The notes under the pieces: model-generated
What the model was told of the DNA's origin: nothing
Databases searched by the model: none
What the model saw: only the letters and a program-made list of their open reading frames with translations
Shown: positions 1 to 64,000 of the stretch, one piece after another
Layout: every line of letters starts with the position of its first letter
Numbering within the stretch: position 1 is the first letter of the stretch
Translations under genes and position numbers: made by a program
Assembly (NCBI GenBank): GCA_015296085.1
Contig: DVDT01000044.1
Location: 62,001 to 126,000 of the forward strand
DNA from: Trichormus sp. M33_DOE_039
Lineage (GTDB): Bacteria > Cyanobacteriota > Cyanobacteriia > Cyanobacteriales > Nostocaceae
DNA: 64,000 bases
Direction of reading: 5' to 3'

Positions 1-1251
1 TATAAAGAAATCACCCAGACTGCCGAACGTGGCTTGTTCGATGCAGTATTCCTGGCAGATAGTCCAGGCGTTTGGGGTGGCGCACCAGAGACTCAAAAAC
101 GCAATGGTAAACTTGTTCATTTTGAGCCGGTGACACTTTTTTCAGCCTTGTCCTCCGTCACCAAAAACATCGGCTTTATTGCTACAGCCTCGACTACTTA
201 CGAAGAACCCTATACCCTGGCGCGTAAATTTGCCTCTTTAGATCACTTGAGTCAAGGCCGAGCAGGTTGGAATGTAGTTACCACAGGTAATGAAAACGCC
301 GCCGCTAATTTTGGACTTGAACATCACCCAGAACATAGCCAGCGTTATGAACGGGCTGAAGAGTTTGTGCAAGTGGTAAAAGGGTTGTGGGATAGCTGGG
401 AAGATGATGCCTTTATTCGTGACAGAGAATCAGGGGTGTATTTTGACCCAGATAAACTGCATCTACTCAACCACAAAGGCAAACATTTCTCTGTCAAAGG
501 CCCTTTAAACGTCGGTCGTCCACCCCAAGGCTACCCGGTGATTGTGCAGGCTGGAGCTTCCGAAGCTGGGCGCGACTTGGCTGCACGTACTGCTGAGGTC
601 ATCTTTACCGCCAATCAAACTCTAGCCGACGCTCAAGAATTTTACGCTGACGTAAAAGGTAGATTGGCAAAATATGGGCGCTCTCCAGACGACCTCAAAA
701 TTATGCCTGGGGCTTTCCCAATCATTGGTCGGACTGAAGAAGAAGCTCAAGAGAAGTACGAATTCATCCAATCTTTGATTCATCCCGATGTGGCTTGGGG
801 GATTTTAAAGAACTACTACAAAGGTGTGGATTTATCAAAATACACCTTTGATGATCTAGCTCCCGAACTACCTAACGACACCAACAATAACAAAAGTCGT
901 CTGAAACTAGTCAAGGATTTAGCTACTCGCGGGACTTTGACTCTACGCCAGTTGTATTTGGCACTGGCTACCGCACGAGGTCATCGCACCATCATTGGTA
1001 CTCCCGAAAGCATTGCTGACCAGTTAGAGGAGTGGTTTAACAACGGTGCAGCAGACGGCTTTAATATTATGCCGCCTATCTTGCCGACGGGATTGGATGA
1101 CTTTGTGAATCTGGTTGTTCCTATCCTCCAGAAACGCGGATTGTTCCGTACTGAATACGAGGGTAGTACCTTGCGGGAAAATTTGGGATTACGCCGTCCG
1201 GGTAATCAGTTTGCTACTAAAAAAGAGGCTCAGAAATTGGTTTTGGCGTAA
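1..1251 (+). CDS. LLM-class flavin-dependent monooxygenase, NtaA/SnaA/DszA family (5' end outside window)
   Basis: The reading frame is open from base 1, so the first residues lie upstream; 416 codons are present against about 440 usual. The luciferase-like TIM-barrel is recognisable from GRAGWNVVTTG followed by ENAAANFGL, typical of the NtaA/SnaA/DszA subgroup, and from the EAGRDLAARTAEVIFT segment. Family members use reduced FMN from a partner reductase and O2 to oxidise nitrilotriacetate, sulfones or related xenobiotics. The substrate cannot be read from sequence. An amidohydrolase follows 91 bp downstream, and SsuA/B/C-type transport genes lie in the same direction, so a role in organosulfur or organonitrogen scavenging is inferred. 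A 3' fragment of a close relative survives at 12436. Confidence 0.85.
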   Translation, partial: YKEITQTAERGLFDAVFLADSPGVWGGAPETQKRNGKLVHFEPVTLFSALSSVTKNIGFIATASTTYEEPYTLARKFASLDHLSQGRAGWNVVTTGNENAAANFGLEHHPEHSQRYERAEEFVQVVKGLWDSWEDDAFIRDRESGVYFDPDKLHLLNHKGKHFSVKGPLNVGRPPQGYPVIVQAGASEAGRDLAARTAEVIFTANQTLADAQEFYADVKGRLAKYGRSPDDLKIMPGAFPIIGRTEEEAQEKYEFIQSLIHPDVAWGILKNYYKGVDLSKYTFDDLAPELPNDTNNNKSRLKLVKDLATRGTLTLRQLYLALATARGHRTIIGTPESIADQLEEWFNNGAADGFNIMPPILPTGLDDFVNLVVPILQKRGLFRTEYEGSTLRENLGLRRPGNQFATKKEAQKLVLA

Positions 1252-1300
1252 ACGCTGACGCTCCGCGTAGCGTACTTCTCCGCAGGCGTACACTACGAAT
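1252..1300. repeat. short dispersed GC-rich repeat
   Basis: Right after the monooxygenase stop is a block built from GACGCTCCGCGTAGCG and CTTCTCCGCAGGCGTAC, able to form small hairpins. Related wording (GGTACTTCT, CTCCG, CGCAG) recurs at 18119-18165, and CTACGCGTAGC recurs near 44490. Such blocks are scattered through Nostoc-type genomes between genes. No function can be read here. Confidence 0.55.
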
Positions 1301-1342
1301 TTACTTAGCAATATATCTGTAATTTTTGAAAGGATAAAAATC

Positions 1343-2878
1343 ATGACAGAATATAGCAGATTAAAAACCTCCCGTTCCGCAGCTATTAAAGCCAATCTTG
1401 ATTATCCAGTCATTGATACCGACGTTCACACCAATGATTTCACTCCATCTCTAGAAGATTACATTGCTAATTACGGTGGTTCACAACTTGTAGACGCATT
1501 ACGCAAAGCAGAATCTTCTCGTCTCAACTCCAAAGCCAATGGTAAAGACTGGTATCAACAAACTCCTGAAGAACGTCAATACAACCGCACAATTCGTTCT
1601 CCTTGGTGGGCGAGAGTTACCCGCAATACCTTAGATTTAGCTACTTATACTTTGCCTGAACTATTCTATGAGCGTCAGGCAGAGCAGGGTTCGGACTATT
1701 CTGTACTATTTCCTAACAATGTGCTTGCACCTGCTGGAGCTAGCCCAGAACATCGCCAAGCACTGCAACGGGCAGTCAACCACTATCATGCTGACTTGTA
1801 TCGGAAATATAGCGATCGCCTGACGGTGGTAGCTGGTATCCCTATGACTACTCCCCAAGAAGCTATTGAAGAGTTAGAGTTTGCTGTAAAAACACTAGGC
1901 TTAAAAGTAGCAAACATTCCTGGTGGTGTGAAACGACCCATCAAGGCGATCGCGGATAAATATCCCGCAGATCAATTCCCTGAAGTCGCTAAGTATGCTT
2001 CATACATTGACTTTTACGGATTGGATAGTGAATATGATTACGATCCATTTTGGGCAAAGGTCATTGAATTAGGTGTGCCAGTTACCACTCACTATGGTAG
2101 TCAAGGGTGGACTGGACGCTCTTCCATCAGTAACTACATGAACAACCACATTGGTCACTTTGCTGACGGCTCACAAGCATTTGCCAAAGCGTTGTTCTTT
2201 GGTGGTGTCACCAACCGTTTCCCACAATTGCGTGTAGCAATGCTAGAAGGTGGTGCGGATTGGGGCGCGCACGTATACATTCATTTAGTAGACCGTTTCT
2301 CCAAGCGTAGCCTCAAGGGATTGCAAAACTACAACCCAGAACTCACCAATGCTAATGAGTTGTACGCATTATTTGAGCGTTTTGGTAGCGAGTTCTTAGA
2401 AGCACATCCTCTGACTAAAGAAGAATTAACAAAGAGTGTCTTGGGTTCTTCCTTCAACCGTCATAGCCGTTCACCTGTTGGTAGTGAACTAGAAGACTTT
2501 GCGGCGGCTGGAATTGAAACCATTGAAGATATTCGCGATCGCTGGGTGAATAGTTTCTTCTTCGGTTCTGAATCGGATGATCGCACCATCAGTGCGGCAT
2601 TCAACGACAAAGCCAATCCCTTGGGTGTGAAAATCAACGCCATCTATTCTTCTGATGTTGGTCACTGGGATGTACCTGACCTCACAGATCCTCTAGCAGA
2701 AAGTTGGGATCTAGTCCAAGAAGGCGTGATTTCTGAAGCTGACTTTAAAGCTTATGTCTTCAGTAATCCCTATAAGTTTTACACCCAAGCGAATCCCGAC
2801 TTCTTCAAGGGTACAGCCATTGAATCTAAAGTCAGTCCCACAACCCCACAAGTAGATAAAAACCTTGTAGTGGCTTAA
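1343..2878 (+). CDS. Amidohydrolase (amidohydrolase_2 / metal-dependent TIM-barrel hydrolase)
   Basis: A 511-residue protein starting at ATG 1343 behind an AGGA ribosome binding site. The N-terminus carries VIDTDVHTND, the D-x-H type metal-binding start of amidohydrolase_2 proteins. The C-terminal part has AIYSSDVGHWDVPD, placed like the conserved metal-site Asp of this superfamily. Members hydrolyse or decarboxylate small organic substrates in the cytoplasm. It is longer than typical members (about 300-400 residues), with an insertion-rich middle. It follows the monooxygenase by 91 bp in the same direction, so it may act on the oxidised product. That pairing is inference; the substrate is unknown. 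Confidence 0.8.
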   Translation: MTEYSRLKTSRSAAIKANLDYPVIDTDVHTNDFTPSLEDYIANYGGSQLVDALRKAESSRLNSKANGKDWYQQTPEERQYNRTIRSPWWARVTRNTLDLATYTLPELFYERQAEQGSDYSVLFPNNVLAPAGASPEHRQALQRAVNHYHADLYRKYSDRLTVVAGIPMTTPQEAIEELEFAVKTLGLKVANIPGGVKRPIKAIADKYPADQFPEVAKYASYIDFYGLDSEYDYDPFWAKVIELGVPVTTHYGSQGWTGRSSISNYMNNHIGHFADGSQAFAKALFFGGVTNRFPQLRVAMLEGGADWGAHVYIHLVDRFSKRSLKGLQNYNPELTNANELYALFERFGSEFLEAHPLTKEELTKSVLGSSFNRHSRSPVGSELEDFAAAGIETIEDIRDRWVNSFFFGSESDDRTISAAFNDKANPLGVKINAIYSSDVGHWDVPDLTDPLAESWDLVQEGVISEADFKAYVFSNPYKFYTQANPDFFKGTAIESKVSPTTPQVDKNLVVA

Positions 2879-2942
2879 ATAACTGAATTAGTCTCAGCAT
2901 AAGGGTCAAAATCTAGGAACTTTTAGGATTTACGGGGATTAG

Positions 2943-3147
2943 ATGATTTCTAGTCCCCAATTCCTAAATCGCATGATTGAAGATACACAGCAGATTGTCG
3001 ATACCTTGCGCGGACTGAGTGGAACAGCAGACTTTACTGTAGTACCTGAAGGCGAGCATTATTATTGCCGATGAAGTTTATAGTGACTCGAAATTGCAAC
3101 AATGGCTGATTTCACAAAGCTGTCGTCAAGCTTCTGTAGTCGCCTAA
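2943..3147 (+). pseudogene. Small broken ORF, two frames joined near 3050
   Basis: ATG 2943 opens a 43-codon frame (starting MISSPQFLNRM) that stops at TGA 3072. An overlapping frame, open through 3052-3147, encodes ASIIIADEVYSDSKLQQWLI and stops at TAA 3145. One frameshift around 3050 would give a single protein of about 67 residues, which suggests either a decayed gene or a deletion remnant. The wording FTVVPEG recurs in another form just after the aldo/keto reductase stop (4160-4180). I do not recognise the family. It sits between the amidohydrolase and the aldo/keto reductase. Confidence 0.4.
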
Positions 3148-3168
3148 ATATAATTTTCCTCTTCTAAC

Positions 3169-4167
3169 ATGACATTACCCACAACTAAACTCGGTCAAAC
3201 CGGATTAACTGTTTCCCGCCTCTGTCTTGGCACAATGACCTTCGGTTTGCAGACAGATGAAGCAACTTCTCAGCGGATTCTCGATACCGCCGCCGATGCT
3301 GGCATTAACTTTCTCGATACAGCTGATGTTTATCCCCTTGGGGGCGGACTGACTACAGCTGGAAGTACGGAAGAAATTATTGGACGCTGGCTTAAAGGCA
3401 AACGCGAACATTTTATTTTAGCTACTAAGTGCGTGGGACGAGTCGGGACTGCACCTTGGAATCAGGGTGCTTCACGCAAACATATTTTAGATGCGATCGA
3501 TGCTTCCCTCAGACGATTGGGAACTGATTATGTTGACTTGTATCAATTACATTCTGACGATGCTTCCACTCCCCTAGATGAGACCTTAGAAGCATTAGAT
3601 ACAGTAGTACGTGCTGGGAAGGTACGCTACATCGGAGTTTCTAACTTCTTGGCTTACCGATTGGCTCGCGCCTTGGGTCGTGCCGATGTTCGGAATTTGA
3701 CTCGCTTCGTCTCGATTCAACCCCGCTACAATTTATTATTTCGCGAAATTGAGCGAGAACTTCTGCCTTTAGCAAAGGAAGAAGGATTGGGTGTAATTCC
3801 TTACAATCCTTTAGCGGGTGGTTTACTGACTGGTAAACACAATCTAACTAATGGACCAACAGTCGGTACACGCTTCACCTTGGGAACTGCCGCAGAACGC
3901 TATCAAGAACGCTACTGGCGCGATCGCGAGTTTAATACGGTGGAAGAATTGCGCTCAGTTGCAGAATTCGCGGGATTATCTCTCACTACCTTAGCAGTGG
4001 CTTGGGTGTTAGCTAATCCCATTATTACTGCTCCCATTATCGGAGCTAGCCGTCCAGAACAACTTGCTGACACCCTCAACGCTGTCGAAGTTAAACTTGA
4101 CGACAATTTAAAACAAAAGTTAGACGACATCACCAGCGAGTACCGCAAGGGTGATTCTTTACGGTAG
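3169..4167 (+). CDS. Aldo/keto reductase
   Basis: A 332-residue NADPH-dependent oxidoreductase of the AKR fold. Visible features are FLDTADVYPLGG near residues 48-60 (catalytic Asp and Tyr), ILATKCVGR (catalytic Lys), YVDLYQLHSDD (catalytic His) and the cofactor-binding IIGASRPEQL near the C-terminus. Length is normal for the family. It reduces aldehydes or ketones in the cytoplasm. It lies between the amidohydrolase and an SsuA-like lipoprotein, so it may process a carbonyl product of the cluster (inference). ATG 3169 has no strong ribosome binding site. Confidence 0.88.
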   Translation: MTLPTTKLGQTGLTVSRLCLGTMTFGLQTDEATSQRILDTAADAGINFLDTADVYPLGGGLTTAGSTEEIIGRWLKGKREHFILATKCVGRVGTAPWNQGASRKHILDAIDASLRRLGTDYVDLYQLHSDDASTPLDETLEALDTVVRAGKVRYIGVSNFLAYRLARALGRADVRNLTRFVSIQPRYNLLFREIERELLPLAKEEGLGVIPYNPLAGGLLTGKHNLTNGPTVGTRFTLGTAAERYQERYWRDREFNTVEELRSVAEFAGLSLTTLAVAWVLANPIITAPIIGASRPEQLADTLNAVEVKLDDNLKQKLDDITSEYRKGDSLR

Positions 4168-4309
4168 TACCAGAAGGCAACAAGCAAAAGTAAAAATTCT
4201 GATTTCGTAAGCTTTTGACTTATTTTTTAGATGCTTGCTGTATTTGTAGCCTGTTTTACTGGGCAATGACGAAATCTCAATAACTTAGTATCTCATCGAT
4301 TCAACAGCT

Positions 4310-5350
4310 ATGATTAAACGCCGTCGTTTTCTAAATGTGACTGCATCTAGTTTGGGCGGTTTCTCTATGGCTTATTTGTTGGGAAGTTGTAGTCAACAAA
4401 GCCAAGAAAATGTGGTAAATAACACCAGTTCCCTGGGAATTAAAGCAAAAGTTCTCCGCATGGGGTATCAGAGTGCGGGGGATCTTGTTCGCAATCGGCA
4501 AGTTTTAGAGAAACGCTTAGATCCATTGGGAATCAAGGTAGAGTGGTTGCAATTTGTCCAAGGGCCGCAACTTATGGAAGGGATGCGTGCGGGTAAGGTT
4601 GATGTTGGCTCAGTGGGAGAAACACCGCCAATTTTTGCCCAAGTCGCTGGTTCAGAGCTGGTTTATGTTGTTGGTACACAAAGAACCCCAACTACGGGAA
4701 CAAGTAGTGTGATTGCCGTTCCACCAGAGTCTCCATTGCAAAAATTTGAGGAGATTAAGGGGCAAGAAGTATATTTTCAAAAAGGCTCGGCATCTCACTA
4801 TTTTATTCTCAGAGCCTTGCAGTCAATTGGCTTGACCATCAAAGATATTAAAATCAAAAGTATTCCGACCATTGAGGCACGGGCAGCTTTTCTAGAAGGT
4901 CGAATTCCTGTGTGGATGACAGGAGATCCACATTATGCGATCGCCCAAAAAATGGGTCGCATTCGTGTCCTGAGGGATTCTGTCGGGCTAGATTCTCCAG
5001 GTGGCTACTACATTGCAGACAGAAAGTTTGCTGAAGAAAATACTGGCTTACTCAAAATTATCATTGAGGAACTTCATGCTCTTGACAAATGGGCAGAGTC
5101 AAATCGAGATGAAGTAAAAAAATTGATGATCACAGAACAAAAGCTTGACGAAGATGTAGCTGCTAGGGTGATGTCTCGGCGCACTTTTGCGGGACGTAGA
5201 GGTCTCAGTCCTGCGCTGATAGCAGAACAACAACGCGTAGCTGATTTATTCTTTCAAGAAGGTGTCATACCTAAGAAAATCAATATTAATGATGCGTTAC
5301 TTTCCCCTGATCTCTATGCGGCAATCACACCACCAGAAATAATGGTCTAG
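4310..5350 (+). CDS. ssuA-like: Aliphatic sulfonate-type ABC transporter substrate-binding lipoprotein (SsuA-like, copy 1)
   Basis: A 346-residue periplasmic binding protein. Residues 1-27 combine a twin-arginine-like KRRRF start with a lipobox LLGSC (Cys27). The mature part carries the SsuA/TauA hallmarks VLRMGYQSAGDLV, GSVGETPPIFAQ and FQKGSASHYFILRAL. The usual ligand-pocket stretch WVTWDPHLALAQ (kept in the second copy at 11339) here reads WMTGDPHYAIAQ, with Gly for the Trp, so ligand preference may differ. Its partner permease and ATPase genes come after an interposed exporter gene. Specificity for alkanesulfonates is inferred from family only. Confidence 0.85.
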   Translation: MIKRRRFLNVTASSLGGFSMAYLLGSCSQQSQENVVNNTSSLGIKAKVLRMGYQSAGDLVRNRQVLEKRLDPLGIKVEWLQFVQGPQLMEGMRAGKVDVGSVGETPPIFAQVAGSELVYVVGTQRTPTTGTSSVIAVPPESPLQKFEEIKGQEVYFQKGSASHYFILRALQSIGLTIKDIKIKSIPTIEARAAFLEGRIPVWMTGDPHYAIAQKMGRIRVLRDSVGLDSPGGYYIADRKFAEENTGLLKIIIEELHALDKWAESNRDEVKKLMITEQKLDEDVAARVMSRRTFAGRRGLSPALIAEQQRVADLFFQEGVIPKKININDALLSPDLYAAITPPEIMV

Positions 5351-5408
5351 TTAGGGGTATAGGAGAGCAAGTCAATTTGTCAGTATGGTGGTTTAGTTTT
5401 TATCTTTC

Positions 5409-5469
5409 CCTTACACCCCTGCACCCCTACACCCTTACACCCCACACCCCTACACCCCCACACCCTTGT
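5409..5469 (+). repeat. C-rich degenerate 7-8 bp tandem repeat
   Basis: Seven or so degenerate copies of a unit close to ACACCCCT/ACCCCTAC, running right up to the exporter start codon and replacing any ribosome binding site. This is the short tandemly repeated type common in heterocystous cyanobacteria. An inverted copy overlaps the other end of the exporter gene (7291-7316), and a relative lies at 52182-52216. Confidence 0.75.
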
Positions 5470-5471
5470 TC

Positions 5472-7310
5472 ATGAAGAAAAAGTCCAGAAAATCCCCATC
5501 CTTTCAACGTGCTGCTGACGCGCCAAAATTGCCTGATACACCATTCAGGTTTATTTACCATTTTGTCAATCAGTTTCGGTGGTGGTACTTAGCAATGGTG
5601 ATTTTTGAGGCACTGCATGCAACTTGCGGCATCATGTTGCCATATGCTATTGGCGAGATCATTCGGGGTGTTACTAAATCAAATAGCAGCAACCAAATTA
5701 TTTTGGCGGCCATGAGTCAACCTTTAATGCTGTTCGCTGCATTAAGTGTGGGTGAGGTAGTGTTCGGTCGTGCTTCTGGACTCTTGCATACAATCCGCCA
5801 TCCTATCCACCGACAACATATTGTCAGAGCATTGTATGCGTACTTGCAACACCATTCTCATCGCTATATGAGCAGTAGTTTTGCTGGGGCTTTGGCGCAT
5901 CGAATCAGCGAAACCTCTCTGGGTGTTACCCAAACGATGGCTATGTTGATCACTGAATTTATGCCGATCATCATTGTGTTCAGTGTCTCAACGGTGTTAC
6001 TTTACCATGCTCACCCGCAACTGGCTGCTTTTGTGGGAATTTGGGCGGTACTATTTTTGAGTATTTCTTTTTGGTTGGCGACTCGTTGCCGACCTTACGC
6101 ACTGAAAGCGGCTGCGGCTAGAAGTGAAACTACTGGCATGATTGTTGATTCTGTCACCAATCTGACCAGCACTAAATTATTTGCGCGTCTGGGTTTTGAA
6201 AGACGATATCTGGATGATCAATTAAGGCGAGAACTCAAAGAGGTCAGGAAATCGAATTGGTATTCTGAGCGAGTGCGTTGGTTTCAGTTTGTGTCAGCAG
6301 CAATTCTGAAAATTGGTACTCTGTATTATTCAATCTCGCTCTGGAGTCGGGGAGCGATCGCGGCGGCTGATTTTGTAGTTGCAACTAGTTTATCGCTGTT
6401 AATTATTAGTGAAGCCCGCAATTTGAGTAAACGTTTCCTAGAATTTTTTGAGCATATCGGCAATGTGGCTAATGGAGTTTACACCATCGTTCAGCCCCAT
6501 GAACTGGTTGACCGTGAAGATGCGATCGCTCACTCCATCTCTCAGGGCGGCATTGAATTTCGTCATGTCCATTTCAGTTACTCGGCTGGAAAACAAGTCT
6601 TCGAGAATCTATCCGTCATGATCAAACCAGGTGAGCGTGTGGGGCTAGTGGGTTTCTCTGGCTCTGGAAAATCTACCTTTGTCAATTTGATTTTGCGTCT
6701 GTTTGACCCCCAATCTGGACAAATCCTCATTGATGGGGTTGACATTCGAGACATGACGCAAGATGCCCTCCACGCCCAGATTAGCTTGATTCCGCAAGAT
6801 CCATCGCTGTTCCATCGCACTTTGCTGGAAAATATTCGTTATGGGCGACTAGAAGCCACTGATGAGGAAGTGATTGAAGCGGCTAGTAAAGCTCATGCAC
6901 ACGGTTTTATTGCGCCGATGCAGGAGGGATATAACTCTCTAGTCGGGGAACGGGGTGTCAAACTCTCTGGTGGGCAAAGGCAAAGGATTGCGATCGCACG
7001 AGTTATCCTCAAAGATGCACCAATACTAATCCTAGATGAAGCGACTTCTAGCCTAGATTCGATTACCGAAAAAGCCATCCAGGACACTCTGGATTTAGCA
7101 ATGAATGATAAAACGGTGATCGTGGTGGCTCATCGCCTATCTACAATCTCCCATCTTGACCGTATTTTAGTATTTGATCGAGGTCGCATCGTTGAAGATG
7201 GCACTCATGCCAAATTACTAGCACGCGGTGGTGCTTACTACAGATTATGGAAAATGCAGGCGGGTGGCTTTTTACCAGTGGAAGCTAAAGAGAGGGGTGT
7301 AGGGGTGTAG
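5472..7310 (+). CDS. ABC exporter, fused membrane and ATPase domains (MsbA/multidrug type)
   Basis: ATG 5472 is preferred over TTG 5466, giving 612 residues. The N-terminal half (to about residue 330) has six hydrophobic segments of the type I ABC exporter fold. The C-terminal half is an ATPase with Walker A GFSGSGKST, signature [13 protein letters not shown], Walker B ILILDEATSSLD and switch His in VVAHRLS. A homodimer in the plasma membrane is expected; cargo is unknown. It splits the ssuA and ssuC genes. Its last codons (RGVGV and stop) come from a G-rich repeat that is the inverted match of the C-rich repeat before its start, suggesting a cassette insertion. Confidence 0.88.
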   Translation: MKKKSRKSPSFQRAADAPKLPDTPFRFIYHFVNQFRWWYLAMVIFEALHATCGIMLPYAIGEIIRGVTKSNSSNQIILAAMSQPLMLFAALSVGEVVFGRASGLLHTIRHPIHRQHIVRALYAYLQHHSHRYMSSSFAGALAHRISETSLGVTQTMAMLITEFMPIIIVFSVSTVLLYHAHPQLAAFVGIWAVLFLSISFWLATRCRPYALKAAAARSETTGMIVDSVTNLTSTKLFARLGFERRYLDDQLRRELKEVRKSNWYSERVRWFQFVSAAILKIGTLYYSISLWSRGAIAAADFVVATSLSLLIISEARNLSKRFLEFFEHIGNVANGVYTIVQPHELVDREDAIAHSISQGGIEFRHVHFSYSAGKQVFENLSVMIKPGERVGLVGFSGSGKSTFVNLILRLFDPQSGQILIDGVDIRDMTQDALHAQISLIPQDPSLFHRTLLENIRYGRLEATDEEVIEAASKAHAHGFIAPMQEGYNSLVGERGVKLSGGQRQRIAIARVILKDAPILILDEATSSLDSITEKAIQDTLDLAMNDKTVIVVAHRLSTISHLDRILVFDRGRIVEDGTHAKLLARGGAYYRLWKMQAGGFLPVEAKERGVGV

Positions 7311-7316
7311 GGGTTT
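7291..7316 (-). repeat. Inverted copy of the C-rich heptamer repeat, overlapping the exporter 3' end
   Basis: GAGGGGTGTAGGGGTGTAGG, read on the plus strand, is the reverse complement of the ACCCCTACACCCCT unit found at 5409-5469. The exporter stop codon TAG (7308-7310) lies inside it. Confidence 0.7.
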
Positions 7317-7499
7317 GGAGAGGATTCTGCCCAATTCCCGCTTTTATTCAATTTGAGGTTGCATTTTCCATAATTTCGTGTAAAATTTTGACTATAAACT
7401 ACGGTAATTCAATCAAGATACCGTATTTAACTATCGCTCAACCAAACAAAGCAGTATAGAGATTCTTAATTTTGAATATTTCATGCGGAGCAAAGCGAC

Positions 7500-8318
7500 G
7501 TGACTCTTACACTCAACAGAACTAATCACATATCACTGAACACATTCCTGCAAAACAAGCTATTGCAAAAAATTATTCCTTGGATTGTACCTGTTGCTGT
7601 ACTACTACTTTGGGAGATTGCTTCTAGAAGCGGTTTTTTATCTACAAGGATTTTACCCGCACCAAGTAGTGTAGTTTTTACAGCATTTAAACTAGCCTCC
7701 ACAGGAGAACTTTTTGTACATATCGGAATCAGTGCTGGGCGTGCGATATCTGGTTTTTTAGTTGGTGGAAGTATAGGCTTTTTGCTAGGGCTGATTAATG
7801 GCTTTTTTCCGCTTGCAGAAAAGTTATTAGATAGTTCATTACAAATGCTCAGAACTATTCCAAACTTGGCATTAATTCCCCTAGTAATTCTGTGGTTTGG
7901 TATTGGCGATCAAGCACGGTTATTTCTAGTATCTATGGGGGTATTTTTTCCTTTATATCTTAATACCTTTCATGGGATTCGGAGTGTAGATGCTGGGCTG
8001 ATTGAGATGGGCAGGGTCTATGGATTAAAGACACCCCAACTTTTATGGCAAATTATTTTTCCAGGCGCATTATCTTCAATTCTGGTCGGTGTCAGATTTT
8101 CTCTGGGAGTAATGTGGCTGACTTTAATTGTGGCTGAAACAATTGCAGCTGATTCTGGAATTGGCTATATGGCAATGAATGCTCGTGAATTTATGCAAAC
8201 AGATGTTGTTGTTTTGAGCATTATTATTTATGCCTTATTAGGTAAATTAGCAGATGCTGTAGCTAGATTTTTAGAAAGAAAGTTCTTGGATTGGAATCCT
8301 AATTACCAGAATGGTTAA
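7500..8318 (+). CDS. ssuC-like: Sulfonate/taurine-type ABC transporter permease (SsuC-like)
   Basis: A 272-residue integral membrane protein with about six hydrophobic segments and the BPD_transp_1 coupling region (EMGRVYGLKTPQLLWQIIFPG, the EAA loop) that docks on the ATPase. GTG 7500 is chosen because GGAG ends 9 bases upstream; the ATG at 7483 is out of frame and encodes only six residues. The start module CGGAGCAAAGCGACGTG recurs almost exactly before the GTG start at 49987. With the SsuB-like ATPase (8538) and either SsuA copy it should form an importer for sulfonates or similar anions. Confidence 0.87.
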   Translation: MTLTLNRTNHISLNTFLQNKLLQKIIPWIVPVAVLLLWEIASRSGFLSTRILPAPSSVVFTAFKLASTGELFVHIGISAGRAISGFLVGGSIGFLLGLINGFFPLAEKLLDSSLQMLRTIPNLALIPLVILWFGIGDQARLFLVSMGVFFPLYLNTFHGIRSVDAGLIEMGRVYGLKTPQLLWQIIFPGALSSILVGVRFSLGVMWLTLIVAETIAADSGIGYMAMNAREFMQTDVVVLSIIIYALLGKLADAVARFLERKFLDWNPNYQNG

Positions 8319-8537
8319 ATGAAGGGCAGGGAACTGTGTAGAAAGATATTAAGCTTTTAATTTTTACACTCATCTATTAGTCTTAGCAACAATTAATAGT
8401 CAAAGCGAAAATATCTATGATGGCTTACTTTTTACTGTGTTTATCCAGAGTTCAAAAATAACATAATATTTTTGATTAGAACTTAACCCTGGGGCATAGT
8501 TATAAACAACTTATTCAAAGAAATCGAGGTTTGAAAT

Positions 8538-9308
8538 ATGGTTGCAACAATCAGAGGCACACATTTAAATATTTTAGATTTGACTAAAGCTTTTGGCGAT
8601 AAAATTGTTTTGAATACTCTAAACTTAGAGGTAAAACCAGGCGAATTTGTGGCGATTGTTGGACGCAGTGGTTGCGGGAAAAGCACTCTTTTGCGTCTAG
8701 TATCGGGATTAGATAAACCCAGTTCTGGCGGAATTTTACTAGATGGAGAACCGTTGCGTAAGCTTAGTAACTCCATCAGAGTGATGTTTCAAGATTCTCG
8801 CTTATTACCTTGGAAGCATGTTATTCAAAATGTAGGTTTAGGCTTACAGGAGAACTGGCAAGATAAAGCTTTGTGGGCATTGGAAAAAGTAGAACTCAAA
8901 GACAGAGCCGATGAATGGCCATCTGTATTGTCTGGTGGACAACGTCAACGGGTTTCACTAGCCAGAGCCTTAGTCAATCAACCACGTTTATTACTGCTTG
9001 ATGAACCCCTAGGGGCGTTGGATGCCTTAACTCGCTTAGAGATGCAGAAATTAATTGAAAACTTGTGGTTAGAGCGAGGTTTTACGGCCTTTTTAGTGAC
9101 TCATGACGTAGAAGAAGCTGTAGCACTGGCAGACAGAGTGATAGTGATTGAACATGGACGCATTGCGCTAGATTTGCCTGTGAATCTGCCACGTCCAAGA
9201 GATAGAGCGAGTGAAGCCTTCACTGATATTAGGGAAACTGTTTTAGAGCAAGTAATGAATCGCGAGGGCGATCGCAAAAATCAGAAATTATTACAGTTGA
9301 GTAACTAG
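8538..9308 (+). CDS. ssuB-like: Sulfonate/taurine-type ABC transporter ATPase (SsuB-like)
   Basis: A 256-residue importer ATPase starting at ATG 8538 behind GAGG. It has Walker [12 protein letters not shown]-loop in [12 protein letters not shown], signature [14 protein letters not shown], Walker [13 protein letters not shown] and switch His in [14 protein letters not shown] after the Q-loop is typical of SsuB/TauB/NrtD-type ATPases. It follows the permease after a 219 bp gap in which I see no other feature. It powers import through the 7500 permease. Confidence 0.9.
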
Positions 9309-9358
9309 TCATAGCAGAATTTTTTGGATTCGCCACTCAATACACACTGTTGTCAGCG

Positions 9359-10306
9359 ATGAAACTCATTTTACCTGTAGAGATTGCTGCCGAAATCGAG
9401 CCTCATTTAAAATCAGATACTCAGGTTGCGCTCGTTGATAGTGATGGCAATCTTGATCGAGATGCTAAGGATGCAGAAGTTTATTTTAGTTGGTTTTTTC
9501 TCAAGCCCCCTACTTTACATCGGGTCTTAGCCGCAGCTCCTCAACTGCGTTGGCATCATGCACCAAATGCAGGTGTAAATCACATTTTAACTCCCACGTA
9601 TTTGGAACGTGACCTCATCCTGACCAATGGTGCAGGAGTTCATGCAATTCCGATCGCAGAATTTGTCTTCACTTATATACTGGCACATGTCAAATATTTG
9701 TCAGACCTTTACAATTTACACGCTGAACGTCATTGGCAAAGAGGCTTTGCGATTCAAGAATTGACCGGTGCGACTTTACTGATTATCGGTGCAGGCGGCA
9801 TTGGTCAAGCGATCGCTCAACGTGCCAAAGCCTTCGGAATGAGAGTTTTTGGTAGTCGTCGTCATCCCGAAGCACTACCAAATTTCGACAAAGTTGTGGA
9901 TGCAGATGAGTGGCGATCGCTATTACCAGAAGTGGACTATTTAGTAATTGCTACACCCTTAACGCCAGAAACCAAAGGTCTGATTGATGAAACGGTACTG
10001 CGATCACTACCTAACCATGCGTATCTCATCAATATTGCCCGTGGTGCGGTAGTTGATGAGCCAGCTTTAATGAAAGCCCTCTCAGAAAGTTGGATTGCTG
10101 GCGCAGCCTTAGATACAGTCATCAATGAACCCTTACCATCCGACAGTCCTTTGTGGTCTGTTCCCAATCTTTTCATTACTCCCCACTGTTCCGGTCATTC
10201 CCCTAAAGTCAAACAACGTTCCATAGAACTATTTTTGGACAATCTTAGACGTTACCAAACTGGACAGCCCTTAAGGAACGTAGTGGATAAACACGCCGGA
10301 TATTAA
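9359..10306 (+). CDS. D-isomer-specific 2-hydroxyacid dehydrogenase
   Basis: ATG 9359 is preferred over the in-frame TTG 9350, giving 315 residues. The NAD(P)-binding motif LIIGAGGIGQAIA lies near residues 140-152. The catalytic Arg is in NIARGAVVDE, Glu in NEPLP and His in TPHCSGHS, so the catalytic set of the family is complete. It interconverts a 2-oxoacid and a D-2-hydroxyacid, or detoxifies glyoxylate-like products. It sits in the sulfonate-type cluster 41 bp after ssuB, suggesting co-transcription; the substrate is not readable. Confidence 0.87.
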   Translation: MKLILPVEIAAEIEPHLKSDTQVALVDSDGNLDRDAKDAEVYFSWFFLKPPTLHRVLAAAPQLRWHHAPNAGVNHILTPTYLERDLILTNGAGVHAIPIAEFVFTYILAHVKYLSDLYNLHAERHWQRGFAIQELTGATLLIIGAGGIGQAIAQRAKAFGMRVFGSRRHPEALPNFDKVVDADEWRSLLPEVDYLVIATPLTPETKGLIDETVLRSLPNHAYLINIARGAVVDEPALMKALSESWIAGAALDTVINEPLPSDSPLWSVPNLFITPHCSGHSPKVKQRSIELFLDNLRRYQTGQPLRNVVDKHAGY

Positions 10307-10331
10307 ACACAGCGAAAATTTTGTTAAACAA

Positions 10332-11087
10332 ATGACAATTAAAGAAATTCACACTTCTCAAGTGCAGATTCCCAATGCAGATTTACAAATAGATGCTTAT
10401 TTAGCCCAACCAGCCAGGGAAGGTGTGTTCCCAGCGGTGATTGTGGTGCAGGAAATATTTGGGGTAAATATTCACATTCGGGAAGTAGCCGAAAAATTTG
10501 CCCAAGAGGGATATGTAGCGATCGCCCCGTCACTTTTTCAACGTGTCGCACCTGGCTTTGAAGCTGGATATAACTCTGAAGATATTCAAAAAGGCAGAGA
10601 GTATAAAGAAAAGACCACAGCCGAAGAAATATTGAGCGATATTCAAGCGGCGATCGCTTATTTAAGAACTTTACCCAACGTGCAAAGAGATGCGATTGGA
10701 TCTATTGGTTTCTGCTTTGGTGGTCATGTGGTTTATCTAGCTGCAACTTTACCAGATATCAAAGTCACAGCTTCCTTCTACGGTGGCGGCATTACTACCT
10801 CTACTCCTGGTGGCGGAGAACCTACTATTAAACGTACTACCGAAATTAAAAGACCAATTCACCTATTCTTTGGTCTGGAAGATCAAGGTATTCCCTTAGA
10901 GCATACACAACAGATTGAGGCTGAATTAACGAAATATCAAATTCCTCATGCTGTTTATCGCTATCCCAACGCCGGACATGGCTTTTTCTGTAACCATCGA
11001 GCTAGCTACAATCCTGAAGCTGCTGCTGATGCTTGGAAAAAAGTACAAGAACTGTTTCAAAATCATCTTCAACTCCAGACAGTTTAA
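10332..11087 (+). CDS. Dienelactone hydrolase family protein
   Basis: A 251-residue alpha/beta hydrolase. It shows the dienelactone hydrolase set: Glu in VVQEIFGVN, nucleophile Cys in GFCFGGH, Asp in FGLEDQGIP and His in NAGHGFFC. These enzymes hydrolyse lactones or esters in the cytoplasm. The gene is 25 bp after the hydroxyacid dehydrogenase in the same direction, so the two are likely co-transcribed. Its presence supports a catabolic role for the cluster, though the real substrate may be a general ester. Confidence 0.9.
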   Translation: MTIKEIHTSQVQIPNADLQIDAYLAQPAREGVFPAVIVVQEIFGVNIHIREVAEKFAQEGYVAIAPSLFQRVAPGFEAGYNSEDIQKGREYKEKTTAEEILSDIQAAIAYLRTLPNVQRDAIGSIGFCFGGHVVYLAATLPDIKVTASFYGGGITTSTPGGGEPTIKRTTEIKRPIHLFFGLEDQGIPLEHTQQIEAELTKYQIPHAVYRYPNAGHGFFCNHRASYNPEAAADAWKKVQELFQNHLQLQTV

Positions 11088-11338
11088 AGACTGTTTGAAA
11101 ATTAATTAGTAATGTGTCGGATATTTACTTGTATATCTCCTTAAATCTCTCTTTTTAATGGTGAATTAAAGAAGTTTTATTACCTTTTGAGTGAGTTTTG
11201 GGTGGGATAAATAAGTATCTAAATTCTAAACAAAGAATTGCAACAAAAACTCTTAAGGTTTTTGTTTGCAAAATTCTGCTGCAAAAAATCTTCATTTTTC
11301 TTACGCTTCCAATTCCAATAAGGTTGAATTCTCTTGCA

Positions 11339-12385
11339 ATGAATCGCACAATTGAATTACCAAGAACTAACTTTTTTAAAAAAGTTTCATCCTACTTATT
11401 ACCTGGATTATTAACAGTTGCGACAACTTTAACTAGTTGTGCTGTTGCACCCCCAAAAGTAGAGACAAACAATGCTGGTATTAAAACCAAAGTTGTTAAT
11501 ATGGGCTATCAAAGCTCTGGGGATTTAGTCAAAATCCAAGGAGTATTAGAAAAACGGCTACAACCTTTAGGTGTGAAAGTCGATTGGGCGCAATTTCCCG
11601 CAGGCCCACAATTAATGGAAGCAATGAATGTAGGTAGAGTAGACATTGGCTCTGTTGGCGAAACTCCACCGATATTTGCTCAAGCCGCAGGCACGTCATT
11701 AGTTTATATTGCTAGCCGCAAGCCTAGTGAGGGTAAAGGGAGTGCAATTATTGTCCAAAATAATTCTCCGATTCGGACTTTATCTGACCTCAAAGGTAAA
11801 AAAGTAGTTTTTCAAAAGGGTTCGGCTTCTCATTATTTATTAATCAAAGCTTTAGAAGAAGGTGGTTTGAAATATAGTGATATCCAAGCTCTGAGTCTCC
11901 CACCAACGGAAGCTCGAAGTGCATTTATTCAAGGAAAAATAGACGCTTGGGTAACTTGGGATCCGCATTTAGCACTAGCACAGCAAGCCGCAAATGCTCG
12001 AATTCTCAGAAATGCAAATGGTATTGCTACCCAGGGCGGATTTTATATGGCTTCACGCAAGTTTGCCACAGAAAATCCTGAATTAGTCAGAATAATTTTG
12101 GAAGAAATAGATAACTTAGGACAATGGGCAGAGAAGAACCCATCAGAAGTAGTTAAATTACTCTCTCCAGAACTCAAACTTGATAAATCAATCTTACAAA
12201 CAGTTACTCAAAGACGGACTTATGGCTTAAGACCCATTACTCCAGAAATTATGGATAATCAACAGAAAATTGCTGATTTGTTTGCTCAAGAAAAAGTGAT
12301 CCCCAAGAAGATTGCAATTAAAGAAGCAATGCTTAATGATGAACAATATGCTGCTATTACACCCAGAACTATTAGTCAGAAATAG
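11339..12385 (+). CDS. ssuA-like: Aliphatic sulfonate-type ABC transporter substrate-binding lipoprotein (SsuA-like, copy 2)
   Basis: ATG 11339 is chosen over an in-frame GTG 141 bases upstream, because it gives a normal lipoprotein signal (NFFKKVSSYLLPGLLTVATT, lipobox LTSC, Cys34) and 348 residues. The mature protein matches copy 1 along its length (NMGYQSSGDLVKIQGVLEKR, GSVGETPPIFAQ, QKGSASHYLL). It keeps the canonical WVTWDPHLALAQ pocket motif. It ends the transport part of the cluster and is followed by a fragment of a monooxygenase gene. Together with copy 1 it may widen the ligand range of one SsuB/C core. Confidence 0.88.
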   Translation: MNRTIELPRTNFFKKVSSYLLPGLLTVATTLTSCAVAPPKVETNNAGIKTKVVNMGYQSSGDLVKIQGVLEKRLQPLGVKVDWAQFPAGPQLMEAMNVGRVDIGSVGETPPIFAQAAGTSLVYIASRKPSEGKGSAIIVQNNSPIRTLSDLKGKKVVFQKGSASHYLLIKALEEGGLKYSDIQALSLPPTEARSAFIQGKIDAWVTWDPHLALAQQAANARILRNANGIATQGGFYMASRKFATENPELVRIILEEIDNLGQWAEKNPSEVVKLLSPELKLDKSILQTVTQRRTYGLRPITPEIMDNQQKIADLFAQEKVIPKKIAIKEAMLNDEQYAAITPRTISQK

Positions 12386-12435
12386 TTGAATTTAATCATT
12401 CAATTTTTGTGTAAACAACTGAGCAGAAAAATCAT

Positions 12436-12545
12436 GAATACAAAGGCTCGAATTTGCGGGAAAATCTGGTTTGACTCCTCCAGAAAATCAGTTTAAGAAG
12501 CTATCGGTTACTCCTGAATTAGTCAATATTGGTTCATCTACATGA
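12436..12545 (+). pseudogene. 3' remnant of a second LLM-class monooxygenase gene
   Basis: Bases from 12436 read EYKGSNLRENL, matching EYEGSTLRENL near the end of the monooxygenase at 1-1251. The nucleotide match continues past a +1/-1 slip (stop TGA 12472 in the original frame) into a frame reading PPENQFKKLSVTPELVNIGS, ending at TGA 12543. That corresponds to RPGNQF in the intact gene. Nothing upstream matches the rest of the enzyme, so only the last 35 or so codons survive. The terminal TGA overlaps the ATG of the next gene. Confidence 0.6.
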
Positions 12546-13432
12546 AAACTATCTTTGTCCAGACGATCGCGATCGCCACAAGTGCAGCTTCTTTAATGAT
12601 GTCATTGCCGGCTCAAGCAGCATCATTCACTGCATTTTCCTTTAAAACCAATGTCACAGCTACCCCTGACCCCACAGGTAATCTACTGAATGATCCTACA
12701 AGGGATATCAGGCTGGACTCAGTGGAATTTAATCAGCAAACTATTAGTAGTTTTGAAGTAGTTAACCAAGCCAAGATTCTGCGCAACGATACTTACACCC
12801 TCTCCGATGGTAGTGTATTTGGAGTACTGCATTCAGGACGAGGCCCCAATACACCCAGTGACAATCTAGTTGTAGAAGGGCCTTCCAAAGCTAACCCAAC
12901 AGATCAAGATATTGTTAACAGTTTGGGCAACTTAAATCTGAATAGCATCCTAGTGACAAGAGAAAATGCTAATCAAGCCAGCATCGAAGTTGCTTTCGCC
13001 AATCCTGTGAATACTTTCTTCTTTTGGGAACGTGGTGGAAATCCCAGTGGAACAGTTGCAGGTGATAGCGATTTATTAGTTGAAGCGTTGGATGATAATA
13101 ATGCAGTTATTGCCAGTTACAAAATCTTGAGGCAAAACTACACCAAAGCTGACTATAACATCAGTACAGTTGTTGAGCCAATCCTGAACAATGGGCCTTT
13201 TAATATCGGTTCTATCGGTATTAGTTTGAATGGAATCACCACAAAAACACTGCGATTAACTAGCTCTAACAATAACGGGTTGATTCCTGGTATTCCTAAC
13301 GATAACGGGCCAGATTTCAAGGTTATAGGAGCAAATGTTGAAGCTGTTCCCGAACCCTCTATGATTGTGGGCGCACTAATAGCAGGTGGTTTGGGGATGA
13401 TTTTCCAGCGCAAGAGAACATTTACAGGTTAA
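12542..13432 (+). CDS. PEP-CTERM sorting domain protein
   Basis: A 296-residue secreted protein. It has an N-terminal signal peptide (hydrophobic ATSAASLMMSLPAQA, cleavage near Ala-Ala-Ser). It also has a C-terminal PEP-CTERM tag: VPEP, a hydrophobic stretch ALIAGGLGMIF, and basic QRKR. PEP-CTERM proteins are processed by exosortase and usually end in the envelope or extracellular matrix. The middle, rich in Asn, Thr and Asp, has no motif I recognise. It starts within the stop of the monooxygenase remnant and is followed by a hairpin terminator. Confidence 0.85.
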   Translation: MKTIFVQTIAIATSAASLMMSLPAQAASFTAFSFKTNVTATPDPTGNLLNDPTRDIRLDSVEFNQQTISSFEVVNQAKILRNDTYTLSDGSVFGVLHSGRGPNTPSDNLVVEGPSKANPTDQDIVNSLGNLNLNSILVTRENANQASIEVAFANPVNTFFFWERGGNPSGTVAGDSDLLVEALDDNNAVIASYKILRQNYTKADYNISTVVEPILNNGPFNIGSIGISLNGITTKTLRLTSSNNNGLIPGIPNDNGPDFKVIGANVEAVPEPSMIVGALIAGGLGMIFQRKRTFTG

Positions 13433-13457
13433 TTCTTTCTCACTAGCAGCTATTAAG

Positions 13458-13489
13458 TTTACCCGGACTTTGTGGAAAGTCTGGGTAAA
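13458..13489 (+). terminator. Hairpin terminator after the PEP-CTERM gene
   Basis: A 14-bp stem (TTTACCCGGACTTT with AAAGTCTGGGTAAA, one G-T pair) around a GTGG loop, followed by ATTTGCTTG. It lies between converging genes and could serve both strands. Confidence 0.65.
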
Positions 13490-13561
13490 TTTGCTTGTTA
13501 AAGTTAACCTATGGGTGAGTCATTTGTAATTAGTGTTTCCTTACCCCCTATTGCTTCAGCG

Positions 13562-14830
13562 TTACTCTTTATAGTCTTCCAATGTTTCCAATTTGCGAAT
13601 TTCTGGCCAAATCATCGCTGTCACAACTACTACCAAAATTGTACCAATTCCACCACTAACAACGGATATTACCGTACCAAACAAAGCGGCTGCCAAACCA
13701 GATTCAAAGCCGCCTAATTCGTTAGACGCACTGATAAAAACACTATTAATCGCAGCAACTCGACCCCGTAAATGTTCGGGGGTACGAATCTGCACTAAAG
13801 TATGGCGAATCACTACACTAATACTATCTAATGCGCCATTCAATACGAGCATTAACAGTGATAGCCAAAACCAACGAGATAGTCCAAAGATAATAGTGAC
13901 AATCCCAAAGCCCACAACTGACCAAAGTAAGACTTTTCCGGCTTGGCGTAAGGGGGGTATATGGGCCAAGACTAGAGCCATAAACAGCGCGCCGATAGAT
14001 GGCGCAGCCTGTAGATACCCTAATTCCACTGGGCCGACCCGCAAAATATCTTTAGCAAAGATGGGTAATAGTGCAGTTGCACCGCCTAGTAAGACAGCAA
14101 ATAAATCTAGGGTGATGGCTGCCAATATGAGCTGATTTTGCCAGACAAACTTAGCACCAGCCGATAATGCTTGCAGTGATATCGGTTCTTTGTGAAAAGT
14201 GGCCTTTTGGGGTTTAATTCTGGACACGAGGCCAAAACATAAAAATCCAGCGATCGCAGCTAGTATATAAACTCCTGTAGCACTATTCCAAGTAGCGATC
14301 GCTAATCCTCCCAATGCTGGGCCAATCACTGTCGCCAGTTGGAAGCTACTGCTATTCCAAGTCGCAGCATTTGTGTAAGCACTCACAGGTAGCAATTGCC
14401 ACATCAGCGCATCACTGGCAGGTTTCAAAAATGCCCTGGCTACACCAGTCAAAAGTAAGCAGAGATAAACCAACCAGACTGCGCCTTGACTATAAGAAAC
14501 AACAGCCAAAGCGAAGGAGCAGAAAACTAGCAGCAACACTGCTAATAGAGTAGTATGTTTGCGATCGTGGCGATCTGCAACATCTCCAGCAATCAAAGTT
14601 AGGATGATCATCGGGAGGACTTGCGCCAATCCCACCCCACCTAATACCATCGCTGAGTTTGTGCGTTCATACAGTTCCCAGCCAATCGCCACCGTTTGCA
14701 TTTGTGAGCCTGTAAACAGCAGCACACGCCCTATGGTAAACAGGCGATAATCTCGAAACCTCAAGGCTGCAAAAGGATCGTGTGGTGCAACATGAGTGTT
14801 AGACAGAGAATTTCGTTTGCTCGAAGACAT
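13562..14830 (-). CDS. MFS transporter (EntS/MFS_3-like)
   Basis: A 422-residue membrane protein with about twelve hydrophobic segments. The N-terminal FRDYRLFTIGRVLLFTGSQM and the loop GDVADRHDRK (MFS motif A, between segments 2 and 3) place it with MFS_3 exporters such as EntS. Members export siderophores, drugs or metabolites by proton antiport. The neighbouring upstream minus-strand genes encode a two-component ABC exporter, so this region may be an export locus, but no biosynthetic genes are nearby to name the cargo. Confidence 0.85.
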   Translation of the reverse strand: MSSSKRNSLSNTHVAPHDPFAALRFRDYRLFTIGRVLLFTGSQMQTVAIGWELYERTNSAMVLGGVGLAQVLPMIILTLIAGDVADRHDRKHTTLLAVLLLVFCSFALAVVSYSQGAVWLVYLCLLLTGVARAFLKPASDALMWQLLPVSAYTNAATWNSSSFQLATVIGPALGGLAIATWNSATGVYILAAIAGFLCFGLVSRIKPQKATFHKEPISLQALSAGAKFVWQNQLILAAITLDLFAVLLGGATALLPIFAKDILRVGPVELGYLQAAPSIGALFMALVLAHIPPLRQAGKVLLWSVVGFGIVTIIFGLSRWFWLSLLMLVLNGALDSISVVIRHTLVQIRTPEHLRGRVAAINSVFISASNELGGFESGLAAALFGTVISVVSGGIGTILVVVVTAMIWPEIRKLETLEDYKE

Positions 14831-14975
14831 TTGGAGTATTCAAAATTCAAAATTACGGTCAGTCTTAGGATCAAAACAATTCATACCAACAACTGATTTC
14901 TCAGTTACATGACACTGAACAACAGAATTAATTACCTGTCATCATTAATTACCTGTCATCTGTTTTCTACCTTCA

Positions 14976-15830
14976 CTACATTGCCACCCGTGGATAAAGC
15001 TTTGCACAGATGATTGTTAAGCCAATTAATGTGAGCGAGAGGATTGTACAGTCAGTACCAAAACCGTAAAGACTTGAGCCATTGACTAGCATCGTGTCGC
15101 GCAAGGCATCAACTTCATAAGTCAAGGGGTTAATGTGGGAGATTAACTGCAACCACTTGGGCATGAGTGATATGGGATAAATGGCATTGCTAGCAAAAAA
15201 TAATGGCATGGTTAATAATTGCCCAATGCCTGTAAATCTTTCTCTAGTTTTCACCAAACAGCCAATAATTAGGGAAAAGACACAGAAGCTAGCAGCTCCT
15301 AAAAACACTACTAGCACTACTTTGATGAAAGCCAAGGGATGCAGATTTAGTTGTACACCCAACAATACAGCTAACCCATAAATTAAAACAACTTGTGAAA
15401 AGCAGCGTACACTGGCGGCTATAGCTTTACCCAAAACCATCGCCGCGCGGGGTATAGGACTCGCCAAAAGTTTTTGTAAAATCCCTAAGTCCCGTTCCCA
15501 AATCAGTGTCATCCCTCCGGTAAAAATAGCTACGAATAGCACACTCTGTGCCAGGATTCCAGGAGTGATAAATTCTAAGTAAGGTAAATTCCCTGTAGGG
15601 ATAGCGCGAGTGCGATTGAATACTTGCCCAAAAATCAGTAGCCACAAAGCAGGTTGTACGGCTCGGATAACTAAATCGCTGGGATCATGTCTGAGTTTAC
15701 GAACTTCAAGTTCTGTAATTACCAGAGTTTTGTTAAATAGCCTGTTGATAGCAGCAAATATATTTTTGGGGTGAGTCAATTTTGAATTAGCCCAATCTCT
15801 GGCTAGTACGTCTTGTTCTTGCTGTCTCAC
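14976..15830 (-). CDS. ABC-2 type transporter permease (DrrB family)
   Basis: A 284-residue membrane protein with about six hydrophobic segments, matching the ABC-2 permease family. Recognisable stretches are PALWLLIFGQVFNR, LEFITPGILAQSVLF and SNAIYPISLMPKWLQ. The GTG start at 15830 places its first 44 bases inside the end of the ATPase gene (15787), which implies translational coupling. With that ATPase it forms a DrrAB-like exporter of lipids, drugs or polysaccharide. A later start would shorten the hydrophilic N-terminus. Confidence 0.87.
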   Translation of the reverse strand: MRQQEQDVLARDWANSKLTHPKNIFAAINRLFNKTLVITELEVRKLRHDPSDLVIRAVQPALWLLIFGQVFNRTRAIPTGNLPYLEFITPGILAQSVLFVAIFTGGMTLIWERDLGILQKLLASPIPRAAMVLGKAIAASVRCFSQVVLIYGLAVLLGVQLNLHPLAFIKVVLVVFLGAASFCVFSLIIGCLVKTRERFTGIGQLLTMPLFFASNAIYPISLMPKWLQLISHINPLTYEVDALRDTMLVNGSSLYGFGTDCTILSLTLIGLTIICAKLYPRVAM

Positions 15831-16644
15831 GGTAACTCACTCCTGATACTAATTGATTTCCGGCGTAGTGAATAAACACATCATCTAAGGTTGCGTCTGG
15901 TTTACCTATGGTGGCTTTTAAGTCTGTGGGTGAACCAGTGACAATCTCTCTACCCCGGTTCATGATGACGACACGATGGCATAAACTGTCAGCTTCTTCT
16001 AAAAAGTGGGTAGTTAAAAATATGGTTGTACTGTAGTCAGTCCGCAGCTGTTCTACTAATTCCCAGACTTGACTACGAGCTACTGGATCTAGTCCTACTG
16101 TTGGCTCATCTAAAAACAAAATTGGCGGTCGATGTAATATAGCTTGGGCTATTTCTAGTTTGCGGATCATTCCGCCAGAATAGTTTCTCACGAGGCGATG
16201 AGCCGCTTCTTGTAAATCCATGAATTCCAAAACTTCTTGAATGCGCTGTCGCCGTCGTTGTGAGGGAATGTCATACAGCTTGGCAAATATCAACAGATTT
16301 TCATAACCTGTGAGGCTACCATCGGCTGAAAGAGCTTGAGGTACGTAACCAATCACTCTTCTGACTTCATTAGGCTGTTGGCTGACATCATAACCAGCTA
16401 AGATGGCGCGTCCCGCACTAGGTGGTAGCAAAGTCGTCAACATTTTAATGACTGTACTTTTTCCTGCGCCATTTGGCCCCAGTAAGCCAAAGACTTCACC
16501 AGTTGCTACAGAGATATTCAGACTATCTACAGCTGTGAATTGATCAAAGCGGCGTGTCAATTCTTGAGTGGTTAAGATGACTTGATTGGCAAGTTTGGCA
16601 GATGTTGCAGGCCAATCCTCTATTCTTCCTGTTAGTTTGGTCAC
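15787..16644 (-). CDS. ABC transporter ATPase (DrrA family)
   Basis: A 285-residue ATPase with GTG start 16644, preceded by AAGGAAG about 12 bases upstream. It shows Walker A GPNGAGKST, signature YSGGMIRKLEIAQA, Walker B ILFLDEPTVGLD and switch His in TTHFLEEAD. The C-terminal SPTDLKATIGKPDATLDDVF resembles the DrrA regulatory tail. It is coupled to the overlapping DrrB-type permease. Cargo is unknown. Confidence 0.9.
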   Translation of the reverse strand: MTKLTGRIEDWPATSAKLANQVILTTQELTRRFDQFTAVDSLNISVATGEVFGLLGPNGAGKSTVIKMLTTLLPPSAGRAILAGYDVSQQPNEVRRVIGYVPQALSADGSLTGYENLLIFAKLYDIPSQRRRQRIQEVLEFMDLQEAAHRLVRNYSGGMIRKLEIAQAILHRPPILFLDEPTVGLDPVARSQVWELVEQLRTDYSTTIFLTTHFLEEADSLCHRVVIMNRGREIVTGSPTDLKATIGKPDATLDDVFIHYAGNQLVSGVSYRETARTRRTSQRLG

Positions 16645-16747
16645 AAGTAGAATACACTTCCTTGAATATTATTTAGGCTATCTAAATATTAGCTTGCCAT
16701 ATATTCTTTGAAAGTCAAGAGCCTGCAATGATTCTATTGCTACTCAC

Positions 16748-16772
16748 AAAAAAATAGCCCCAAATAGGGGCT
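16748..16772 (-). terminator. Rho-independent terminator of the DUF2808 gene
   Basis: On the minus strand, AGCCCC-TATTT-GGGGCT forms a six-pair GC-rich stem followed by ATTTTTTT. It lies 28 bases after the stop codon of the DUF2808 gene and upstream of the DrrA gene, separating the two units. Confidence 0.85.
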
Positions 16773-16799
16773 GTAAGCGATTAATCAAGGTATTTTCAA

Positions 16800-17330
16800 T
16801 CATTCAGTATCAGTAACGCCATAAAATTGCAGACGAGCAGTACCGATTCCATAGTTATTGGTTTGTGTGTCTGCGGCTAGACTCTGCAAACGGAATTGAT
16901 ACACACCTTCGTACATAGGATTACGCACAGGTTTCAGTGCGATTGTGACTGTTTGACCAGGTGCGATCGCTTGCTCAAGATTGACAATCACTGTTTGTGG
17001 TTGACTACTCTTACTAAGAGAGATTCCTAATTTTTGACCTTGGCGATCGCTTGTGCCTGCAAAGGCAAAACTTTCTTGCAGATCAAAATCAATTGGTTCT
17101 AAACCTGTGATTTGAGTCAAGGCGATCGTCTTTAATGGTGTGGCAGTCTTGGGTACAGTGACGGTGAAATAATAAGTTGATTCCCAAGCACTTGTATGAT
17201 TATACGTTGTAGCTGTAGACAGCAATTTTGGTGCTTGTGCTAAGGCTAATGTTTGAGAAACAGGAACAGCAAATAAGCATAGTCCTGTACTAACCAATAA
17301 GGTTTTACAGAGGTTGAAAATGTTAATCAT
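16800..17330 (-). CDS. DUF2808 domain protein, secreted
   Basis: A 176-residue protein with an N-terminal signal peptide (hydrophobic TLLVSTGLCLFAVPVSQTLALAQA) and a mature part matching the cyanobacterial DUF2808 family. Recognisable stretches are SAWESTYYFTVTVPKTA, ITGLEPIDFDL and TVTIALKPVRNPMYEGVYQF. The domain looks all-beta; its function is unknown. It has its own terminator and a roughly 900 bp upstream region without genes, so it is probably a single-gene unit in the envelope or periplasm. Confidence 0.8.
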   Translation of the reverse strand: MINIFNLCKTLLVSTGLCLFAVPVSQTLALAQAPKLLSTATTYNHTSAWESTYYFTVTVPKTATPLKTIALTQITGLEPIDFDLQESFAFAGTSDRQGQKLGISLSKSSQPQTVIVNLEQAIAPGQTVTIALKPVRNPMYEGVYQFRLQSLAADTQTNNYGIGTARLQFYGVTDTE

Positions 17331-17767
17331 GTCAGTCGGGGATGGTTATTGAAAATCTGACGTTTCTATGAGCAATGACTCAACGGAAAAGTTTGTACTG
17401 ATGGCTATTCAACAGTTAGGAAGCAAATTTATATAGCCATAGCAATATAAATGATTCAATTTACAACCTGAGTTGCAATTAAATTGACTCATTTATATCT
17501 CAGGGACTATACAATTTGTTTCCGCATCATTTGAGTATCTACTGTTTTAATATAACCTTTTAAAAGTGACAATATTATGTCTAAAAATATTTTCTGCACC
17601 ATTTAAATGGCACTAAAACGATGTGATTATGTGCTTTTTACTAAAAACAATTCTGTTTATTTAGTATTGAATTGATGCTAGGTTTAGATGTCTCTAAATC
17701 AAACCAACATAAAAATAATTGTTTATAACATTGATAACGAGATGTGCAAATTAATTATTGATACTCC

Positions 17768-18168
17768 TCTCCATAGCTTGCTTCCCTAAGGGTACTTCTT
17801 CCCAAAACGAAGAGAGGCTTGAATTTTCACTCCCCTTCCCTAGTAGGGAAGGGGTTGGGGTTAGGTTTGAAATAAAGTTGCACACAGCGTTTGATAATTA
17901 ACAGGCATTAGATAACTATGTCAGAATAATTATTTTATACCTGTGATAATATCAGAGCTTATGCGAAGAGACTCTGTGATTGGGAATACAGGAGTATAAA
18001 ATAATACTTGAAAGTTATTTTTACTAACGCTAAAATATTTCAAACCTAATCCCGTGAGCCTCCCATTGCCTCGTAGGTAAGGAGAGTTTCAAAGCCTCAC
18101 TTCGTTTAAGGGAGAGGTACTCTGCGGGTACTTCTACGGAGAACTCGCAGAGTAGCAAGCTATGGAAG
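17768..18168. mobile_element. 0.4 kb fold-back (inverted-repeat) element, no ORF
   Basis: The two ends are inverted homologues. CTCCATAGCTTGCT near 17770 pairs with AGCAAGCTATGG near 18153, then GGTACTTCT, AACGAAG-GAGGCTT, CCTTCCCTA-TAGG and TTAGGTTTGAAATA each have an inverted partner in order. An inner pair (TAATTATTTTATACCTG near 17930, CAGGAGTATAAAATAATACT near 17985) continues the symmetry toward a centre near 17970. It sits in the 910 bp gap 17331-18240, which holds no gene. This looks like a MITE-like or structural-RNA element; no transposase or target duplication was verified. Confidence 0.55.
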
Positions 18169-18240
18169 AACTTTCAGACTTTCCAAACATTCTCGAAGCC
18201 TTACACCCCTACATCACTTTTAGATTCAGTCACAAGTAAT

Positions 18241-18438
18241 TTATACATCAACATTAATCTGTTCTATCTGTCTAGCCGCTTTATCCCAAAGCTTGGCTGA
18301 TATCTCATCTTGCCAATGGTTTCGCAAATTTTCTGCTTTTTTGTGGCATATCCGCTCTAACATCTCTAAAATGGCAGATAACGTCAATTTATCGATTAAA
18401 GCTTCCAAAATATCCATATTGTCTTTCATAAAAGTCAC
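18241..18438 (-). CDS. Small conserved cyanobacterial protein of unknown function
   Basis: A 65-residue protein from GTG 18438 (AAGGA lies about 10 bases upstream; ATG 18429 and 18417 are in-frame alternatives). The stretch DILEALIDKLTLSAILEMLE followed by ICHKKAENLRNHWQD and WDKAARQIEQ is predicted fully alpha-helical. It resembles small hypothetical proteins I recall from many cyanobacteria. No catalytic motif or membrane segment is visible. Function unknown. Confidence 0.6.
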   Translation of the reverse strand: MTFMKDNMDILEALIDKLTLSAILEMLERICHKKAENLRNHWQDEISAKLWDKAARQIEQINVDV

Positions 18439-18674
18439 TTACTAAACATCCTTGATCTATCTATCTCTTCAAGTTAGGCAAAGAAATTGAAGAACTTGTG
18501 AGGAGCGAAATTCTTCTCAATGATGCTTTTCTAGGATGTTCTCTACTGTAAGTAACTATCTTGGACTCTGAAGTGAATTCTTCCTATTGCTATGGGTATT
18601 ATGAGAAGTGCCTTGAGATACAAGCTAGCTGTCAAACATAGCCAAACTTCCCAACTGTCAATTTTTAATGGCTT

Positions 18675-19004
18675 ATGCCCTTTTACCGCATGAAGACAAA
18701 TCAGCAACAGTCACCAAAATTAAATAATCTTATAAATAGGATTACCCCTCAACTTCAAGAGGAGTCAGAAGAAATTGATGCAGATTATGAAGTAATTGAG
18801 TCAAGTATATTAGTCAGTTTTTTCCCTGAGTGGTACGCAGAACAAGCACAAAAGACTATACGGGGATTAAATATTGACTTGCACTTAGCGGTCTGTGAGG
18901 TAGAAATGAAAAATGGTATTAGTGCTAGTTTAGAGCCAATACCACTGCGTGAACCAATACCAGATACGACAATTTATAATTTAAACGCGATTTTAGACGG
19001 ATGA
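18675..19004 (+). CDS. Hypothetical protein, 109 residues
   Basis: Starts at ATG 18675 or, less likely, ATG 18690; neither has a clear ribosome binding site. It is acidic, with an N-terminal Gln/Asn/Glu-rich part and a C-terminal VCEVEMKNGISASLEPIPLR that looks beta-rich. No known domain is recognised. It converges on the acetolactate synthase gene, with a long perfect palindrome between them. Confidence 0.55.
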   Translation: MPFYRMKTNQQQSPKLNNLINRITPQLQEESEEIDADYEVIESSILVSFFPEWYAEQAQKTIRGLNIDLHLAVCEVEMKNGISASLEPIPLREPIPDTTIYNLNAILDG

Positions 19005-19009
19005 TTAGA

Positions 19010-19046
19010 TGACTGTTGACTGTTGACAGTCAACAGTCAACAGTCA
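19010..19046. terminator. Perfect 37-bp palindrome of TGTTGAC/GTCAACA repeats
   Basis: Arms of 18 bases made of repeated TGACTGT units are perfectly complementary around the single base A19028. It lies between the converging 18675 and ilvB genes and would form a strong hairpin on either strand, so it is a plausible bidirectional terminator. Its tandem heptamer make-up also marks it as a Nostoc-type dispersed repeat. There is no T-tract. Confidence 0.6.
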
Positions 19047-19052
19047 ACATGA

Positions 19053-20951
19053 TTACAACTTAGTGCCGCACTCAGAACAGAAGTTATGGTTGGGGCCGTT
19101 TTTCGTACCGCAATGGCTGCAATAAACTGCTTCGATGTTTGTTTTTGGTAGCTGTTTGGGTAGACCAATCATCTGAGCATTGCTCTTACCTGGGGCTACC
19201 ATTGGATAGCAGTTTTCGTCTTTGGTGACGTGAACATCTAGAATTACGGGCCCGTTGTAGGCTAACATTTCAGCGATCGCATCTTTTAACTGCTCGCGTT
19301 CTGTCACTACGATCCCTTTAATTCCGTAGGCTTTGGCTAATAATTCAATGTCTGGCATCCCGACTTCCATGTTGGAACATGAGTAGCGTTCGCCGTGGAA
19401 GGCTTGTTGCCATTGGCGAACCATGCCTTGCCAACCATTATTCACAATAATAGTCTTGACATTAATCCCGTATTGTGAAGCCGTTCCCAGTTCTTGCAAA
19501 CACATTTGGAAGCTAGCATCACCACTGATACAGACGACTTGTTCATCAGGAAAAGCCACCTTTGCACCAATGGCTGCGGGTAGACCAAAACCCATTGTTC
19601 CTAGACCTGCACTAGAAATCCAGCGTCGGGGGCCATTTTTGAGGAATTGTGCTGACCACATTTGATGTTGACCAACATCAGTAGTGTAGAAAGCGTGGGG
19701 AGCTTGGCGACCAACTTCGACGATGACTTCTTGGGGTGAGATGCTGTCAGGATGTTGGGGTACAACTAAGGGATACTCTTCCCGCCAACGGTTAATTAAG
19801 TTGAGCCACTCTGTAGTTTGGTTGGGTGTACTTTTGACCCCGGCTTGTTTGGAGCGACGTAACAAGTCAATTAACACTTTCCGCACATCGCCAACGATGG
19901 GTACTTCTGGAACGCGGTTTTTACCGACTTCTGCGGGGTCGATGTCGATGTGAATAACTTTAGCGCGGGAGGCGAATTCGTCTAATTTGCCAGTTACGCG
20001 GTCATCAAATCTTGCACCCACACAGATGAGCAAATCACAATCAGTCACCGCAAAGTTAGCGTAAGCTGTACCGTGCATTCCCAACATCCCCAAGGACAAG
20101 GGGTGATGTTCGTCAAAAGCACCGATACCCATCAATGTGGTTGTGACGGGGATTTGGAAGAATTCTGCTAATTCTTGAATTTCTGTATGGGCGTTAGATG
20201 CGATCGCACCGCCACCGACGTACAGTAGAGGACGACGGCTTTCTTGAATTAGCTGAATTGCTGCGTTAATTTGCCTAGGATTCCCCTTCACTGTCGGACG
20301 ATACCCAGGCAATTTAACTGTTCCTGGTTCTACAGGTACATAATCAAATTCCTCAAAGGCTACATCTTTGGGTACGTCAATTAAAACTGGCCCTGGACGA
20401 CCTGTACTAGCAATATGAAACGCCTCAGCCACAATGCGCGCCATATCAGCCGGGTCACGCACTACATAGGAGTGTTTAACTATTGGTAGAGTGATACCGT
20501 AGATATCTGTTTCTTGGAAAGCATCTGTACCGATCATTTTCCGGGGTACTTGTCCTGTGACAATTACCATCGGAATTGAATCCATATAAGCTGTTGCAAT
20601 ACCTGTAACTAAGTTAGTCGCCCCAGGTCCAGAAGTACCGAAGCACACACCGACTTTGCCAGTGGCGCGGGCATAACCATCAGCAGCGTGAGCCGCCCCC
20701 TGTTCGTGCCTCACGAGAATATGCTTAATACTGCCAGTTGCTTCTACTTTATATAGGTCATCATAAATCGGTAGAATCGCTCCACCAGGATAGCCAAAGA
20801 TATATTCGACACCGTGGCGCAGGAGGCTATCCAATAGTGCAAAACCACCAGTTGCCCGTTTTGGGAAGACATCTGATGACGTAGAGCTGACAGAATGGGT
20901 GTGTTGCTCTGTTTGTGAGGGACTAGTCGGGGAAGGCAAGCTCACAGTCAC
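19053..20951 (-). CDS. ilvB: Acetolactate synthase large subunit with C-terminal zinc ribbon
   Basis: GTG 20951 is chosen over TTG 20957 because GAGG ends 7 bases upstream, giving 632 residues. It is a ThDP enzyme with catalytic Glu in [19 protein letters not shown]-region motifs near the middle and the [12 protein letters not shown] ThDP/Mg motif near residue 480. It condenses two pyruvates, or pyruvate and 2-oxobutyrate, at the start of branched-chain amino acid synthesis. The unusual part is the last 25 residues, YCSHCG and FCSECGTKL, a two-CxxC zinc ribbon. No small regulatory subunit gene lies nearby. Confidence 0.93.
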
Positions 20952-21409
20952 GATCAAACCTCAGAGGATAGCTAAGTTAATACGGAATTTCTGTATTTAA
21001 TATTTCAATTTTAGTGGAAAATTTCAACCAAGTTATGACTGAAATTTATATCTTAGGGATGTAGCTGAGGTATCTACATCATGTATGAGCCTGACTGCAT
21101 AAGATGAACCATGCTTATAGTCTAGGACTCAAGCAGGTCATATTGGTTAATTTTCCCTGACTTAGCAAAACTAAAGGGGGTAGAGAGTTTTAGGTGTTAG
21201 GTGTTAGGTGTTGACTGTGTGTCATTTGAGGATCTCAAAATCCATGCACAATTTAGTTTTCGTCATTGCGATCGCAATGACAAGCCAGATAACAAAAATA
21301 GCACTAACCAAAAATCCCCAGATTCCATCAAAGTCAACACCCTAGTGTAAGGGTGTGGGGTAGGGTAGTTTCATACAATCAGAGAAAAAAATAAACTTAG
21401 CTGTCAAAG

Positions 21410-21607
21410 CCTCTCCCCCCGCGGCTACGGTGTACACACAAGTCTGATCACCTTACCCCGTATCTTTTTGATCCCCCTAAATCCCCCTTAAAAAGGGGGA
21501 CTTGATTCTAGTTCCCCCTTTTTTAAGGGGGGTTAGGGGGGATCAAGCCACATTTTGCACTCAGCACAAAGATGTGTGTACACGGTAGCCCCCCGCGGGG
21601 GAGAGGT
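21410..21607. mobile_element. 0.2 kb nested inverted-repeat element, no ORF
   Basis: Outer arms (21410-21441 and 21571-21607) share CCTCTCCCCC-GCGG-CTAC and TGTACACACA in inverted order. An inner arm pair (21468-21500 and 21512-21545), built on GATCCCCCTAAATCCCCC, is also inverted. The whole block can fold into one long hairpin. It lies in the 742 bp gap 20952-21693, which has no gene; the rest holds short GGTGTTA tandem repeats near 21190. A MITE-like element is the best reading; target-site duplication was not established. Confidence 0.55.
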
Positions 21608-21693
21608 TTGGAGAGGGGTAAAAATCTCGGTGACAAAACGAAAATCAAAACTTATAGATTTTCCTTTTTTAGTATGAAACCATCCTGCATTCC

Positions 21694-22347
21694 CTATATG
21701 CTATTAGGAGTACCCACAACTGCACAGGGACAATTAGAGCTTATCTGTTGAATCAGGGGATGGTACACCGATTGACATCCCAAAAATAATATGTCAGCAG
21801 ATTCCATTTCCACAACTGTTTTCAGTTCTTTACTAACATTTCCAAATCGCAGATGTGATTTAAAAGAACCTTGCCACTCTTCAGCTAAATTTCTTGCTTG
21901 CCAAAGAATTCTATCGGCTTCCTGGAGCGAATTTCGTGTATTTCGTTGTACCTTTGATACAGTTTCCTGAACAGTTGGGTGTATTAATATAGATGTAGGT
22001 GATTTGGATATTTCACTGACAGGAGATTCAACAGTTGATAATTTTTTGATGATTCTCAGAGGATGAGATTTTGAATCATCATAGCTTTCTTCTACTACAT
22101 AAACAGCTTGGACTATGACTTCTTGATTAGTTGCTAATCGTGTCTGGTGTGCTATCCAAAAGGCTATGTCTAATGCAGTATGGCTATTAGGAGACGCATC
22201 ATAACCCACAATTAAATTCACTGATTTATTAATTAAACATTGCTCAGGAAAAGCTTTTGTTGGTTCTGGCAACAAGAGGATTTGTTCGATGATGTCATCT
22301 CTACCCATAGCACTTTGTAAACGGGCTAACATTGGCTTGATGTTCAC
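21694..22347 (-). CDS. Universal stress protein family, riboswitch-controlled
   Basis: A 217-residue protein with GTG start 22347 behind AGGAG. After about 40 extra N-terminal residues comes the UspA start NLIVGYDASPNSHTALDIAF. The C-terminus has ADILFLGCQSVYHPLIQQIS and CPCAVVGTPNS. The usual ATP-binding G-x2-G-x9-G(S/T) motif before the last strand is not present, so it is likely a non-ATP-binding USP. A c-di-AMP-type riboswitch precedes it on the same strand (22470-22655), with a weak terminator between, so expression should depend on that ligand. Role: stress or ion/osmotic response, inferred. Confidence 0.8.
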   Translation of the reverse strand: MNIKPMLARLQSAMGRDDIIEQILLLPEPTKAFPEQCLINKSVNLIVGYDASPNSHTALDIAFWIAHQTRLATNQEVIVQAVYVVEESYDDSKSHPLRIIKKLSTVESPVSEISKSPTSILIHPTVQETVSKVQRNTRNSLQEADRILWQARNLAEEWQGSFKSHLRFGNVSKELKTVVEMESADILFLGCQSVYHPLIQQISSNCPCAVVGTPNSI

Positions 22348-22395
22348 AGCTTTGACTTCTCCTAAACTTAACTAACAACGAATGAGAAGTAGGGT

Positions 22396-22423
22396 AAAAA
22401 CGAATAAATAACAGAATTATTCG
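22396..22423 (-). terminator. AT-rich terminator between riboswitch and USP gene
   Basis: On the minus strand CGAATAA pairs with TTATTCG around a 9-base loop, followed by TTTTTA. It ends 48 bases before the USP start. A larger hairpin (22427-22437 with 22464-22474, one mismatch) sits between it and the aptamer. Together they could form the expression platform. Confidence 0.5.
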
Positions 22424-22469
22424 CTAGGAATCCCCAATAACAACTGGTAATAAAGCCAAAGTTTTGGGG

Positions 22470-22655
22470 GTTCCTTCCATTGCCGACGGAGTTAGCTGAC
22501 GGGCTAAGACTGGAAGGTGTCTTTCTTATGAGTGTTGAGTGATACAGTAAAGATGATAATTTACACTCCAAAATAGCTCACTCTGTATAAAGATGCGCCC
22601 CACAATTTGGTTCCTCCGTTTCAAATTTAGATTGACTAAATTTAAATTAGGCGAC
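22470..22655 (-). promoter_or_regulatory. ydaO/yuaA (c-di-AMP) riboswitch upstream of the USP gene
   Basis: Read on the minus strand, the region has the characteristic aptamer blocks. CGGAGGAACCA with a short hairpin TGGGGCGCATCT comes first, then a variable stem. Next is AGCCCGTCAGCTAACTCCGTC, close to the invariant CCGTCAGCTAACCTCGT of the ydaO family, and then GGCAATGGAAGGA. A second copy with the same order is at 26180-26373. Known ydaO riboswitches bind two c-di-AMP molecules and turn expression off. Family assignment is from remembered consensus. Confidence 0.82.
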
Positions 22656-22679
22656 CCACTACAGAAACCATAATTTACT

Positions 22680-23516
22680 TTACTCTTCGTGAGCAAAATA
22701 TTGATCGAGAAAGTTTAAGGCATGATTACGAAGTTCAAAATATTCTTTTGAGTTTCGTATAGCAGCTCGGTCTCGTGGATGAGGAAATGGTACTTCTAAT
22801 ATCTCTCCAATGGTAGCTGCTGGCCCATTAGTCATTAATACGATGCGATCGGACATATAAATAGCCTCATCAACATCGTGAGTGATCATCATGACTGCTT
22901 GTCGATGATGTTCCCAAATATCTAATACTTGCCTTTGTAATTTACCTCTGGTTAAGGCATCTAATGCACCAAAAGGTTCATCCATAAGTAACATTTTGGG
23001 TCTAATTGCTAAGGCTCTAGCAATACCCACTCGCTGTTTCATACCTCCAGAAATTTCATCAGGGTATTTGTCTGCTGCCGCCGTTAAGTTTACCATTGCC
23101 AAGTGTTCGTTCACAATGCTAATTTTTTCAGCCCGATTTGCATTTTTTAACACTTCATCGACAGCTAGGCGAATATTGTCTCTAACTGTTAACCAAGGTA
23201 ACAAAGAATAATTTTGAAATATCATCATTCTTTCCGCCCCAGGTTTACGAATTTCTTTTCCATCAAGGCGTACAGACCCAGAAGTGAGTTTTTCTAAACC
23301 CGCTACAATTTTTAACAAAGTTGATTTACCACAACCAGAATGTCCAATTACGGAGATAAATTCATCTTCACCGATGGTCAAATTCACATCATTAAGTACG
23401 ATAAAGTTACCCTTATCTGGTGTCGGATAAGACTTCACTAAATTTTCAATTTCTAAAAAGTTATGTCTGGACATATTTGGTTGATGAGCCTTGACAGTTA
23501 AAGGTGTGGATTTCAT
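22680..23516 (-). CDS. Nitrate/taurine-type ABC transporter ATPase (NrtD/CynD/TauB-like)
   Basis: ATG 23516 has GGAG 8 bases upstream, and is preferred to an upstream in-frame ATG at 23594; this gives 278 residues. It shows Walker A GHSGCGKST, MIFQNYSLLPWLTV after the Q-loop, signature ISGGMKQRVGIARA, Walker B MLLMDEPFGALD and switch His in ITHDVDEA. It is the last gene of a permease, binding protein, ATPase operon led by a riboswitch. A dispersed repeat (23557-23590) lies in the gap before it. Confidence 0.9.
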   Translation of the reverse strand: MKSTPLTVKAHQPNMSRHNFLEIENLVKSYPTPDKGNFIVLNDVNLTIGEDEFISVIGHSGCGKSTLLKIVAGLEKLTSGSVRLDGKEIRKPGAERMMIFQNYSLLPWLTVRDNIRLAVDEVLKNANRAEKISIVNEHLAMVNLTAAADKYPDEISGGMKQRVGIARALAIRPKMLLMDEPFGALDALTRGKLQRQVLDIWEHHRQAVMMITHDVDEAIYMSDRIVLMTNGPAATIGEILEVPFPHPRDRAAIRNSKEYFELRNHALNFLDQYFAHEE

Positions 23517-23675
23517 GTTAAATACTCCTATAAATTGGGGAGGCAGTGGGTTGGACAGGTTTCCCGACTTGTAGCAACTGCTGTCGTTAGGCAAAGTAAA
23601 AAGTAAAAAAATTATGTTTATTTTGTCTTTTAACTTTTACTTTTAACTTTTAGCTTTTTACTTTTTTGCCTCTAG

Positions 23676-25118
23676 TTAAGATAAGAAAAAACGATTGGGT
23701 GCGTTGGCTCTAATGGCAAAACTATTTAAGTAACCAATGGGATCGCTAGGATCAAAGCCTTTTTTGTCGATGAACACTTCTGGCGGTTCAACTTTATAAT
23801 CTTCTTTAGGACATTGAATGCCCATTTCGCTGGCTATTTCCCGATATAAATCGGTTTTCCAGGCTATTGCGGCTAATTTATCAGCATCTTTAGGAAACTC
23901 TTTGATTTGTCCCCAACGGGCGGCTTGAGTCATTAACCAGATACTTCTGGATCTCCATAAAAATGTGCCGTGTTCACCTGCTTCTTGGGGTACATTTTGG
24001 GGAACATCAAAGAAAATTGTGGTGTCTGTGGCTGTGATGGTGCGGTCTTTGCCGTCAAAACCGCCATAGTTATAATTACCAATAATTCCAGGTGAAGTAA
24101 ATTTACTGGTTGGTGCGTTTGGATTTTTGGGTTTTGCACCTGTAAAGGAACGGTCTGTAAGTAGTTCGGCGACTTCTTGGCGGTTTTCAGGACGGCTGCA
24201 ATACTGACAAGCTTCTATCATGGCTTTTACTAGAGACCGATAGGTTTTGGGATATTTTTCAATAAAGGATTCCATCACTCCTAATAACCTATCTGGGTGT
24301 CCTAACCAAACTTCTTTTCCTTGAGCAAAGGTGAAACCGATATTTTCATTACCTGTAATGGCTCTAGTGTTCCAGGGTTCTGCTACCATGTAGGCTTGCA
24401 TTGCGCCAATCCTGACGTTTGTTACCATCTGCGGGGGTGGAACTATGATGACGCGAAATTCTTTGAGAGGATCGACTCCAGCAGCAGCAGATACGTAACG
24501 CACAAAGTATTCGTAAATCGCGGAACTTAAAACTACAGCCCAGACTTTGTTTTCTGGTGCTTGTTTGGCAAAGTAGGCTCTAAAATCTTTGCCGAAGGCT
24601 TCTAATGCACCATCGCCATATTGTTGTTGATATTCATACCAGGGACGTAAGCCAAAATCCCACATGGCTTTGTTCATGGTCATGGCGTTCCCGTGGTGGT
24701 GAATGGTCATGGCTGCACATAGAGGGGCGTGGCGTGCGCCTTCTGCACCGATACGGGCGTTGGTGACTGCACCGGAAACGACAGGGGACGCATCTAGGCG
24801 ACCAAATATTAAGCCATCACGGGAGTTAGCCCAACTGGCTTCACGGTTGAGTTGGACGTTCAAGCCATATTTGCGAAAGAAGCCTTTTTTCCAGGCGATC
24901 GCAAATGGCGCACAATCATTAACAGGAACATATCCGACAATTAAATCGGGTTTTTCTAGGTCTTGGGATCTGACTACTGGTTGCACTGCTAAGGCTTCTT
25001 CGGTCAGCCCTTTGGCGGATTTGTCTGCTGATATGGCACAGGAGGATAGGGTAATACCGGCGGTTGTTGCTCCTATGCTTTTGATAAAGTCTCGTCTTGT
25101 CCAGTTAGAGTTACTCAT
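23676..25118 (-). CDS. ABC transporter substrate-binding lipoprotein (NrtA/CmpA-like)
   Basis: A 480-residue binding protein with a twin-arginine signal (TRRDFIKSIG) and lipobox LSSC (Cys27), so probably Tat-exported and lipid-anchored. The body resembles the NrtA/CmpA/NasF-type family: VGYVPVNDCAPFAIAWKKGF, SWANSRDGLIFGRLDAS and MTIHHHGNAMTMNKAMWD. The ligand could be nitrate, bicarbonate, cyanate or an organic compound; the sequence does not decide. It is encoded between the permease and ATPase genes on the minus strand. Confidence 0.85.
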   Translation of the reverse strand: MSNSNWTRRDFIKSIGATTAGITLSSCAISADKSAKGLTEEALAVQPVVRSQDLEKPDLIVGYVPVNDCAPFAIAWKKGFFRKYGLNVQLNREASWANSRDGLIFGRLDASPVVSGAVTNARIGAEGARHAPLCAAMTIHHHGNAMTMNKAMWDFGLRPWYEYQQQYGDGALEAFGKDFRAYFAKQAPENKVWAVVLSSAIYEYFVRYVSAAAGVDPLKEFRVIIVPPPQMVTNVRIGAMQAYMVAEPWNTRAITGNENIGFTFAQGKEVWLGHPDRLLGVMESFIEKYPKTYRSLVKAMIEACQYCSRPENRQEVAELLTDRSFTGAKPKNPNAPTSKFTSPGIIGNYNYGGFDGKDRTITATDTTIFFDVPQNVPQEAGEHGTFLWRSRSIWLMTQAARWGQIKEFPKDADKLAAIAWKTDLYREIASEMGIQCPKEDYKVEPPEVFIDKKGFDPSDPIGYLNSFAIRANAPNRFFLS

Positions 25119-25231
25119 GTGGAGTTAAATGGCGTGATTATTTGGCGCATACTGCAAGTAGAACCCGCAGGATAGGCGCAAAGGCACAAAGTTTCTATTG
25201 TGTCTTGATGTTTTATGTGAGTGAGATTTTT

Positions 25232-26083
25232 TTATTTAGAAGCTATTGGCCGATGGGTAACTAGTTCTTGCAGCTTGCCGACGGCGAAGTCTAGGATGAG
25301 TCCAGTTAAGCCAATCACAAACACGGCTAGAAAGACTGAACTAAGGTTTAAACGACTCCATTCGTCCCAAACAAAGAAGCCTATGCCGATACCACCAGTG
25401 AGCATTTCTACTGCAACTATGACTAGCCATGCAATTCCTAAACTGATTCTTAAGCCTGTAAAAATGTATGGTAAGCTGGCAGGCCAAATAATTTTGGTAA
25501 TTCGTCGCCAATGGGGCATTTCTAGCACTTGGGCGACATCTATATAATCTTTGGGAACGCTGGCAACTCCTAGGGCAGTGTTAATAATAGTCGGCCATAG
25601 AGAGGTGATGAAAATGACAAAAATTGCGGAAGGATCGGCTAAGTTGAAAATAGCTAAGGCTATAGGTAGCCAAGCTAAGGGTGATACGGGTTTAAAAATT
25701 TGAATGATGGGATTGAATGCTAGCATGGCGGGTCTAGACATTCCAATCAAGAACCCTACAGGAATTGCTACCACTGCACCCAAGAAAAAACCTATTAGTA
25801 CCCGTCGTAAGCTGGCTATTAATAACCAACCAATCCCTAAATTGCCAGGACCTCTTTGATAAAACGGGTTCAGTATATAGTCTAAATTGGCGGCTAGGGC
25901 TTCGGGTGGTGTGGGCATTAGCTCATGATTAACTAATGCTACCAACCACCAAATTAATATAATGCCTAAGAAACCTATAATTGGTAGTATGACTACATCC
26001 CTCATAATTATAGGTTTGGTCTTTTTCCAGGCAGCTTGACTGACAACAGCGGCGATCGCTGCTAAATTCAATTGCAGTATCAT
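25232..26083 (-). CDS. ABC transporter permease (NrtB/CynB-like)
   Basis: A 283-residue membrane protein with about six hydrophobic segments and an EAA-type coupling loop (DVAQVLEMPHWRRITKIIWP). IFKPVSPLAWLPIALAIF and GGIGIGFFVWDEW match nitrate/cyanate-type permeases. It is the first gene of the operon. The leader upstream carries a c-di-AMP-type riboswitch ending in a strong terminator 33 bases before the ATG. Confidence 0.88.
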   Translation of the reverse strand: MILQLNLAAIAAVVSQAAWKKTKPIIMRDVVILPIIGFLGIILIWWLVALVNHELMPTPPEALAANLDYILNPFYQRGPGNLGIGWLLIASLRRVLIGFFLGAVVAIPVGFLIGMSRPAMLAFNPIIQIFKPVSPLAWLPIALAIFNLADPSAIFVIFITSLWPTIINTALGVASVPKDYIDVAQVLEMPHWRRITKIIWPASLPYIFTGLRISLGIAWLVIVAVEMLTGGIGIGFFVWDEWSRLNLSSVFLAVFVIGLTGLILDFAVGKLQELVTHRPIASK

Positions 26084-26116
26084 AGGTGCAACCTCAACAG
26101 AGTTAAGTGCAGGTAC

Positions 26117-26144
26117 AAAAAAAACCGAGCAGTACCAGCCTCGG
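26117..26144 (-). terminator. Intrinsic terminator between riboswitch and permease gene
   Basis: On the minus strand CCGAG-(10 bases)-CTCGG is followed directly by eight T residues. It lies 33 bases before the permease ATG (26083). Its place just after the aptamer makes it the natural expression platform for transcription attenuation. Confidence 0.85.
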
Positions 26145-26179
26145 ACACTGATGAGAGCTAAACATTAAAAAATGCTGCC

Positions 26180-26373
26180 TCTTCAGTCTCCTCTCAATGC
26201 CTACGAAGTTAGCTGACGGGCTAGGGCTGAGAGTTGCCCTTCTTACGAGAGTTTTGAGGATGAGTTAATTTTTGTCTTAACCCCTACCTTTTGAGTGATT
26301 ACTCTCTGCAAGATTCGCCCCAAAAATGGTTCCTCCGCTCCAACTTTTATATGCGTTTAGTTGGATTAGGCTG
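26180..26373 (-). promoter_or_regulatory. ydaO/yuaA (c-di-AMP) riboswitch upstream of the ABC transporter operon
   Basis: The minus strand reads GCGGAGGAACCATTTTTGG, then GGGGCGAATCTTGCAGAGAG, a variable arm, then AGCCCGTCAGCTAACTTCG and TAGGCATTGAGAGGAG. These blocks and their order match the ydaO family (GGGGCGAAT and CCGTCAGCTAACCTCGT cores), and the region is collinear with the copy at 22470-22655. Both copies begin with GCCTAAT and a small stem-loop before the CGGAGG block. A T8 terminator follows at 26117-26144, fitting an OFF switch. Confidence 0.85.
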
Positions 26374-26635
26374 ACTTACTCATATATAATAATTGGTAGT
26401 GAAAATTGTATCATCTTTCTTCGACAAAGGCAAGCTCTAAATTATAAATGTTGTTTATTTCCAGACAGATTGACTAAGTTTTGTGCGATCGCTCAATGTT
26501 ATTGCGTAAATGTGACTTTTAGTTAGAGTCTACAGTTAAAACCAGAAATTGTCTGTAATCAATAGTTGTATTATTCAACAATGAGTTAAGATAGGAGGCT
26601 TATTAATATATCTCATGGGGTAGATGAAATATTTC

Positions 26636-26691
26636 ACTAAGTTCTATATCTGTCCCTCCAATCGTTACACTAATGACATATAGAACTTAGT
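26636..26691. repeat. 14-bp perfect inverted repeat upstream of the kinase gene
   Basis: ACTAAGTTCTATAT (26636-26649) and ATATAGAACTTAGT (26678-26691) are exact inverted copies separated by 28 bases. The right arm ends 29 bases before the histidine kinase ATG. No T-tract follows. It could be an operator or a leader hairpin. The rest of 26374-26720 shows only a HIP1 octamer and no gene; it is the divergent promoter region. Confidence 0.6.
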
Positions 26692-26720
26692 CCTCTATCT
26701 CCTAGCCGAATTGTAAAAGC

Positions 26721-27923
26721 ATGGATTTTAGTCAACTACTGGCTGAAAACACTCACAGTATCATCGAAAAGTGGATTATTAAAGTCCGTAATGATCGCCA
26801 CATAGAAAGTGCTGATGATTTATCCTACACAGCAATTAAAAACCATATTCCTGATGTTTTTCAGGCGATGATCACGGTTTTGTCACCTACTCAGGAAGGT
26901 GATATTAAATCGATAGTGACAGCTAGTTGGCAGCATGGATTACTGCGTGCTGAACAAGGCTTTGATCCATCCGAAATAGCCCGTGAATACTGTCTACTGA
27001 GAACAGTTATATTTGATACGATAGAGGGAGAATTATCGCAGGCTACACCAGTAGAAATTATTCGTTATATGCGTTTAATTGATGCGGTGATTGATGAGGC
27101 GATCGCCCGCTGTTTTAATAGTTATGTGGGAGAACGCTTGCGGGAATTACAAAATTTGCAAACTGCTTTAACTCTCCATAATGAAGAATTGACGCGTTTA
27201 ATTAATGTCAACCAAGATAAGCTTTCAGAACTTGCGCACGAACTTAAACATCCTTTGACAGCAATTATTGGTTATTCAGATTTATTTTTAAAACAACAAC
27301 GACGAGACATTACTCAAAAAGATAGCTACGTCAATTTAAACCATATTGAACGTGTACTCCGCAATGGTAGACATTTATTGCGGCTAATTAATAATGTGTT
27401 AGAACTTTCACGATATGAAGCAGGTAAACTGCAACTCCAACCTGAACCGATTAACGTCAAAGAATTAATTAACAATGTCTGCGAGATGTTAGAACCACTA
27501 GCAGCAGAGAAGAATTTACAAATGATCTTTAACAGCGATCGCGTACCTCTTGAGGTAATCACAGATGGCTTTCAATTACAACAGATTGTAATCAATCTTG
27601 TGAGCAATGCCATCCGCTACACGGACTCCGGCACTGTTAGTATAGCGTGTCAGGTAATGAATGATGACACATGGGCGATCGCCGTTGCTGATACGGGGAT
27701 TGGTATTGCACCCAAAGACCAAAGCCAAATATTTGAGCCTTATTTTCGTGTCACTTCCGAAAAACGTCCCCGTCTTCCCGACAGCACAGGCTTAGGATTA
27801 GCAATAGTCGCGCGGTTAGTCAAACTACTAAAAGGTGAAATTAATCTAGTGTCTCAAGAGGGTGTTGGCTCTAAGTTCACTGTGACTTTACCATTAGATG
27901 TGACAAAAGAAACCAGTGGCTAG
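26721..27923 (+). CDS. Sensor histidine kinase with RsbRD-type N-terminal domain
   Basis: A 400-residue soluble kinase. Residues 1-135 match the RsbRD_N fold (start LLAENTHSIIEKWI, later SWQHGLLRAEQGF and IIRYMRLIDAVIDEAI), a domain of stressosome proteins. A short coiled coil precedes the HisKA H-box ELAHELKHPLTAIIGYS (His173). The ATPase has N-box NLVSNAIRYT, VADTGIGI and GLGLAI. No receiver or membrane segment is present, and no response regulator gene is adjacent. The input is probably cytoplasmic. Confidence 0.88.
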   Translation: MDFSQLLAENTHSIIEKWIIKVRNDRHIESADDLSYTAIKNHIPDVFQAMITVLSPTQEGDIKSIVTASWQHGLLRAEQGFDPSEIAREYCLLRTVIFDTIEGELSQATPVEIIRYMRLIDAVIDEAIARCFNSYVGERLRELQNLQTALTLHNEELTRLINVNQDKLSELAHELKHPLTAIIGYSDLFLKQQRRDITQKDSYVNLNHIERVLRNGRHLLRLINNVLELSRYEAGKLQLQPEPINVKELINNVCEMLEPLAAEKNLQMIFNSDRVPLEVITDGFQLQQIVINLVSNAIRYTDSGTVSIACQVMNDDTWAIAVADTGIGIAPKDQSQIFEPYFRVTSEKRPRLPDSTGLGLAIVARLVKLLKGEINLVSQEGVGSKFTVTLPLDVTKETSG

Positions 27924-28109
27924 TGGTCTAATATTGCACACCAGCTTTTGGTTACCAAGAAATAAATTTCTTGCTTAAGCTCATCTTCTCACATAGGCGT
28001 TAGCGCAGCTTACCGGAGGTATCGCTTTGGAGAATGTAGAGATTTGCTTTAACGTATGTCATAGATATCTTAAGCAATCTCATCAAGTCGTAATTTTATT
28101 AATATTCAT

Positions 28110-28523
28110 CTATTCAAACACATACTTTTCTGCCACCTTCCAATAGCGAGAGAATCTCTTGAGATCAATATATCCGTTGTAATCAAAAAACGGTTCTACC
28201 TCAAACACTTCGAGTTTTAAAGAATGCTCAATTTCATCGCAGATATGATGAAAGCGGGGACTAGGACTATCGGCTGTCGCTACTAAATTAGCCTTGTTTT
28301 CCTTAGCAAAAGCTAAAATCTCTTGCGCTACATTACCACGACGAATTTCCACAGGTAACTCTAGCAAGCATTCATAAATAAAAGTCAACCGCTTCAGACT
28401 AAGTTGCCACTCTTCGATCAAAGCATCATCCCAAACCCAAATAGCAGGTGCATCTGGGTATGCTTGGAAAGCAGGGTTGTAAGGACTGAGACAGTCGCCG
28501 TGTATCCAAATAATTTTAGTCAT
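28110..28523 (-). CDS. Photolyase N-terminal (antenna-fold) domain as a separate protein
   Basis: A 137-residue protein. KIIWIHGDCLSPYNPAF and YPDAPAIWVWD are the typical first strand and following loop of the photolyase alpha/beta domain. LSLKRLTFIYECLLELP and NVAQEILAFAKENKANLV continue that fold. There is no FAD-binding helical domain on this chain. That domain is on the neighbouring gene (28555-29397), 31 bp upstream in the same operon. Together they would equal one split photolyase/cryptochrome. Whether an antenna cofactor binds is unknown. Confidence 0.72.
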   Translation of the reverse strand: MTKIIWIHGDCLSPYNPAFQAYPDAPAIWVWDDALIEEWQLSLKRLTFIYECLLELPVEIRRGNVAQEILAFAKENKANLVATADSPSPRFHHICDEIEHSLKLEVFEVEPFFDYNGYIDLKRFSRYWKVAEKYVFE

Positions 28524-28554
28524 TAGTTAATAGTTATTATTTTTGTATCACCTG

Positions 28555-29397
28555 TCACCTATTCTTATTTCTTCCTTTCTGCCAACTTTGACTGTTAGGT
28601 TTTTTGCTAAATTCTCCTTTGGGAAACAGGCGTTGTTCTAATTCCTCATAACTACCTTCAAAATCGCAATGACCGTAGAGAGGACATTTCTGACAATACA
28701 CTTCCTTGGTGTAACGTTCTAAATTTTCGCGGTTGAAAAAATAAGGTTTATGACTAAAGGTGCTAGCTACCCATTGCCAAGACATATTGTTACTCGCAGG
28801 ATCGCCGTCTAATAAATGTTCTAGAAACCATTTTGCACCTGCTTGCCAGCGAATACGCCGCCAATGAACAATATATGCGGCTAACCACATCCGCATATGG
28901 TTATGTAAATAGCCAGTTTCTCGTAATTCCTGACTGAAGTGGTCGATGCAAACCAAACCTGTACTACCCTCTTGGATATCTTGGGGTAACTCCGCCGCAT
29001 ATTCTGCTGTGGTATAGCCGGTTTTATATTCTTCTTGATCTTGCCAAATATCATTGCCTAACTTGGCATATAATCTTTGCCAATAATCCCGCCAACCCAA
29101 TTCGTTGATGAGTTTTTTTGCATCATCACGATTTTGGACTTTATCCAGCACATAATCTCGAATTTCTCGCAGACTTAATACCCCGTAGCGAATATATGGT
29201 GACAGCTTAGTTACGTCACCTGTTAAAAAATTACGGGTTTTTGCGTATGATAATGGTTTGACCTGTTGTAAGGCTTTTTGGGCTGCTTTCCTGCCTCCAA
29301 AAGTTTTGCTGACATGATCATCGCGTTCTGCGGCTTGAGGAAATTGTTCCCGTAGATATGTAATTAATTCGTCCCGACTGGCAAATTCACGCCGCAT
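28555..29397 (-). CDS. FAD-binding domain of photolyase/cryptochrome family, stand-alone
   Basis: A 280-residue helical protein matching the C-terminal FAD domain. Recognisable stretches are TKLSPYIRYGVLSLREI, INELGWRDYWQRLY, HNHMRMWLAAYIVHWRRI and GDPASNNMSWQWVASTFS, the FAD-pocket hallmark. The usual N-terminal antenna domain is absent and appears as the next gene. Four cysteines (150, 235, 238, 244) are placed much like the [4Fe-4S] ligands of FeS-BCP/CryB photolyases (one distant Cys, then C-x2-C, then another), suggesting an iron-sulfur cluster. Role: light-dependent DNA repair or blue-light sensing. Confidence 0.82.
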   Translation of the reverse strand: MRREFASRDELITYLREQFPQAAERDDHVSKTFGGRKAAQKALQQVKPLSYAKTRNFLTGDVTKLSPYIRYGVLSLREIRDYVLDKVQNRDDAKKLINELGWRDYWQRLYAKLGNDIWQDQEEYKTGYTTAEYAAELPQDIQEGSTGLVCIDHFSQELRETGYLHNHMRMWLAAYIVHWRRIRWQAGAKWFLEHLLDGDPASNNMSWQWVASTFSHKPYFFNRENLERYTKEVYCQKCPLYGHCDFEGSYEELEQRLFPKGEFSKKPNSQSWQKGRNKNR

Positions 29398-29636
29398 AAA
29401 TTCACTGGTTTACAGAACTTAACAAATAGCAATATATATTTTAAGGATAGTACAGTCTAGGGAAAATCAAGCTCACAATCATGGTTTCCATATTTTCTTG
29501 CTATTTTCGTACTCAGATCCGGCAACATGGGAGTAATTTTATACCTTGAGATATACTGCTAATTAAACCCATAGATTGATGGAGAAAGGAGAAGTGAAAG
29601 CGAGACTGTGGAATAGGATTCATATCAAGTAGCAAA

Positions 29637-30293
29637 ATGGTATCTCGACAATATCAACGTGCAATCGGCACATTTAGAAACAGACAAGAAGCCGAACAAG
29701 CATTACACGACCTCAAAAACTCTGGTTTCTCAATGGATCGGGTGTCTATCCTCGCAAAAGATGCCGATCGCAATGAGCAAATTGCTGGTGCAGAAGTCAA
29801 AGATCAGGGAGACACCGAGGCTAGAGAAGGTGCTGGTATTGGTGCAACAACAGGTACTGTCTTGGGTGGAATTGGCGGTTTACTCGTCGGTTTGGAAGCT
29901 TTATTAATCCCAGGTGCAGGGCCTTTCCTGGCTGCTGGAACGATCACCACAACCCTGGCTGGTGCGGGTATCGGTGCAGCCGCAGGTGGTATTGTAGGAG
30001 CATTGACTGGTTTAGGTATTCCTGAAGAAGACGCAAGAAATTATAGTGATCGCGTTTCTCAAGGTGAATACTTAGTGATTATTGAAGGTACAACCACTGA
30101 ACTTGAAAGCGCAGGCAGAATTTTAAGCGATCGCGGTGTTCGGAATTGGCAAGTACATCACATGAGTGACACTCGTGGTTATAGCAGCAATACAGCACCA
30201 GCAGGTACTCAGCGAGATAGGGACATATATCCAGGAACAGCACCTGATCACAATGCAGTGGAAATTATTGATAATCGCGATCGCTTGAGATAG
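29637..30293 (+). CDS. General stress protein 17M-like domain protein
   Basis: A 218-residue protein. The N-terminal AIGTFRNRQEAEQALHDLKN and FSMDRVSILAKD match the GSP17M-like (flavinator of succinate/stress) domain. A long Gly/Ala-rich hydrophobic stretch (about residues 65-125, with GIGATTGTVLGGIGGLLVGL) could insert in a membrane. It is followed by YSDRVSQGEYLVIIEG and a low-complexity tail. Such proteins are stress-induced in cyanobacteria; molecular role unknown. Confidence 0.8.
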   Translation: MVSRQYQRAIGTFRNRQEAEQALHDLKNSGFSMDRVSILAKDADRNEQIAGAEVKDQGDTEAREGAGIGATTGTVLGGIGGLLVGLEALLIPGAGPFLAAGTITTTLAGAGIGAAAGGIVGALTGLGIPEEDARNYSDRVSQGEYLVIIEGTTTELESAGRILSDRGVRNWQVHHMSDTRGYSSNTAPAGTQRDRDIYPGTAPDHNAVEIIDNRDRLR

Positions 30294-30350
30294 CTTCAGC
30301 GTCCTAATTCCCTAGGAATGCAAAACAGTCCACTCCGCAATAATTATTAC

Positions 30351-30375
30351 AACCCTTCCTAATCTGGGAAGGGTT
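30351..30375 (+). terminator. Hairpin terminator after the stress protein gene
   Basis: AACCCTTCC and GGAAGGGTT form a perfect 9-bp stem around TAATCTG, followed by AAGTATTTTGATTT. It lies 58 bases after the stop codon. The 329 bp gap 30294-30622 contains nothing else I can name. Confidence 0.6.
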
Positions 30376-30622
30376 AAGTATTTTGATTTCAAAAATAGGC
30401 GTTGCATAAATGCGGGATGAATTGGGACTTTTGTACAAAGCAGAATATTGATTCTTTGCGTCTTTGCTCCTTTGCGTGAGACAAAAATCATCCCACTAAT
30501 CAGCAACGCCCAAAAATATAGTTATCACCCCTAGCCTCACTATCCTCTTTAATACAAAATTTATCTGTGAAGTACGCTAGAAAAGCTAAACTAGTCAGAT
30601 AAAAACCTTACCTGCCGAAGCG

Positions 30623-32602
30623 ATGAGCCTCTGCATCAACCCCCAATGCACTAATCCTCAGAATCCTGATAACATCCTATTTTGCCAAGCTTGTGGTTCA
30701 GAGTTGCTCCTAGAAGGATGTTATCGTGTAGTGAATTTTCTAGGTGGTGGTGGCTTTGGTAAAACTTATGCAATCTATGATGCGCGGACTCAAACCACGA
30801 AAGTTCTCAAAATTTTAATCAATCATCACCCGAAAGCGATCGAGTTATTTCAACGGGAAGCAGAGGTTCTCACACACCTAAATCACCCTGGTATCCCCAA
30901 AGTCGAACCCAATGGTTACTTTATCTATTTTTCTAGAAATAGCCAAGAGCCATTACATTGCCTAGTCATGGAAAAAATTGATGGTCTAGATTTAAGTGCA
31001 TACTTAAAAAAAAGGGACTATCGACCCATTGACCAAAAATTAGCCTTCCAATGGTTCAAAGAAACCATCATTATCCTTCAGCAAGTTCATCAACAAGGTT
31101 TATTTCACCGCGATATCAAACCATCTAACATTATGTTAAGGGCAGATGGTCGTCTCGCCCTCATTGATTTCGGTACAGCTAGAGCAATCACCCAAACCTA
31201 CATCGCCAAGCAATCTGCGGGACAAGTTACAGGTGTAATTTCCGCAGGTTACACACCATCAGAACAAATTCATGGTCAGGCTGTACAACAGTCAGATTTT
31301 TTCGCTTTAGGTAGAACTTTCGTTTACTTACTAACTGGAAAAGAACCAACAGACTCGCTGATTTACAACACTTATAACGATGAATTAAGCTGGCGTAATC
31401 ATACAAATATCCAACCGAAATTTGCAGATTTACTAGATCAAATGATGGCGCGTTTACCTAGTCAACGCCCTCAAAATACACAACTAATTCTGCAAAAAAT
31501 AGCAGAAATTGAGCGTGATTTAAATCAGCCACCACCGCGACCACAACCAGTAGTGCCATCATCAAATAGACGTACATTAATTAAATTACTTGGCTTTGGT
31601 GGATTAGGAGTAGCTTTAGCTGGATTAATATACACAATATTACCCAAAAATAAATCAAGACTAGTTGTTTCACGATTGGGAGACGGTGACTATAAAACTA
31701 TCACAGAAGCAATTGAGAATGCCCAACCAAACACACGCATTGTTATACGTCCTGGTTTATATCTAGAAGGTGTAGTAATTAACAAACCACTAGAAATTAC
31801 TGGTGATGGCTCTAGAGCCGATATTGTAATTGAAAGTCAAAATTCAGATTGTATTTTAATGAAAGCTGATACAGCTACAGTCAGTGGTTTAACCTTGCGT
31901 TGTGCATCTGGCAAGAATAACAAAAAATTTTACGGTGTGGATATTCCCCAAGGACAACTAACATTAGAAAATTGTGATATCACCTCTGATTCTTTAGCTT
32001 GTGTAGCCATTCATGGTTCAACTGCTAATCCTATTATTCGTAATTGTGAGATTCATGATGGTAAATCTAGTGGTGTGTTTGTCTACAATAATGCTCAAGG
32101 CACAATAGAAGACAGCCATTTCTATAGCACTACTTTATCAGGTGTTACTATTCAAGAAGGTGGTAATCCTACTGTTCAGCGTTGTAGAATCCGTGATGGT
32201 GGAATTCTGATTGATCAAGATGGTAAAGGTACGATCAACAGTTGCGAAATTCTCAACACAACATTAGGTGCAGGTATAGAAATCAGAAAAAATGGCAACC
32301 CTTTAATAGAAAACTGTGAAATTCGTGATGGGAAAGGTGGCGGCATATTAGTAGATAAAAATGGTCAAGGCATAATTAAAAAATGTAATATCTTCAACAA
32401 TACCTTATCAGGTATAGAAATTCGGAATGACAGTAATCTTGTGATTAGAGATTGTAAAATTAATAGCAATCAAGAATATGCTATATATATTCATGACAGA
32501 GGTACATGTACAGTAGAAAGTTCTGATTTGATAGATAATGTCAAAGGTACATTTAATATAGATAGCACCTCTCAAGTACAGAAAAGTAACAATCAAGAAT
32601 AA
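30623..32602 (+). CDS. Ser/Thr protein kinase with zinc ribbon and C-terminal beta-helix (copy 1)
   Basis: A 659-residue protein. Residues 4-24 form a zinc ribbon (C4, C9, C21, C24 in CINPQC and CQACG). The Hanks-type kinase follows (about 33-290), with glycine loop GGGGFGKTY, catalytic HRDIKPSNIM and DFGTAR. One transmembrane segment lies near 318-336 (GFGGLGVALAGLIYTIL), and a right-handed parallel beta-helix of about 300 residues follows. The beta-helix has repeated units such as NPIIRNCEIHDG and NPLIENCEIRDG. Topology places the kinase in the cytoplasm and the beta-helix outside or in the periplasm, where it may sense polysaccharide. A paralogue lies 570 bp downstream, across a peroxiredoxin gene. 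Confidence 0.9.
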   Translation: MSLCINPQCTNPQNPDNILFCQACGSELLLEGCYRVVNFLGGGGFGKTYAIYDARTQTTKVLKILINHHPKAIELFQREAEVLTHLNHPGIPKVEPNGYFIYFSRNSQEPLHCLVMEKIDGLDLSAYLKKRDYRPIDQKLAFQWFKETIIILQQVHQQGLFHRDIKPSNIMLRADGRLALIDFGTARAITQTYIAKQSAGQVTGVISAGYTPSEQIHGQAVQQSDFFALGRTFVYLLTGKEPTDSLIYNTYNDELSWRNHTNIQPKFADLLDQMMARLPSQRPQNTQLILQKIAEIERDLNQPPPRPQPVVPSSNRRTLIKLLGFGGLGVALAGLIYTILPKNKSRLVVSRLGDGDYKTITEAIENAQPNTRIVIRPGLYLEGVVINKPLEITGDGSRADIVIESQNSDCILMKADTATVSGLTLRCASGKNNKKFYGVDIPQGQLTLENCDITSDSLACVAIHGSTANPIIRNCEIHDGKSSGVFVYNNAQGTIEDSHFYSTTLSGVTIQEGGNPTVQRCRIRDGGILIDQDGKGTINSCEILNTTLGAGIEIRKNGNPLIENCEIRDGKGGGILVDKNGQGIIKKCNIFNNTLSGIEIRNDSNLVIRDCKINSNQEYAIYIHDRGTCTVESSDLIDNVKGTFNIDSTSQVQKSNNQE

Positions 32603-32637
32603 TATTAATTACGAATTTTAATTACTATTAACTTACT

Positions 32638-33117
32638 ATGACCAAAATTCCCCAAATCGGACAAAAAGCACCCGATTTTTCTACCCCAGACCAAAATGGC
32701 AATCTGGTTAGTCTCGCTGAATTAAACAATCAGTGGATTGTAATTTATTTCTATCCGAAAGATAATACTCCTGGTTGCACTACAGAAGCACAAGATTTTA
32801 CCAATTTAAATCAGGAATTTAGTCAATTAGATGCAAAAATTTTAGGTGTAAGTCCCGATTCTGGTAAATCCCATTGCAAATTTATTGATAAATATAACTT
32901 GTCCATGATCCTATTAAGTGATCCAGAACATCAGCTGATTGAGGCTTATGGTGCTTGGCGTTTAAAGAAGTTTATGGGTAAAGAATATATGGGTGTTGCA
33001 CGTTCAACATTCCTGATTTCACCTGACAAAATTATTGCCTATACTTGGCCAGATGTGAAAGTCAAAGGTCATGCTCAAGCAGTGTTGAATAAGTTGCAAG
33101 AATTAGTAGCTAATTAA
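32638..33117 (+). CDS. Peroxiredoxin, BCP/PrxQ family
   Basis: A 159-residue thioredoxin-fold peroxidase. The active-site NTPGCTTEAQDF has peroxidatic Cys47, but the i+5 position is Gln52, not the resolving Cys seen in common PrxQ/BCP. The only other cysteine is Cys80 (KSHCKF), a position that can act as resolver in helix-3-type PrxQ members. It reduces H2O2 and organic peroxides. It is inserted between two paralogous kinase genes with gaps of only 35 and 50 bp, so the three are likely co-transcribed. Confidence 0.92.
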   Translation: MTKIPQIGQKAPDFSTPDQNGNLVSLAELNNQWIVIYFYPKDNTPGCTTEAQDFTNLNQEFSQLDAKILGVSPDSGKSHCKFIDKYNLSMILLSDPEHQLIEAYGAWRLKKFMGKEYMGVARSTFLISPDKIIAYTWPDVKVKGHAQAVLNKLQELVAN

Positions 33118-33167
33118 CCACAAAATTAAAGGTAAAATATCAGAAATATCTGATACCTGACACCTCA

Positions 33168-35138
33168 ATGAGCCTCTGCATCAATCCGCATTGTTCCAAT
33201 CCGCAAAATAGCGACAATGAACTATTTTGCCTCAGTTGCGGTTCAGAACTCCTGTTGCAAGGACACTATCGAGTAGTACGTCAATTAGGTAGCGGCGGTT
33301 TTGGAGTCACTTTTGAAATTACCGCAGCGCGAAGCAACGTCCCCAAAGTTTTAAAAGTCCTGATTAACAATCAGCCAAAAGCAGTTGAACTCTTTCAACA
33401 AGAAGCGCAGGTATTGAGCCAACTCAATCATCCTGGAATTCCCAAAGTAGAAGCAGATAGCTACTTTACTTATTTTCCTAGAAATGGCCAAAGTCCAGTT
33501 CATTGTCTGGTCATGGAAAAAATTGTGGGGAATGATTTGCAAAAGTATATGGAAAATCGCGGTATGCGCCCGATTGACCAAACTTTAGCAGTTGAATGGT
33601 TGCGGGAAATCGTCGATATTTTACAACAGGTTCACAACCAAAACTTCTTCCATCGAGATATCAAGCCACCTAATATTATGTTGAAGGCTGATGGACACTT
33701 GGCATTGATTGATTTTGGTACAGTCAGAGAAGTTACCCAAACCTATCATCTAGCTCAGTCTCAAGGAAGAGTCACAAAAATCGTTTCCGCAGGTTACACT
33801 CCTTTGGAACAAATGAACTCTCAGTCCATACCACAGTCTGATTTTTTTGCGTTAGGACGAACTTTTGTCTATCTGCTAACAGGAAAACAACCTCTTGATT
33901 CAGAAATTTATGACCTGCAAAACGATGAAATAAAATGGCGTGATTATGCACCTCAGATTTCATCTAAATTTGCAGATTTGATTGATGAAATGATGGCACG
34001 ATTGCCTAGCCAACGCCCTCAAAATACGGGGATAATCTTACAAAGATTACGAGAACTTAATGATGAATTCACGCCCCCAACTCAACCTTCACCAACTAGA
34101 AGAAAATTGATGAAATTTCTCGGTTTCGGTACTTTGGGATTAGTTGCAACAGGATTAATCTACGCCATCTTTCCCAAAACGAAATCACAACTGGTCGTTT
34201 CTAGATTAGGTGATGGTGACTATAAAAGTATTAGTGAAGCCATTAACAATGCTAAGGCTGGTATGAGTATTGTGGTGCGTCCTGGAACATATCAAGAAAG
34301 TCTCATTTTGGATAAGCCAATAAAAATCATTGGTGGTGGTTCGAGAGCAGAAATTATCATTGAAAGTAAAGAATCTAATTGCATTTTGATGCAAACAGAT
34401 TATGCTGAGGTGCGTGGTTTAACACTGCGAGGTCAGGGGAGGCAAAATAACAAACAATATTTTGCGGTAGATGTGACTCAGGGACAGCTAATTTTGGAAG
34501 ACTGCGATATTGTTTCTGATTCCTTGGCTTGCGTAGGTGTAACAGGTACAACAGCTAACCCTATAATTCGGCGTTGCCAAATTCACGAAGGTCAAGGAGG
34601 GGGAATTTTAGTTTACGAAAATGGTAACGGTACGGTAGAGGATAGTGATATTTTTGCTAATGCTTTTTCTGGGATAGAAGTCAGAATGCAGAGCAAATTT
34701 ATAGTTAGAGAATGCAGAATTTACAACGGCAATACAGGTGGTATTTTCGTAGATAAGCAGTCTCAAGCGACTGTAGAAAATTGCGATATTTTTGAGAATT
34801 CATTTGCTGGCGTAACGGTTAGTAATGATAGTAATATCCTCATTCGAGATTGCAAAATTTATGATGGCAAGCAAGGTGGAATTTTATTTGATATTCAGGC
34901 AAAAGGAAGATTGGATAACTGTGAGATTTCTGGACATAAATTGTCGGGTATGGAAATTAGGAACAGTTCTAATTGTATTGTTATCGGTTGTAAGATAAAC
35001 CGAAATAATGAGTATGGTGTTTATGTACACGACAACGCTAAAGCTTCAGTAGAAAACTCTGATTTAACTGGAAATTTACGTGGTGCTTTTAGTATCGATA
35101 ACAAATCACAAGTACAGCGTAATGGTAATCAAGAATAG
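33168..35138 (+). CDS. Ser/Thr protein kinase with zinc ribbon and C-terminal beta-helix (copy 2)
   Basis: A 656-residue paralogue of the 30623 protein, sharing its layout. It has the N-terminal zinc ribbon CINPHC and CLSCG, kinase motifs GSGGFGVTF, HRDIKPPNIM and DFGTVR, one membrane segment (GFGTLGLVATGLIYAIF) and a long right-handed beta-helix. Similarity is strongest in the kinase and the helix start, while repeat number and loops differ. A tandem duplication around the peroxiredoxin gene is the simplest history. Substrates unknown. Confidence 0.9.
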   Translation: MSLCINPHCSNPQNSDNELFCLSCGSELLLQGHYRVVRQLGSGGFGVTFEITAARSNVPKVLKVLINNQPKAVELFQQEAQVLSQLNHPGIPKVEADSYFTYFPRNGQSPVHCLVMEKIVGNDLQKYMENRGMRPIDQTLAVEWLREIVDILQQVHNQNFFHRDIKPPNIMLKADGHLALIDFGTVREVTQTYHLAQSQGRVTKIVSAGYTPLEQMNSQSIPQSDFFALGRTFVYLLTGKQPLDSEIYDLQNDEIKWRDYAPQISSKFADLIDEMMARLPSQRPQNTGIILQRLRELNDEFTPPTQPSPTRRKLMKFLGFGTLGLVATGLIYAIFPKTKSQLVVSRLGDGDYKSISEAINNAKAGMSIVVRPGTYQESLILDKPIKIIGGGSRAEIIIESKESNCILMQTDYAEVRGLTLRGQGRQNNKQYFAVDVTQGQLILEDCDIVSDSLACVGVTGTTANPIIRRCQIHEGQGGGILVYENGNGTVEDSDIFANAFSGIEVRMQSKFIVRECRIYNGNTGGIFVDKQSQATVENCDIFENSFAGVTVSNDSNILIRDCKIYDGKQGGILFDIQAKGRLDNCEISGHKLSGMEIRNSSNCIVIGCKINRNNEYGVYVHDNAKASVENSDLTGNLRGAFSIDNKSQVQRNGNQE

Positions 35139-35372
35139 ATTAGCCAATAGTTAATAATCTGTAAATTTTATCTTCAAATTTGAACTTTCTAATAGTCTTA
35201 AAATCTGTAATTTCATTTTGTATAATAAAAAAGTTATTAGAACTAAAGAGGAGCTTAATCTTCCTAATAATTGTAAGTAGATAGGTGTAAACAAATATAA
35301 TATATTTGGTCATTAAGAGATGCTAAACCAACACCATGAGAGATATTTTATAAAGTAAACCTTAAATTTGTA

Positions 35373-35421
35373 GGGTGCGTTAAAGCAACGCCCAACGCAC
35401 CGCATGATCATGGTGCGTTAT
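35373..35421. repeat. GGTGCGTTA-type interspersed repeat
   Basis: GTAGGGTGCGTTAAAGCAAC with partner units CGCACCG and TGGTGCGTTA in opposing orientation. It is a widespread cyanobacterial dispersed repeat able to form small hairpins. It lies in the 457 bp gap 35139-35595, which otherwise is AT-rich with no gene I can support. Confidence 0.55.
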
Positions 35422-35595
35422 GGCAATTTATACTGTTGCTCGTACTCAAATCCTGAAAATGCCGTCACACAACGGCAATAAAGCGGGAGGAAAATCCACA
35501 CCGCTTTTTGCCTCCCCTACTTAATATCTACTTTATAAATAGGCTCTTACAGAGTTCTGGATATTTAAAAAAATAAGTCAAATCTTGAGATTATT

Positions 35596-36762
35596 ATGCC
35601 CAATCGTCCTATATATCTTGACTGTCACGCTACTACACCTGTAGACGAACGGATACTAGCAGTCATGCTGCCATACTTTACAGAAAAATTTGGCAACCCA
35701 GCTAGTATTAGTCATGTTTACGGTTGGGAAGCAGAGGCGGCTGTGAAACAAGCACGGGAAATATTAGCTGCAGCAATTAACGCTTCCCCAGAAGAAATTG
35801 TGTTTACTAGCGGTGCAACGGAAGCCAATAATTTAGCGATTAAAGGTGTAGCAGAAGCTTACTTTCAAAAAGGTCAGCATATTATTACTGTGGCAACGGA
35901 ACATAGTGCCGTGCTTGACCCTTGTACATATTTAAAAACTCTTGGTTTCGATATTACTATCTTGCCAGTAAAAGCAGATGGATTAATTGACTTAGCGGAA
36001 TTAGCAACAGCATTACGTCCTGAGACAATTTTAGTCTCGGTGATGGCGGCTAATAATGAAATTGGTGTGTTGCAACCATTGGCAGAAATTGGGGAACTGT
36101 GCCGCGATCGCCAGATCATTTTCCATACAGATGCCGCCCAGGCTATTGGTAAAATCCCCCTAGATGTGCAAGCAATGCACATAGATTTGATGTCTTTGAC
36201 AGCTCATAAAGTCTATGGGCCAAAGGGTATCGGTGCATTATACGTCCGCAGACGCAACCCCAGAGTCCAACTCGCACCCCAACAGCACGGGGGAGGACAT
36301 GAACGGGGAATGCGTTCGGGGACTTTATACACACCCCAAATTGTCGGCTTTGCTAAGGCTGTAGAAATTGCTCTAGCAGAACAAGAGACAGAAACGCAAC
36401 GCCTCATCCAGTTAAGAGACAACTTGTGGAATCAGCTTTCACAACTAGAAGGTATTTATCTGAATGGACATCCTACTCAACGATTACCAGGAAATTTGAA
36501 TATTAGTGTTGAAAGAGTTGACGGTGCAGCACTGTCTCTAGGCTTACAGCCAGTCATGGCCGTATCTTCTGGTTCAGCTTGTTCATCAACAAAAACCACA
36601 CCTTCTCATGTCCTCACCGCTCTGGGACATAATGAAAAATTAGCTTATGCTTCCATTCGCTTTGGAATGGGCAGGTTTAACACAGCAGCAGAAATTGATA
36701 TAGTAGCGAAACACGCGATCGCTACCATTCAAAGTTTACGTAAGCAAAGAACTCTAGTATAA
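35596..36762 (+). CDS. Cysteine desulfurase (NifS/IscS family)
   Basis: A 388-residue PLP enzyme. The N-terminus is IYLDCHATTPVD. The PLP Lys is in SLTAHKVYGPKG, and the active-site Cys is in SSGSACSSTKTTPSHVL. It removes sulfur from cysteine for Fe-S cluster or tRNA thiolation assembly. Its stop (36760-36762) is one base before the ATG of the AAA+ gene, an unusually tight junction with an apparently unrelated gene. No iscU or nif genes are near. Placement may tie it to the downstream module, or be coincidental. Confidence 0.92.
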   Translation: MPNRPIYLDCHATTPVDERILAVMLPYFTEKFGNPASISHVYGWEAEAAVKQAREILAAAINASPEEIVFTSGATEANNLAIKGVAEAYFQKGQHIITVATEHSAVLDPCTYLKTLGFDITILPVKADGLIDLAELATALRPETILVSVMAANNEIGVLQPLAEIGELCRDRQIIFHTDAAQAIGKIPLDVQAMHIDLMSLTAHKVYGPKGIGALYVRRRNPRVQLAPQQHGGGHERGMRSGTLYTPQIVGFAKAVEIALAEQETETQRLIQLRDNLWNQLSQLEGIYLNGHPTQRLPGNLNISVERVDGAALSLGLQPVMAVSSGSACSSTKTTPSHVLTALGHNEKLAYASIRFGMGRFNTAAEIDIVAKHAIATIQSLRKQRTLV

Positions 36763-36763
36763 A

Positions 36764-38761
36764 ATGCCGGCCAAACCTGTTGCAGATGATTGGTACACCG
36801 CAAATCACCGCTACTTGATGAGTTTAATCTCCCAAACCCGTCAAGTTTTGGAGCGGCTAATTGAACAGGGTGAACAGGGAAATCAAGAATTGGAGTCGGC
36901 TATATTTGTAGATGTGGACAAAGATCCTACTTTTGCTCAAGCACCTCCCGCCCTAGAACAACTGTGTCAAATCTTTAACCTATCCTCATTTGAGCGAGAG
37001 ATTGTGCTGTTGTGTGCAGGGATGGAGTTTGACCGCAATTGGGGGAAACTATGCGCCAAGGCGCAGGGACAGCCACAGTGGGAGTATCCTACTTTTAGTT
37101 TGGCATTATCCATCTCATCTTCTCCTTATTGGGACGCATTTACCCAGGATGCACCCTTGCGACGTTGGCGATTAATTGAAATGGGAACAGCCCATTCCTT
37201 AACCCTTTCTCCTCTACGTTTGGACGAGCAGATTACCCATTACTTGGCAGGATTGCGCCCTCTGGATGAACGATTGGCGCAATTGGGTGCATCCTCATTA
37301 CACATGGAGAACTTAGTCCCATCTCATGCAGCTTTAGCAGAACAGATGGCAAAATGTTGGATACAAGCTTCTCAAGAGCAACGAGCGTTACCGATATTGC
37401 AACTATGCGGCACAGAAGCAGCCAGCAAAAAAGCGATCGCAGCCAACGCTTGTCATATCTTGGGATTAACAAGTTATGCTGTCCCTGCTCAAAACCTGCC
37501 CCGTGAAACTCATCAACTACATCTCGTCCGGTGTTTGTGGGAGAGGGAATGGCGAATGTATCGGCGGGTGATGTTACTAGATAGCGATCGCGTAGAATCT
37601 TCTGAAGGGGAAAGAGAAAATCACATAACTCAGATCCTTGACACCCTAGATGCACCCCTGCTCATCTCCAGTTTAGAGCGTCGTCGTGCCATCCAGCGTC
37701 CTTTGCTCACCTTGGATGTGCATCAACCCAGCCCAGCCGAACAGCGTCAAGTCTGGCAAACTGCCCTGAGTGAAATATCACCCGCTTGGAATGGACACAT
37801 TGATCATCTGGTTTCCCACTTCAACCTTAGTTCAGCCACAATTACAGCCACCAGTTGGCAATTTAAAACTCAACACCAACCTACTACGGACACCGCCCAA
37901 GCCTTCCGTACCCTTTGGGATGTCTGCCGCAGCCAAGCTCGTCCCCGTTTGGATGAATTGGCACAACGCATAGAAGCAACAGCACAGTGGGAAGATTTGG
38001 TCTTACCTCCCAATGAGTTGGGAGTGTTGCGTGATATTGCCGCCCATTTACGGCAGCGTTCCAAAGTCTATGAACAGTGGGGGTTTGCTGCTAAGGGTGG
38101 ACGAGGTTTGGGAATTAGTGCCATGTTTGCAGGAGCGAGTGGTACAGGTAAAACCCTAGCAGCCGAGGTGTTAGGTAAAACTCTGCACCTGGATGTCTAC
38201 CGGATTGATTTGAGTGCGGTTGTAAGTAAGTATATTGGCGAAACAGAGAAGAATTTGCGCCGGGTATTTGATGCTGCCGAAGGCGGAGGAGTCATCTTAC
38301 TATTTGATGAAGCCGATGCCCTATTTGGCAAACGCACAGAGGTGAAAGATTCCCATGACCGCCATGCCAACGTTGAAGTGAGCTATCTACTGCAACGCAT
38401 GGAAGCCTACCGGGGTTTAGCAATTCTCACCACCAATTTAAAAGCCTCTTTAGATCAGGCATTTCTGCGCCGTCTGCGCTTTATTGTTCAGTTCCCTTTT
38501 CCCGATGCTAATCAACGCGCCGAGATTTGGCGACGGGTGTTTCCCGCCCAAACCCCAACCGCAGATTTAGATTTTGAGAAATTAGCCAAGCTGAGTGTTG
38601 CTGGGGGAAATATTCGTAATATTGCCCTGAATGCTGCATTTGTGGCAGCCGATGCCGATGAACCTGTAGGCATGAAACATATCCTCCAAGCTGCGAAAAG
38701 TGAGTATATCAAGATGGAGCGACCTTTGACTGATGCAGAAATCAAGGGATGGGTATCATGA
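36764..38761 (+). CDS. AAA+ ATPase of the contractile-injection-system-associated type
   Basis: A 665-residue protein. The N-terminal half (LICQTR-like helices, FNLSSFEREIVLLCAGMEFD, RRWRLIEMG) resembles the winged-helix region of ATPases found in extracellular contractile injection (eCIS) loci. The C-terminal half is a CDC48-type AAA module: Walker A GASGTGKT (near 456), Walker B VILLFDEADALFGKR (near 510), sensor ILTTNL and arginine fingers AFLRRLRFIVQF. In eCIS clusters such an ATPase is a standard component. The next gene encodes a DUF4157 protein, the other frequent marker. No sheath, tube or baseplate gene is in the window. Confidence 0.8.
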   Translation: MPAKPVADDWYTANHRYLMSLISQTRQVLERLIEQGEQGNQELESAIFVDVDKDPTFAQAPPALEQLCQIFNLSSFEREIVLLCAGMEFDRNWGKLCAKAQGQPQWEYPTFSLALSISSSPYWDAFTQDAPLRRWRLIEMGTAHSLTLSPLRLDEQITHYLAGLRPLDERLAQLGASSLHMENLVPSHAALAEQMAKCWIQASQEQRALPILQLCGTEAASKKAIAANACHILGLTSYAVPAQNLPRETHQLHLVRCLWEREWRMYRRVMLLDSDRVESSEGERENHITQILDTLDAPLLISSLERRRAIQRPLLTLDVHQPSPAEQRQVWQTALSEISPAWNGHIDHLVSHFNLSSATITATSWQFKTQHQPTTDTAQAFRTLWDVCRSQARPRLDELAQRIEATAQWEDLVLPPNELGVLRDIAAHLRQRSKVYEQWGFAAKGGRGLGISAMFAGASGTGKTLAAEVLGKTLHLDVYRIDLSAVVSKYIGETEKNLRRVFDAAEGGGVILLFDEADALFGKRTEVKDSHDRHANVEVSYLLQRMEAYRGLAILTTNLKASLDQAFLRRLRFIVQFPFPDANQRAEIWRRVFPAQTPTADLDFEKLAKLSVAGGNIRNIALNAAFVAADADEPVGMKHILQAAKSEYIKMERPLTDAEIKGWVS

Positions 38762-38855
38762 TATTTGCTAGATAACAATTCTCCAATCGTCTAATTTGCT
38801 TTTGTAATAAAAATGACAAAATAGACTATCATTTGGCAGCGATCGGAGTGTGGCT

Positions 38856-41834
38856 ATGCGAACTCATAAAGCATCACAAAAGCAATCTTCGGCTTCTAAT
38901 TCCTTGGTATCCCGTCCCTGTGTTGCGCAGCCAAAACCGGAGGAAAATACGGAGTCGCAAGCAACGCCAGAATACGCCAGCCAAATGCCAGAATTCAGCA
39001 TTTTCAATCCCGATCCTCATCAAACAATGCCTGTGCAACCACAATTAGCGATTGGTACACCGGGAGATAAGTATGAGCAGGAAGCAGATCAGACAGCAAA
39101 ACTAGTGGTACAGAGGATTAATACCCCTGCGATCGCCCGATCAACTCCAGAACCTTTAATACAGCGACGGGAAGGTTTAGAAGGAGGAGAAGCAACAAAT
39201 GACTTGGAATCGGCTATTAACAGTGCTAGAGGCGGTGGACAGTCTTTGGATACTGGTCTGCAAGAACGGATGAGTGCGGCGATGGGGGCTGATTTCAGTG
39301 GAGTGAGGATTCATGCCGATGCACAAGCAGACGAGTTAAATCGCTCGATACAGGCACGGGCGTTTACCACAGGTCAGGATGTATTCTTTCGGCAGGGGGA
39401 ATATCAACCAGGGAGTCGCGGCGGACAGGAGTTAATTGCCCATGAGTTGACCCATGTCGTGCAACAGAATGGTGGGACTGTGGAGCGATCGCTGCAACGC
39501 AAGGTTTTAGATACTGACACCATTTTGCAGGGTATTCCTGCCATTCTCAAAGACAATACACTTTTAGCAGACAAGGGTGAATTAAAATTAGATACCCAAA
39601 TTTTGGGTGACAAAACCTTAAAAGACTATATCAGTGATATTATTAGCAATTACGAGTCTCACTTTGAGAAAGGCTCAAAGGATGCGGTAATCAACAATGC
39701 TATGCGAATCCTAGCCGCTTTTAGTGAAATCGGCAGAGTTATTGCCCGCAAACTTCATATTGCTCAGGAGCATCCCAAGATCACAAAGGCATTGTTAGAA
39801 AGTCAAAAAGCTGAGTTACAAAAAGCCTTGATGACAGGGGATTCAGAGGAAGAAAGCCCAGGACTTTCAAAGGAAGATGCTAGCGAAACTCTAGAGATGG
39901 TGGATACTTTAGCTGGTAGTGATCCTGTCGGGATGTATATTCAGGAGAAAACATCACTACGCAAAGCTGAGTCCAGTATTCGCCAAATGGCAGAGAAATT
40001 GAATAAGAAACCACTTGAAGTGTTTGAATTATTGCGCCAGCAGTATGAAAGTAGAATAGGTGCGCTAACACTGAAAGATGTAGAGGCAGGTGAGGTAAAA
40101 GCCCCAGAAGGTTATATGTTTCCCTTAAAAGATCTATATGGGGAAGTTTCGGTTAACTTTTTTCAGAATCTATTGGATTTGGATAACGGCAAGGCTAAGT
40201 GGGGTGATAGTGGACTAGTCTATAAAAATGATTCTGAGCGGAAATCTTGGCAAGAAGGTAGCGGATCAGGTAAACACACCTTTAAGGTAAATGACCTAAA
40301 ACCATTGCACGATGCTGTGGCAAAGGAAAAGACTACAACTGATGATTTCACTATCACAGACGAAGAGCAGAAGGAAAAAGGGTGGGAACGGCTAAATGAT
40401 CGTCAAATGGAATATTTAAACACGCTTGATGAGAAGGAAGTTGGCAGCGAAACCGAAGAAAATACCCAAGAAGCCCTCATCCAATATTTTATCGAGAACA
40501 AAAAGTTAGAAAGAGAAGCGGCTATTGAGAAAGTGAAAGCGGGGGTCAACTATTTAACAACAAAACCAGTCACAGTCACCACCAAAACGCAGGATATGCT
40601 CCAGAGCGATGGGGAAATTATTGACGAGTACAAGCCCTTTTTCTCGATTTTTATGCACGAGCAAAGTCTCGACAGTGTATTACCCAATCTTGGAGTTAAG
40701 ACACAGGTCAATATCATTGAGGATGTCCTAGGGAGAGGCTTAGATTACGGCCAATATCGCATGGAGAAAGATGAGTCCCAAATTGGAGATTCGCCCCTCC
40801 AGTTGCGAGATCTGCCTGTTATGTCCTGTGTGAACTTTACATTTGAGAAAAACCAAGGGCCAAACTATTATGGTGATACTCACTTTGTATTGAAGCCAGA
40901 TGTGCGCCAACGCGCTGTGCTTGCCTATGGTACAGGCGCGCCTGAGCGTCGAAGTCCCATACTGTTGTTGAAAGACGTTTTAGACCGTGATCCCGCGAAG
41001 ATGGTGCAGATATGTGATGGAACTTATAGCCAGTATGACATTGAAGTACATATTTATGGTAATATCCAGCTTGGCAAAGATATTCAAAACTTCCATTTAG
41101 GCAACCCCAATGCTTTGGTTGATGCTGATAAACGTGGAGGACAAGCTGTGCCAAGTGTACCAGGCACGCCAACTGAACAATTAAAAATTTTGAAAGGAAT
41201 ATTGTCTCCAAAGGATCTGTCTCAGTTAAAGAATGTTTGGATCAAAAAACAAAAGGGTCATGAGAAACTCAAAGAGTTGGTGCGTAGCTTGGATCTAGTC
41301 GATTCAAATATCGATGAACTCGTCGCTACTCAAACAATTGATGAAGATGCTCTGGCGAAAGAGACTGTCCCCGCTCCGAAAGAAGAAGTCGTCAAGAATA
41401 AAGGGAATAGCACTAACACTAGGAAACGTTGTTGTTACATAACTACAGCTTGTGTCACTGCTCGTGGTCTACCAGATGACTGCGAGGAACTGCAAACACT
41501 GCGACAGTTCCGTGACCAATATATGTTGAGTTTACCAACTGGTCAGGATTTAGTCGAATTCTATTATGAGCAGTCACCCAGAATTGTAGATGCCATCAAC
41601 GGAAGTACCCAATCGGAAGCTATCTATGAAGACTTATATAAAGTCATTCGGGAATGTGTTGACATTATTCACCAGGCACAATACCAAAAGGCTCTAACCA
41701 CCTATATTTCAATGGTACTCAAGTTAAGAGACAAATTTACCCCCGACATTGCAGTGCCTCGTTCTTTGCTGGATGCCACGTTCTTGGATGCAAAGTGCAA
41801 TACACCAAGACTAGATAGTGAGCCTATCTCGTAG
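38856..41834 (+). CDS. DUF4157 (eCIS core domain) protein with CFI-box C-terminus
   Basis: ATG 38856 is preferred (CGGAG 7 bases upstream) over GTG 38850, giving 992 residues. Residues about 130-205 form the DUF4157 domain: MSAAMGADFSGVRIHADAQA, FTTGQDVFF, and LIAHELTHVVQQ with an HExxH zinc-protease motif. The central 600 residues are charged and have no recognised fold. Near residues 856-890 is a CFI-box-like C-terminal domain (RCCYITTACV then LRQFRDQYM). DUF4157 proteins are often effectors or cargo of eCIS. The AAA+ gene directly upstream supports such a role. Confidence 0.82.
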   Translation: MRTHKASQKQSSASNSLVSRPCVAQPKPEENTESQATPEYASQMPEFSIFNPDPHQTMPVQPQLAIGTPGDKYEQEADQTAKLVVQRINTPAIARSTPEPLIQRREGLEGGEATNDLESAINSARGGGQSLDTGLQERMSAAMGADFSGVRIHADAQADELNRSIQARAFTTGQDVFFRQGEYQPGSRGGQELIAHELTHVVQQNGGTVERSLQRKVLDTDTILQGIPAILKDNTLLADKGELKLDTQILGDKTLKDYISDIISNYESHFEKGSKDAVINNAMRILAAFSEIGRVIARKLHIAQEHPKITKALLESQKAELQKALMTGDSEEESPGLSKEDASETLEMVDTLAGSDPVGMYIQEKTSLRKAESSIRQMAEKLNKKPLEVFELLRQQYESRIGALTLKDVEAGEVKAPEGYMFPLKDLYGEVSVNFFQNLLDLDNGKAKWGDSGLVYKNDSERKSWQEGSGSGKHTFKVNDLKPLHDAVAKEKTTTDDFTITDEEQKEKGWERLNDRQMEYLNTLDEKEVGSETEENTQEALIQYFIENKKLEREAAIEKVKAGVNYLTTKPVTVTTKTQDMLQSDGEIIDEYKPFFSIFMHEQSLDSVLPNLGVKTQVNIIEDVLGRGLDYGQYRMEKDESQIGDSPLQLRDLPVMSCVNFTFEKNQGPNYYGDTHFVLKPDVRQRAVLAYGTGAPERRSPILLLKDVLDRDPAKMVQICDGTYSQYDIEVHIYGNIQLGKDIQNFHLGNPNALVDADKRGGQAVPSVPGTPTEQLKILKGILSPKDLSQLKNVWIKKQKGHEKLKELVRSLDLVDSNIDELVATQTIDEDALAKETVPAPKEEVVKNKGNSTNTRKRCCYITTACVTARGLPDDCEELQTLRQFRDQYMLSLPTGQDLVEFYYEQSPRIVDAINGSTQSEAIYEDLYKVIRECVDIIHQAQYQKALTTYISMVLKLRDKFTPDIAVPRSLLDATFLDAKCNTPRLDSEPIS

Positions 41835-41861
41835 TTGCGATCTCCTGATCTTGTAGGATTG

Positions 41862-41912
41862 GTTTACTCAGTAACGCACCAAATCAACCATAAGGTGCAT
41901 TACTGAGTAAAC
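41862..41912. terminator. 19-bp stem hairpin between converging genes
   Basis: GTTTACTCAGTAACGCACC (41862-41880) pairs with GGTGCATTACTGAGTAAAC (41894-41912), with one G-T, around a 13-base loop. It separates the DUF4157 gene from the converging cyanophycinase gene, so it can terminate either. The GGTGCGTTA wording links it to the dispersed repeat at 35373. Confidence 0.65.
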
Positions 41913-41952
41913 AAATCGCTTGTCCTCAGACAAAATGCGATCGCTCAAACAA

Positions 41953-42957
41953 TTAATAAGGATCGTAATCAAACCTACCCCGCTTCACACTGCGGAAATA
42001 ATAACCCCTACTAGGTGGGTTATTCAGATCGAAAGTCTCACCACTAGGAACACGCCAAATTTTGTAGTCGTGATATGTCAATGGTGTGCGAGGTTTGCAG
42101 ACTTCTGGCGGGTGATCTCCTAAGACAAAATACGCCGCATTCCTCCCCATCACTTTTGCTTTACCATATTTATCTACAACCACCGATGTCTCCTCACTAA
42201 TGGCAATACCTAAAACACTCCTAGACACCCCATCTTGAATTTGTCGAGCAATAAACGCCATAATCCGTCCCATACGTTTACGACTATCAAAATGGGTGTC
42301 AATGATAGTTCCCTGCAAATGATGCCATCGGAAAAAGTTGTAGGTAAAGGTAATATGCTGATAAGGATCTTCTAAAGCATCCTTAGTTTCCACTGGGTCT
42401 TCTCGCGCACAAGCATCATAAATAAAATCACTTAAAATCATCGACCCAGCACTAGTGCCACCAATCCCGCCGCCTCTTTGATAAACTGACTGGACAGCCG
42501 CTTCGAGTTTAGTGTTTTTCCAGTTGCGGATGTATTGACATTGGTCGCCACCAGCAAAAAACACTACTCCAGCATTGCGGATTTTCTGAACAATGTCATC
42601 TCTGTTAGCATCTTGGCGATTGCTGACTATTAATGTGGCGACGGAGTTAACGCCCTTCATGCCATAAATTACGCGATTGTAGTCATCACTACCATAGGTG
42701 CGAATGACTACAACATTGATTTTTTCGATAGAATTAGTACCGCCTCTGACTTGATTGATCATCCACTGAATAGCCGCTTCTACATCAGGGCCACCACCAC
42801 CCAAGCTAAACACAGGGCCAGCGAATGGGGTCAGAACTTCGGTAGTGTTGCTATCAAAATCGAATCTCAGGTATGCTGTAAGACGGGTAATCACCCTCAA
42901 CAACATAGCTCCTGCTGCTTTCAAGAACCTTGCTATACTTGGGAATGCCCTTGTCAT
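41953..42957 (-). CDS. Cyanophycinase (peptidase family S51)
   Basis: ATG 42957 behind AAGG gives 334 residues; TTG 42975 is an alternative. Family marks are GPVFSLGGGGPDVEAAI near residue 45, VVFFAGGDQCQYI, and the nucleophile Ser in GGIGGTSAGSMILSD. Cyanophycinases hydrolyse the nitrogen reserve cyanophycin to beta-Asp-Arg dipeptides. The N-terminal 40 residues (FLKAAGAMLLRVITRL) are hydrophobic or amphipathic, which intracellular cyanophycinases do not need, so it may be membrane-associated or a divergent S51 enzyme. It converges on the DUF4157 gene. Confidence 0.78.
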   Translation of the reverse strand: MTRAFPSIARFLKAAGAMLLRVITRLTAYLRFDFDSNTTEVLTPFAGPVFSLGGGGPDVEAAIQWMINQVRGGTNSIEKINVVVIRTYGSDDYNRVIYGMKGVNSVATLIVSNRQDANRDDIVQKIRNAGVVFFAGGDQCQYIRNWKNTKLEAAVQSVYQRGGGIGGTSAGSMILSDFIYDACAREDPVETKDALEDPYQHITFTYNFFRWHHLQGTIIDTHFDSRKRMGRIMAFIARQIQDGVSRSVLGIAISEETSVVVDKYGKAKVMGRNAAYFVLGDHPPEVCKPRTPLTYHDYKIWRVPSGETFDLNNPPSRGYYFRSVKRGRFDYDPY

Positions 42958-43099
42958 ACTCACCTTGTGGTGCAAACTGCAACTATTGCTTAATTTCGCA
43001 CTTCCAAGGGCAAAATTCCCAGCGTACAGGGCTGGTGTTGTTTTTTAGCCTTAAACAGTCCAAAATAAACATTAAGGCTTTAACTAACGCTGCATTTTG

Positions 43100-44287
43100 T
43101 TACCAATCAGTTTGCGATCGCTCTTGTACTACCCGACGATAAACAGCATCAGTTTGCTGGGCTAGTTTCGGCCAGCTAAAGCGGCGTTCTAAATCTTCAT
43201 AAGCATTATCAACTAACCATTGCCGATAACCGGGATTTCGCAACACTTCCAAAATTCCCCACGCCAGAGAATCGGGATCATTCACCCAGGTAACAACCCC
43301 AGTCTTAGTGTGCTGCACCACTTCTGGAAAGCCGCCTGTATCTGATACCACTACCGGAACTCGTGAGGCAAAGCTTTCTAAAGCCACAATCCCAAAAGGT
43401 TCGTAAAGGCTGGGAAATACAGCGCAATCAGCCACAGTTTGGAATTTATCTAAATATTCATCGGAAAGAAAACCCGTAAAGTAACATTTATCCCAAATTC
43501 CCAACTCCCAGGCTTGGCGTTTGAGATTGTCGGTATTCCCACCGCCAACAATCACAAACTTGACATAACCACCCATTTCCCAGAGTACTTTGGGGGCGGC
43601 ATTCATTAAAACTGATACACCCTTTTCGTAGGTCATGCGTCCTACATAGTAGACAATTTTTTCATGATCTCCGGCGAATTGACGACGAAAATCTTGGGCG
43701 TGAAAATCTTCGTGATGTTTTTTCTTTTCGGGACGGATACCGTTATGAATAACATCGATTTTATCCCAAGGGCTGGCTAAGGCTCGCGCTACCTCTTGGC
43801 GCATATAATTGGTACAGACGATAATGCGCCACGCATTGTATGCTAGTAAGCTTTCTTTCCCGTGAATATAACTTTGAATATCGTTGTGAATGCCGTTGTA
43901 GCGTCCGTATTCTGTGGCGTGGATAGTAGCAATTAGAGGAATTTTAAAGGTGTGCTTGAGAGCGATCGCTGCATCGCCAACTAGCCAATCATGAGCATGA
44001 ATTAAGTCAAAGTCGCCTTCCTCTAAAATTAACTTGCCACCATGATGTCCCATGCTTTGATTGAGATTAACCACCCAGTGAAAAAAGTCATTGCTATGAG
44101 ACACAGGGACTCGATGTACATGAATTCCCTCCACTACCTCATACATTGAAGCATGACCAACTTCTACTGTGATTAGGTGGATTTCATGGCCTAGTTGGAC
44201 TAGTTGGGGGTATAACTCGGCCACATGGCGCGCAATCCCCCCAACTATTCTCGGTGGAAACTCCCAACTTAGTACGAGTATTTTCAT
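43100..44287 (-). CDS. Glycosyltransferase family 4
   Basis: A 395-residue GT-B enzyme. The N-terminus KILVLSWEFPPRIVGGIARH, domain-joining LIHAHDWLVGDAA, and the C-terminal E-x7-E sugar-nucleotide motif in PSLYEPFGIVALESF are clear. It resembles the bacterial or archaeal glycogen synthase-like GT4 subgroup. It transfers sugar from a nucleotide or from another donor to an unknown acceptor. It appears as a single-gene unit; there is a large repeat-rich upstream gap. Confidence 0.88.
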   Translation of the reverse strand: MKILVLSWEFPPRIVGGIARHVAELYPQLVQLGHEIHLITVEVGHASMYEVVEGIHVHRVPVSHSNDFFHWVVNLNQSMGHHGGKLILEEGDFDLIHAHDWLVGDAAIALKHTFKIPLIATIHATEYGRYNGIHNDIQSYIHGKESLLAYNAWRIIVCTNYMRQEVARALASPWDKIDVIHNGIRPEKKKHHEDFHAQDFRRQFAGDHEKIVYYVGRMTYEKGVSVLMNAAPKVLWEMGGYVKFVIVGGGNTDNLKRQAWELGIWDKCYFTGFLSDEYLDKFQTVADCAVFPSLYEPFGIVALESFASRVPVVVSDTGGFPEVVQHTKTGVVTWVNDPDSLAWGILEVLRNPGYRQWLVDNAYEDLERRFSWPKLAQQTDAVYRRVVQERSQTDW

Positions 44288-44948
44288 GAACTAGACTCCC
44301 CGATGCTTTGAGCAATTCAAAATTTGTCTTGAAAAGTTGAGCCACCGCGTTGTCGGGGTTTCCCCGCTTGTAGCAAGTGGCATTCCTACGGCGGGAAACC
44401 CCTTCGGGTTCACCACTTTACTTATGCCGGGAAACCCGTCCACCGCAAGTGGTTCACAGCCTATAGGAATTTTGTCTTCGACACGCTACGCGTAGCTTGC
44501 TTACCCCTCTGGGTAAGCAAAATTCAAAATTCAAAATTAAGAACACCTGCACTGGTGAGAAGTTTTCAGGAGGTTCACCCCTCCAAGCAAACTTCAGTAA
44601 ATATCCTAGCTTCTAGGATTAGGCTACTTAAAATCACATTTGCTTTATAAAAATTTAAAGTTTTGAGAGTGAAAATTGGAGTAAGTAAATTTACTAAAAT
44701 TTTCGGATTTTTTTGCAGTTATGTGGGCAAAGCTGATCAAAAATTATCAATCCCGATGAAAATTTTTAGATTAACTGAATAATGCTCAAGTCAAATGCAG
44801 TATCATACCCCCTAAAGTATGAGGATTGGAGATTAGGAGTAGAGAATAGGGAAAGGGAGATAGGGAACAGAATAGACTCCGTTCTCTATCTCCCTTTTCC
44901 TACAAGAGTAAAATGCTACCTAAAACTAAACTGTAACCTGTATCCTGT
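44288..44948. repeat. Gene-free repeat-rich gap
   Basis: Contains blocks GGGGTTTCCCCGCTTGTAGC (44355 on), GGGAAACCCC (44393 on), GGGAAACCCGTCCACCGC (44439 on), related to the repeat at 23557-23590 (GGTTTCCCGACTTGTAGC). It also has tandem ATTCAAA units near 44520. No gene is supported; an open frame at 44782-44988 overlaps the lepA 3' end and shows no coding signal. Confidence 0.6.
44849..44900 (-). terminator. Long hairpin downstream of lepA
   Basis: GGGAAAGGGAGATAGGGAAC (44849-44868) pairs with GTTCTCTATCTCCCTTTTCC (44881-44900) with one G-T and one slip. It lies 57 bases past the lepA stop on the minus strand. No T-tract is visible, so it may be a processing or stability hairpin rather than a classic terminator. 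Confidence 0.5.
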
Positions 44949-44956
44949 CCCCTTCC

Positions 44957-46768
44957 TCAACCTTGGTCTAAACGCAGCACAGCCATAAAAGCTTCCTGGG
45001 GTACATCGACTGTTCCGACGGATTTCATCCGCTTTTTACCTTTAGCTTGTTTCTGGAGGAGTTTTTTCTTGCGACTAATGTCACCGCCGTAGCATTTGGC
45101 GAGGACATCTTTTCTCAAGGCGGGAATGTGTTCACTAGCAATGACTTTACTACCAATAGACGCTTGAATCGGGACTTTGAATTGGTGACGGGGAATCAAT
45201 TCTTTGAGTTTTTCCGCCATTGACCGTCCCACGTTATAAGCTTTATCACGGTGAACAATCATGGCTAAAGAATCAACAGGATCACCATTGATCATGATGT
45301 CTAGCTTCACCAAGGGATTCTCACGGTAGCCAATCAGATGATATTCCATGCTGGCATAACCGCGCGATCGCGATTTCATTTGGTCGAAAAAGTCGGTGAC
45401 GACTTCCGCTAAAGGTAACTCATAGGTGAGGGTGGTACGTCCTTGGGTGAGATATTTCATATCTTTAAATACACCCCGACGATTTTGCGCCAATTCCATC
45501 AGCGTCCCCACAAACCCTTCCGGTGTAATCATTTCGACTTTCACATAGGGTTCTTCGATACGTTCGCGATCGTTAGGTGCAGGCAAGTGGCTAGGATTAT
45601 CAATATACAGTTCTTCCCCCTTGGTGGTGACTACCTTATAAACCACAGATGGGGCTGTAATAATTAAATCCAAGTTATATTCTCTTTCTAGGCGTTCCTG
45701 CACAATTTCCATGTGTAGCAAGCCTAAAAACCCGCACCGGAAACCAAACCCCATCGCACTAGAGGTTTCTGGTTCATAGTGCAGTGCTGCATCATTCAGC
45801 CGGAGTTTTTCTAAAGCCTCCCGCAAGTCTTCAAATTGATCTGCGTCAATGGGGAACATTCCGCAGAATACCATCGGGTTGGCTTCGGTGTATCCAGGTA
45901 GAGGTTCTGTAGATTTGGCATTAGCGAGGGTAATGGTATCACCTACCCGTGCATCCGCTACAGCTTTAATGGCAGCAGCTAAATAACCTACTTCCCCAGC
46001 ATGGAGTTCATCGACTTGCTTTTGGGTAGGAGAGAGAACACCCAACTCATCGATTTCGTATTCCTTACCAGAAGCCATTAAATAGACGCGATCGCCTTTT
46101 TTCACCTTTCCATCCATCACCCGAAAATAGACGATCACACCCCGATAAGCATCATAGTAACTATCAAAAATTAACGCCCTTAAGCGTTCATTAACTTTAT
46201 CTGGTGCAGGTGGTACGCGTTCGACAATCGCTTCGAGGATTTCATTGATCCCAATCCCTTCTTTAGCTGAGGCTAAAATTGCCCCACTGCAATCTAGACC
46301 GATAATTTCTTCAATTTCGCCGATTACTCGGTCTGGATCAGCACCAGGTAGGTCAATTTTATTGAGAACGGGGATAATTTCTAGATTATGTTCAAGGGCT
46401 AAGTAGACATTGGCTAGAGTTTGCGCTTCCACACCTTGAGAAGCATCCACCACCAACAACGCCCCTTCACAGGCCGCCAAACTGCGCGACACCTCATAGG
46501 AAAAGTCCACATGACCAGGAGTATCAATCAGGTTCAGCACATAATGCTGACCATCTTGAGCCTGATAGTCCATCCGGGCAGCTTGCAGCTTAATTGTAAT
46601 GCCGCGCTCCCGTTCCAGATCCATGTTGTCGAGAAACTGTTCCTTCATTTGCCGGTCTTCAACAGTCCCCGTGGCTTGCAGAAGGCGATCAGCAAGGGTG
46701 GATTTCCCGTGGTCAATGTGAGCAATAATACAGAAATTGCGAATGCGAACTGCGGGAACGTCAGTCAT
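44957..46768 (-). CDS. lepA: Elongation factor 4 (LepA)
   Basis: A 603-residue translational GTPase, normal length. G1 [10 protein letters not shown]2 region [10 protein letters not shown]3 DTPGHVDFS and G4 NKIDLPGAD are all present, then domains II and III, and the LepA-specific C-terminal domain ending near GKKRMKSVG and FMAVLRLDQ. It back-translocates ribosomes and helps translation under stress or high ionic strength. It is transcribed alone, with a hairpin downstream. Confidence 0.97.
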
Positions 46769-47136
46769 ATACTAATCTTTGCTGAAGCAGCAACCAAGGT
46801 TAAAAAGCTATTTACTTCATGTATTTTAATGCTTTCTTTGCCAAGACGCTGCTATACAATTCAAAATTCACTCATAGCTTACGGCTAGGCTTACGCCTAC
46901 AAAATTCAAAATGAAAATGCAATTATAATCAGCGTTCTGGCTTATTTTCGATTTGTACTCCCCAATCCCCATTGCCCCTTATCCCCAGAGGAGGCCCCAA
47001 GTTCCCCAATCTCCTACTTAAAGATTTCCGACAGACTTTTTAAGAATCTCTATAAAGTCCATTTTTCATTGCTAGTATTCATCAACCTGAAGCGTACAAT
47101 AAATATATATAAGTACATAGTGTAGAGATGATGGTC

Positions 47137-47299
47137 AATTACCACCTGTAATTGCCCTGATATTCTAATTTACTGACAAAACTTCCAGCCCATAGTCTGG
47201 AAGCAGCCAAGAAAATGGTCACTTGCTACCTGATGCTGTTAGTTTGATGAAATTTCGGGGAACTATGTAACTATAAACTTTTAACAATTTGTCAGTAAA
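47137..47299 (+). ncRNA. Possible structured RNA or leader between lepA and the 47368 gene
   Basis: Within a 599 bp gene-free gap (46769-47367), three inverted repeats are nested or adjacent. CAATTAC with GTAATTG lies near 47137-47155. A perfect 12-bp pair TTTACTGACAAA (47169-47180) and TTTGTCAGTAAA (47288-47299) encloses about 107 bases, inside which CTTCCAG pairs with CTGGAAG near 47183-47204. The layout suggests a folded RNA or leader of the 47368 gene, strand assumed. No known RNA family was recognised. A typical ATTCAAA repeat block lies near 46860-46915. Confidence 0.35.
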
Positions 47300-47367
47300 C
47301 AACCCGAACAGTCAATACAACTGCTTTATAAAGCTGGTGAAAAGACCGTAACTGAGTATATAAACCT

Positions 47368-47604
47368 ATGAATATGAAAGAAAGATCTACCGATGCGGAG
47401 TCCATCCCAGCCGATAAGGTAGAAATCTCTGTCCACCTAGACTCGGACTTACTAGAACAAATCCAGCATCTGACTGATGATCCCAGTAAGGTCATCGAAG
47501 TAGCGATTCGTCAATGGTTGCGTGGTGAGATCCTCAGAGATGATGAACTGACACGCAGTCCTCATCGCATCCCTGTTCCACCGAGGGGCGAATGGAATGA
47601 TTGA
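47368..47604 (+). CDS. Small ribbon-helix-helix-like protein
   Basis: A 78-residue protein. KVEISVHLDSDLLEQIQHLT then DPSKVIEVAIRQWLR looks like a beta-strand followed by two helices, as in MetJ/Arc (RHH) DNA-binding folds. The tail SPHRIPVPPRGEWND is Pro-rich. No toxin gene follows, so a conserved small regulator is more likely than a toxin-antitoxin part. Start is ATG 47368, or ATG 47374 with the same fold. Confidence 0.65.
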   Translation: MNMKERSTDAESIPADKVEISVHLDSDLLEQIQHLTDDPSKVIEVAIRQWLRGEILRDDELTRSPHRIPVPPRGEWND

Positions 47605-47785
47605 CGTAGATTTGATAAATAGGCTGTAAAGAATAAAGCCAAAAATTGTAAAGTTGGTCAATCTAGATTCCAGAACAGCTAAAATACGCAATACTCAGTG
47701 TGTAAAGCTGTAACCTTTTATGCCAAGCTTTGGCAAGCTTTAGTAAAACTGTTTTGAGTTGCCATCTGTCTATCCAACTCGATTA

Positions 47786-49534
47786 ATGACTATTACTGCC
47801 AGTTCCCAATTGCCACACATATTTTCCCAAAATCTGGAATCAATCAACCCCAAGGCTGATGGACTCTTACCAACACTCGGCGCGGAGTTGGTATATATGC
47901 AGGATGGGACAGGGCGTTACCTGTCTTTTTATTGGCAGAAGACTGACCTTTTGGGTTTTAACCCCGAACGCATAGTCACTGAAAGTAATGGAGAGAAAAT
48001 CTTCATACCAGTAGATCAGGCTGCCTATTTGGAAAGATTGCATCGGATTTTAGCCACTTTAGTTCCTGAAAGGTGTCAATGCTGGTTTAGTTGCGATCGC
48101 AATTTATTCGAGTTGGAGTTGGCAATTTGTCCAATTATTCCCCCAATGGGAACTACCGCAACCACAGTTTTGGTCACGGGGAGGCTATTACAAGTCAAAG
48201 CCAATAATCAAGAAGTCAACGTTGCCATTAATCCACCGCATCAAGTAGATTTAGCACAGCGATCGCAACAGCATCAAACATTAGTCAATAAAATTACCCG
48301 CAATATCCGCCGGACTTTAGATTTAGATGTCATCTGGCAACAAACGGTTGATAGTTTAGGTAGAGCTTTACGCTTAGAACGATGTGTGATTTGCCCCTAT
48401 CAGCCGTCCAGCTCCAAAGTGCGTGTCATTGCTGAGTATCACCAGCCAGAACGACCCTCAATGCTGGGACTAGAAATCAACGTTAACACAGAACCCGCCT
48501 TTGCTCAAGCCTTAGCAACCCTAGAACCCATTGTGATGGAAGTACCAGGGTATAATCTCTGTCCCCAACACAAAATTTTAGTAGTCGCTACCTGCTATCA
48601 AGACCAAGCCAACGGCTTAATTGCCATTAATCTCCGCGATGAATGCTATCCGCTTACCAATGCCGAACTCGAATTAGCCAAAGAAGTTGCAGATCAATTA
48701 GGGACAGCGATCGCTCATGCTACCCTCTATAAAGAACTAGAAGCCGCCAGACAAAAAGCCGAAGAAGCATCCCGCCTCAAGAGTGAATTTTTGGCTAACG
48801 TCTCCCATGAAATCCGTACTCCCCTCAACGGTATGATTGGCTTCTTAAAGCTGATTTTAGACGGCATGGTAGATGATGTAGACGAAAGCAATCAGTTCTT
48901 AGCCGAAGCCCACGAACTATCTTTACATCTGCTGACCGTTATTAACGATATTTTAGACATCGCCAAGATTGAAGCCGGTAAAATGGAACTGGTTTGCGCT
49001 CCAGTCAAGCTAGATGAATTATTTGCCGATGTCGAAAACTTCATGTGTCCCCAAGCAGAAGGGAAAAACCTCAGTTTTCGGATGCAATTACCACCCACCT
49101 CAGATGATATTATTGTTCACGGTAATTACCAAAGACTCTTGCAAGTCATGCTGAATTTAGTAGGTAATGCCATTAAATTCACCCACGAAGGCGGAATAAC
49201 CGTCAGTGCGGATATTGTCGTCAAGAAAAACAAATGCCCAGAGCAACAATTTCCTGGGCTGGTGAGAGTTAGGGTAGCAGACACAGGTATTGGTGTTTCT
49301 CTCGATAAACAAGACAAACTCTTTCAACTCTTCTCTCAAGTAGATGGTTCTCGTACCCGTCAGTACGGAGGTACAGGCTTGGGGTTAGCAATATCGCAGA
49401 AACTAGTAGAGGCGATGGGTGGAGAAGTGAATTTTTATAGTCTGGGTGAAGGGCTAGGTTCTACAGTCACCTTCACAGTCCCTCTGTATCAACAACCAGT
49501 TATGCTTTCTTCTAGCGAAAGTGAGCCAGATTAA
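47786..49534 (+). CDS. Sensor histidine kinase with PAS-like and GAF domains
   Basis: ATG 47786 is preferred over TTG 47759, giving 582 residues. The N-terminal part (ELVYMQDGTGRYLSFYWQKT, LLGFNPERI) looks PAS-like. A GAF domain follows (near 155-300, QQTVDSLGRALRLERCVI), then a coiled coil, the H-box FLANVSHEIRTPLNGMIGF (His341), and the ATPase with NLVGNAIKFT, VADTGIGVS and GTGLGLAIS. No membrane segment or receiver. Signal unknown. Its last codons overlap an out-of-frame ankyrin-like segment. Confidence 0.88.
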   Translation: MTITASSQLPHIFSQNLESINPKADGLLPTLGAELVYMQDGTGRYLSFYWQKTDLLGFNPERIVTESNGEKIFIPVDQAAYLERLHRILATLVPERCQCWFSCDRNLFELELAICPIIPPMGTTATTVLVTGRLLQVKANNQEVNVAINPPHQVDLAQRSQQHQTLVNKITRNIRRTLDLDVIWQQTVDSLGRALRLERCVICPYQPSSSKVRVIAEYHQPERPSMLGLEINVNTEPAFAQALATLEPIVMEVPGYNLCPQHKILVVATCYQDQANGLIAINLRDECYPLTNAELELAKEVADQLGTAIAHATLYKELEAARQKAEEASRLKSEFLANVSHEIRTPLNGMIGFLKLILDGMVDDVDESNQFLAEAHELSLHLLTVINDILDIAKIEAGKMELVCAPVKLDELFADVENFMCPQAEGKNLSFRMQLPPTSDDIIVHGNYQRLLQVMLNLVGNAIKFTHEGGITVSADIVVKKNKCPEQQFPGLVRVRVADTGIGVSLDKQDKLFQLFSQVDGSRTRQYGGTGLGLAISQKLVEAMGGEVNFYSLGEGLGSTVTFTVPLYQQPVMLSSSESEPD

Positions 49535-49860
49535 CGTTAATTCGTGCTGGTGGTGAATATGGTTCTTGGAAAGGAACAGAAATTTCTTCGGCTGCCGAGA
49601 GTGGTAATGTCAGGTTAATCAATATTTTGGTAGCCTCTGAGATAGATGTTAATCAGTTTTCTGAAGCCGGTGGTTTAACTCCACTCATGAAAGCCGTAAT
49701 CAAATCCAAAGCTTGGGCAATGCGCGCCTTAATCCGTGCTGGGGCAAATGTTAACAGTAGAACTGAAAATGGTGAAACAGCCTTATTTTTTGCAGAAAAT
49801 ACAGGCAAAAAACATCCGGTAATTAAAAAGATTTTGCTAAAAGCTGGCGCGACTTACTAA
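49525..49860 (+). pseudogene. Ankyrin-repeat remnant
   Basis: A frame open from 49525 (no ATG before 49627) reads LIRAGGEYGSW, ISSAAESGNVRLINILVAS, then GGLTPLMKAVIKSKAWAMRA, LIRAGANVNSRTENGETALF and KILLKAGATY, matching ankyrin repeats. Homology extends upstream of the only possible start, TTG 49627, so the 5' part is probably lost. It follows the kinase in a -1 frame relative to its end. It could instead be a short expressed protein from TTG 49627 (77 residues). Confidence 0.5.
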
Positions 49861-49986
49861 AAGACCAAATTTCTAACCTTCCCAGGTGACTAAGTGTGAG
49901 GTGAAGGTGGTAGATTTTTAAAGTAACCCTAAACTTATCTAACGCTCGTGTTCTTCTGTTGAACTTGGAATTCGGAGCAAAGTAGC

Positions 49987-50568
49987 GTGACACCTGAAGA
50001 AATAGCGGGAACTCTGACTGAGATATTCGGTACAGCCGACGTACAAGCACTTGCATCTGGCTCATGGCAAATAGATACGCCTAGATTTAGACTGTTGGTA
50101 TTGCTATCAGAAGATGAAACTTGGTTGCGGGTGTTATTACCCATTGTGCCATTGCAAGCCGCACAACCATTTCTGGAACAGTTTTTAGGAGCCAACTTTG
50201 ATACGACTCAAGAAGTTCGCTATGCCTTGCATGAAGGTGTAATTTGGGGAGTGTATCACCATCATAGCCATACTTTAGTCAGTGCTGATTTACAAAGTGC
50301 GATCGCTAAACTCATCTCATTACATAGTGCAGGTTTAAACGAAGTCTTCAATAGCTTGATTGAAATCCGCATCCGGCAAATTGTGCAAGCAGCTAAACAA
50401 CAAGGACAATCTCTGCAAGCCACAATGCAAAACCTAGAAAGATTTTATGCAGAAGGATTATTAGGAGAAATCGACCAAACTCCAGCAGCTAGAGAAGAAG
50501 TTATCGCCGCTTGGCGAAGACAACTAGAAAGACTTTGGCAAGAAGTAGAATCTAACCCAAATGAATAA
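49987..50568 (+). CDS. Conserved cyanobacterial protein of unknown function, 193 residues
   Basis: GTG 49987 is preceded by CGGAG within the module CGGAGCAAAGTAGCGTG, which nearly repeats the one before ssuC. The N-terminal part (TPEEIAGTLTEIFGTADVQA, WQIDTPRFRLLVLLSEDETW) is alpha/beta, like a chaperone or YbjN-type fold. The C-terminal third is helical and acidic. I do not recognise a named family with confidence. Its stop is followed directly by the ATG of the DUF2358 gene, so the two are translationally linked. Confidence 0.7.
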   Translation: MTPEEIAGTLTEIFGTADVQALASGSWQIDTPRFRLLVLLSEDETWLRVLLPIVPLQAAQPFLEQFLGANFDTTQEVRYALHEGVIWGVYHHHSHTLVSADLQSAIAKLISLHSAGLNEVFNSLIEIRIRQIVQAAKQQGQSLQATMQNLERFYAEGLLGEIDQTPAAREEVIAAWRRQLERLWQEVESNPNE

Positions 50569-50961
50569 ATGGATATTATCGAAATTCTCAAACAAGACTA
50601 TCAAAGATTCCCAGTTAATCAAACCTACAGCATCTATGCTGATGACGTTTATTTTCAAGATCCATTAAATAGTTTTCGTGGTGTTGAACGTTATCAAAAA
50701 ATGATTAAATTCATCCAAACTTGGTTTTTAAATTGCCGGATGGATTTGCATAATATTCAACAATTAGGAGACACAATCAAAACTGAATGGACACTGAGTT
50801 GGAATACTCCCCTACCTTGGAAACCCCCCATCTCCATCTCCGGCTGGAGTGAACTAGGACTAAACTCAGATGGCTTAATTAATTCTCATATTGATTATTG
50901 GCACTGTTCACGGTTAGATGTACTAAAACAGCATTTCTCCCAACCAACAAATAATAAATGA
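50569..50961 (+). CDS. DUF2358 domain protein
   Basis: A 130-residue protein. EILKQDYQRFPVNQTYSIYA, DDVYFQDPLNSFRGVERYQK and the C-terminal GLINSHIDYWHCSRLDVLKQ match the DUF2358 (SnoaL-like/NTF2-fold) family of cyanobacteria and plants. Function unknown. It starts immediately after the TAA of the preceding gene (zero gap), so translation is probably coupled. Confidence 0.85.
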   Translation: MDIIEILKQDYQRFPVNQTYSIYADDVYFQDPLNSFRGVERYQKMIKFIQTWFLNCRMDLHNIQQLGDTIKTEWTLSWNTPLPWKPPISISGWSELGLNSDGLINSHIDYWHCSRLDVLKQHFSQPTNNK

Positions 50962-51005
50962 AATTAGCACTAAACTAAAATTAATCAATATCGTCACTCA
51001 GTGTT

Positions 51006-51746
51006 ATGACGGCTGCTAAAGATTCGGAAATAACTGCGGACACTATACATACAGAGGTAGAAGATATTATCATTCCACCTAGTGATTTGTGGAGTGATGA
51101 GCCACCTGTGGAAAGTGATCTGCACCGAGAACAAATAGAATTGTTATTGGCTTGTCTCAAATGGTGGTGGCGTAACCGTAATGATTTCTACGCCAGTGGC
51201 AATTTAACAATATATTTTAGTCCAGAGCAAATTACCACTAGAGATTTTCGCGGCCCTGATTTCTTCGTAGTTTTAGGTTGTGAAAACCGTCCCCGCAAAA
51301 GTTGGGTATTGTGGGCAGAACAGGGTAAATATCCTAACGTGATTGTGGAATTACTCTCAGATAGCACTGCCAAAGTGGATAAAGGAACTAAATTTGAGCT
51401 ATACCAAGAGACTTTTCGCACACCGGAATATTTTTGGTTTCATCCTGTGACTTTGGAATTTCAAGGGTTTTGCTTAGTTAATGGCAAATATCAGCCTATA
51501 AAATCAAATTCGCAAGGATGGTTATGGAGTCAACAGCTAGAGTTGTTCTTGGGCATATATGAGTCAAAATTGCGTTTTTTTAGCCCAGACAAGCAATTAT
51601 TACCCACAGCAGAAGAAAGAGCCGCTTTAGCAGAAAGAAACGCTGAGGACGAAAGACAACAAAAAGAACTAGCACAACAGCAAATAGAAGAACTCAAGGC
51701 GAGGTTAAAAGCTTTGGGGGTAAACCTGGAAAATACAGACAAATAA
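51006..51746 (+). CDS. Uma2 family (DUF820) endonuclease-like protein
   Basis: A 246-residue protein. LTIYFSPEQITTRDFRGPDF, VVLGCENRPRKSWVLWAEQG and PNVIVELLSDSTAKVDKGTK are the Uma2 hallmark, a PD-(D/E)XK-type nuclease fold with catalytic Asp, Glu and Lys in PDFF and VIVELLS. The C-terminal 50 residues form a Glu/Gln-rich coiled coil (RQQKELAQQQIEELKARLK). Uma2 families are greatly expanded in filamentous cyanobacteria. Activity is not proven. Confidence 0.88.
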   Translation: MTAAKDSEITADTIHTEVEDIIIPPSDLWSDEPPVESDLHREQIELLLACLKWWWRNRNDFYASGNLTIYFSPEQITTRDFRGPDFFVVLGCENRPRKSWVLWAEQGKYPNVIVELLSDSTAKVDKGTKFELYQETFRTPEYFWFHPVTLEFQGFCLVNGKYQPIKSNSQGWLWSQQLELFLGIYESKLRFFSPDKQLLPTAEERAALAERNAEDERQQKELAQQQIEELKARLKALGVNLENTDK

Positions 51747-51829
51747 GCAAATTTTCCGTAAACTGACTGCACAATCACTGAAGCATTTAACAAAAGAAAT
51801 AATATACTGAACCCAAAAGAGCGATCGCT

Positions 51830-52099
51830 ATGGCTGATAAAGAACTCAAACAACTCATAGAAGCTAACGCTAAAACCGTCCAAGCCATGTTAGATGACAT
51901 GGCAGATACCAGAGAAGAACGCCAAGAACTGCGCGAAGGGATGATTCAACTGCAAAAAGCAGTAGAAAGATTGACTCAAGTACAAGAAGGCATTTTTAAC
52001 TTACTACTTTCCGTAGATGGCGATCGCCCTACAATCCTCAAAAAACTCTCAGACATCGAAAATAAGCTAGATCAGCTATTACAAGGAAACAAGGAATAG
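51830..52099 (+). CDS. Small coiled-coil protein
   Basis: An 89-residue Glu/Gln/Leu-rich protein that is almost entirely helical (KQLIEANAKTVQAMLDDMAD, QLQKAVERLTQVQEGIFNLL). Heptad patterning suggests a coiled-coil dimer. No catalytic motif or membrane segment. It follows the Uma2 gene by 83 bp on the same strand, so it may be its partner. Function unknown. Confidence 0.7.
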   Translation: MADKELKQLIEANAKTVQAMLDDMADTREERQELREGMIQLQKAVERLTQVQEGIFNLLLSVDGDRPTILKKLSDIENKLDQLLQGNKE

Positions 52100-52181
52100 G
52101 GAAAAAATACTTTCATCCTCCCAGTCATTTTTAGCAAGTAGTGAGTAATGACTCTCAGACTAACGAGAGATCATCGGTTCA

Positions 52182-52216
52182 TTAACCCCTACACTCTTAC
52201 ACCTCTACATCCCTAA
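52182..52216 (+). repeat. Degenerate C-rich heptamer repeat
   Basis: ACCCCTACACTCTTACACCT and CTACATCCCTAAACCC units, related to the tandem repeat at 5409-5469. It lies in a 214 bp gap before the ArsA-like gene. Confidence 0.55.
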
Positions 52217-52313
52217 ACCCGTCAGAATACCTCATGCCCCATATCCCAAAACCGTTGATAATAGAAATAAGGTAAATAAATGTAAACAATTCTCAGGCAG
52301 GGCAGAATCATCC

Positions 52314-53501
52314 ATGCGAGTAATTTTAATGACAGGTAAAGGCGGCGTGGGTAAAACCTCGGTTGCAGCCGCAACTGGACTCCGTTGTGCAGAATTAGGA
52401 TATCGTACACTGGTTTTGAGTACCGACCCTGCCCACTCATTAGCAGACAGTTTTGATCTAGAACTAGCACACGCACCCCGGCAAATTCGCCCCAACTTAT
52501 GGGGTGCAGAACTAGATGCACTACAAGAATTAGAAGGTAACTGGGGTGCAGTCAAGCGATATATTACCCAGGTTTTACAGGCTAGAGGTTTAGAAGGGGT
52601 ACAAGCCGAAGAATTAGCCATCTTACCCGGTATGGACGAAATTTTTGGATTGGTAAGAATGAAACGCCACTACGATGAAGGCGAGTATGATGTCTTAATT
52701 ATCGACTCTGCACCCACTGGCACAGCATTGCGACTGTTGAGTTTACCAGAGGTTGGTGGCTGGTATATGCGACGTTTTTACAAACCATTTCAAAACATCT
52801 CAGTCGCATTACGTCCCTTAGTTGAACCAATTTTTAAACCAATAGCGGGCTTTTCCTTACCAGACAAAGAGGTAATGGATGCACCTTATGAGTTTTATGA
52901 GCAAATAGAAGCTTTGGAAAAAGTATTAACAGATAACACTCAAACTTCAGTCCGCTTAATTACTAATCCCGAAAAGATGGTAATTAAAGAATCTCTACGC
53001 GCTCATGCCTATTTAAGTTTATACAATGTAGCCACTGATTTAGTCGTAGCTAATCGCATTATCCCGGCTGAAGTGCAAGATCCATTCTTCCAACGTTGGA
53101 AACAAAATCAAGAAGAATATCGTCAAGAAATTCACGAGAATTTTCTGCCTCTACCTGTAAAGGAAGTACCACTCTTTTCTGAAGAAATGTGTGGTTTAGC
53201 TGCCTTAGAACGGTTAAAAGAAACACTCTACAAAGACGAAGACCCTACCCAGGTATATTACAAAGAAACCACAGTTAGAGTAGTGCAGGAACAAAACCAA
53301 TACAGCTTAGAATTGTACTTGCCGGGAATTCCTAAAGATCAAATTCAACTCAGTAAAACAGGTGATGAATTAAACATTACTATTGGTAATCACCGCCGTA
53401 ATTTAGTGTTACCTCAGGCTCTAGCCGCACTCCAACCAGCAGGGGCAAAAATGGAAGAAGATTACCTGAAAATTCGCTTTGCTGATAGTGTAAGAACTTA
53501 A
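52314..53501 (+). CDS. ArsA/Get3-type ATPase with C-terminal HSP20-like domain
   Basis: A 395-residue protein. The deviant P-loop GKGGVGKTS (residues 8-16), the switch [14 protein letters not shown] and switch [16 protein letters not shown] define the ArsA/TRC40 family. Residues about 315-395 ([35 protein letters not shown]) form an HSP20-like domain known from cyanobacterial and plastid members. No arsB or arsR is near, so tail-anchored protein targeting or redox chaperoning is more likely than arsenite export. A strong terminator follows. Confidence 0.92.
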
Positions 53502-53580
53502 TTATGGGGATGATTGGGTATTCAGACAATTAACTGAAACTCAAAGTCATACTTAAGACTTTCACTCATAATTGATACTA

Positions 53581-53606
53581 GGCGCAATATAAATTGCGTC
53601 TTTTTT
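53581..53606 (+). terminator. Rho-independent terminator after the ArsA-like gene
   Basis: An 8-bp stem (GGCGCAAT with ATTGCGTC, one G-T) with loop ATAA is followed by six T residues. It lies 80 bases after the stop codon. The rest of 53607-53847 is AT-rich leader for the next gene. Confidence 0.85.
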
Positions 53607-53847
53607 AAATGAAATTTTTAAATATTTAATTTATGTGATTTTGATAAAATCATTTTTCTAAATCTGTTAATGTATTGACCAAAAATTATTCGTTTTTTTA
53701 AAAAATAAACTAATGTAACGACATATCAATAAATCAACAAAATTTTGACCGTAGTTTTACTGTGGACAAGGTTAATAATTAAACTTCACAATGTTTTTAG
53801 ATTTATAAAAATCGACAAATATTCTGACATTAATTTAAATAAAAGCA

Positions 53848-56610
53848 ATGTCTCCGATCGCTCAAGCAAACTTGCCGGTCAGCCTTGATCAAGAAAGCGT
53901 ATTACGTCGGATCACAACTCGGATTCGTCAATCGTTAGAGTTGGAAGATATCATCACAGCAACAACGGCTGAGGTGCGTTCCTTGTTAGGAACTGATCGA
54001 GTAATGATTTACAAATTCCATGCAGATAGTAGCGGTCAAGTTATTGCTGAATCGATTTATGAAAATCGTTTACCATCACTGCTAGGCTTAAATTTTCCCG
54101 CAGATGATATTCCCCACGAAGCTAAGGAACTTTTTATCAAATCAAAAGTGCGTTGTGTAGTCGATGTTGATAGGGGGCAAATTGGTCAAAGTGGTCTATG
54201 CACTTCAGCAACTGGAGAACAGATTGCGGAAGAAGTCCGTTATCGTCCTGTAGATTCCTGTCATATTAAATATTTAACAGCGATGGGAGTGAAATCTTCC
54301 GTTGTCGCCCCTATTCTGCATCAAGATCAACTTTGGGGATTATTAGTTTCGCATCACTCCCAAGCCCGCAATATTTCAGAAAATGAGTTAGCAGCCATGC
54401 AGATGGTTGTAGATCAATTATCCGTGGCGATCGCCCAAAGTAACCTCCTCACCAAAGCCCACGCCAAAGCCCAACGGGAAGCTTTGATTAACCATGTTGC
54501 GACCCTACTACACTCATTACCCACAATTGTCCTACAACCAGCTTTAGAAGCAACAGTTCATGCTTTTAATGGTGTTGGTGGTCGGCTTTGTTTAAGACAT
54601 GGAGCTTTTGACCTCAAAAATAGTCATCAAAAGAGTTTGGCTGAATGTTTAATTCCAGGTAATGATTGTGTTCAACTTTATACTTATGGACAACAACCAG
54701 TTATTACAGAACCAACTATTTATCCCCTTATAGAGCAGTATAGTGCTTGGCAGGAGTATCACAAATCCCATAATTCTCCTGTTTGGGCAATTACAGACAT
54801 CTATCAAACTCCTGCTTTGCGAAGTTTACAACCTGTGTTTCAATCAACTAAGATTCGTAGCATTTTGGTAATTCCACTAGAATATCGTCAACAGGTGTTG
54901 GGATATTTAAGTATTTTCCGCAATGAAATAGATACAGAAATCCTCTGGGCTGGTCAGCATGATCCTGATCAAAGACAACTTTACCCCCGCTTATCATTTG
55001 AACTCTGGCGTGAGTCCAAAAAAGGACAAGTTCAACAATGGAAAGATGAAGAAATAGAAGTAGCCCAAGAACTGGGTAAGCAATTTGCTTCAGCTATTCA
55101 GCAGTATGAACTATATCAACAGATACAAGCATTTAATGAGAACTTAGAAAAACAAGTTACAAAACGTACTTTAGAACTGCAAGAAACAGCAGAACAACAA
55201 CAGGCAGTTTTTGGCGTTATTACTAAGATTCGGGAATCTTTAGATACTGAAACTATCTTTAAAATTACGACTAAAGAGGTGTGTCAGTTAATTAAAGCTG
55301 ATCGTGTCTCGGTTTATCGTTTTAATCCTGATTGGGGTGGTGAATTTGTCGGTGATTTTGAAGCAGTGAATTCTCATTGGTCAAATCACTCAAAGCTTGG
55401 TGTAAATTCAATTTGGAATGATACTTACTTACAAAAAACTGAAGGTGGAAGATATCGTCATAACGAAACATTTGCCGTCAATGACATCCATAAAATGGGA
55501 TTTGATCAGTGCCATGTTGATGTCTTAGAAAATTATCATATCCATGCTTTTGTACTTGCACCTATCTTTGTCGGTCAGAAACTTTGGGGTTTGTTAGCAA
55601 CGTATCAACATTCAACCCCGCGACAATGGAAATCTTCAGAAGTAAACTTTATCACGCAAATCGCAGGTCAATTAGGAGTAGCACTACAACAAGCTGAACT
55701 CCTTACCCAAACACAACAACAAGCCCAAAAGTTAACTCAAGCCCTGCATCATTTACAAGAAACTCAAAGCCAACTCATCCAAACTGAAAAAATGTCCTCA
55801 TTGGGACAATTAGTAGCAGGTATTGCTCACGAAATTAACAACCCAGTTAACTTTATTTATGGCAACCTTTCTCATGTCAGTGAATATGCTATAGACTTGC
55901 TGAATATCTTGGATCTTTATCAGCAACAATTTCCGATGGGAACTTTGGAAATAAAAGATTTGGCAGACAAGATTGATTTAGAATTTTTATCTGAGGACTT
56001 GCCTAAAACTTTAGCTTCTATGCAAATTGGCGTTGAGCGCATCCGTCAGATTGTCATGTCTTTACGGAATTTCTCTCGCCTTGATGAAGCAGAAATGAAA
56101 GCTGTAAATATCCACGATGGTATTGACAGTACCTTGCTGATTTTGCAACATCGCCTGAAAGCTACAGCCGAAAGTCCTGCGATTACCATCATCAAAGAGT
56201 ATAGCGATATCCCCTTGGTAGAGTGCTATGCAGGACAGATGAATCAAGTATTTATGAATGTTTTGAGTAATGCCATTGACGCATTAGAAGATCATAGGCG
56301 ATCGCAATCCGAACTTCAGAAAAATCAAATTACTATCAGGACTAGCATTGGTGAGTTACAGGGAAATACTAAAAGCGTCGTGATTCGCATTACCGATAAT
56401 GGCCCAGGTATACCAGAAACTCTAAGAACAAGAATCTGCGATCCCTTTTTTACTACTAAGCCAGTTGGTAAGGGTACTGGCTTAGGATTATCAATTAGTT
56501 ACGGAATAGTAGTAGATAAACATGGCGGTCTATTTAAATGTGATTCACAGTTAGGTGTAGGAACGGAATTCTGGATTGAAATTCCCATTCAACCAATCAC
56601 CTATTTTTAG
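53848..56610 (+). CDS. Cph2-like phytochrome / cyanobacteriochrome histidine kinase
   Basis: A 920-residue soluble kinase. GAF1 (about 17-200) has FPADDIPHEAKEL (the phytochrome D-I-P region) and a Cys138-His139 bilin-attachment motif in PVDSCHIKYL. No N-terminal PAS knot is present, so it is a knotless group II type. A PHY-like domain follows (about 210-410, FRNEIDTEILWAGQHD). GAF2 (about 450-620) has Cys555-His556 in FDQCHVDVL, so a second bilin site is possible. The kinase has H-box GIAHEINNPVNFIYGNL (His661) and an ATPase with VLSNAIDAL and GTGLGLSIS. No receiver domain. The red/green light range is not readable. Confidence 0.88.
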   Translation: MSPIAQANLPVSLDQESVLRRITTRIRQSLELEDIITATTAEVRSLLGTDRVMIYKFHADSSGQVIAESIYENRLPSLLGLNFPADDIPHEAKELFIKSKVRCVVDVDRGQIGQSGLCTSATGEQIAEEVRYRPVDSCHIKYLTAMGVKSSVVAPILHQDQLWGLLVSHHSQARNISENELAAMQMVVDQLSVAIAQSNLLTKAHAKAQREALINHVATLLHSLPTIVLQPALEATVHAFNGVGGRLCLRHGAFDLKNSHQKSLAECLIPGNDCVQLYTYGQQPVITEPTIYPLIEQYSAWQEYHKSHNSPVWAITDIYQTPALRSLQPVFQSTKIRSILVIPLEYRQQVLGYLSIFRNEIDTEILWAGQHDPDQRQLYPRLSFELWRESKKGQVQQWKDEEIEVAQELGKQFASAIQQYELYQQIQAFNENLEKQVTKRTLELQETAEQQQAVFGVITKIRESLDTETIFKITTKEVCQLIKADRVSVYRFNPDWGGEFVGDFEAVNSHWSNHSKLGVNSIWNDTYLQKTEGGRYRHNETFAVNDIHKMGFDQCHVDVLENYHIHAFVLAPIFVGQKLWGLLATYQHSTPRQWKSSEVNFITQIAGQLGVALQQAELLTQTQQQAQKLTQALHHLQETQSQLIQTEKMSSLGQLVAGIAHEINNPVNFIYGNLSHVSEYAIDLLNILDLYQQQFPMGTLEIKDLADKIDLEFLSEDLPKTLASMQIGVERIRQIVMSLRNFSRLDEAEMKAVNIHDGIDSTLLILQHRLKATAESPAITIIKEYSDIPLVECYAGQMNQVFMNVLSNAIDALEDHRRSQSELQKNQITIRTSIGELQGNTKSVVIRITDNGPGIPETLRTRICDPFFTTKPVGKGTGLGLSISYGIVVDKHGGLFKCDSQLGVGTEFWIEIPIQPITYF

Positions 56611-56684
56611 AGAATTGCTATGACAGATTCATAGTTTTCTAATCTATTAACTGTTACCTATCACCTGTAACCTTGTTTTCTTAC

Positions 56685-57845
56685 TTAATTTCTCAATTGG
56701 ATTGGCATGGCTAGATAAGTCATCTTTAACCCGCCTAAAGGTGTAAAAATCACCGGAGTCAGTTCTTGATTCAGGTGCATTTGAATTTCCGATGATGGCA
56801 AAGCTTTTAAGCCTTCCATTAAATACTTAACGTTAAAGGCGATGTCTATATCTGTTCCAGAAATTTGAGCAGGTATCGACTCTCTACCACTACCCATTTC
56901 TTGAGCTTCACAAGATAAAGTTACTTTTTGGTCATTAGCATCAATGCTAAGTTTAACAATATTATTCTTTTGATCTGCTAATACCGCAATTCGTTCTAAT
57001 GTACTTAAAAATTGGCGACGTTCTACTGTCACTTGTCGTTCAAATTGTCGGGGGATAAGTTGGCGATAAGCAGGGTACTGACCTTCTAAGGTGCGACTAG
57101 TCAGGCGTTGATTAGCCCATGCAAACACAACTTGACCTTGATCTAAATATAGTGCTATGGGTTCATCAGAAGCGGCGTTGTGAGCTAACATTCGTTCTAG
57201 CTCTCGCAATGCTCTGGCTGGAACTGTCACTTCTAATTGGTGTTCGTTATCTTCTAATGGACGCTCGTTGGTGGTTTCTACTACTGCAAGGCGATGTCCA
57301 TCGGTGGCAGCAAATTCTAATGTGTCTTTTTTAACTGTCAGATGCACGCCTGTCAGAACTTGCTTAGTTTCATCCCCACTCGTAGCAAATAAAGAACCCC
57401 GCAAACCTTCAATTAATGCTGTGGCGGTAATATGGATGGCTTCGGTGTTTTCAATGAGAGGTAATTCGGGAAACTCTTCCGCACCCATCGCACGTAGCTG
57501 GTATTGTCCGGTTTTGGGGGTGAGGGTGACAACTAAACCGTCTCCTGTAGCGTTGTTTTCCGTAGATTCATCATCTAGAGTGATTTCTCCCTCCGGTAGA
57601 CGGGATGTGATATCTACAAGTAATTTAGCAGGAAGTGCGATCGCTCCCTCTTGCCAGACTTCTGCATTAAAGCTGGTGCGAATTCCCAAGCTGAGATCAA
57701 AAGCTGTCAGGCTGACCTGGTTAGTTTGAGCATCTGCTTGTAATAGCACGTTGGCCAGGACGGGATGAGTTGGTCGTGAAGGTACAGCACGACTGACAAG
57801 GGAGAGATTTGTACTGAGGTCACTTTGGGCGCAAACTAATTTCAT
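56685..57845 (-). CDS. dnaN: DNA polymerase III beta sliding clamp
   Basis: A 386-residue protein, the normal length, with three repeated clamp domains. The N-terminus is MKLVCAQSDLSTNLSLVSRA, the middle has AATDGHRLAVVETT, and the C-terminus ends PLGGLKMTYLAMPIQLRN. The ring dimer tethers DNA polymerase III to DNA. It is on the minus strand, downstream of dnaA across the DnaA-box array. Confidence 0.96.
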   Translation of the reverse strand: MKLVCAQSDLSTNLSLVSRAVPSRPTHPVLANVLLQADAQTNQVSLTAFDLSLGIRTSFNAEVWQEGAIALPAKLLVDITSRLPEGEITLDDESTENNATGDGLVVTLTPKTGQYQLRAMGAEEFPELPLIENTEAIHITATALIEGLRGSLFATSGDETKQVLTGVHLTVKKDTLEFAATDGHRLAVVETTNERPLEDNEHQLEVTVPARALRELERMLAHNAASDEPIALYLDQGQVVFAWANQRLTSRTLEGQYPAYRQLIPRQFERQVTVERRQFLSTLERIAVLADQKNNIVKLSIDANDQKVTLSCEAQEMGSGRESIPAQISGTDIDIAFNVKYLMEGLKALPSSEIQMHLNQELTPVIFTPLGGLKMTYLAMPIQLRN

Positions 57846-58128
57846 GGTCGAGGGGCTGGAGACTGGGGAATAGGGAAGAAATCTATTTGAGTTGTTTCAG
57901 CAATCAAATAGGAGTTTTATAGTATCATTTTCATCTTTTGCCAGGACAGTACAAAAGAGGTGTTTTTCGAGATTGTTGAGTAGCGGAATTTATTTAACCT
58001 GCGCCATTCTAACTTTTATCTAATTGTGGGTGTGGTTACGCGTCTTCTTTTGTCGTGAAACTTACTATCTTGGGACTGCCTAACTTAACTCAAATGCTAC
58101 CTTAAACTGCCTGACCAAAATGAAAAAT

Positions 58129-58369
58129 TGTGGAAACTGTGGAAAACCTCAGATGAATTATTCATCAATCATATTTATGAAAATGAATATCTGTGGAAAA
58201 CTTGTGGAAAACGTTATGGTATTTTCCACAAGGTAATTCTACTTAACGCAGTTTTCCACAAAAAAACGCTATTTTTCCACAAAAAACATTTAGTTTTAAT
58301 CTATTTTTATACAATACTTAATATTTAAAATTAATTTTAGAGAGCGACGATATCAAAGGTTGTGGAAAA
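58129..58369. other. oriC: Chromosomal replication origin region (DnaA-box array)
   Basis: The 534 bp gap between dnaN and dnaA (57846-58379) holds eight DnaA boxes matching TTTTCCACA. Reverse-orientation copies lie at 58129 (one mismatch), 58138, 58192, 58203 and 58361; forward copies lie at 58222, 58252 and 58273. AT-rich DNA at about 58282-58340, between the last forward box and the box at 58361, is a plausible unwinding element. The dnaA-oriC-dnaN layout is classic, so this is a probable origin. Some cyanobacteria with such arrays replicate asynchronously or do not need dnaA, so function needs testing. Confidence 0.82.
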
Positions 58370-58379
58370 CTTTATAAAT

Positions 58380-59762
58380 TTATTTGCGATTTGAGGCACT
58401 AGTCATATTGATGCGCTCGCTTAGTTGCCGAAGAGTTTGTGATAAACTGCGATCGCTGGCCTGCAATTGAGTAATTTTTTCACAACTATATAGCACCGTT
58501 GTATGGTCTTTACCACCAAACTCTTCACCGATTCTTGGGAAACTCAAATCAGTATGTTGCCGCATTAAATACATCCCAATTTGACGCGCCCAGCTAATTT
58601 CCCGACGACGGGAGTTACTTTTTAGGTCTTCAATTGAAACATCAAAATTTTCTGCTATTACCTTTAAAATCGCCTCTGGTGTGGCTGCAAATTTTTCCGT
58701 AGGAGTTGCTAAAACCGGGGTAATATTTTCTACAGTCATAGGTAAACCCCAAATCGAAATATAAGCTAAGGCTCTGGTTAATGCTCCTTCCAACTCCCGA
58801 ATATTAGAAGTATAATTAACGGCAATATACTCAATCACATCACGAGGTAATCTGATATTTTCGTATTCCGCTTTCTTCTGGAGAATAGCCATCCTCGTTT
58901 CTAAATCTGGAGATTGAATATCAGCAATCAACCCCATTGAAAAACGAGAACAAAGACGTTCCTGCAAACGAGGAATCTGGTTAGGCGGACGGTCAGACGC
59001 AATCACAACTTGCTTACCTGCTTCATGTAAGGTGTTAAAAGTGTGGAAAAATTCTTCTTGAGTATATTCTTTACCTTCAATAAACTGAATATCGTCCACT
59101 AATAACACATCAGCCGCTCGATAATGTTCTCGGAAACTCTGCATACTATCATTGCGAATGGCGGTAATTAAATCGTTAGTAAACTGTTCCGTAGAGACAT
59201 AAAATATTTTAGAATCATGGCAAATTTCTAAGCGATAGTGGCCGATCGCTTGCATGAGATGAGTTTTACCTAAACCCACACCACCACATAAAAATAAAGG
59301 ATTAAACTCACGGCCAGGTGATTCCGCCACCGCTAGGGATGCTGCATGAGCCATGCGATTATTTGCACCCACTACAAAGCGGGAAAATACATACTTCAAG
59401 TTTAAATCTGTAGTGGGCTGTCTTCTTTTATGCCCAGTTTCCACAATCGGATGTGAGGTTGGTAATTCCCAAGTCACTGCTGACTCCCCCAGTTCCTCAA
59501 CTACATCACTTTGAGCCACTTTAATATAGATTTCCACAGGATATCCCAAAATATCGTGGACTACATGAGCAATAGTATTGATGTAATACTTTTGTAACCA
59601 ATTCCGCGCAAAAGGATTAGGTGTAACGATAAATAAACAATTGTTTTCTAATCTTTCTGCATGAGCAGTTTTAATCCAAGTTTCAAATGTGGGACGGGAT
59701 AATTCTATTTGTAAGCGTTCTAGTACTTGAATCCACAAATTGTCAATAGTAATTTCCATCAT
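58380..59762 (-). CDS. dnaA: Chromosomal replication initiator protein DnaA
   Basis: A 460-residue protein of normal length. Domain I is N-terminal ([20 protein letters not shown]). The AAA+ domain III has Walker [11 protein letters not shown], Walker [10 protein letters not shown] and arginine finger region [10 protein letters not shown]. Domain IV carries the DnaA signature [15 protein letters not shown] that binds DnaA boxes. It starts at ATG 59762 or its neighbour 59759. It is minus strand, divergent from htrA, and reads toward the DnaA-box array. Confidence 0.97.
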
Positions 59763-59928
59763 TTACTACCTTTGCCGCTAATCGTCACAATAGAAGATAT
59801 CAGCAACATCAATTTCGCCTGTAGATGCTCTAGACCTGAAAGTAGCTTTTGAGTTGTAATCATTTTTGGGAAATACCAAGTAGGCAAGATCCTAGCACCA
59901 CCTGACCAACACGGAGACACAAAGACAC

Positions 59929-61203
59929 ATGAAGACAAAAGCGTATGGCAGTAAGTTAAAAAATATTCATATTCGCAGTTTGTTTACACGACGGAGAATT
60001 AACAGTATAAAGTTAATGCTTTTTGGTGGAGTAGCACTAGTATCTTTGGGAGGCTGTTCTCTATTACCTACCAAGACATTACAAACCCAGCCAAATGATT
60101 CCCAGGCGCAAATAGCTGGACAAACTGCCACAGAACCCAGTTCAGAAGTTGCACCACCGCCTATAATTGCATCTTCTGGTGATCCCAACTTTGTGGTCAA
60201 AGTCGTACAGAGTGTAGGGGGTGCAGTCGTGCGGATTGATTCGGCTAGAACTGTGACCGCGCGCGTCCCAGATGAATTTAATGATCCTTTTTTCCGTCGC
60301 TTTTTTGGTGATAATGTCCCATCACAACCAAGACAGCGTGTAGAACGGGGTAGTGGTTCAGGATTTATTATTAGTGCTTCTGGTCAGATTTTGACGAATG
60401 CTCATGTGGTTGATGGTGCAGATGAGGTGACAGTCACTCTCAAAGATGGCAGAAGCTTTGATGGTAAAGTTTTGGGCGAAGACCCAGTCACAGATGTTGC
60501 GGTGATTCAGATTGACGCTAATAACCTACCGACAGTAGCTTTAGGTAACTCAGACAGCTTACAACCAGGACAACCAGTGATTGCTATTGGTAATCCCTTG
60601 GGTTTGAATAACACTGTTACTTCCGGGATTATCAGTGCTACTGGTCGTTCTAGTAGTGATATTGGTGCTAGTGATAAGCGCGTTGACTATTTACAGACAG
60701 ATGCGGCTATTAATCCAGGAAACTCTGGCGGCCCATTACTCAATGCTAATGGTCAGGTAATTGGCATGAACACGGCCATAATTCGCGGCGCACAGGGTTT
60801 AGGATTTGCCATTCCGATTAAAACGGTAGAGAAAATTTCCCAGGAATTAATTGCTAAGGGTAGAGTTGATCATCCTTACTTGGGGGTACAGATGGTAAAA
60901 CTTACGCCCGAAATTAGAGAAAGAATTAATGAAAGATTTGGCGATCGCGTTAATATTACAGCCGACAAAGGTGTACTCTTAGTCCGAATTGTACCTCGCT
61001 CTCCCGCCGCTAGTGCTGGACTCAGAGCCGGAGATGTGATTCAAAGCATTAATAATCAACCTGTCACCACAGTCGAACAAGTACAAAAGGTTGTAGAAGA
61101 TAGTCAAATTGGTCGCGCCCTACAAATTCAAGTAGAACGCGACGGCAAAACTGAGCAAGTAGCAGTCAAACCTGCACCTTTACCTGTGCAGAGAGAAGGT
61201 TAA
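59929..61203 (+). CDS. HtrA/Deg-type serine protease, lipoprotein
   Basis: A 424-residue protease. The N-terminus has a basic region, a hydrophobic stretch and lipobox LGGC (Cys43), so it is probably membrane-anchored outside the cytoplasm. The trypsin-like domain has His159 ([10 protein letters not shown]), Asp189 (DPVTDVAV) and Ser266 (NPGNSGGPL), a complete triad. A single PDZ domain (about 315-415) follows. It degrades misfolded envelope or thylakoid proteins, like HhoA/HhoB/HtrA of cyanobacteria. ATG 59929 is accepted. Confidence 0.93.
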
Positions 61204-61256
61204 TCAATTAGGGAAGTGGGAATCGGGAATGGCAGACAAGAGAGATTCTAACTCAA

Positions 61257-61300
61257 TGACGGCAGTTGCTCTACTTGGGGAGACCCCTGCGTAGCCGTCA
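61257..61300. repeat. Inverted repeat between htrA and def
   Basis: TGACGGC (61257-61263) and GCCGTCA (61294-61300) form a stem enclosing GGGGAGACCCC (61277-61287), itself a hairpin. A terminator or a dispersed repeat is possible. Confidence 0.4.
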
Positions 61301-61356
61301 CTGCCTCCCCCATGCCCCATTCCCAATACAACCAGTTCTTGAATTTTGAATTGATT

Positions 61357-61890
61357 ATGTCTGAATCATTACCCATCATCAAATTAGGCGATCGCACATT
61401 ACGACAAACAGCGGCTTTCGTGAAAAATGTTCATGATGCACGTATTCAAAAATTAATTGATGATTTAATTACTACTGCTACTAATGCTAATGGTGTCGGC
61501 ATTGCTGCACCACAAGTCGCAGAATCGGTTCGTTTATTTATCGTGGCTTCCCGTCCTAACCCTAGGTATCCTAACGCGCCAGAAATGCAACCAACTGCGA
61601 TGATCAACCCCAAGATAGTGGCTCACTCGACTGAGGTTGTCAAAGGTTGGGAAGGTTGCCTCAGTGTTCCAGGGATCAGGGGTTTAGTTCCTCGGTATCA
61701 AGCGATTCAAGTTGAATACACTGACCGTAACGGACAATTACAAAAGCTAGAGTTAACTGACTTTGTAGCTCGTATATTTCAACATGAATATGACCATCTA
61801 GATGGGATCGTTTTTATTGATCGAATAGAATCTAGTCTAGATATTGTCACAGAGGAGGAATATCAAAAAAATGTATCATACAATACATAA
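61357..61890 (+). CDS. def: Peptide deformylase
   Basis: ATG 61357 (MSESLPIIKL) is preferred over an upstream in-frame ATG 61312, giving 177 residues. All three motifs are intact: GVGIAAPQ (residues 46-53), EGCLSVPG with metal ligand Cys101, and QHEYDHLDG with His143 and His147. It removes formyl from initiator Met. Cyanobacteria usually carry more than one deformylase. It is likely a separate unit from htrA. Confidence 0.95.
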   Translation: MSESLPIIKLGDRTLRQTAAFVKNVHDARIQKLIDDLITTATNANGVGIAAPQVAESVRLFIVASRPNPRYPNAPEMQPTAMINPKIVAHSTEVVKGWEGCLSVPGIRGLVPRYQAIQVEYTDRNGQLQKLELTDFVARIFQHEYDHLDGIVFIDRIESSLDIVTEEEYQKNVSYNT

Positions 61891-61983
61891 GTAAAAATTC
61901 TTCTTAAGAATGATACCCAACAATATTTTTTAATGTATACTTAACCTATTGTTAACCTCAAGCTGGGTGTAGCTATCGAATAA

Positions 61984-63114
61984 ATGGCACAAACTGTTAT
62001 TAGTCGCGAAAGGTTAAGACCACATTCGTATCTGCCAAGATTTCCTGACTTAACCTTAAATCAGCGTCACAGCGATGAATTAAAAATGAATACGAATAGC
62101 AGTAAAGTGGTGAGAAAGCCACAATTAATACTTTCTGCTACTAGTATGCAAGTTGTACACGCAACAAAGGGGCGCATACGCATCAAAGCGACTGACGATA
62201 GTTTTAGCTCCGACTGTCAGAAAATCACTCAATACTTACGGCAATATCCAGCCGTCAAAGAAGTTGCTACCAACGAGCAAAATAGCAGTTTGGTAGTTAG
62301 CTTTGACGAAAAACAACTGTCATTGTTGGAAATGCTGGAGATATTACAACAGCTAAATATTCAAATATCTCCAGATTCGCCTTTGTCAGATCCCTTTGCC
62401 GCTTGGAAATCTGTTGAATTTTGGCAAGAACAGACAATCTCTTTCATTCCTTTAATGACAGGATTAGCAGTTACCAGCAGATTAGGGATTAGCGGTTTAG
62501 CATCGATTCCTGTCTATATGATTACGGCAGATGCTACACGCAGGGTAATTGATTATTTAAAACCACGCATAGCTGGTAAATTGAGCGATGACAGTGGAGA
62601 TCAGGGAGATAAATCCGTACAAACAGACAATCAGCCCCCTATTGTTAAAAAAGATAGAGAATCGGTTAAATGGTCAGCTAAAGTGACCTATAGTGTTCTG
62701 CATCAGATAAATGGAAGAATTCGATTTCATTTACCAATCCTGACTAGCGATCGCGCCTATGGGCGGAGATTAGAAAAATTATTGCAAGCCGATCCTGTAG
62801 TCGAAAACGTGCGCATCAATATTGATGCAGCGTCAATTGCTATCAGCTACAAGCCTCAAGCAGAAATAGCTGTATCTTACTGGGTAAGTCTGATGGAATT
62901 AGCCATAGAGACAAATCCCCCTCAAGTTCCCGTTCAAGAAGCCTCACAGCCAATGACACCTATATCTGACCCAGTTGTCGAACAGCAGATACCTGAGCCA
63001 GTAAATATCACAACAACTGAAAACCAAACAATATATATATCTAATTGGTGGGCTGAAATGAAATCTTCAGCACTGTCTTACTCTCTCAACTTTATGGCGA
63101 ATTTACCACTTTAA
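61984..63114 (+). CDS. HMA2-type heavy-metal-domain protein, membrane-associated
   Basis: A 376-residue protein. The first ferredoxin-like domain (about 55-125, VVHATKGRIRIKATDDSF) and the second (about 230-305, VTYSVLHQINGRIRFHLPIL) match the HMA_2 family, which lacks the CxxC of classic HMA domains. A hydrophobic stretch between them (about 150-195) is probably one or two membrane segments. Such proteins often sit beside P-type ATPases in cyanobacteria. ATG 61984 has no strong ribosome binding site; ATG 62089 is an alternative. Role inferred: metal or cation handling. Confidence 0.72.
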   Translation: MAQTVISRERLRPHSYLPRFPDLTLNQRHSDELKMNTNSSKVVRKPQLILSATSMQVVHATKGRIRIKATDDSFSSDCQKITQYLRQYPAVKEVATNEQNSSLVVSFDEKQLSLLEMLEILQQLNIQISPDSPLSDPFAAWKSVEFWQEQTISFIPLMTGLAVTSRLGISGLASIPVYMITADATRRVIDYLKPRIAGKLSDDSGDQGDKSVQTDNQPPIVKKDRESVKWSAKVTYSVLHQINGRIRFHLPILTSDRAYGRRLEKLLQADPVVENVRINIDAASIAISYKPQAEIAVSYWVSLMELAIETNPPQVPVQEASQPMTPISDPVVEQQIPEPVNITTTENQTIYISNWWAEMKSSALSYSLNFMANLPL

Positions 63115-63195
63115 AAAAGTCAAAAGTTGCAAGAAAATCACCAAACCCTTTGTTTTTATTAATTTTCCCGACTGAGAAATACTGGAGGAATCAAG

Positions 63196-63723
63196 ATGGA
63201 AGATTCTGCGTCAGCATCAGATGCTGTCCCGCGACCTAGAAGACATAACTGCACATATCCTGTAAAATTACGCATACCCAGGATTGGTAAGAAACTACAA
63301 TATCTGCAACACCTACTCAGGTCGCTAGATCAGGAATCGGTAGTCATTCCGGGTAAATTTGGATTCATGTCTGATTGGAAGATGCACTTAAAACTGACTA
63401 GCCTAGTGCCAGCAGGTCATCAAGCAGACATACAGCCAACAACAACCAAACCTCAGCAATCTACATTAATAGCGTGTAGTCTAATACATAGATATTTAGG
63501 ACGAATACGGTCTTATACACCGCAGATCGCTTCAGATCCAGCCTTCGTCCAACCCAGAGAAAGCTTACTAGGCAAACAGCCGTTAGTAAAAAATCAGCAA
63601 GTTAATCGGGATGCAACATCAGTTGTCATTACCTATCAACCTGCAATATTCCGAAGTCCGCACCAACAAATGCCGAGGGTTTTGACCAGCAGTCTGATCC
63701 CATCGACGGGGATCGCTGCCTAA
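63196..63723 (+). CDS. Decayed paralogue of the HMA2-type protein
   Basis: A 175-residue protein with an excellent ribosome binding site (GGAGG 8 bases before ATG 63196). Residues about 95-150 (CSLIHRYLGRIRSYTPQIAS, VVITYQP) align with the second HMA2 domain of the preceding gene (YSVLHQINGRIRFHLPILTS, IAISYKP), but with many substitutions. The N-terminal part is poorly conserved and there is no membrane segment. It is either diverging fast or a fragment. Confidence 0.55.
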   Translation: MEDSASASDAVPRPRRHNCTYPVKLRIPRIGKKLQYLQHLLRSLDQESVVIPGKFGFMSDWKMHLKLTSLVPAGHQADIQPTTTKPQQSTLIACSLIHRYLGRIRSYTPQIASDPAFVQPRESLLGKQPLVKNQQVNRDATSVVITYQPAIFRSPHQQMPRVLTSSLIPSTGIAA

Positions 63724-63895
63724 AGCAACAGCATTTTAGACAATTTCAAATCTGCATTGATTTCCATCTCTTCAGATAGAGGCTAATGCTGAAAATGTCA
63801 GGGCAAAAGAAGTTTTGCCTAGGGGTATTAGTCGTCTTTTTTGGCGGAAGAGACCACCAAACAACAAGTTTATCTACCGGATCAAGGATTTATCA

Positions 63896-64000
63896 ATGGC
63901 AAAAACAACCGTTCAACTAGCATCACCTCCTGTGCATCAGTCTTTAGAAGTTGTAGAGATGCAGACTGAAGAATTATCTGTAACTCAAATAACTGCCTAT
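63896..64000 (+). CDS. Start of a gene cut by the window edge
   Basis: ATG 63896 follows AAGGA by about 7 bases. The frame is open for 35 codons to the end (MAKTTVQLASPPVHQSLEVV then TEELSVTQITAY). The content is too short to name. Given the two HMA2-type genes before it, the product could be another HMA2 protein or a cation P-type ATPase; that is inference only. Confidence 0.5.
   Translation, partial: MAKTTVQLASPPVHQSLEVVEMQTEELSVTQITAY

What the first reader, a model, noticed from the sequence alone, without database searches (positions are those of the whole stretch)
22470..26373. Two c-di-AMP riboswitches of the same type in one 4 kb minus-strand stretch
Both minus-strand leaders (22470-22655 and 26180-26373) show the same block order: GCCTAAT, small stem-loop, CGGAGGAACCA, GGGGCG(A/C)ATCT, then CCGTCAGCTAAC(T) and GTAGGC or GTCGGC. 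That is the ydaO/yuaA signature. Each is followed by a terminator-like hairpin (T8 at 26117; T5 at 22396). One controls an NrtABD-type transporter operon, the other a universal stress protein. ydaO is known from Gram-positives and cyanobacteria; joint control of a stress protein and an anion-type transporter suggests a c-di-AMP regulon linking ion or osmotic state to uptake.
Basis: partly seen in the sequence, partly recalled or inferred. Interest (0 to 1): 0.78.

Follow-up and report, generated by a model that had tools for sequence, protein, structure and literature searches.

The report
Paired c-di-AMP riboswitches in Nostocaceae
Two RNA switches of a class known to sense the signal molecule c-di-AMP sit in front of a transporter operon and the stress-protein gene next to it in a filamentous cyanobacterium; the switch class is known, but the paired layout recurs in many relatives and points to a regulatory unit that can be tested.

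Summary
Both leaders match Rfam RF00379 above its gathering score (79.6 and 53 bits; threshold 38), and they are the only hits found in the 7.0 Mb genome. One precedes an NrtBAD-type ABC operon, the other a universal stress protein (USP) gene. The layout recurs: motif search found aptamer 1 in 77 and aptamer 2 in 65 of 81 loci. Four unlinked usp genes kept an aptamer. In five sampled loci of other families usp follows nrtD or an nrtD fragment with no aptamer seen between, so the second switch may be a Nostocaceae addition. Two corrections: the hairpins called terminators exist in the window, but their stems are poorly conserved, unlike Shine-Dalgarno pairings and one covarying hairpin; termination is not excluded. 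The transporter is not the genome's nitrate permease; separate NrtA and CmpA relatives exist. Ligand binding, direction of control and substrate are inferred or open. The class and its use in cyanobacteria are known; I found no paper on this nrtBAD/usp pair, but the founding papers are not held.

The parts
26183..26382 (-). c-di-AMP riboswitch aptamer 1 (RF00379), upstream of nrtB; P1 strands GCC 26371-26369 and GGC 26201-26199
   Evidence: 79.6 bits, GA 38; upstream of nrtB in 40 of 40 named genomes that I picked from the 80 loci
26405..26433 (-). promoter-like site of aptamer 1 (TTGCCT-17-TACAAT, TG before the second hexamer)
   Evidence: consensus scan (13 sites found against 11.5 expected, so weak by itself) and a similar T/A block upstream of P1 in many relatives, by eye; inferred
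26147..26187 (-). hairpin A directly behind aptamer 1 (ACTGAAGAG.. / ..CTCTCATCAGT); its 3' strand is also the anti-SD
   Evidence: 95.3% of cells paired, 5 pairs with changes on both sides (21 of 500 shuffles reach 5), covariation score 0.157 reached by 0 of 500 shuffles
26091..26157 (-). anti-SD (26157-26148) and nrtB Shine-Dalgarno region CTGTTGAGGT (26100-26091); excludes hairpin A
   Evidence: 98.2% of cells paired over 67 sequences but no change on both sides
26117..26144 (-). terminator-like CCGAG/CTCGG hairpin plus T8 behind aptamer 1
   Evidence: present in the window; stem poorly conserved (66.2% of cells)
25232..26083 (-). nrtB-like permease
   Evidence: TIGR01183 230.7 bits, cut-off 209.05
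23676..25118 (-). NrtA-like substrate-binding protein
   Evidence: PF13379 210.1 bits; best PDB matches are NrtC/CmpC C-terminal domains
22680..23594 (-). nrtD-like ATPase
   Evidence: TIGR01184 366.9 bits, cut-off 291.8
22653..22679 (-). 27-base gap between the nrtD stop and aptamer 2, with a -10-like TAT block (TATGGT 22672-22667; often TATTAT or TATCAT in relatives)
   Evidence: nrtD stop to GGAGGAACC core is 61-65 bases in 62 of 65 loci; a similar block precedes 4 usp aptamers unlinked from nrtD; promoter role inferred
22469..22655 (-). c-di-AMP riboswitch aptamer 2 (RF00379), upstream of usp; P1 strands GCC 22652-22650 and GGC 22484-22482
   Evidence: 53.0 bits, GA 38; between nrtD and usp in 32 of 40 named genomes by covariance model
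22356..22389 (-). anti-SD CTTCTC (22389-22384) and usp Shine-Dalgarno GAGAAG (22361-22356)
   Evidence: helix TTCTC/GAGAA has consensus pairing probability 1.00 over 64 platforms; C(C/T)TCTC..GAGA(A/G)G found in 61 of 64, 58 of them CTTCTC/GAGAAG and one compensatory CCTCTC/GAGAGG
22396..22423 (-). CGAATAA/TTATTCG hairpin plus T5 behind aptamer 2
   Evidence: present in the window; a hairpin plus T run at this place in 7 of 64 platforms
21694..22347 (-). universal stress protein (USP)-like gene, 217 aa, GTG start
   Evidence: PF00582 29.7 bits, cut-off 24; AlphaFold model (mean pLDDT 73.1) matches USP structures first

Best explanation
Both leaders are c-di-AMP riboswitches of the ydaO/yuaA class (RF00379). 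Aptamer 1 starts the mRNA of an NrtBAD-type ABC importer; aptamer 2 sits 27 bases behind nrtD and starts the mRNA of a USP gene, most likely from its own promoter whose -10 lies in that gap. Any transcript that reads through from nrtD must also pass aptamer 2. Binding of c-di-AMP most likely shuts both genes off (precedent of the class), so that transporter and USP are made together when c-di-AMP falls. In this lineage the conserved platforms look more like Shine-Dalgarno sequestration than like a plain terminator: an anti-SD strand can pair with the start region of nrtB or with a covarying hairpin right behind P1. The USP may act on the transporter, as proposed for other USPs. Supported by computation: class membership, conservation, covarying hairpin, gene layout. 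Inferred: ligand binding, promoter of aptamer 2, off direction, translational level, role of the USP, substrate.
For: RF00379 scores; only two hits in the genome and one DAC cyclase domain. RF00379 is over cut-off in 178 of 291 genomes drawn from the order and 73 of 80 drawn from the family. Layout: aptamer 1 in 40 of 40 and aptamer 2 in 32 of 40 named genomes by covariance model (40 picked from the 80 loci); by motif search 77 and 65 of 81 loci, one more aptamer 2 (L067) seen by eye. Of 69 loci with usp behind nrtD, 64 have aptamer 2 by motif, 65 with L067; of 10 loci with no usp hit there and enough sequence, none has it within 700 bases of nrtD. Four usp genes unlinked from nrtBAD keep an aptamer and an upstream TAT...AG(T/C)GGG block; L155 still carries, by eye, a piece of the nrtD end. 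Hairpin A covaries; SD pairings conserved. Off direction: published for the B. thuringiensis kdp switch (PMC6488665, passages).
Against: Forcing the aptamer changed mean SD accessibility hardly at all (0.203 to 0.216 for 76 first, 0.100 to 0.101 for 63 second leaders). In the window itself it rose (0.19 to 0.36 and 0.02 to 0.10), which would fit an on rather than an off switch; of the 76 first leaders 11 rose and 5 fell by more than 0.1. The nrtB SD helix shows no change on both sides. Terminator-like hairpins occur in 31 of 77 and 35 of 64 platforms against 9 of 40 and 7 of 40 shuffled ones, and L089 and L093 have a hairpin plus T4 at the place of the window's T5 hairpin, so termination may be the main step. 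The promoter of aptamer 2 rests on a short block that I cannot recognise in the two Sphaerospermopsis loci (L099, L113). Four loci have usp behind nrtD but no aptamer 2 found. L072 lacks the usp anti-SD, and L082 and L083 have it shifted. The 80 loci are the best 80 of 257 by match, so counts lean to close relatives.
Confidence: 0.72

Rival explanations
1. Serial switches on one mRNA: aptamer 2 has no promoter of its own and gates read-through from nrtBAD, so usp is controlled twice and responds more steeply than the transporter.
For: Only 27 bases lie between the nrtD stop and P1, and the stop-to-core distance is 61-65 bases in 62 of 65 loci. In sampled loci of other families usp follows nrtD closely with no aptamer seen between (L177, L189, L197, L200), so co-transcription may be the ancestral state. 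A similar layout, aptamer-CitMHS-aptamer-nrtBA, is in L182.
Against: The gap carries a -10-like block, and a similar block precedes 4 usp aptamers that are unlinked from nrtD, where read-through from nrtD is not possible.
Confidence: 0.25
2. Both switches act by intrinsic termination, as in Bacillus, and the SD pairings are incidental.
For: T8 and T5 hairpins in the window; terminator-like hairpins above shuffled controls in both platforms; T run of 5 or more between the GTAC boxes in 45 of 77 first leaders; hairpin plus T4 at the place of the T5 hairpin in L089 and L093.
Against: The stem behind aptamer 1 is poorly conserved; a hairpin plus T run at the place of the T5 hairpin was found in 7 of 64 platforms; SD pairings are conserved; the alternative terminator T2 shows no excess pairing over shuffles.
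Confidence: 0.37
3. The second aptamer is decaying and no longer functional in this lineage; its lower score reflects that.
For: 53 bits against 79.6; one mismatch in P1 (GCCT / CGGC); in the congener L183 a long ORF interrupts the variable arm and the core reads GGAGAAACC; in L062 about 200 bases lie extra in the same arm.
Against: The window's own core blocks are intact: CCGTCAGCTAACTCCGTCGGCAATGG is shared with 21 other loci and GGGGCGCATC with five others. The arm varies in length in the other members too (core to core 65-320 bases).
Confidence: 0.1

Closest known systems
c-di-AMP riboswitch, ydaO/yuaA leader (Rfam RF00379; Nelson et al. 2013, not held, known through citing papers)
   Same: Whole covariance model matched by both leaders above gathering; leader position; ion and osmotic genes among the targets, as cited for cyanobacteria in PMC5986932 (passages).
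   Different: Conserved behind the aptamers here are SD/anti-SD pairings and a covarying hairpin rather than a conserved terminator stem; a very variable arm (core to core 65-320 bases in aptamer 2, 69-250 in aptamer 1).
slr0753 c-di-AMP riboswitch of Synechocystis (Mantovani et al. 2022, not held; seen in PMC10117731, passage)
   Same: Same class, in a cyanobacterium, on a putative ion transporter gene. CitMHS-family genes are also targets in the order; that Slr0753 is of this family is my recall.
   Different: Targets in the window are nrtBAD and usp, not a CitMHS gene.
Tandem c-di-AMP riboswitch doublets (PMC9481103, passages: 77 doublets)
   Same: Two aptamers of the same class close together.
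   Different: As I read those passages, doublets share one leader; here the two lie about 3.7 kb apart in front of different genes. L163 looks like an ordinary doublet.
TeaD of Halomonas elongata (USP beside the ectoine transporter TeaABC)
   Same: USP gene next to a transporter operon; best Foldseek match of the model (3hgm, E 2.9e-6); PMC5549992 says there is evidence that TeaD may regulate TeaABC (passage).
   Different: 13% identity, and other USPs match nearly as well, so the rank is not specific; TRAP, not ABC, transporter; no riboswitch there that I know of (recall).

Membership tests
c-di-AMP riboswitch RF00379 | covariance model score at or above the gathering score | tested here: met
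   79.6 and 53.0 bits, gathering 38
c-di-AMP riboswitch RF00379 | leader position upstream of a gene on the same strand | tested here: met
   nrtB and usp follow on the minus strand
c-di-AMP riboswitch RF00379 | binds c-di-AMP | not testable with these tools
   needs in-line probing, SHAPE or ITC
c-di-AMP riboswitch RF00379 | genome encodes a c-di-AMP cyclase | tested here: met
   one DAC domain, PF02457, 127.1 bits, cut-off 27
c-di-AMP riboswitch RF00379 | ligand-controlled expression platform (off switch) | tested here: inconclusive
nitrate ABC transporter (NrtABCD) | permease and ATPase models TIGR01183, TIGR01184 over cut-off | tested here: met
   230.7 against 209.05 and 366.9 against 291.8 bits
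nitrate ABC transporter (NrtABCD) | NrtA orthologue as binding protein | tested here: not met
   27% identity to L214, which is the close match of solved NrtA 2g29 in this genome
nitrate ABC transporter (NrtABCD) | NrtC (ATPase fused to an NrtA-like domain) in the operon | tested here: not met
   no such ORF between 21694 and 26083
bicarbonate transporter (CmpABCD) | CmpA orthologue | tested here: not met
   28% identity to L213, the close match of 2i48
universal stress protein PF00582 | Pfam score over cut-off | tested here: met
   29.7 against 24 bits; but no hit at E 0.001 for the L119 and L132 relatives
universal stress protein PF00582 | USP fold | tested here: met
   AlphaFold model pLDDT 73.1, residues 89-135 below 50; first Foldseek ranks are USPs, E 2.9e-6, photolyases from rank 28
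universal stress protein, ATP-binding type | G-2x-G-9x-G(S/T) motif (recalled) | tested here: not met
   not seen by eye in the 17 aligned relatives

The most novel reading that the evidence does not exclude
An ancestral one-switch operon (nrtBAD-usp) was split in Nostocaceae into two separately started, separately c-di-AMP-sensing units that still lie head to tail, so that the cell can set transporter and USP at different c-di-AMP thresholds. The USP acts on the transporter (TeaD-like), and at least the first switch works by translational SD sequestration, a platform that I do not know for this class.
Probability: 0.2. Interest if true: 0.6.

Novelty: new member of a known kind. Interest (0 to 1): 0.42.

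Why it matters
Roles of c-di-AMP in cyanobacteria are still being worked out. A recurring pair of switches on one transporter and one USP gives two directly testable targets in Nostoc/Anabaena-type cyanobacteria, and natural variants (one switch only, usp unlinked, second aptamer interrupted) serve as comparisons. It also ties an uncharacterised NrtBAD-type transporter to osmotic/ionic signalling, and the conserved SD pairings raise the question whether cyanobacterial c-di-AMP switches act on translation.

Tried and rejected
Considered and rejected or left open. (1) Chance or wrong class: rejected. (2) Aptamer 2 as a recent copy of aptamer 1: its P1 flank (GGCAATGGAAGGAAC) differs from the GGCATTGAGAGGAGAC-like flank of most nrt, cit and SPS aptamers printed; no tree was built. 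(3) Terminator T2 (CCGA/TCGG): 86.5% of cells paired but not above shuffles. (4) Forced-aptamer folding to get the direction of control: hardly any effect on average. (5) AATGGAAG pairing with CTTCTCATT behind aptamer 2: little variation in the rows seen, no covariation seen by eye, left open. (6) My first idea that the gap is too short for a promoter was dropped. (7) A first motif count with too large a minimum spacing gave 74 and 21 of 81; corrected. (9) Literature: (ydaO + Nostoc) 0 papers; in the listings I recognised no paper on an nrtBAD or usp target, but I did not open most of them. Nelson 2013 and Block 2010 are not held and a guessed DOI for Mantovani 2022 was not held, so prior mention in their text or supplements cannot be excluded.

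Rows dropped or unseen: alignment A1 holds 67 of the 73 distinct first-leader platforms listed; L120, L121, L134, L137, L139, L140 were left out by hand. In one search platforms with a different strand before the T run (AGTTAATGT and the like) occur, and I take these to be among the six left out, so the omission may raise the pairing percentages. One search used 74 first and 64 second platforms; one search used 76 and 63. The printed platforms were cut in the middle (part of the rows not seen). The motif search looked only 700 bases beyond nrtD where no usp was found. The four loci in which it missed aptamer 1 (L073, L125, L136, L141) were not followed up. L164 was a useless fetch and dropped. 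Of the order-level places, 19 usable ones were picked mostly from high scores and 20 from further down the list; neither is a random sample.
Full report
What was checked. The window is 64 kb of a 7.02 Mb genome in 116 contigs. Named relatives of the binding protein are mostly Nostoc, Anabaena and other Nostocales, so the source is a filamentous cyanobacterium near Nostoc; the nearest named locus by protein identity is Nostoc sp. CMAA1605 (L062, 90%). Rfam 15 finds RF00379 twice, at 26382-26183 and 22647-22469 on the minus strand, at 79.6 and 53.0 bits against a gathering score of 38, and the genome search lists no other place.

Genes. Behind aptamer 1 lie an NrtB-like permease, an NrtA-like binding protein and an NrtD-like ATPase. 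Behind aptamer 2 lies a 217-aa USP-like protein; its AlphaFold model has mean pLDDT 73.1 with a poor stretch at 89-135 and matches USP structures first, TeaD of Halomonas at the top (13% identity, so not specific). The ATP motif that I recall for USPs is not seen by eye in 17 relatives. The genome has separate genes that are close relatives of the solved NrtA (L214, E 1.6e-169) and CmpA (L213, E 1.9e-186); the window's binding protein is 27 and 28% identical to them and closest in the PDB to the C-terminal domains of CmpC/NrtC. In the alignment it differs at places that I recall as nitrate contacts in NrtA (a His and a Lys replaced, residue roles recalled). Its substrate is unknown.

Distribution. 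RF00379 is over its cut-off in 178 of 291 genomes drawn from the order and in 73 of 80 drawn from the family; both searches used stricter filters that lose weak matches. In 40 named genomes that I picked from the 80 loci, 40 have aptamer 1 upstream of nrtB and 32 have aptamer 2 between nrtD and usp; L062, counted as lacking it there, has it with about 200 extra bases in the variable arm. A motif search over the window and 80 named loci finds aptamer 1 in 77 and aptamer 2 in 65 of 81; one more, L067, was seen by eye. Of 69 loci with usp behind nrtD, 64 have aptamer 2 by motif (65 with L067); the four without are L119, L124, L129 (Fischerella/Westiellopsis) and L138 (Chlorogloeopsis). Of the 12 loci with no usp hit there, L069 (which has the aptamer) and L073 end soon after nrtD; none of the other 10 has aptamer 2 within 700 bases. 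The 80 loci are the best 80 of 257, so the counts lean to close relatives.

Is aptamer 2 inside the operon? The nrtD stop is 27 bases before P1 in the window, and the stop-to-core distance is 61-65 bases in 62 of 65 loci. My first reading was that there is no room for a promoter. The gap, however, often holds a -10-like TAT(T/C)AT block followed by a T run and AGTGGG, and four loci where usp lies away from nrtBAD keep the aptamer and a similar block; in L155 a piece of the nrtD end seems still attached, by eye. I cannot recognise the block in the two Sphaerospermopsis loci (L099, L113), where extra sequence separates nrtD and aptamer 2. I conclude that aptamer 2 most likely starts its own mRNA, and that read-through from nrtD, if any, must also pass it.

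Wider regulon. Of 39 places sampled from other families of the order, 19 have RF00379 in front of nrtB, counting the second aptamers of L182 and L200 (L171 by covariance model only). In five (L177, L189, L197, L198, L200) a usp (42-46% identical) lies close behind nrtD, or in L198 behind an nrtD fragment, with no aptamer seen between; CitMHS-type genes recur. In Nostocaceae some further aptamers precede a glycosyltransferase (L143, L148, L153), of which L143 is a close relative of Tll1590 (that Tll1590 is a sucrose-phosphate synthase is recalled). This fits the published view that cyanobacterial c-di-AMP riboswitches control osmoprotectant genes (Nelson 2013 as cited in PMC5986932 and PMC4284465, passages) and slr0753, a putative chloride efflux gene (PMC10117731, passage). 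A simple history is one switch for nrtBAD-usp, with a second switch and promoter added in Nostocaceae; no tree was built to test it.

Expression platforms. The alignment of about 125 bases behind aptamer 1 has a mean column identity of 81% in 67 sequences. Hairpin A, right behind P1, is paired in 95.3% of 984 cells; five pairs change on both sides (21 of 500 shuffles reach five) and no shuffle reaches its covariation score (shuffles do not remove relatedness). Its 3' strand is complementary to the nrtB SD region in 98.2% of cells, without any change on both sides. A GGTAC/GTACC stem is paired in 98.9%. The window's terminator stem is paired in only 66.2%, and an alternative terminator shows no excess over shuffles. 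Behind aptamer 2, a helix that covers the SD has consensus probability 1.00 over 64 platforms; the anti-SD and SD hexamers are found in 61 of 64, one of them a compensatory variant (L132), while L072 lacks the anti-SD and L082 and L083 have it shifted. A hairpin plus T run at the place of the window's T5 hairpin was found in 7 of 64, L089 and L093 with the same tail. Against a purely translational reading, terminator-like hairpins anywhere in the platform occur in 31 of 77 first and 35 of 64 second leaders against 9 of 40 and 7 of 40 shuffled ones. Forcing the aptamer to fold changed mean SD accessibility hardly at all, and in the window itself it rose (0.19 to 0.36 and 0.02 to 0.10). The level and direction of control are open.

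Direction. The member studied in PMC6488665 (passages), kdp of B. thuringiensis, is an off switch by termination. I assign the same direction here by precedent only. A USP beside a transporter has precedents as a regulator: PMC5549992 (passage) cites evidence that TeaD may regulate TeaABC. Whether the present USP does so is a guess.

Novelty. The riboswitch class, its presence in cyanobacteria and tandem c-di-AMP doublets (77 in PMC9481103, passages) are known. The contiguous-riboswitch survey PMC12452182 counts only pairs in one intergenic region (passages). In the listings of searches I recognised no paper on the nrtBAD/usp pair, but the two founding papers are not held. I therefore file it as a new member of a known kind with an interesting, recurring layout.

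Noticed in passing
L183 718-2229 minus (unnamed congener G094): A 503-aa ORF that looks like tnpB (named from recall of such sequences, no family search) lies inside the variable arm of aptamer 2, whose core there reads GGAGAAACC: a natural interruption of the second switch.
   Followed up: partly
L062 about 8440-8740: About 200 extra bases with short repeats in the same variable arm; core to core length of aptamer 2 ranges from 65 to 320 bases over 65 loci.
   Followed up: partly
L127 2900-3067 and L131 4029-4211 (minus), beside aptamer 1 on plus: A further RF00379 aptamer on the opposite strand, back to back with aptamer 1.
   Followed up: no
L163 345-960; L182 327-2472; L200 257-2361: Doublets in other families: two aptamers in front of nrtB; aptamer-CitMHS-aptamer-nrtBA; two aptamers about 2 kb apart with the same short core segments and arm length.
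   Followed up: partly
L157, L158, L159 (about 300-500): High-scoring aptamers (about 82 bits) with no long ORF close behind on the same strand; only small ones (L157 518-769, 83 aa, and 859-1101, 80 aa; L158 787-1101, 104 aa).
   Followed up: partly
window 26721-27923 plus: Histidine kinase with an RsbRD_N domain, divergent from the nrtBAD operon.
   Followed up: no
L212 (G000 contig 105): A further NrtA-like paralogue in the own genome with one in-frame TAG in the match.
   Followed up: no
L185 2923-4212 minus (unnamed congener G270): RF00379 in front of a 429-aa glycosyltransferase-like ORF, resembling by eye the sucrose-phosphate-synthase-like targets elsewhere in the family.
   Followed up: partly
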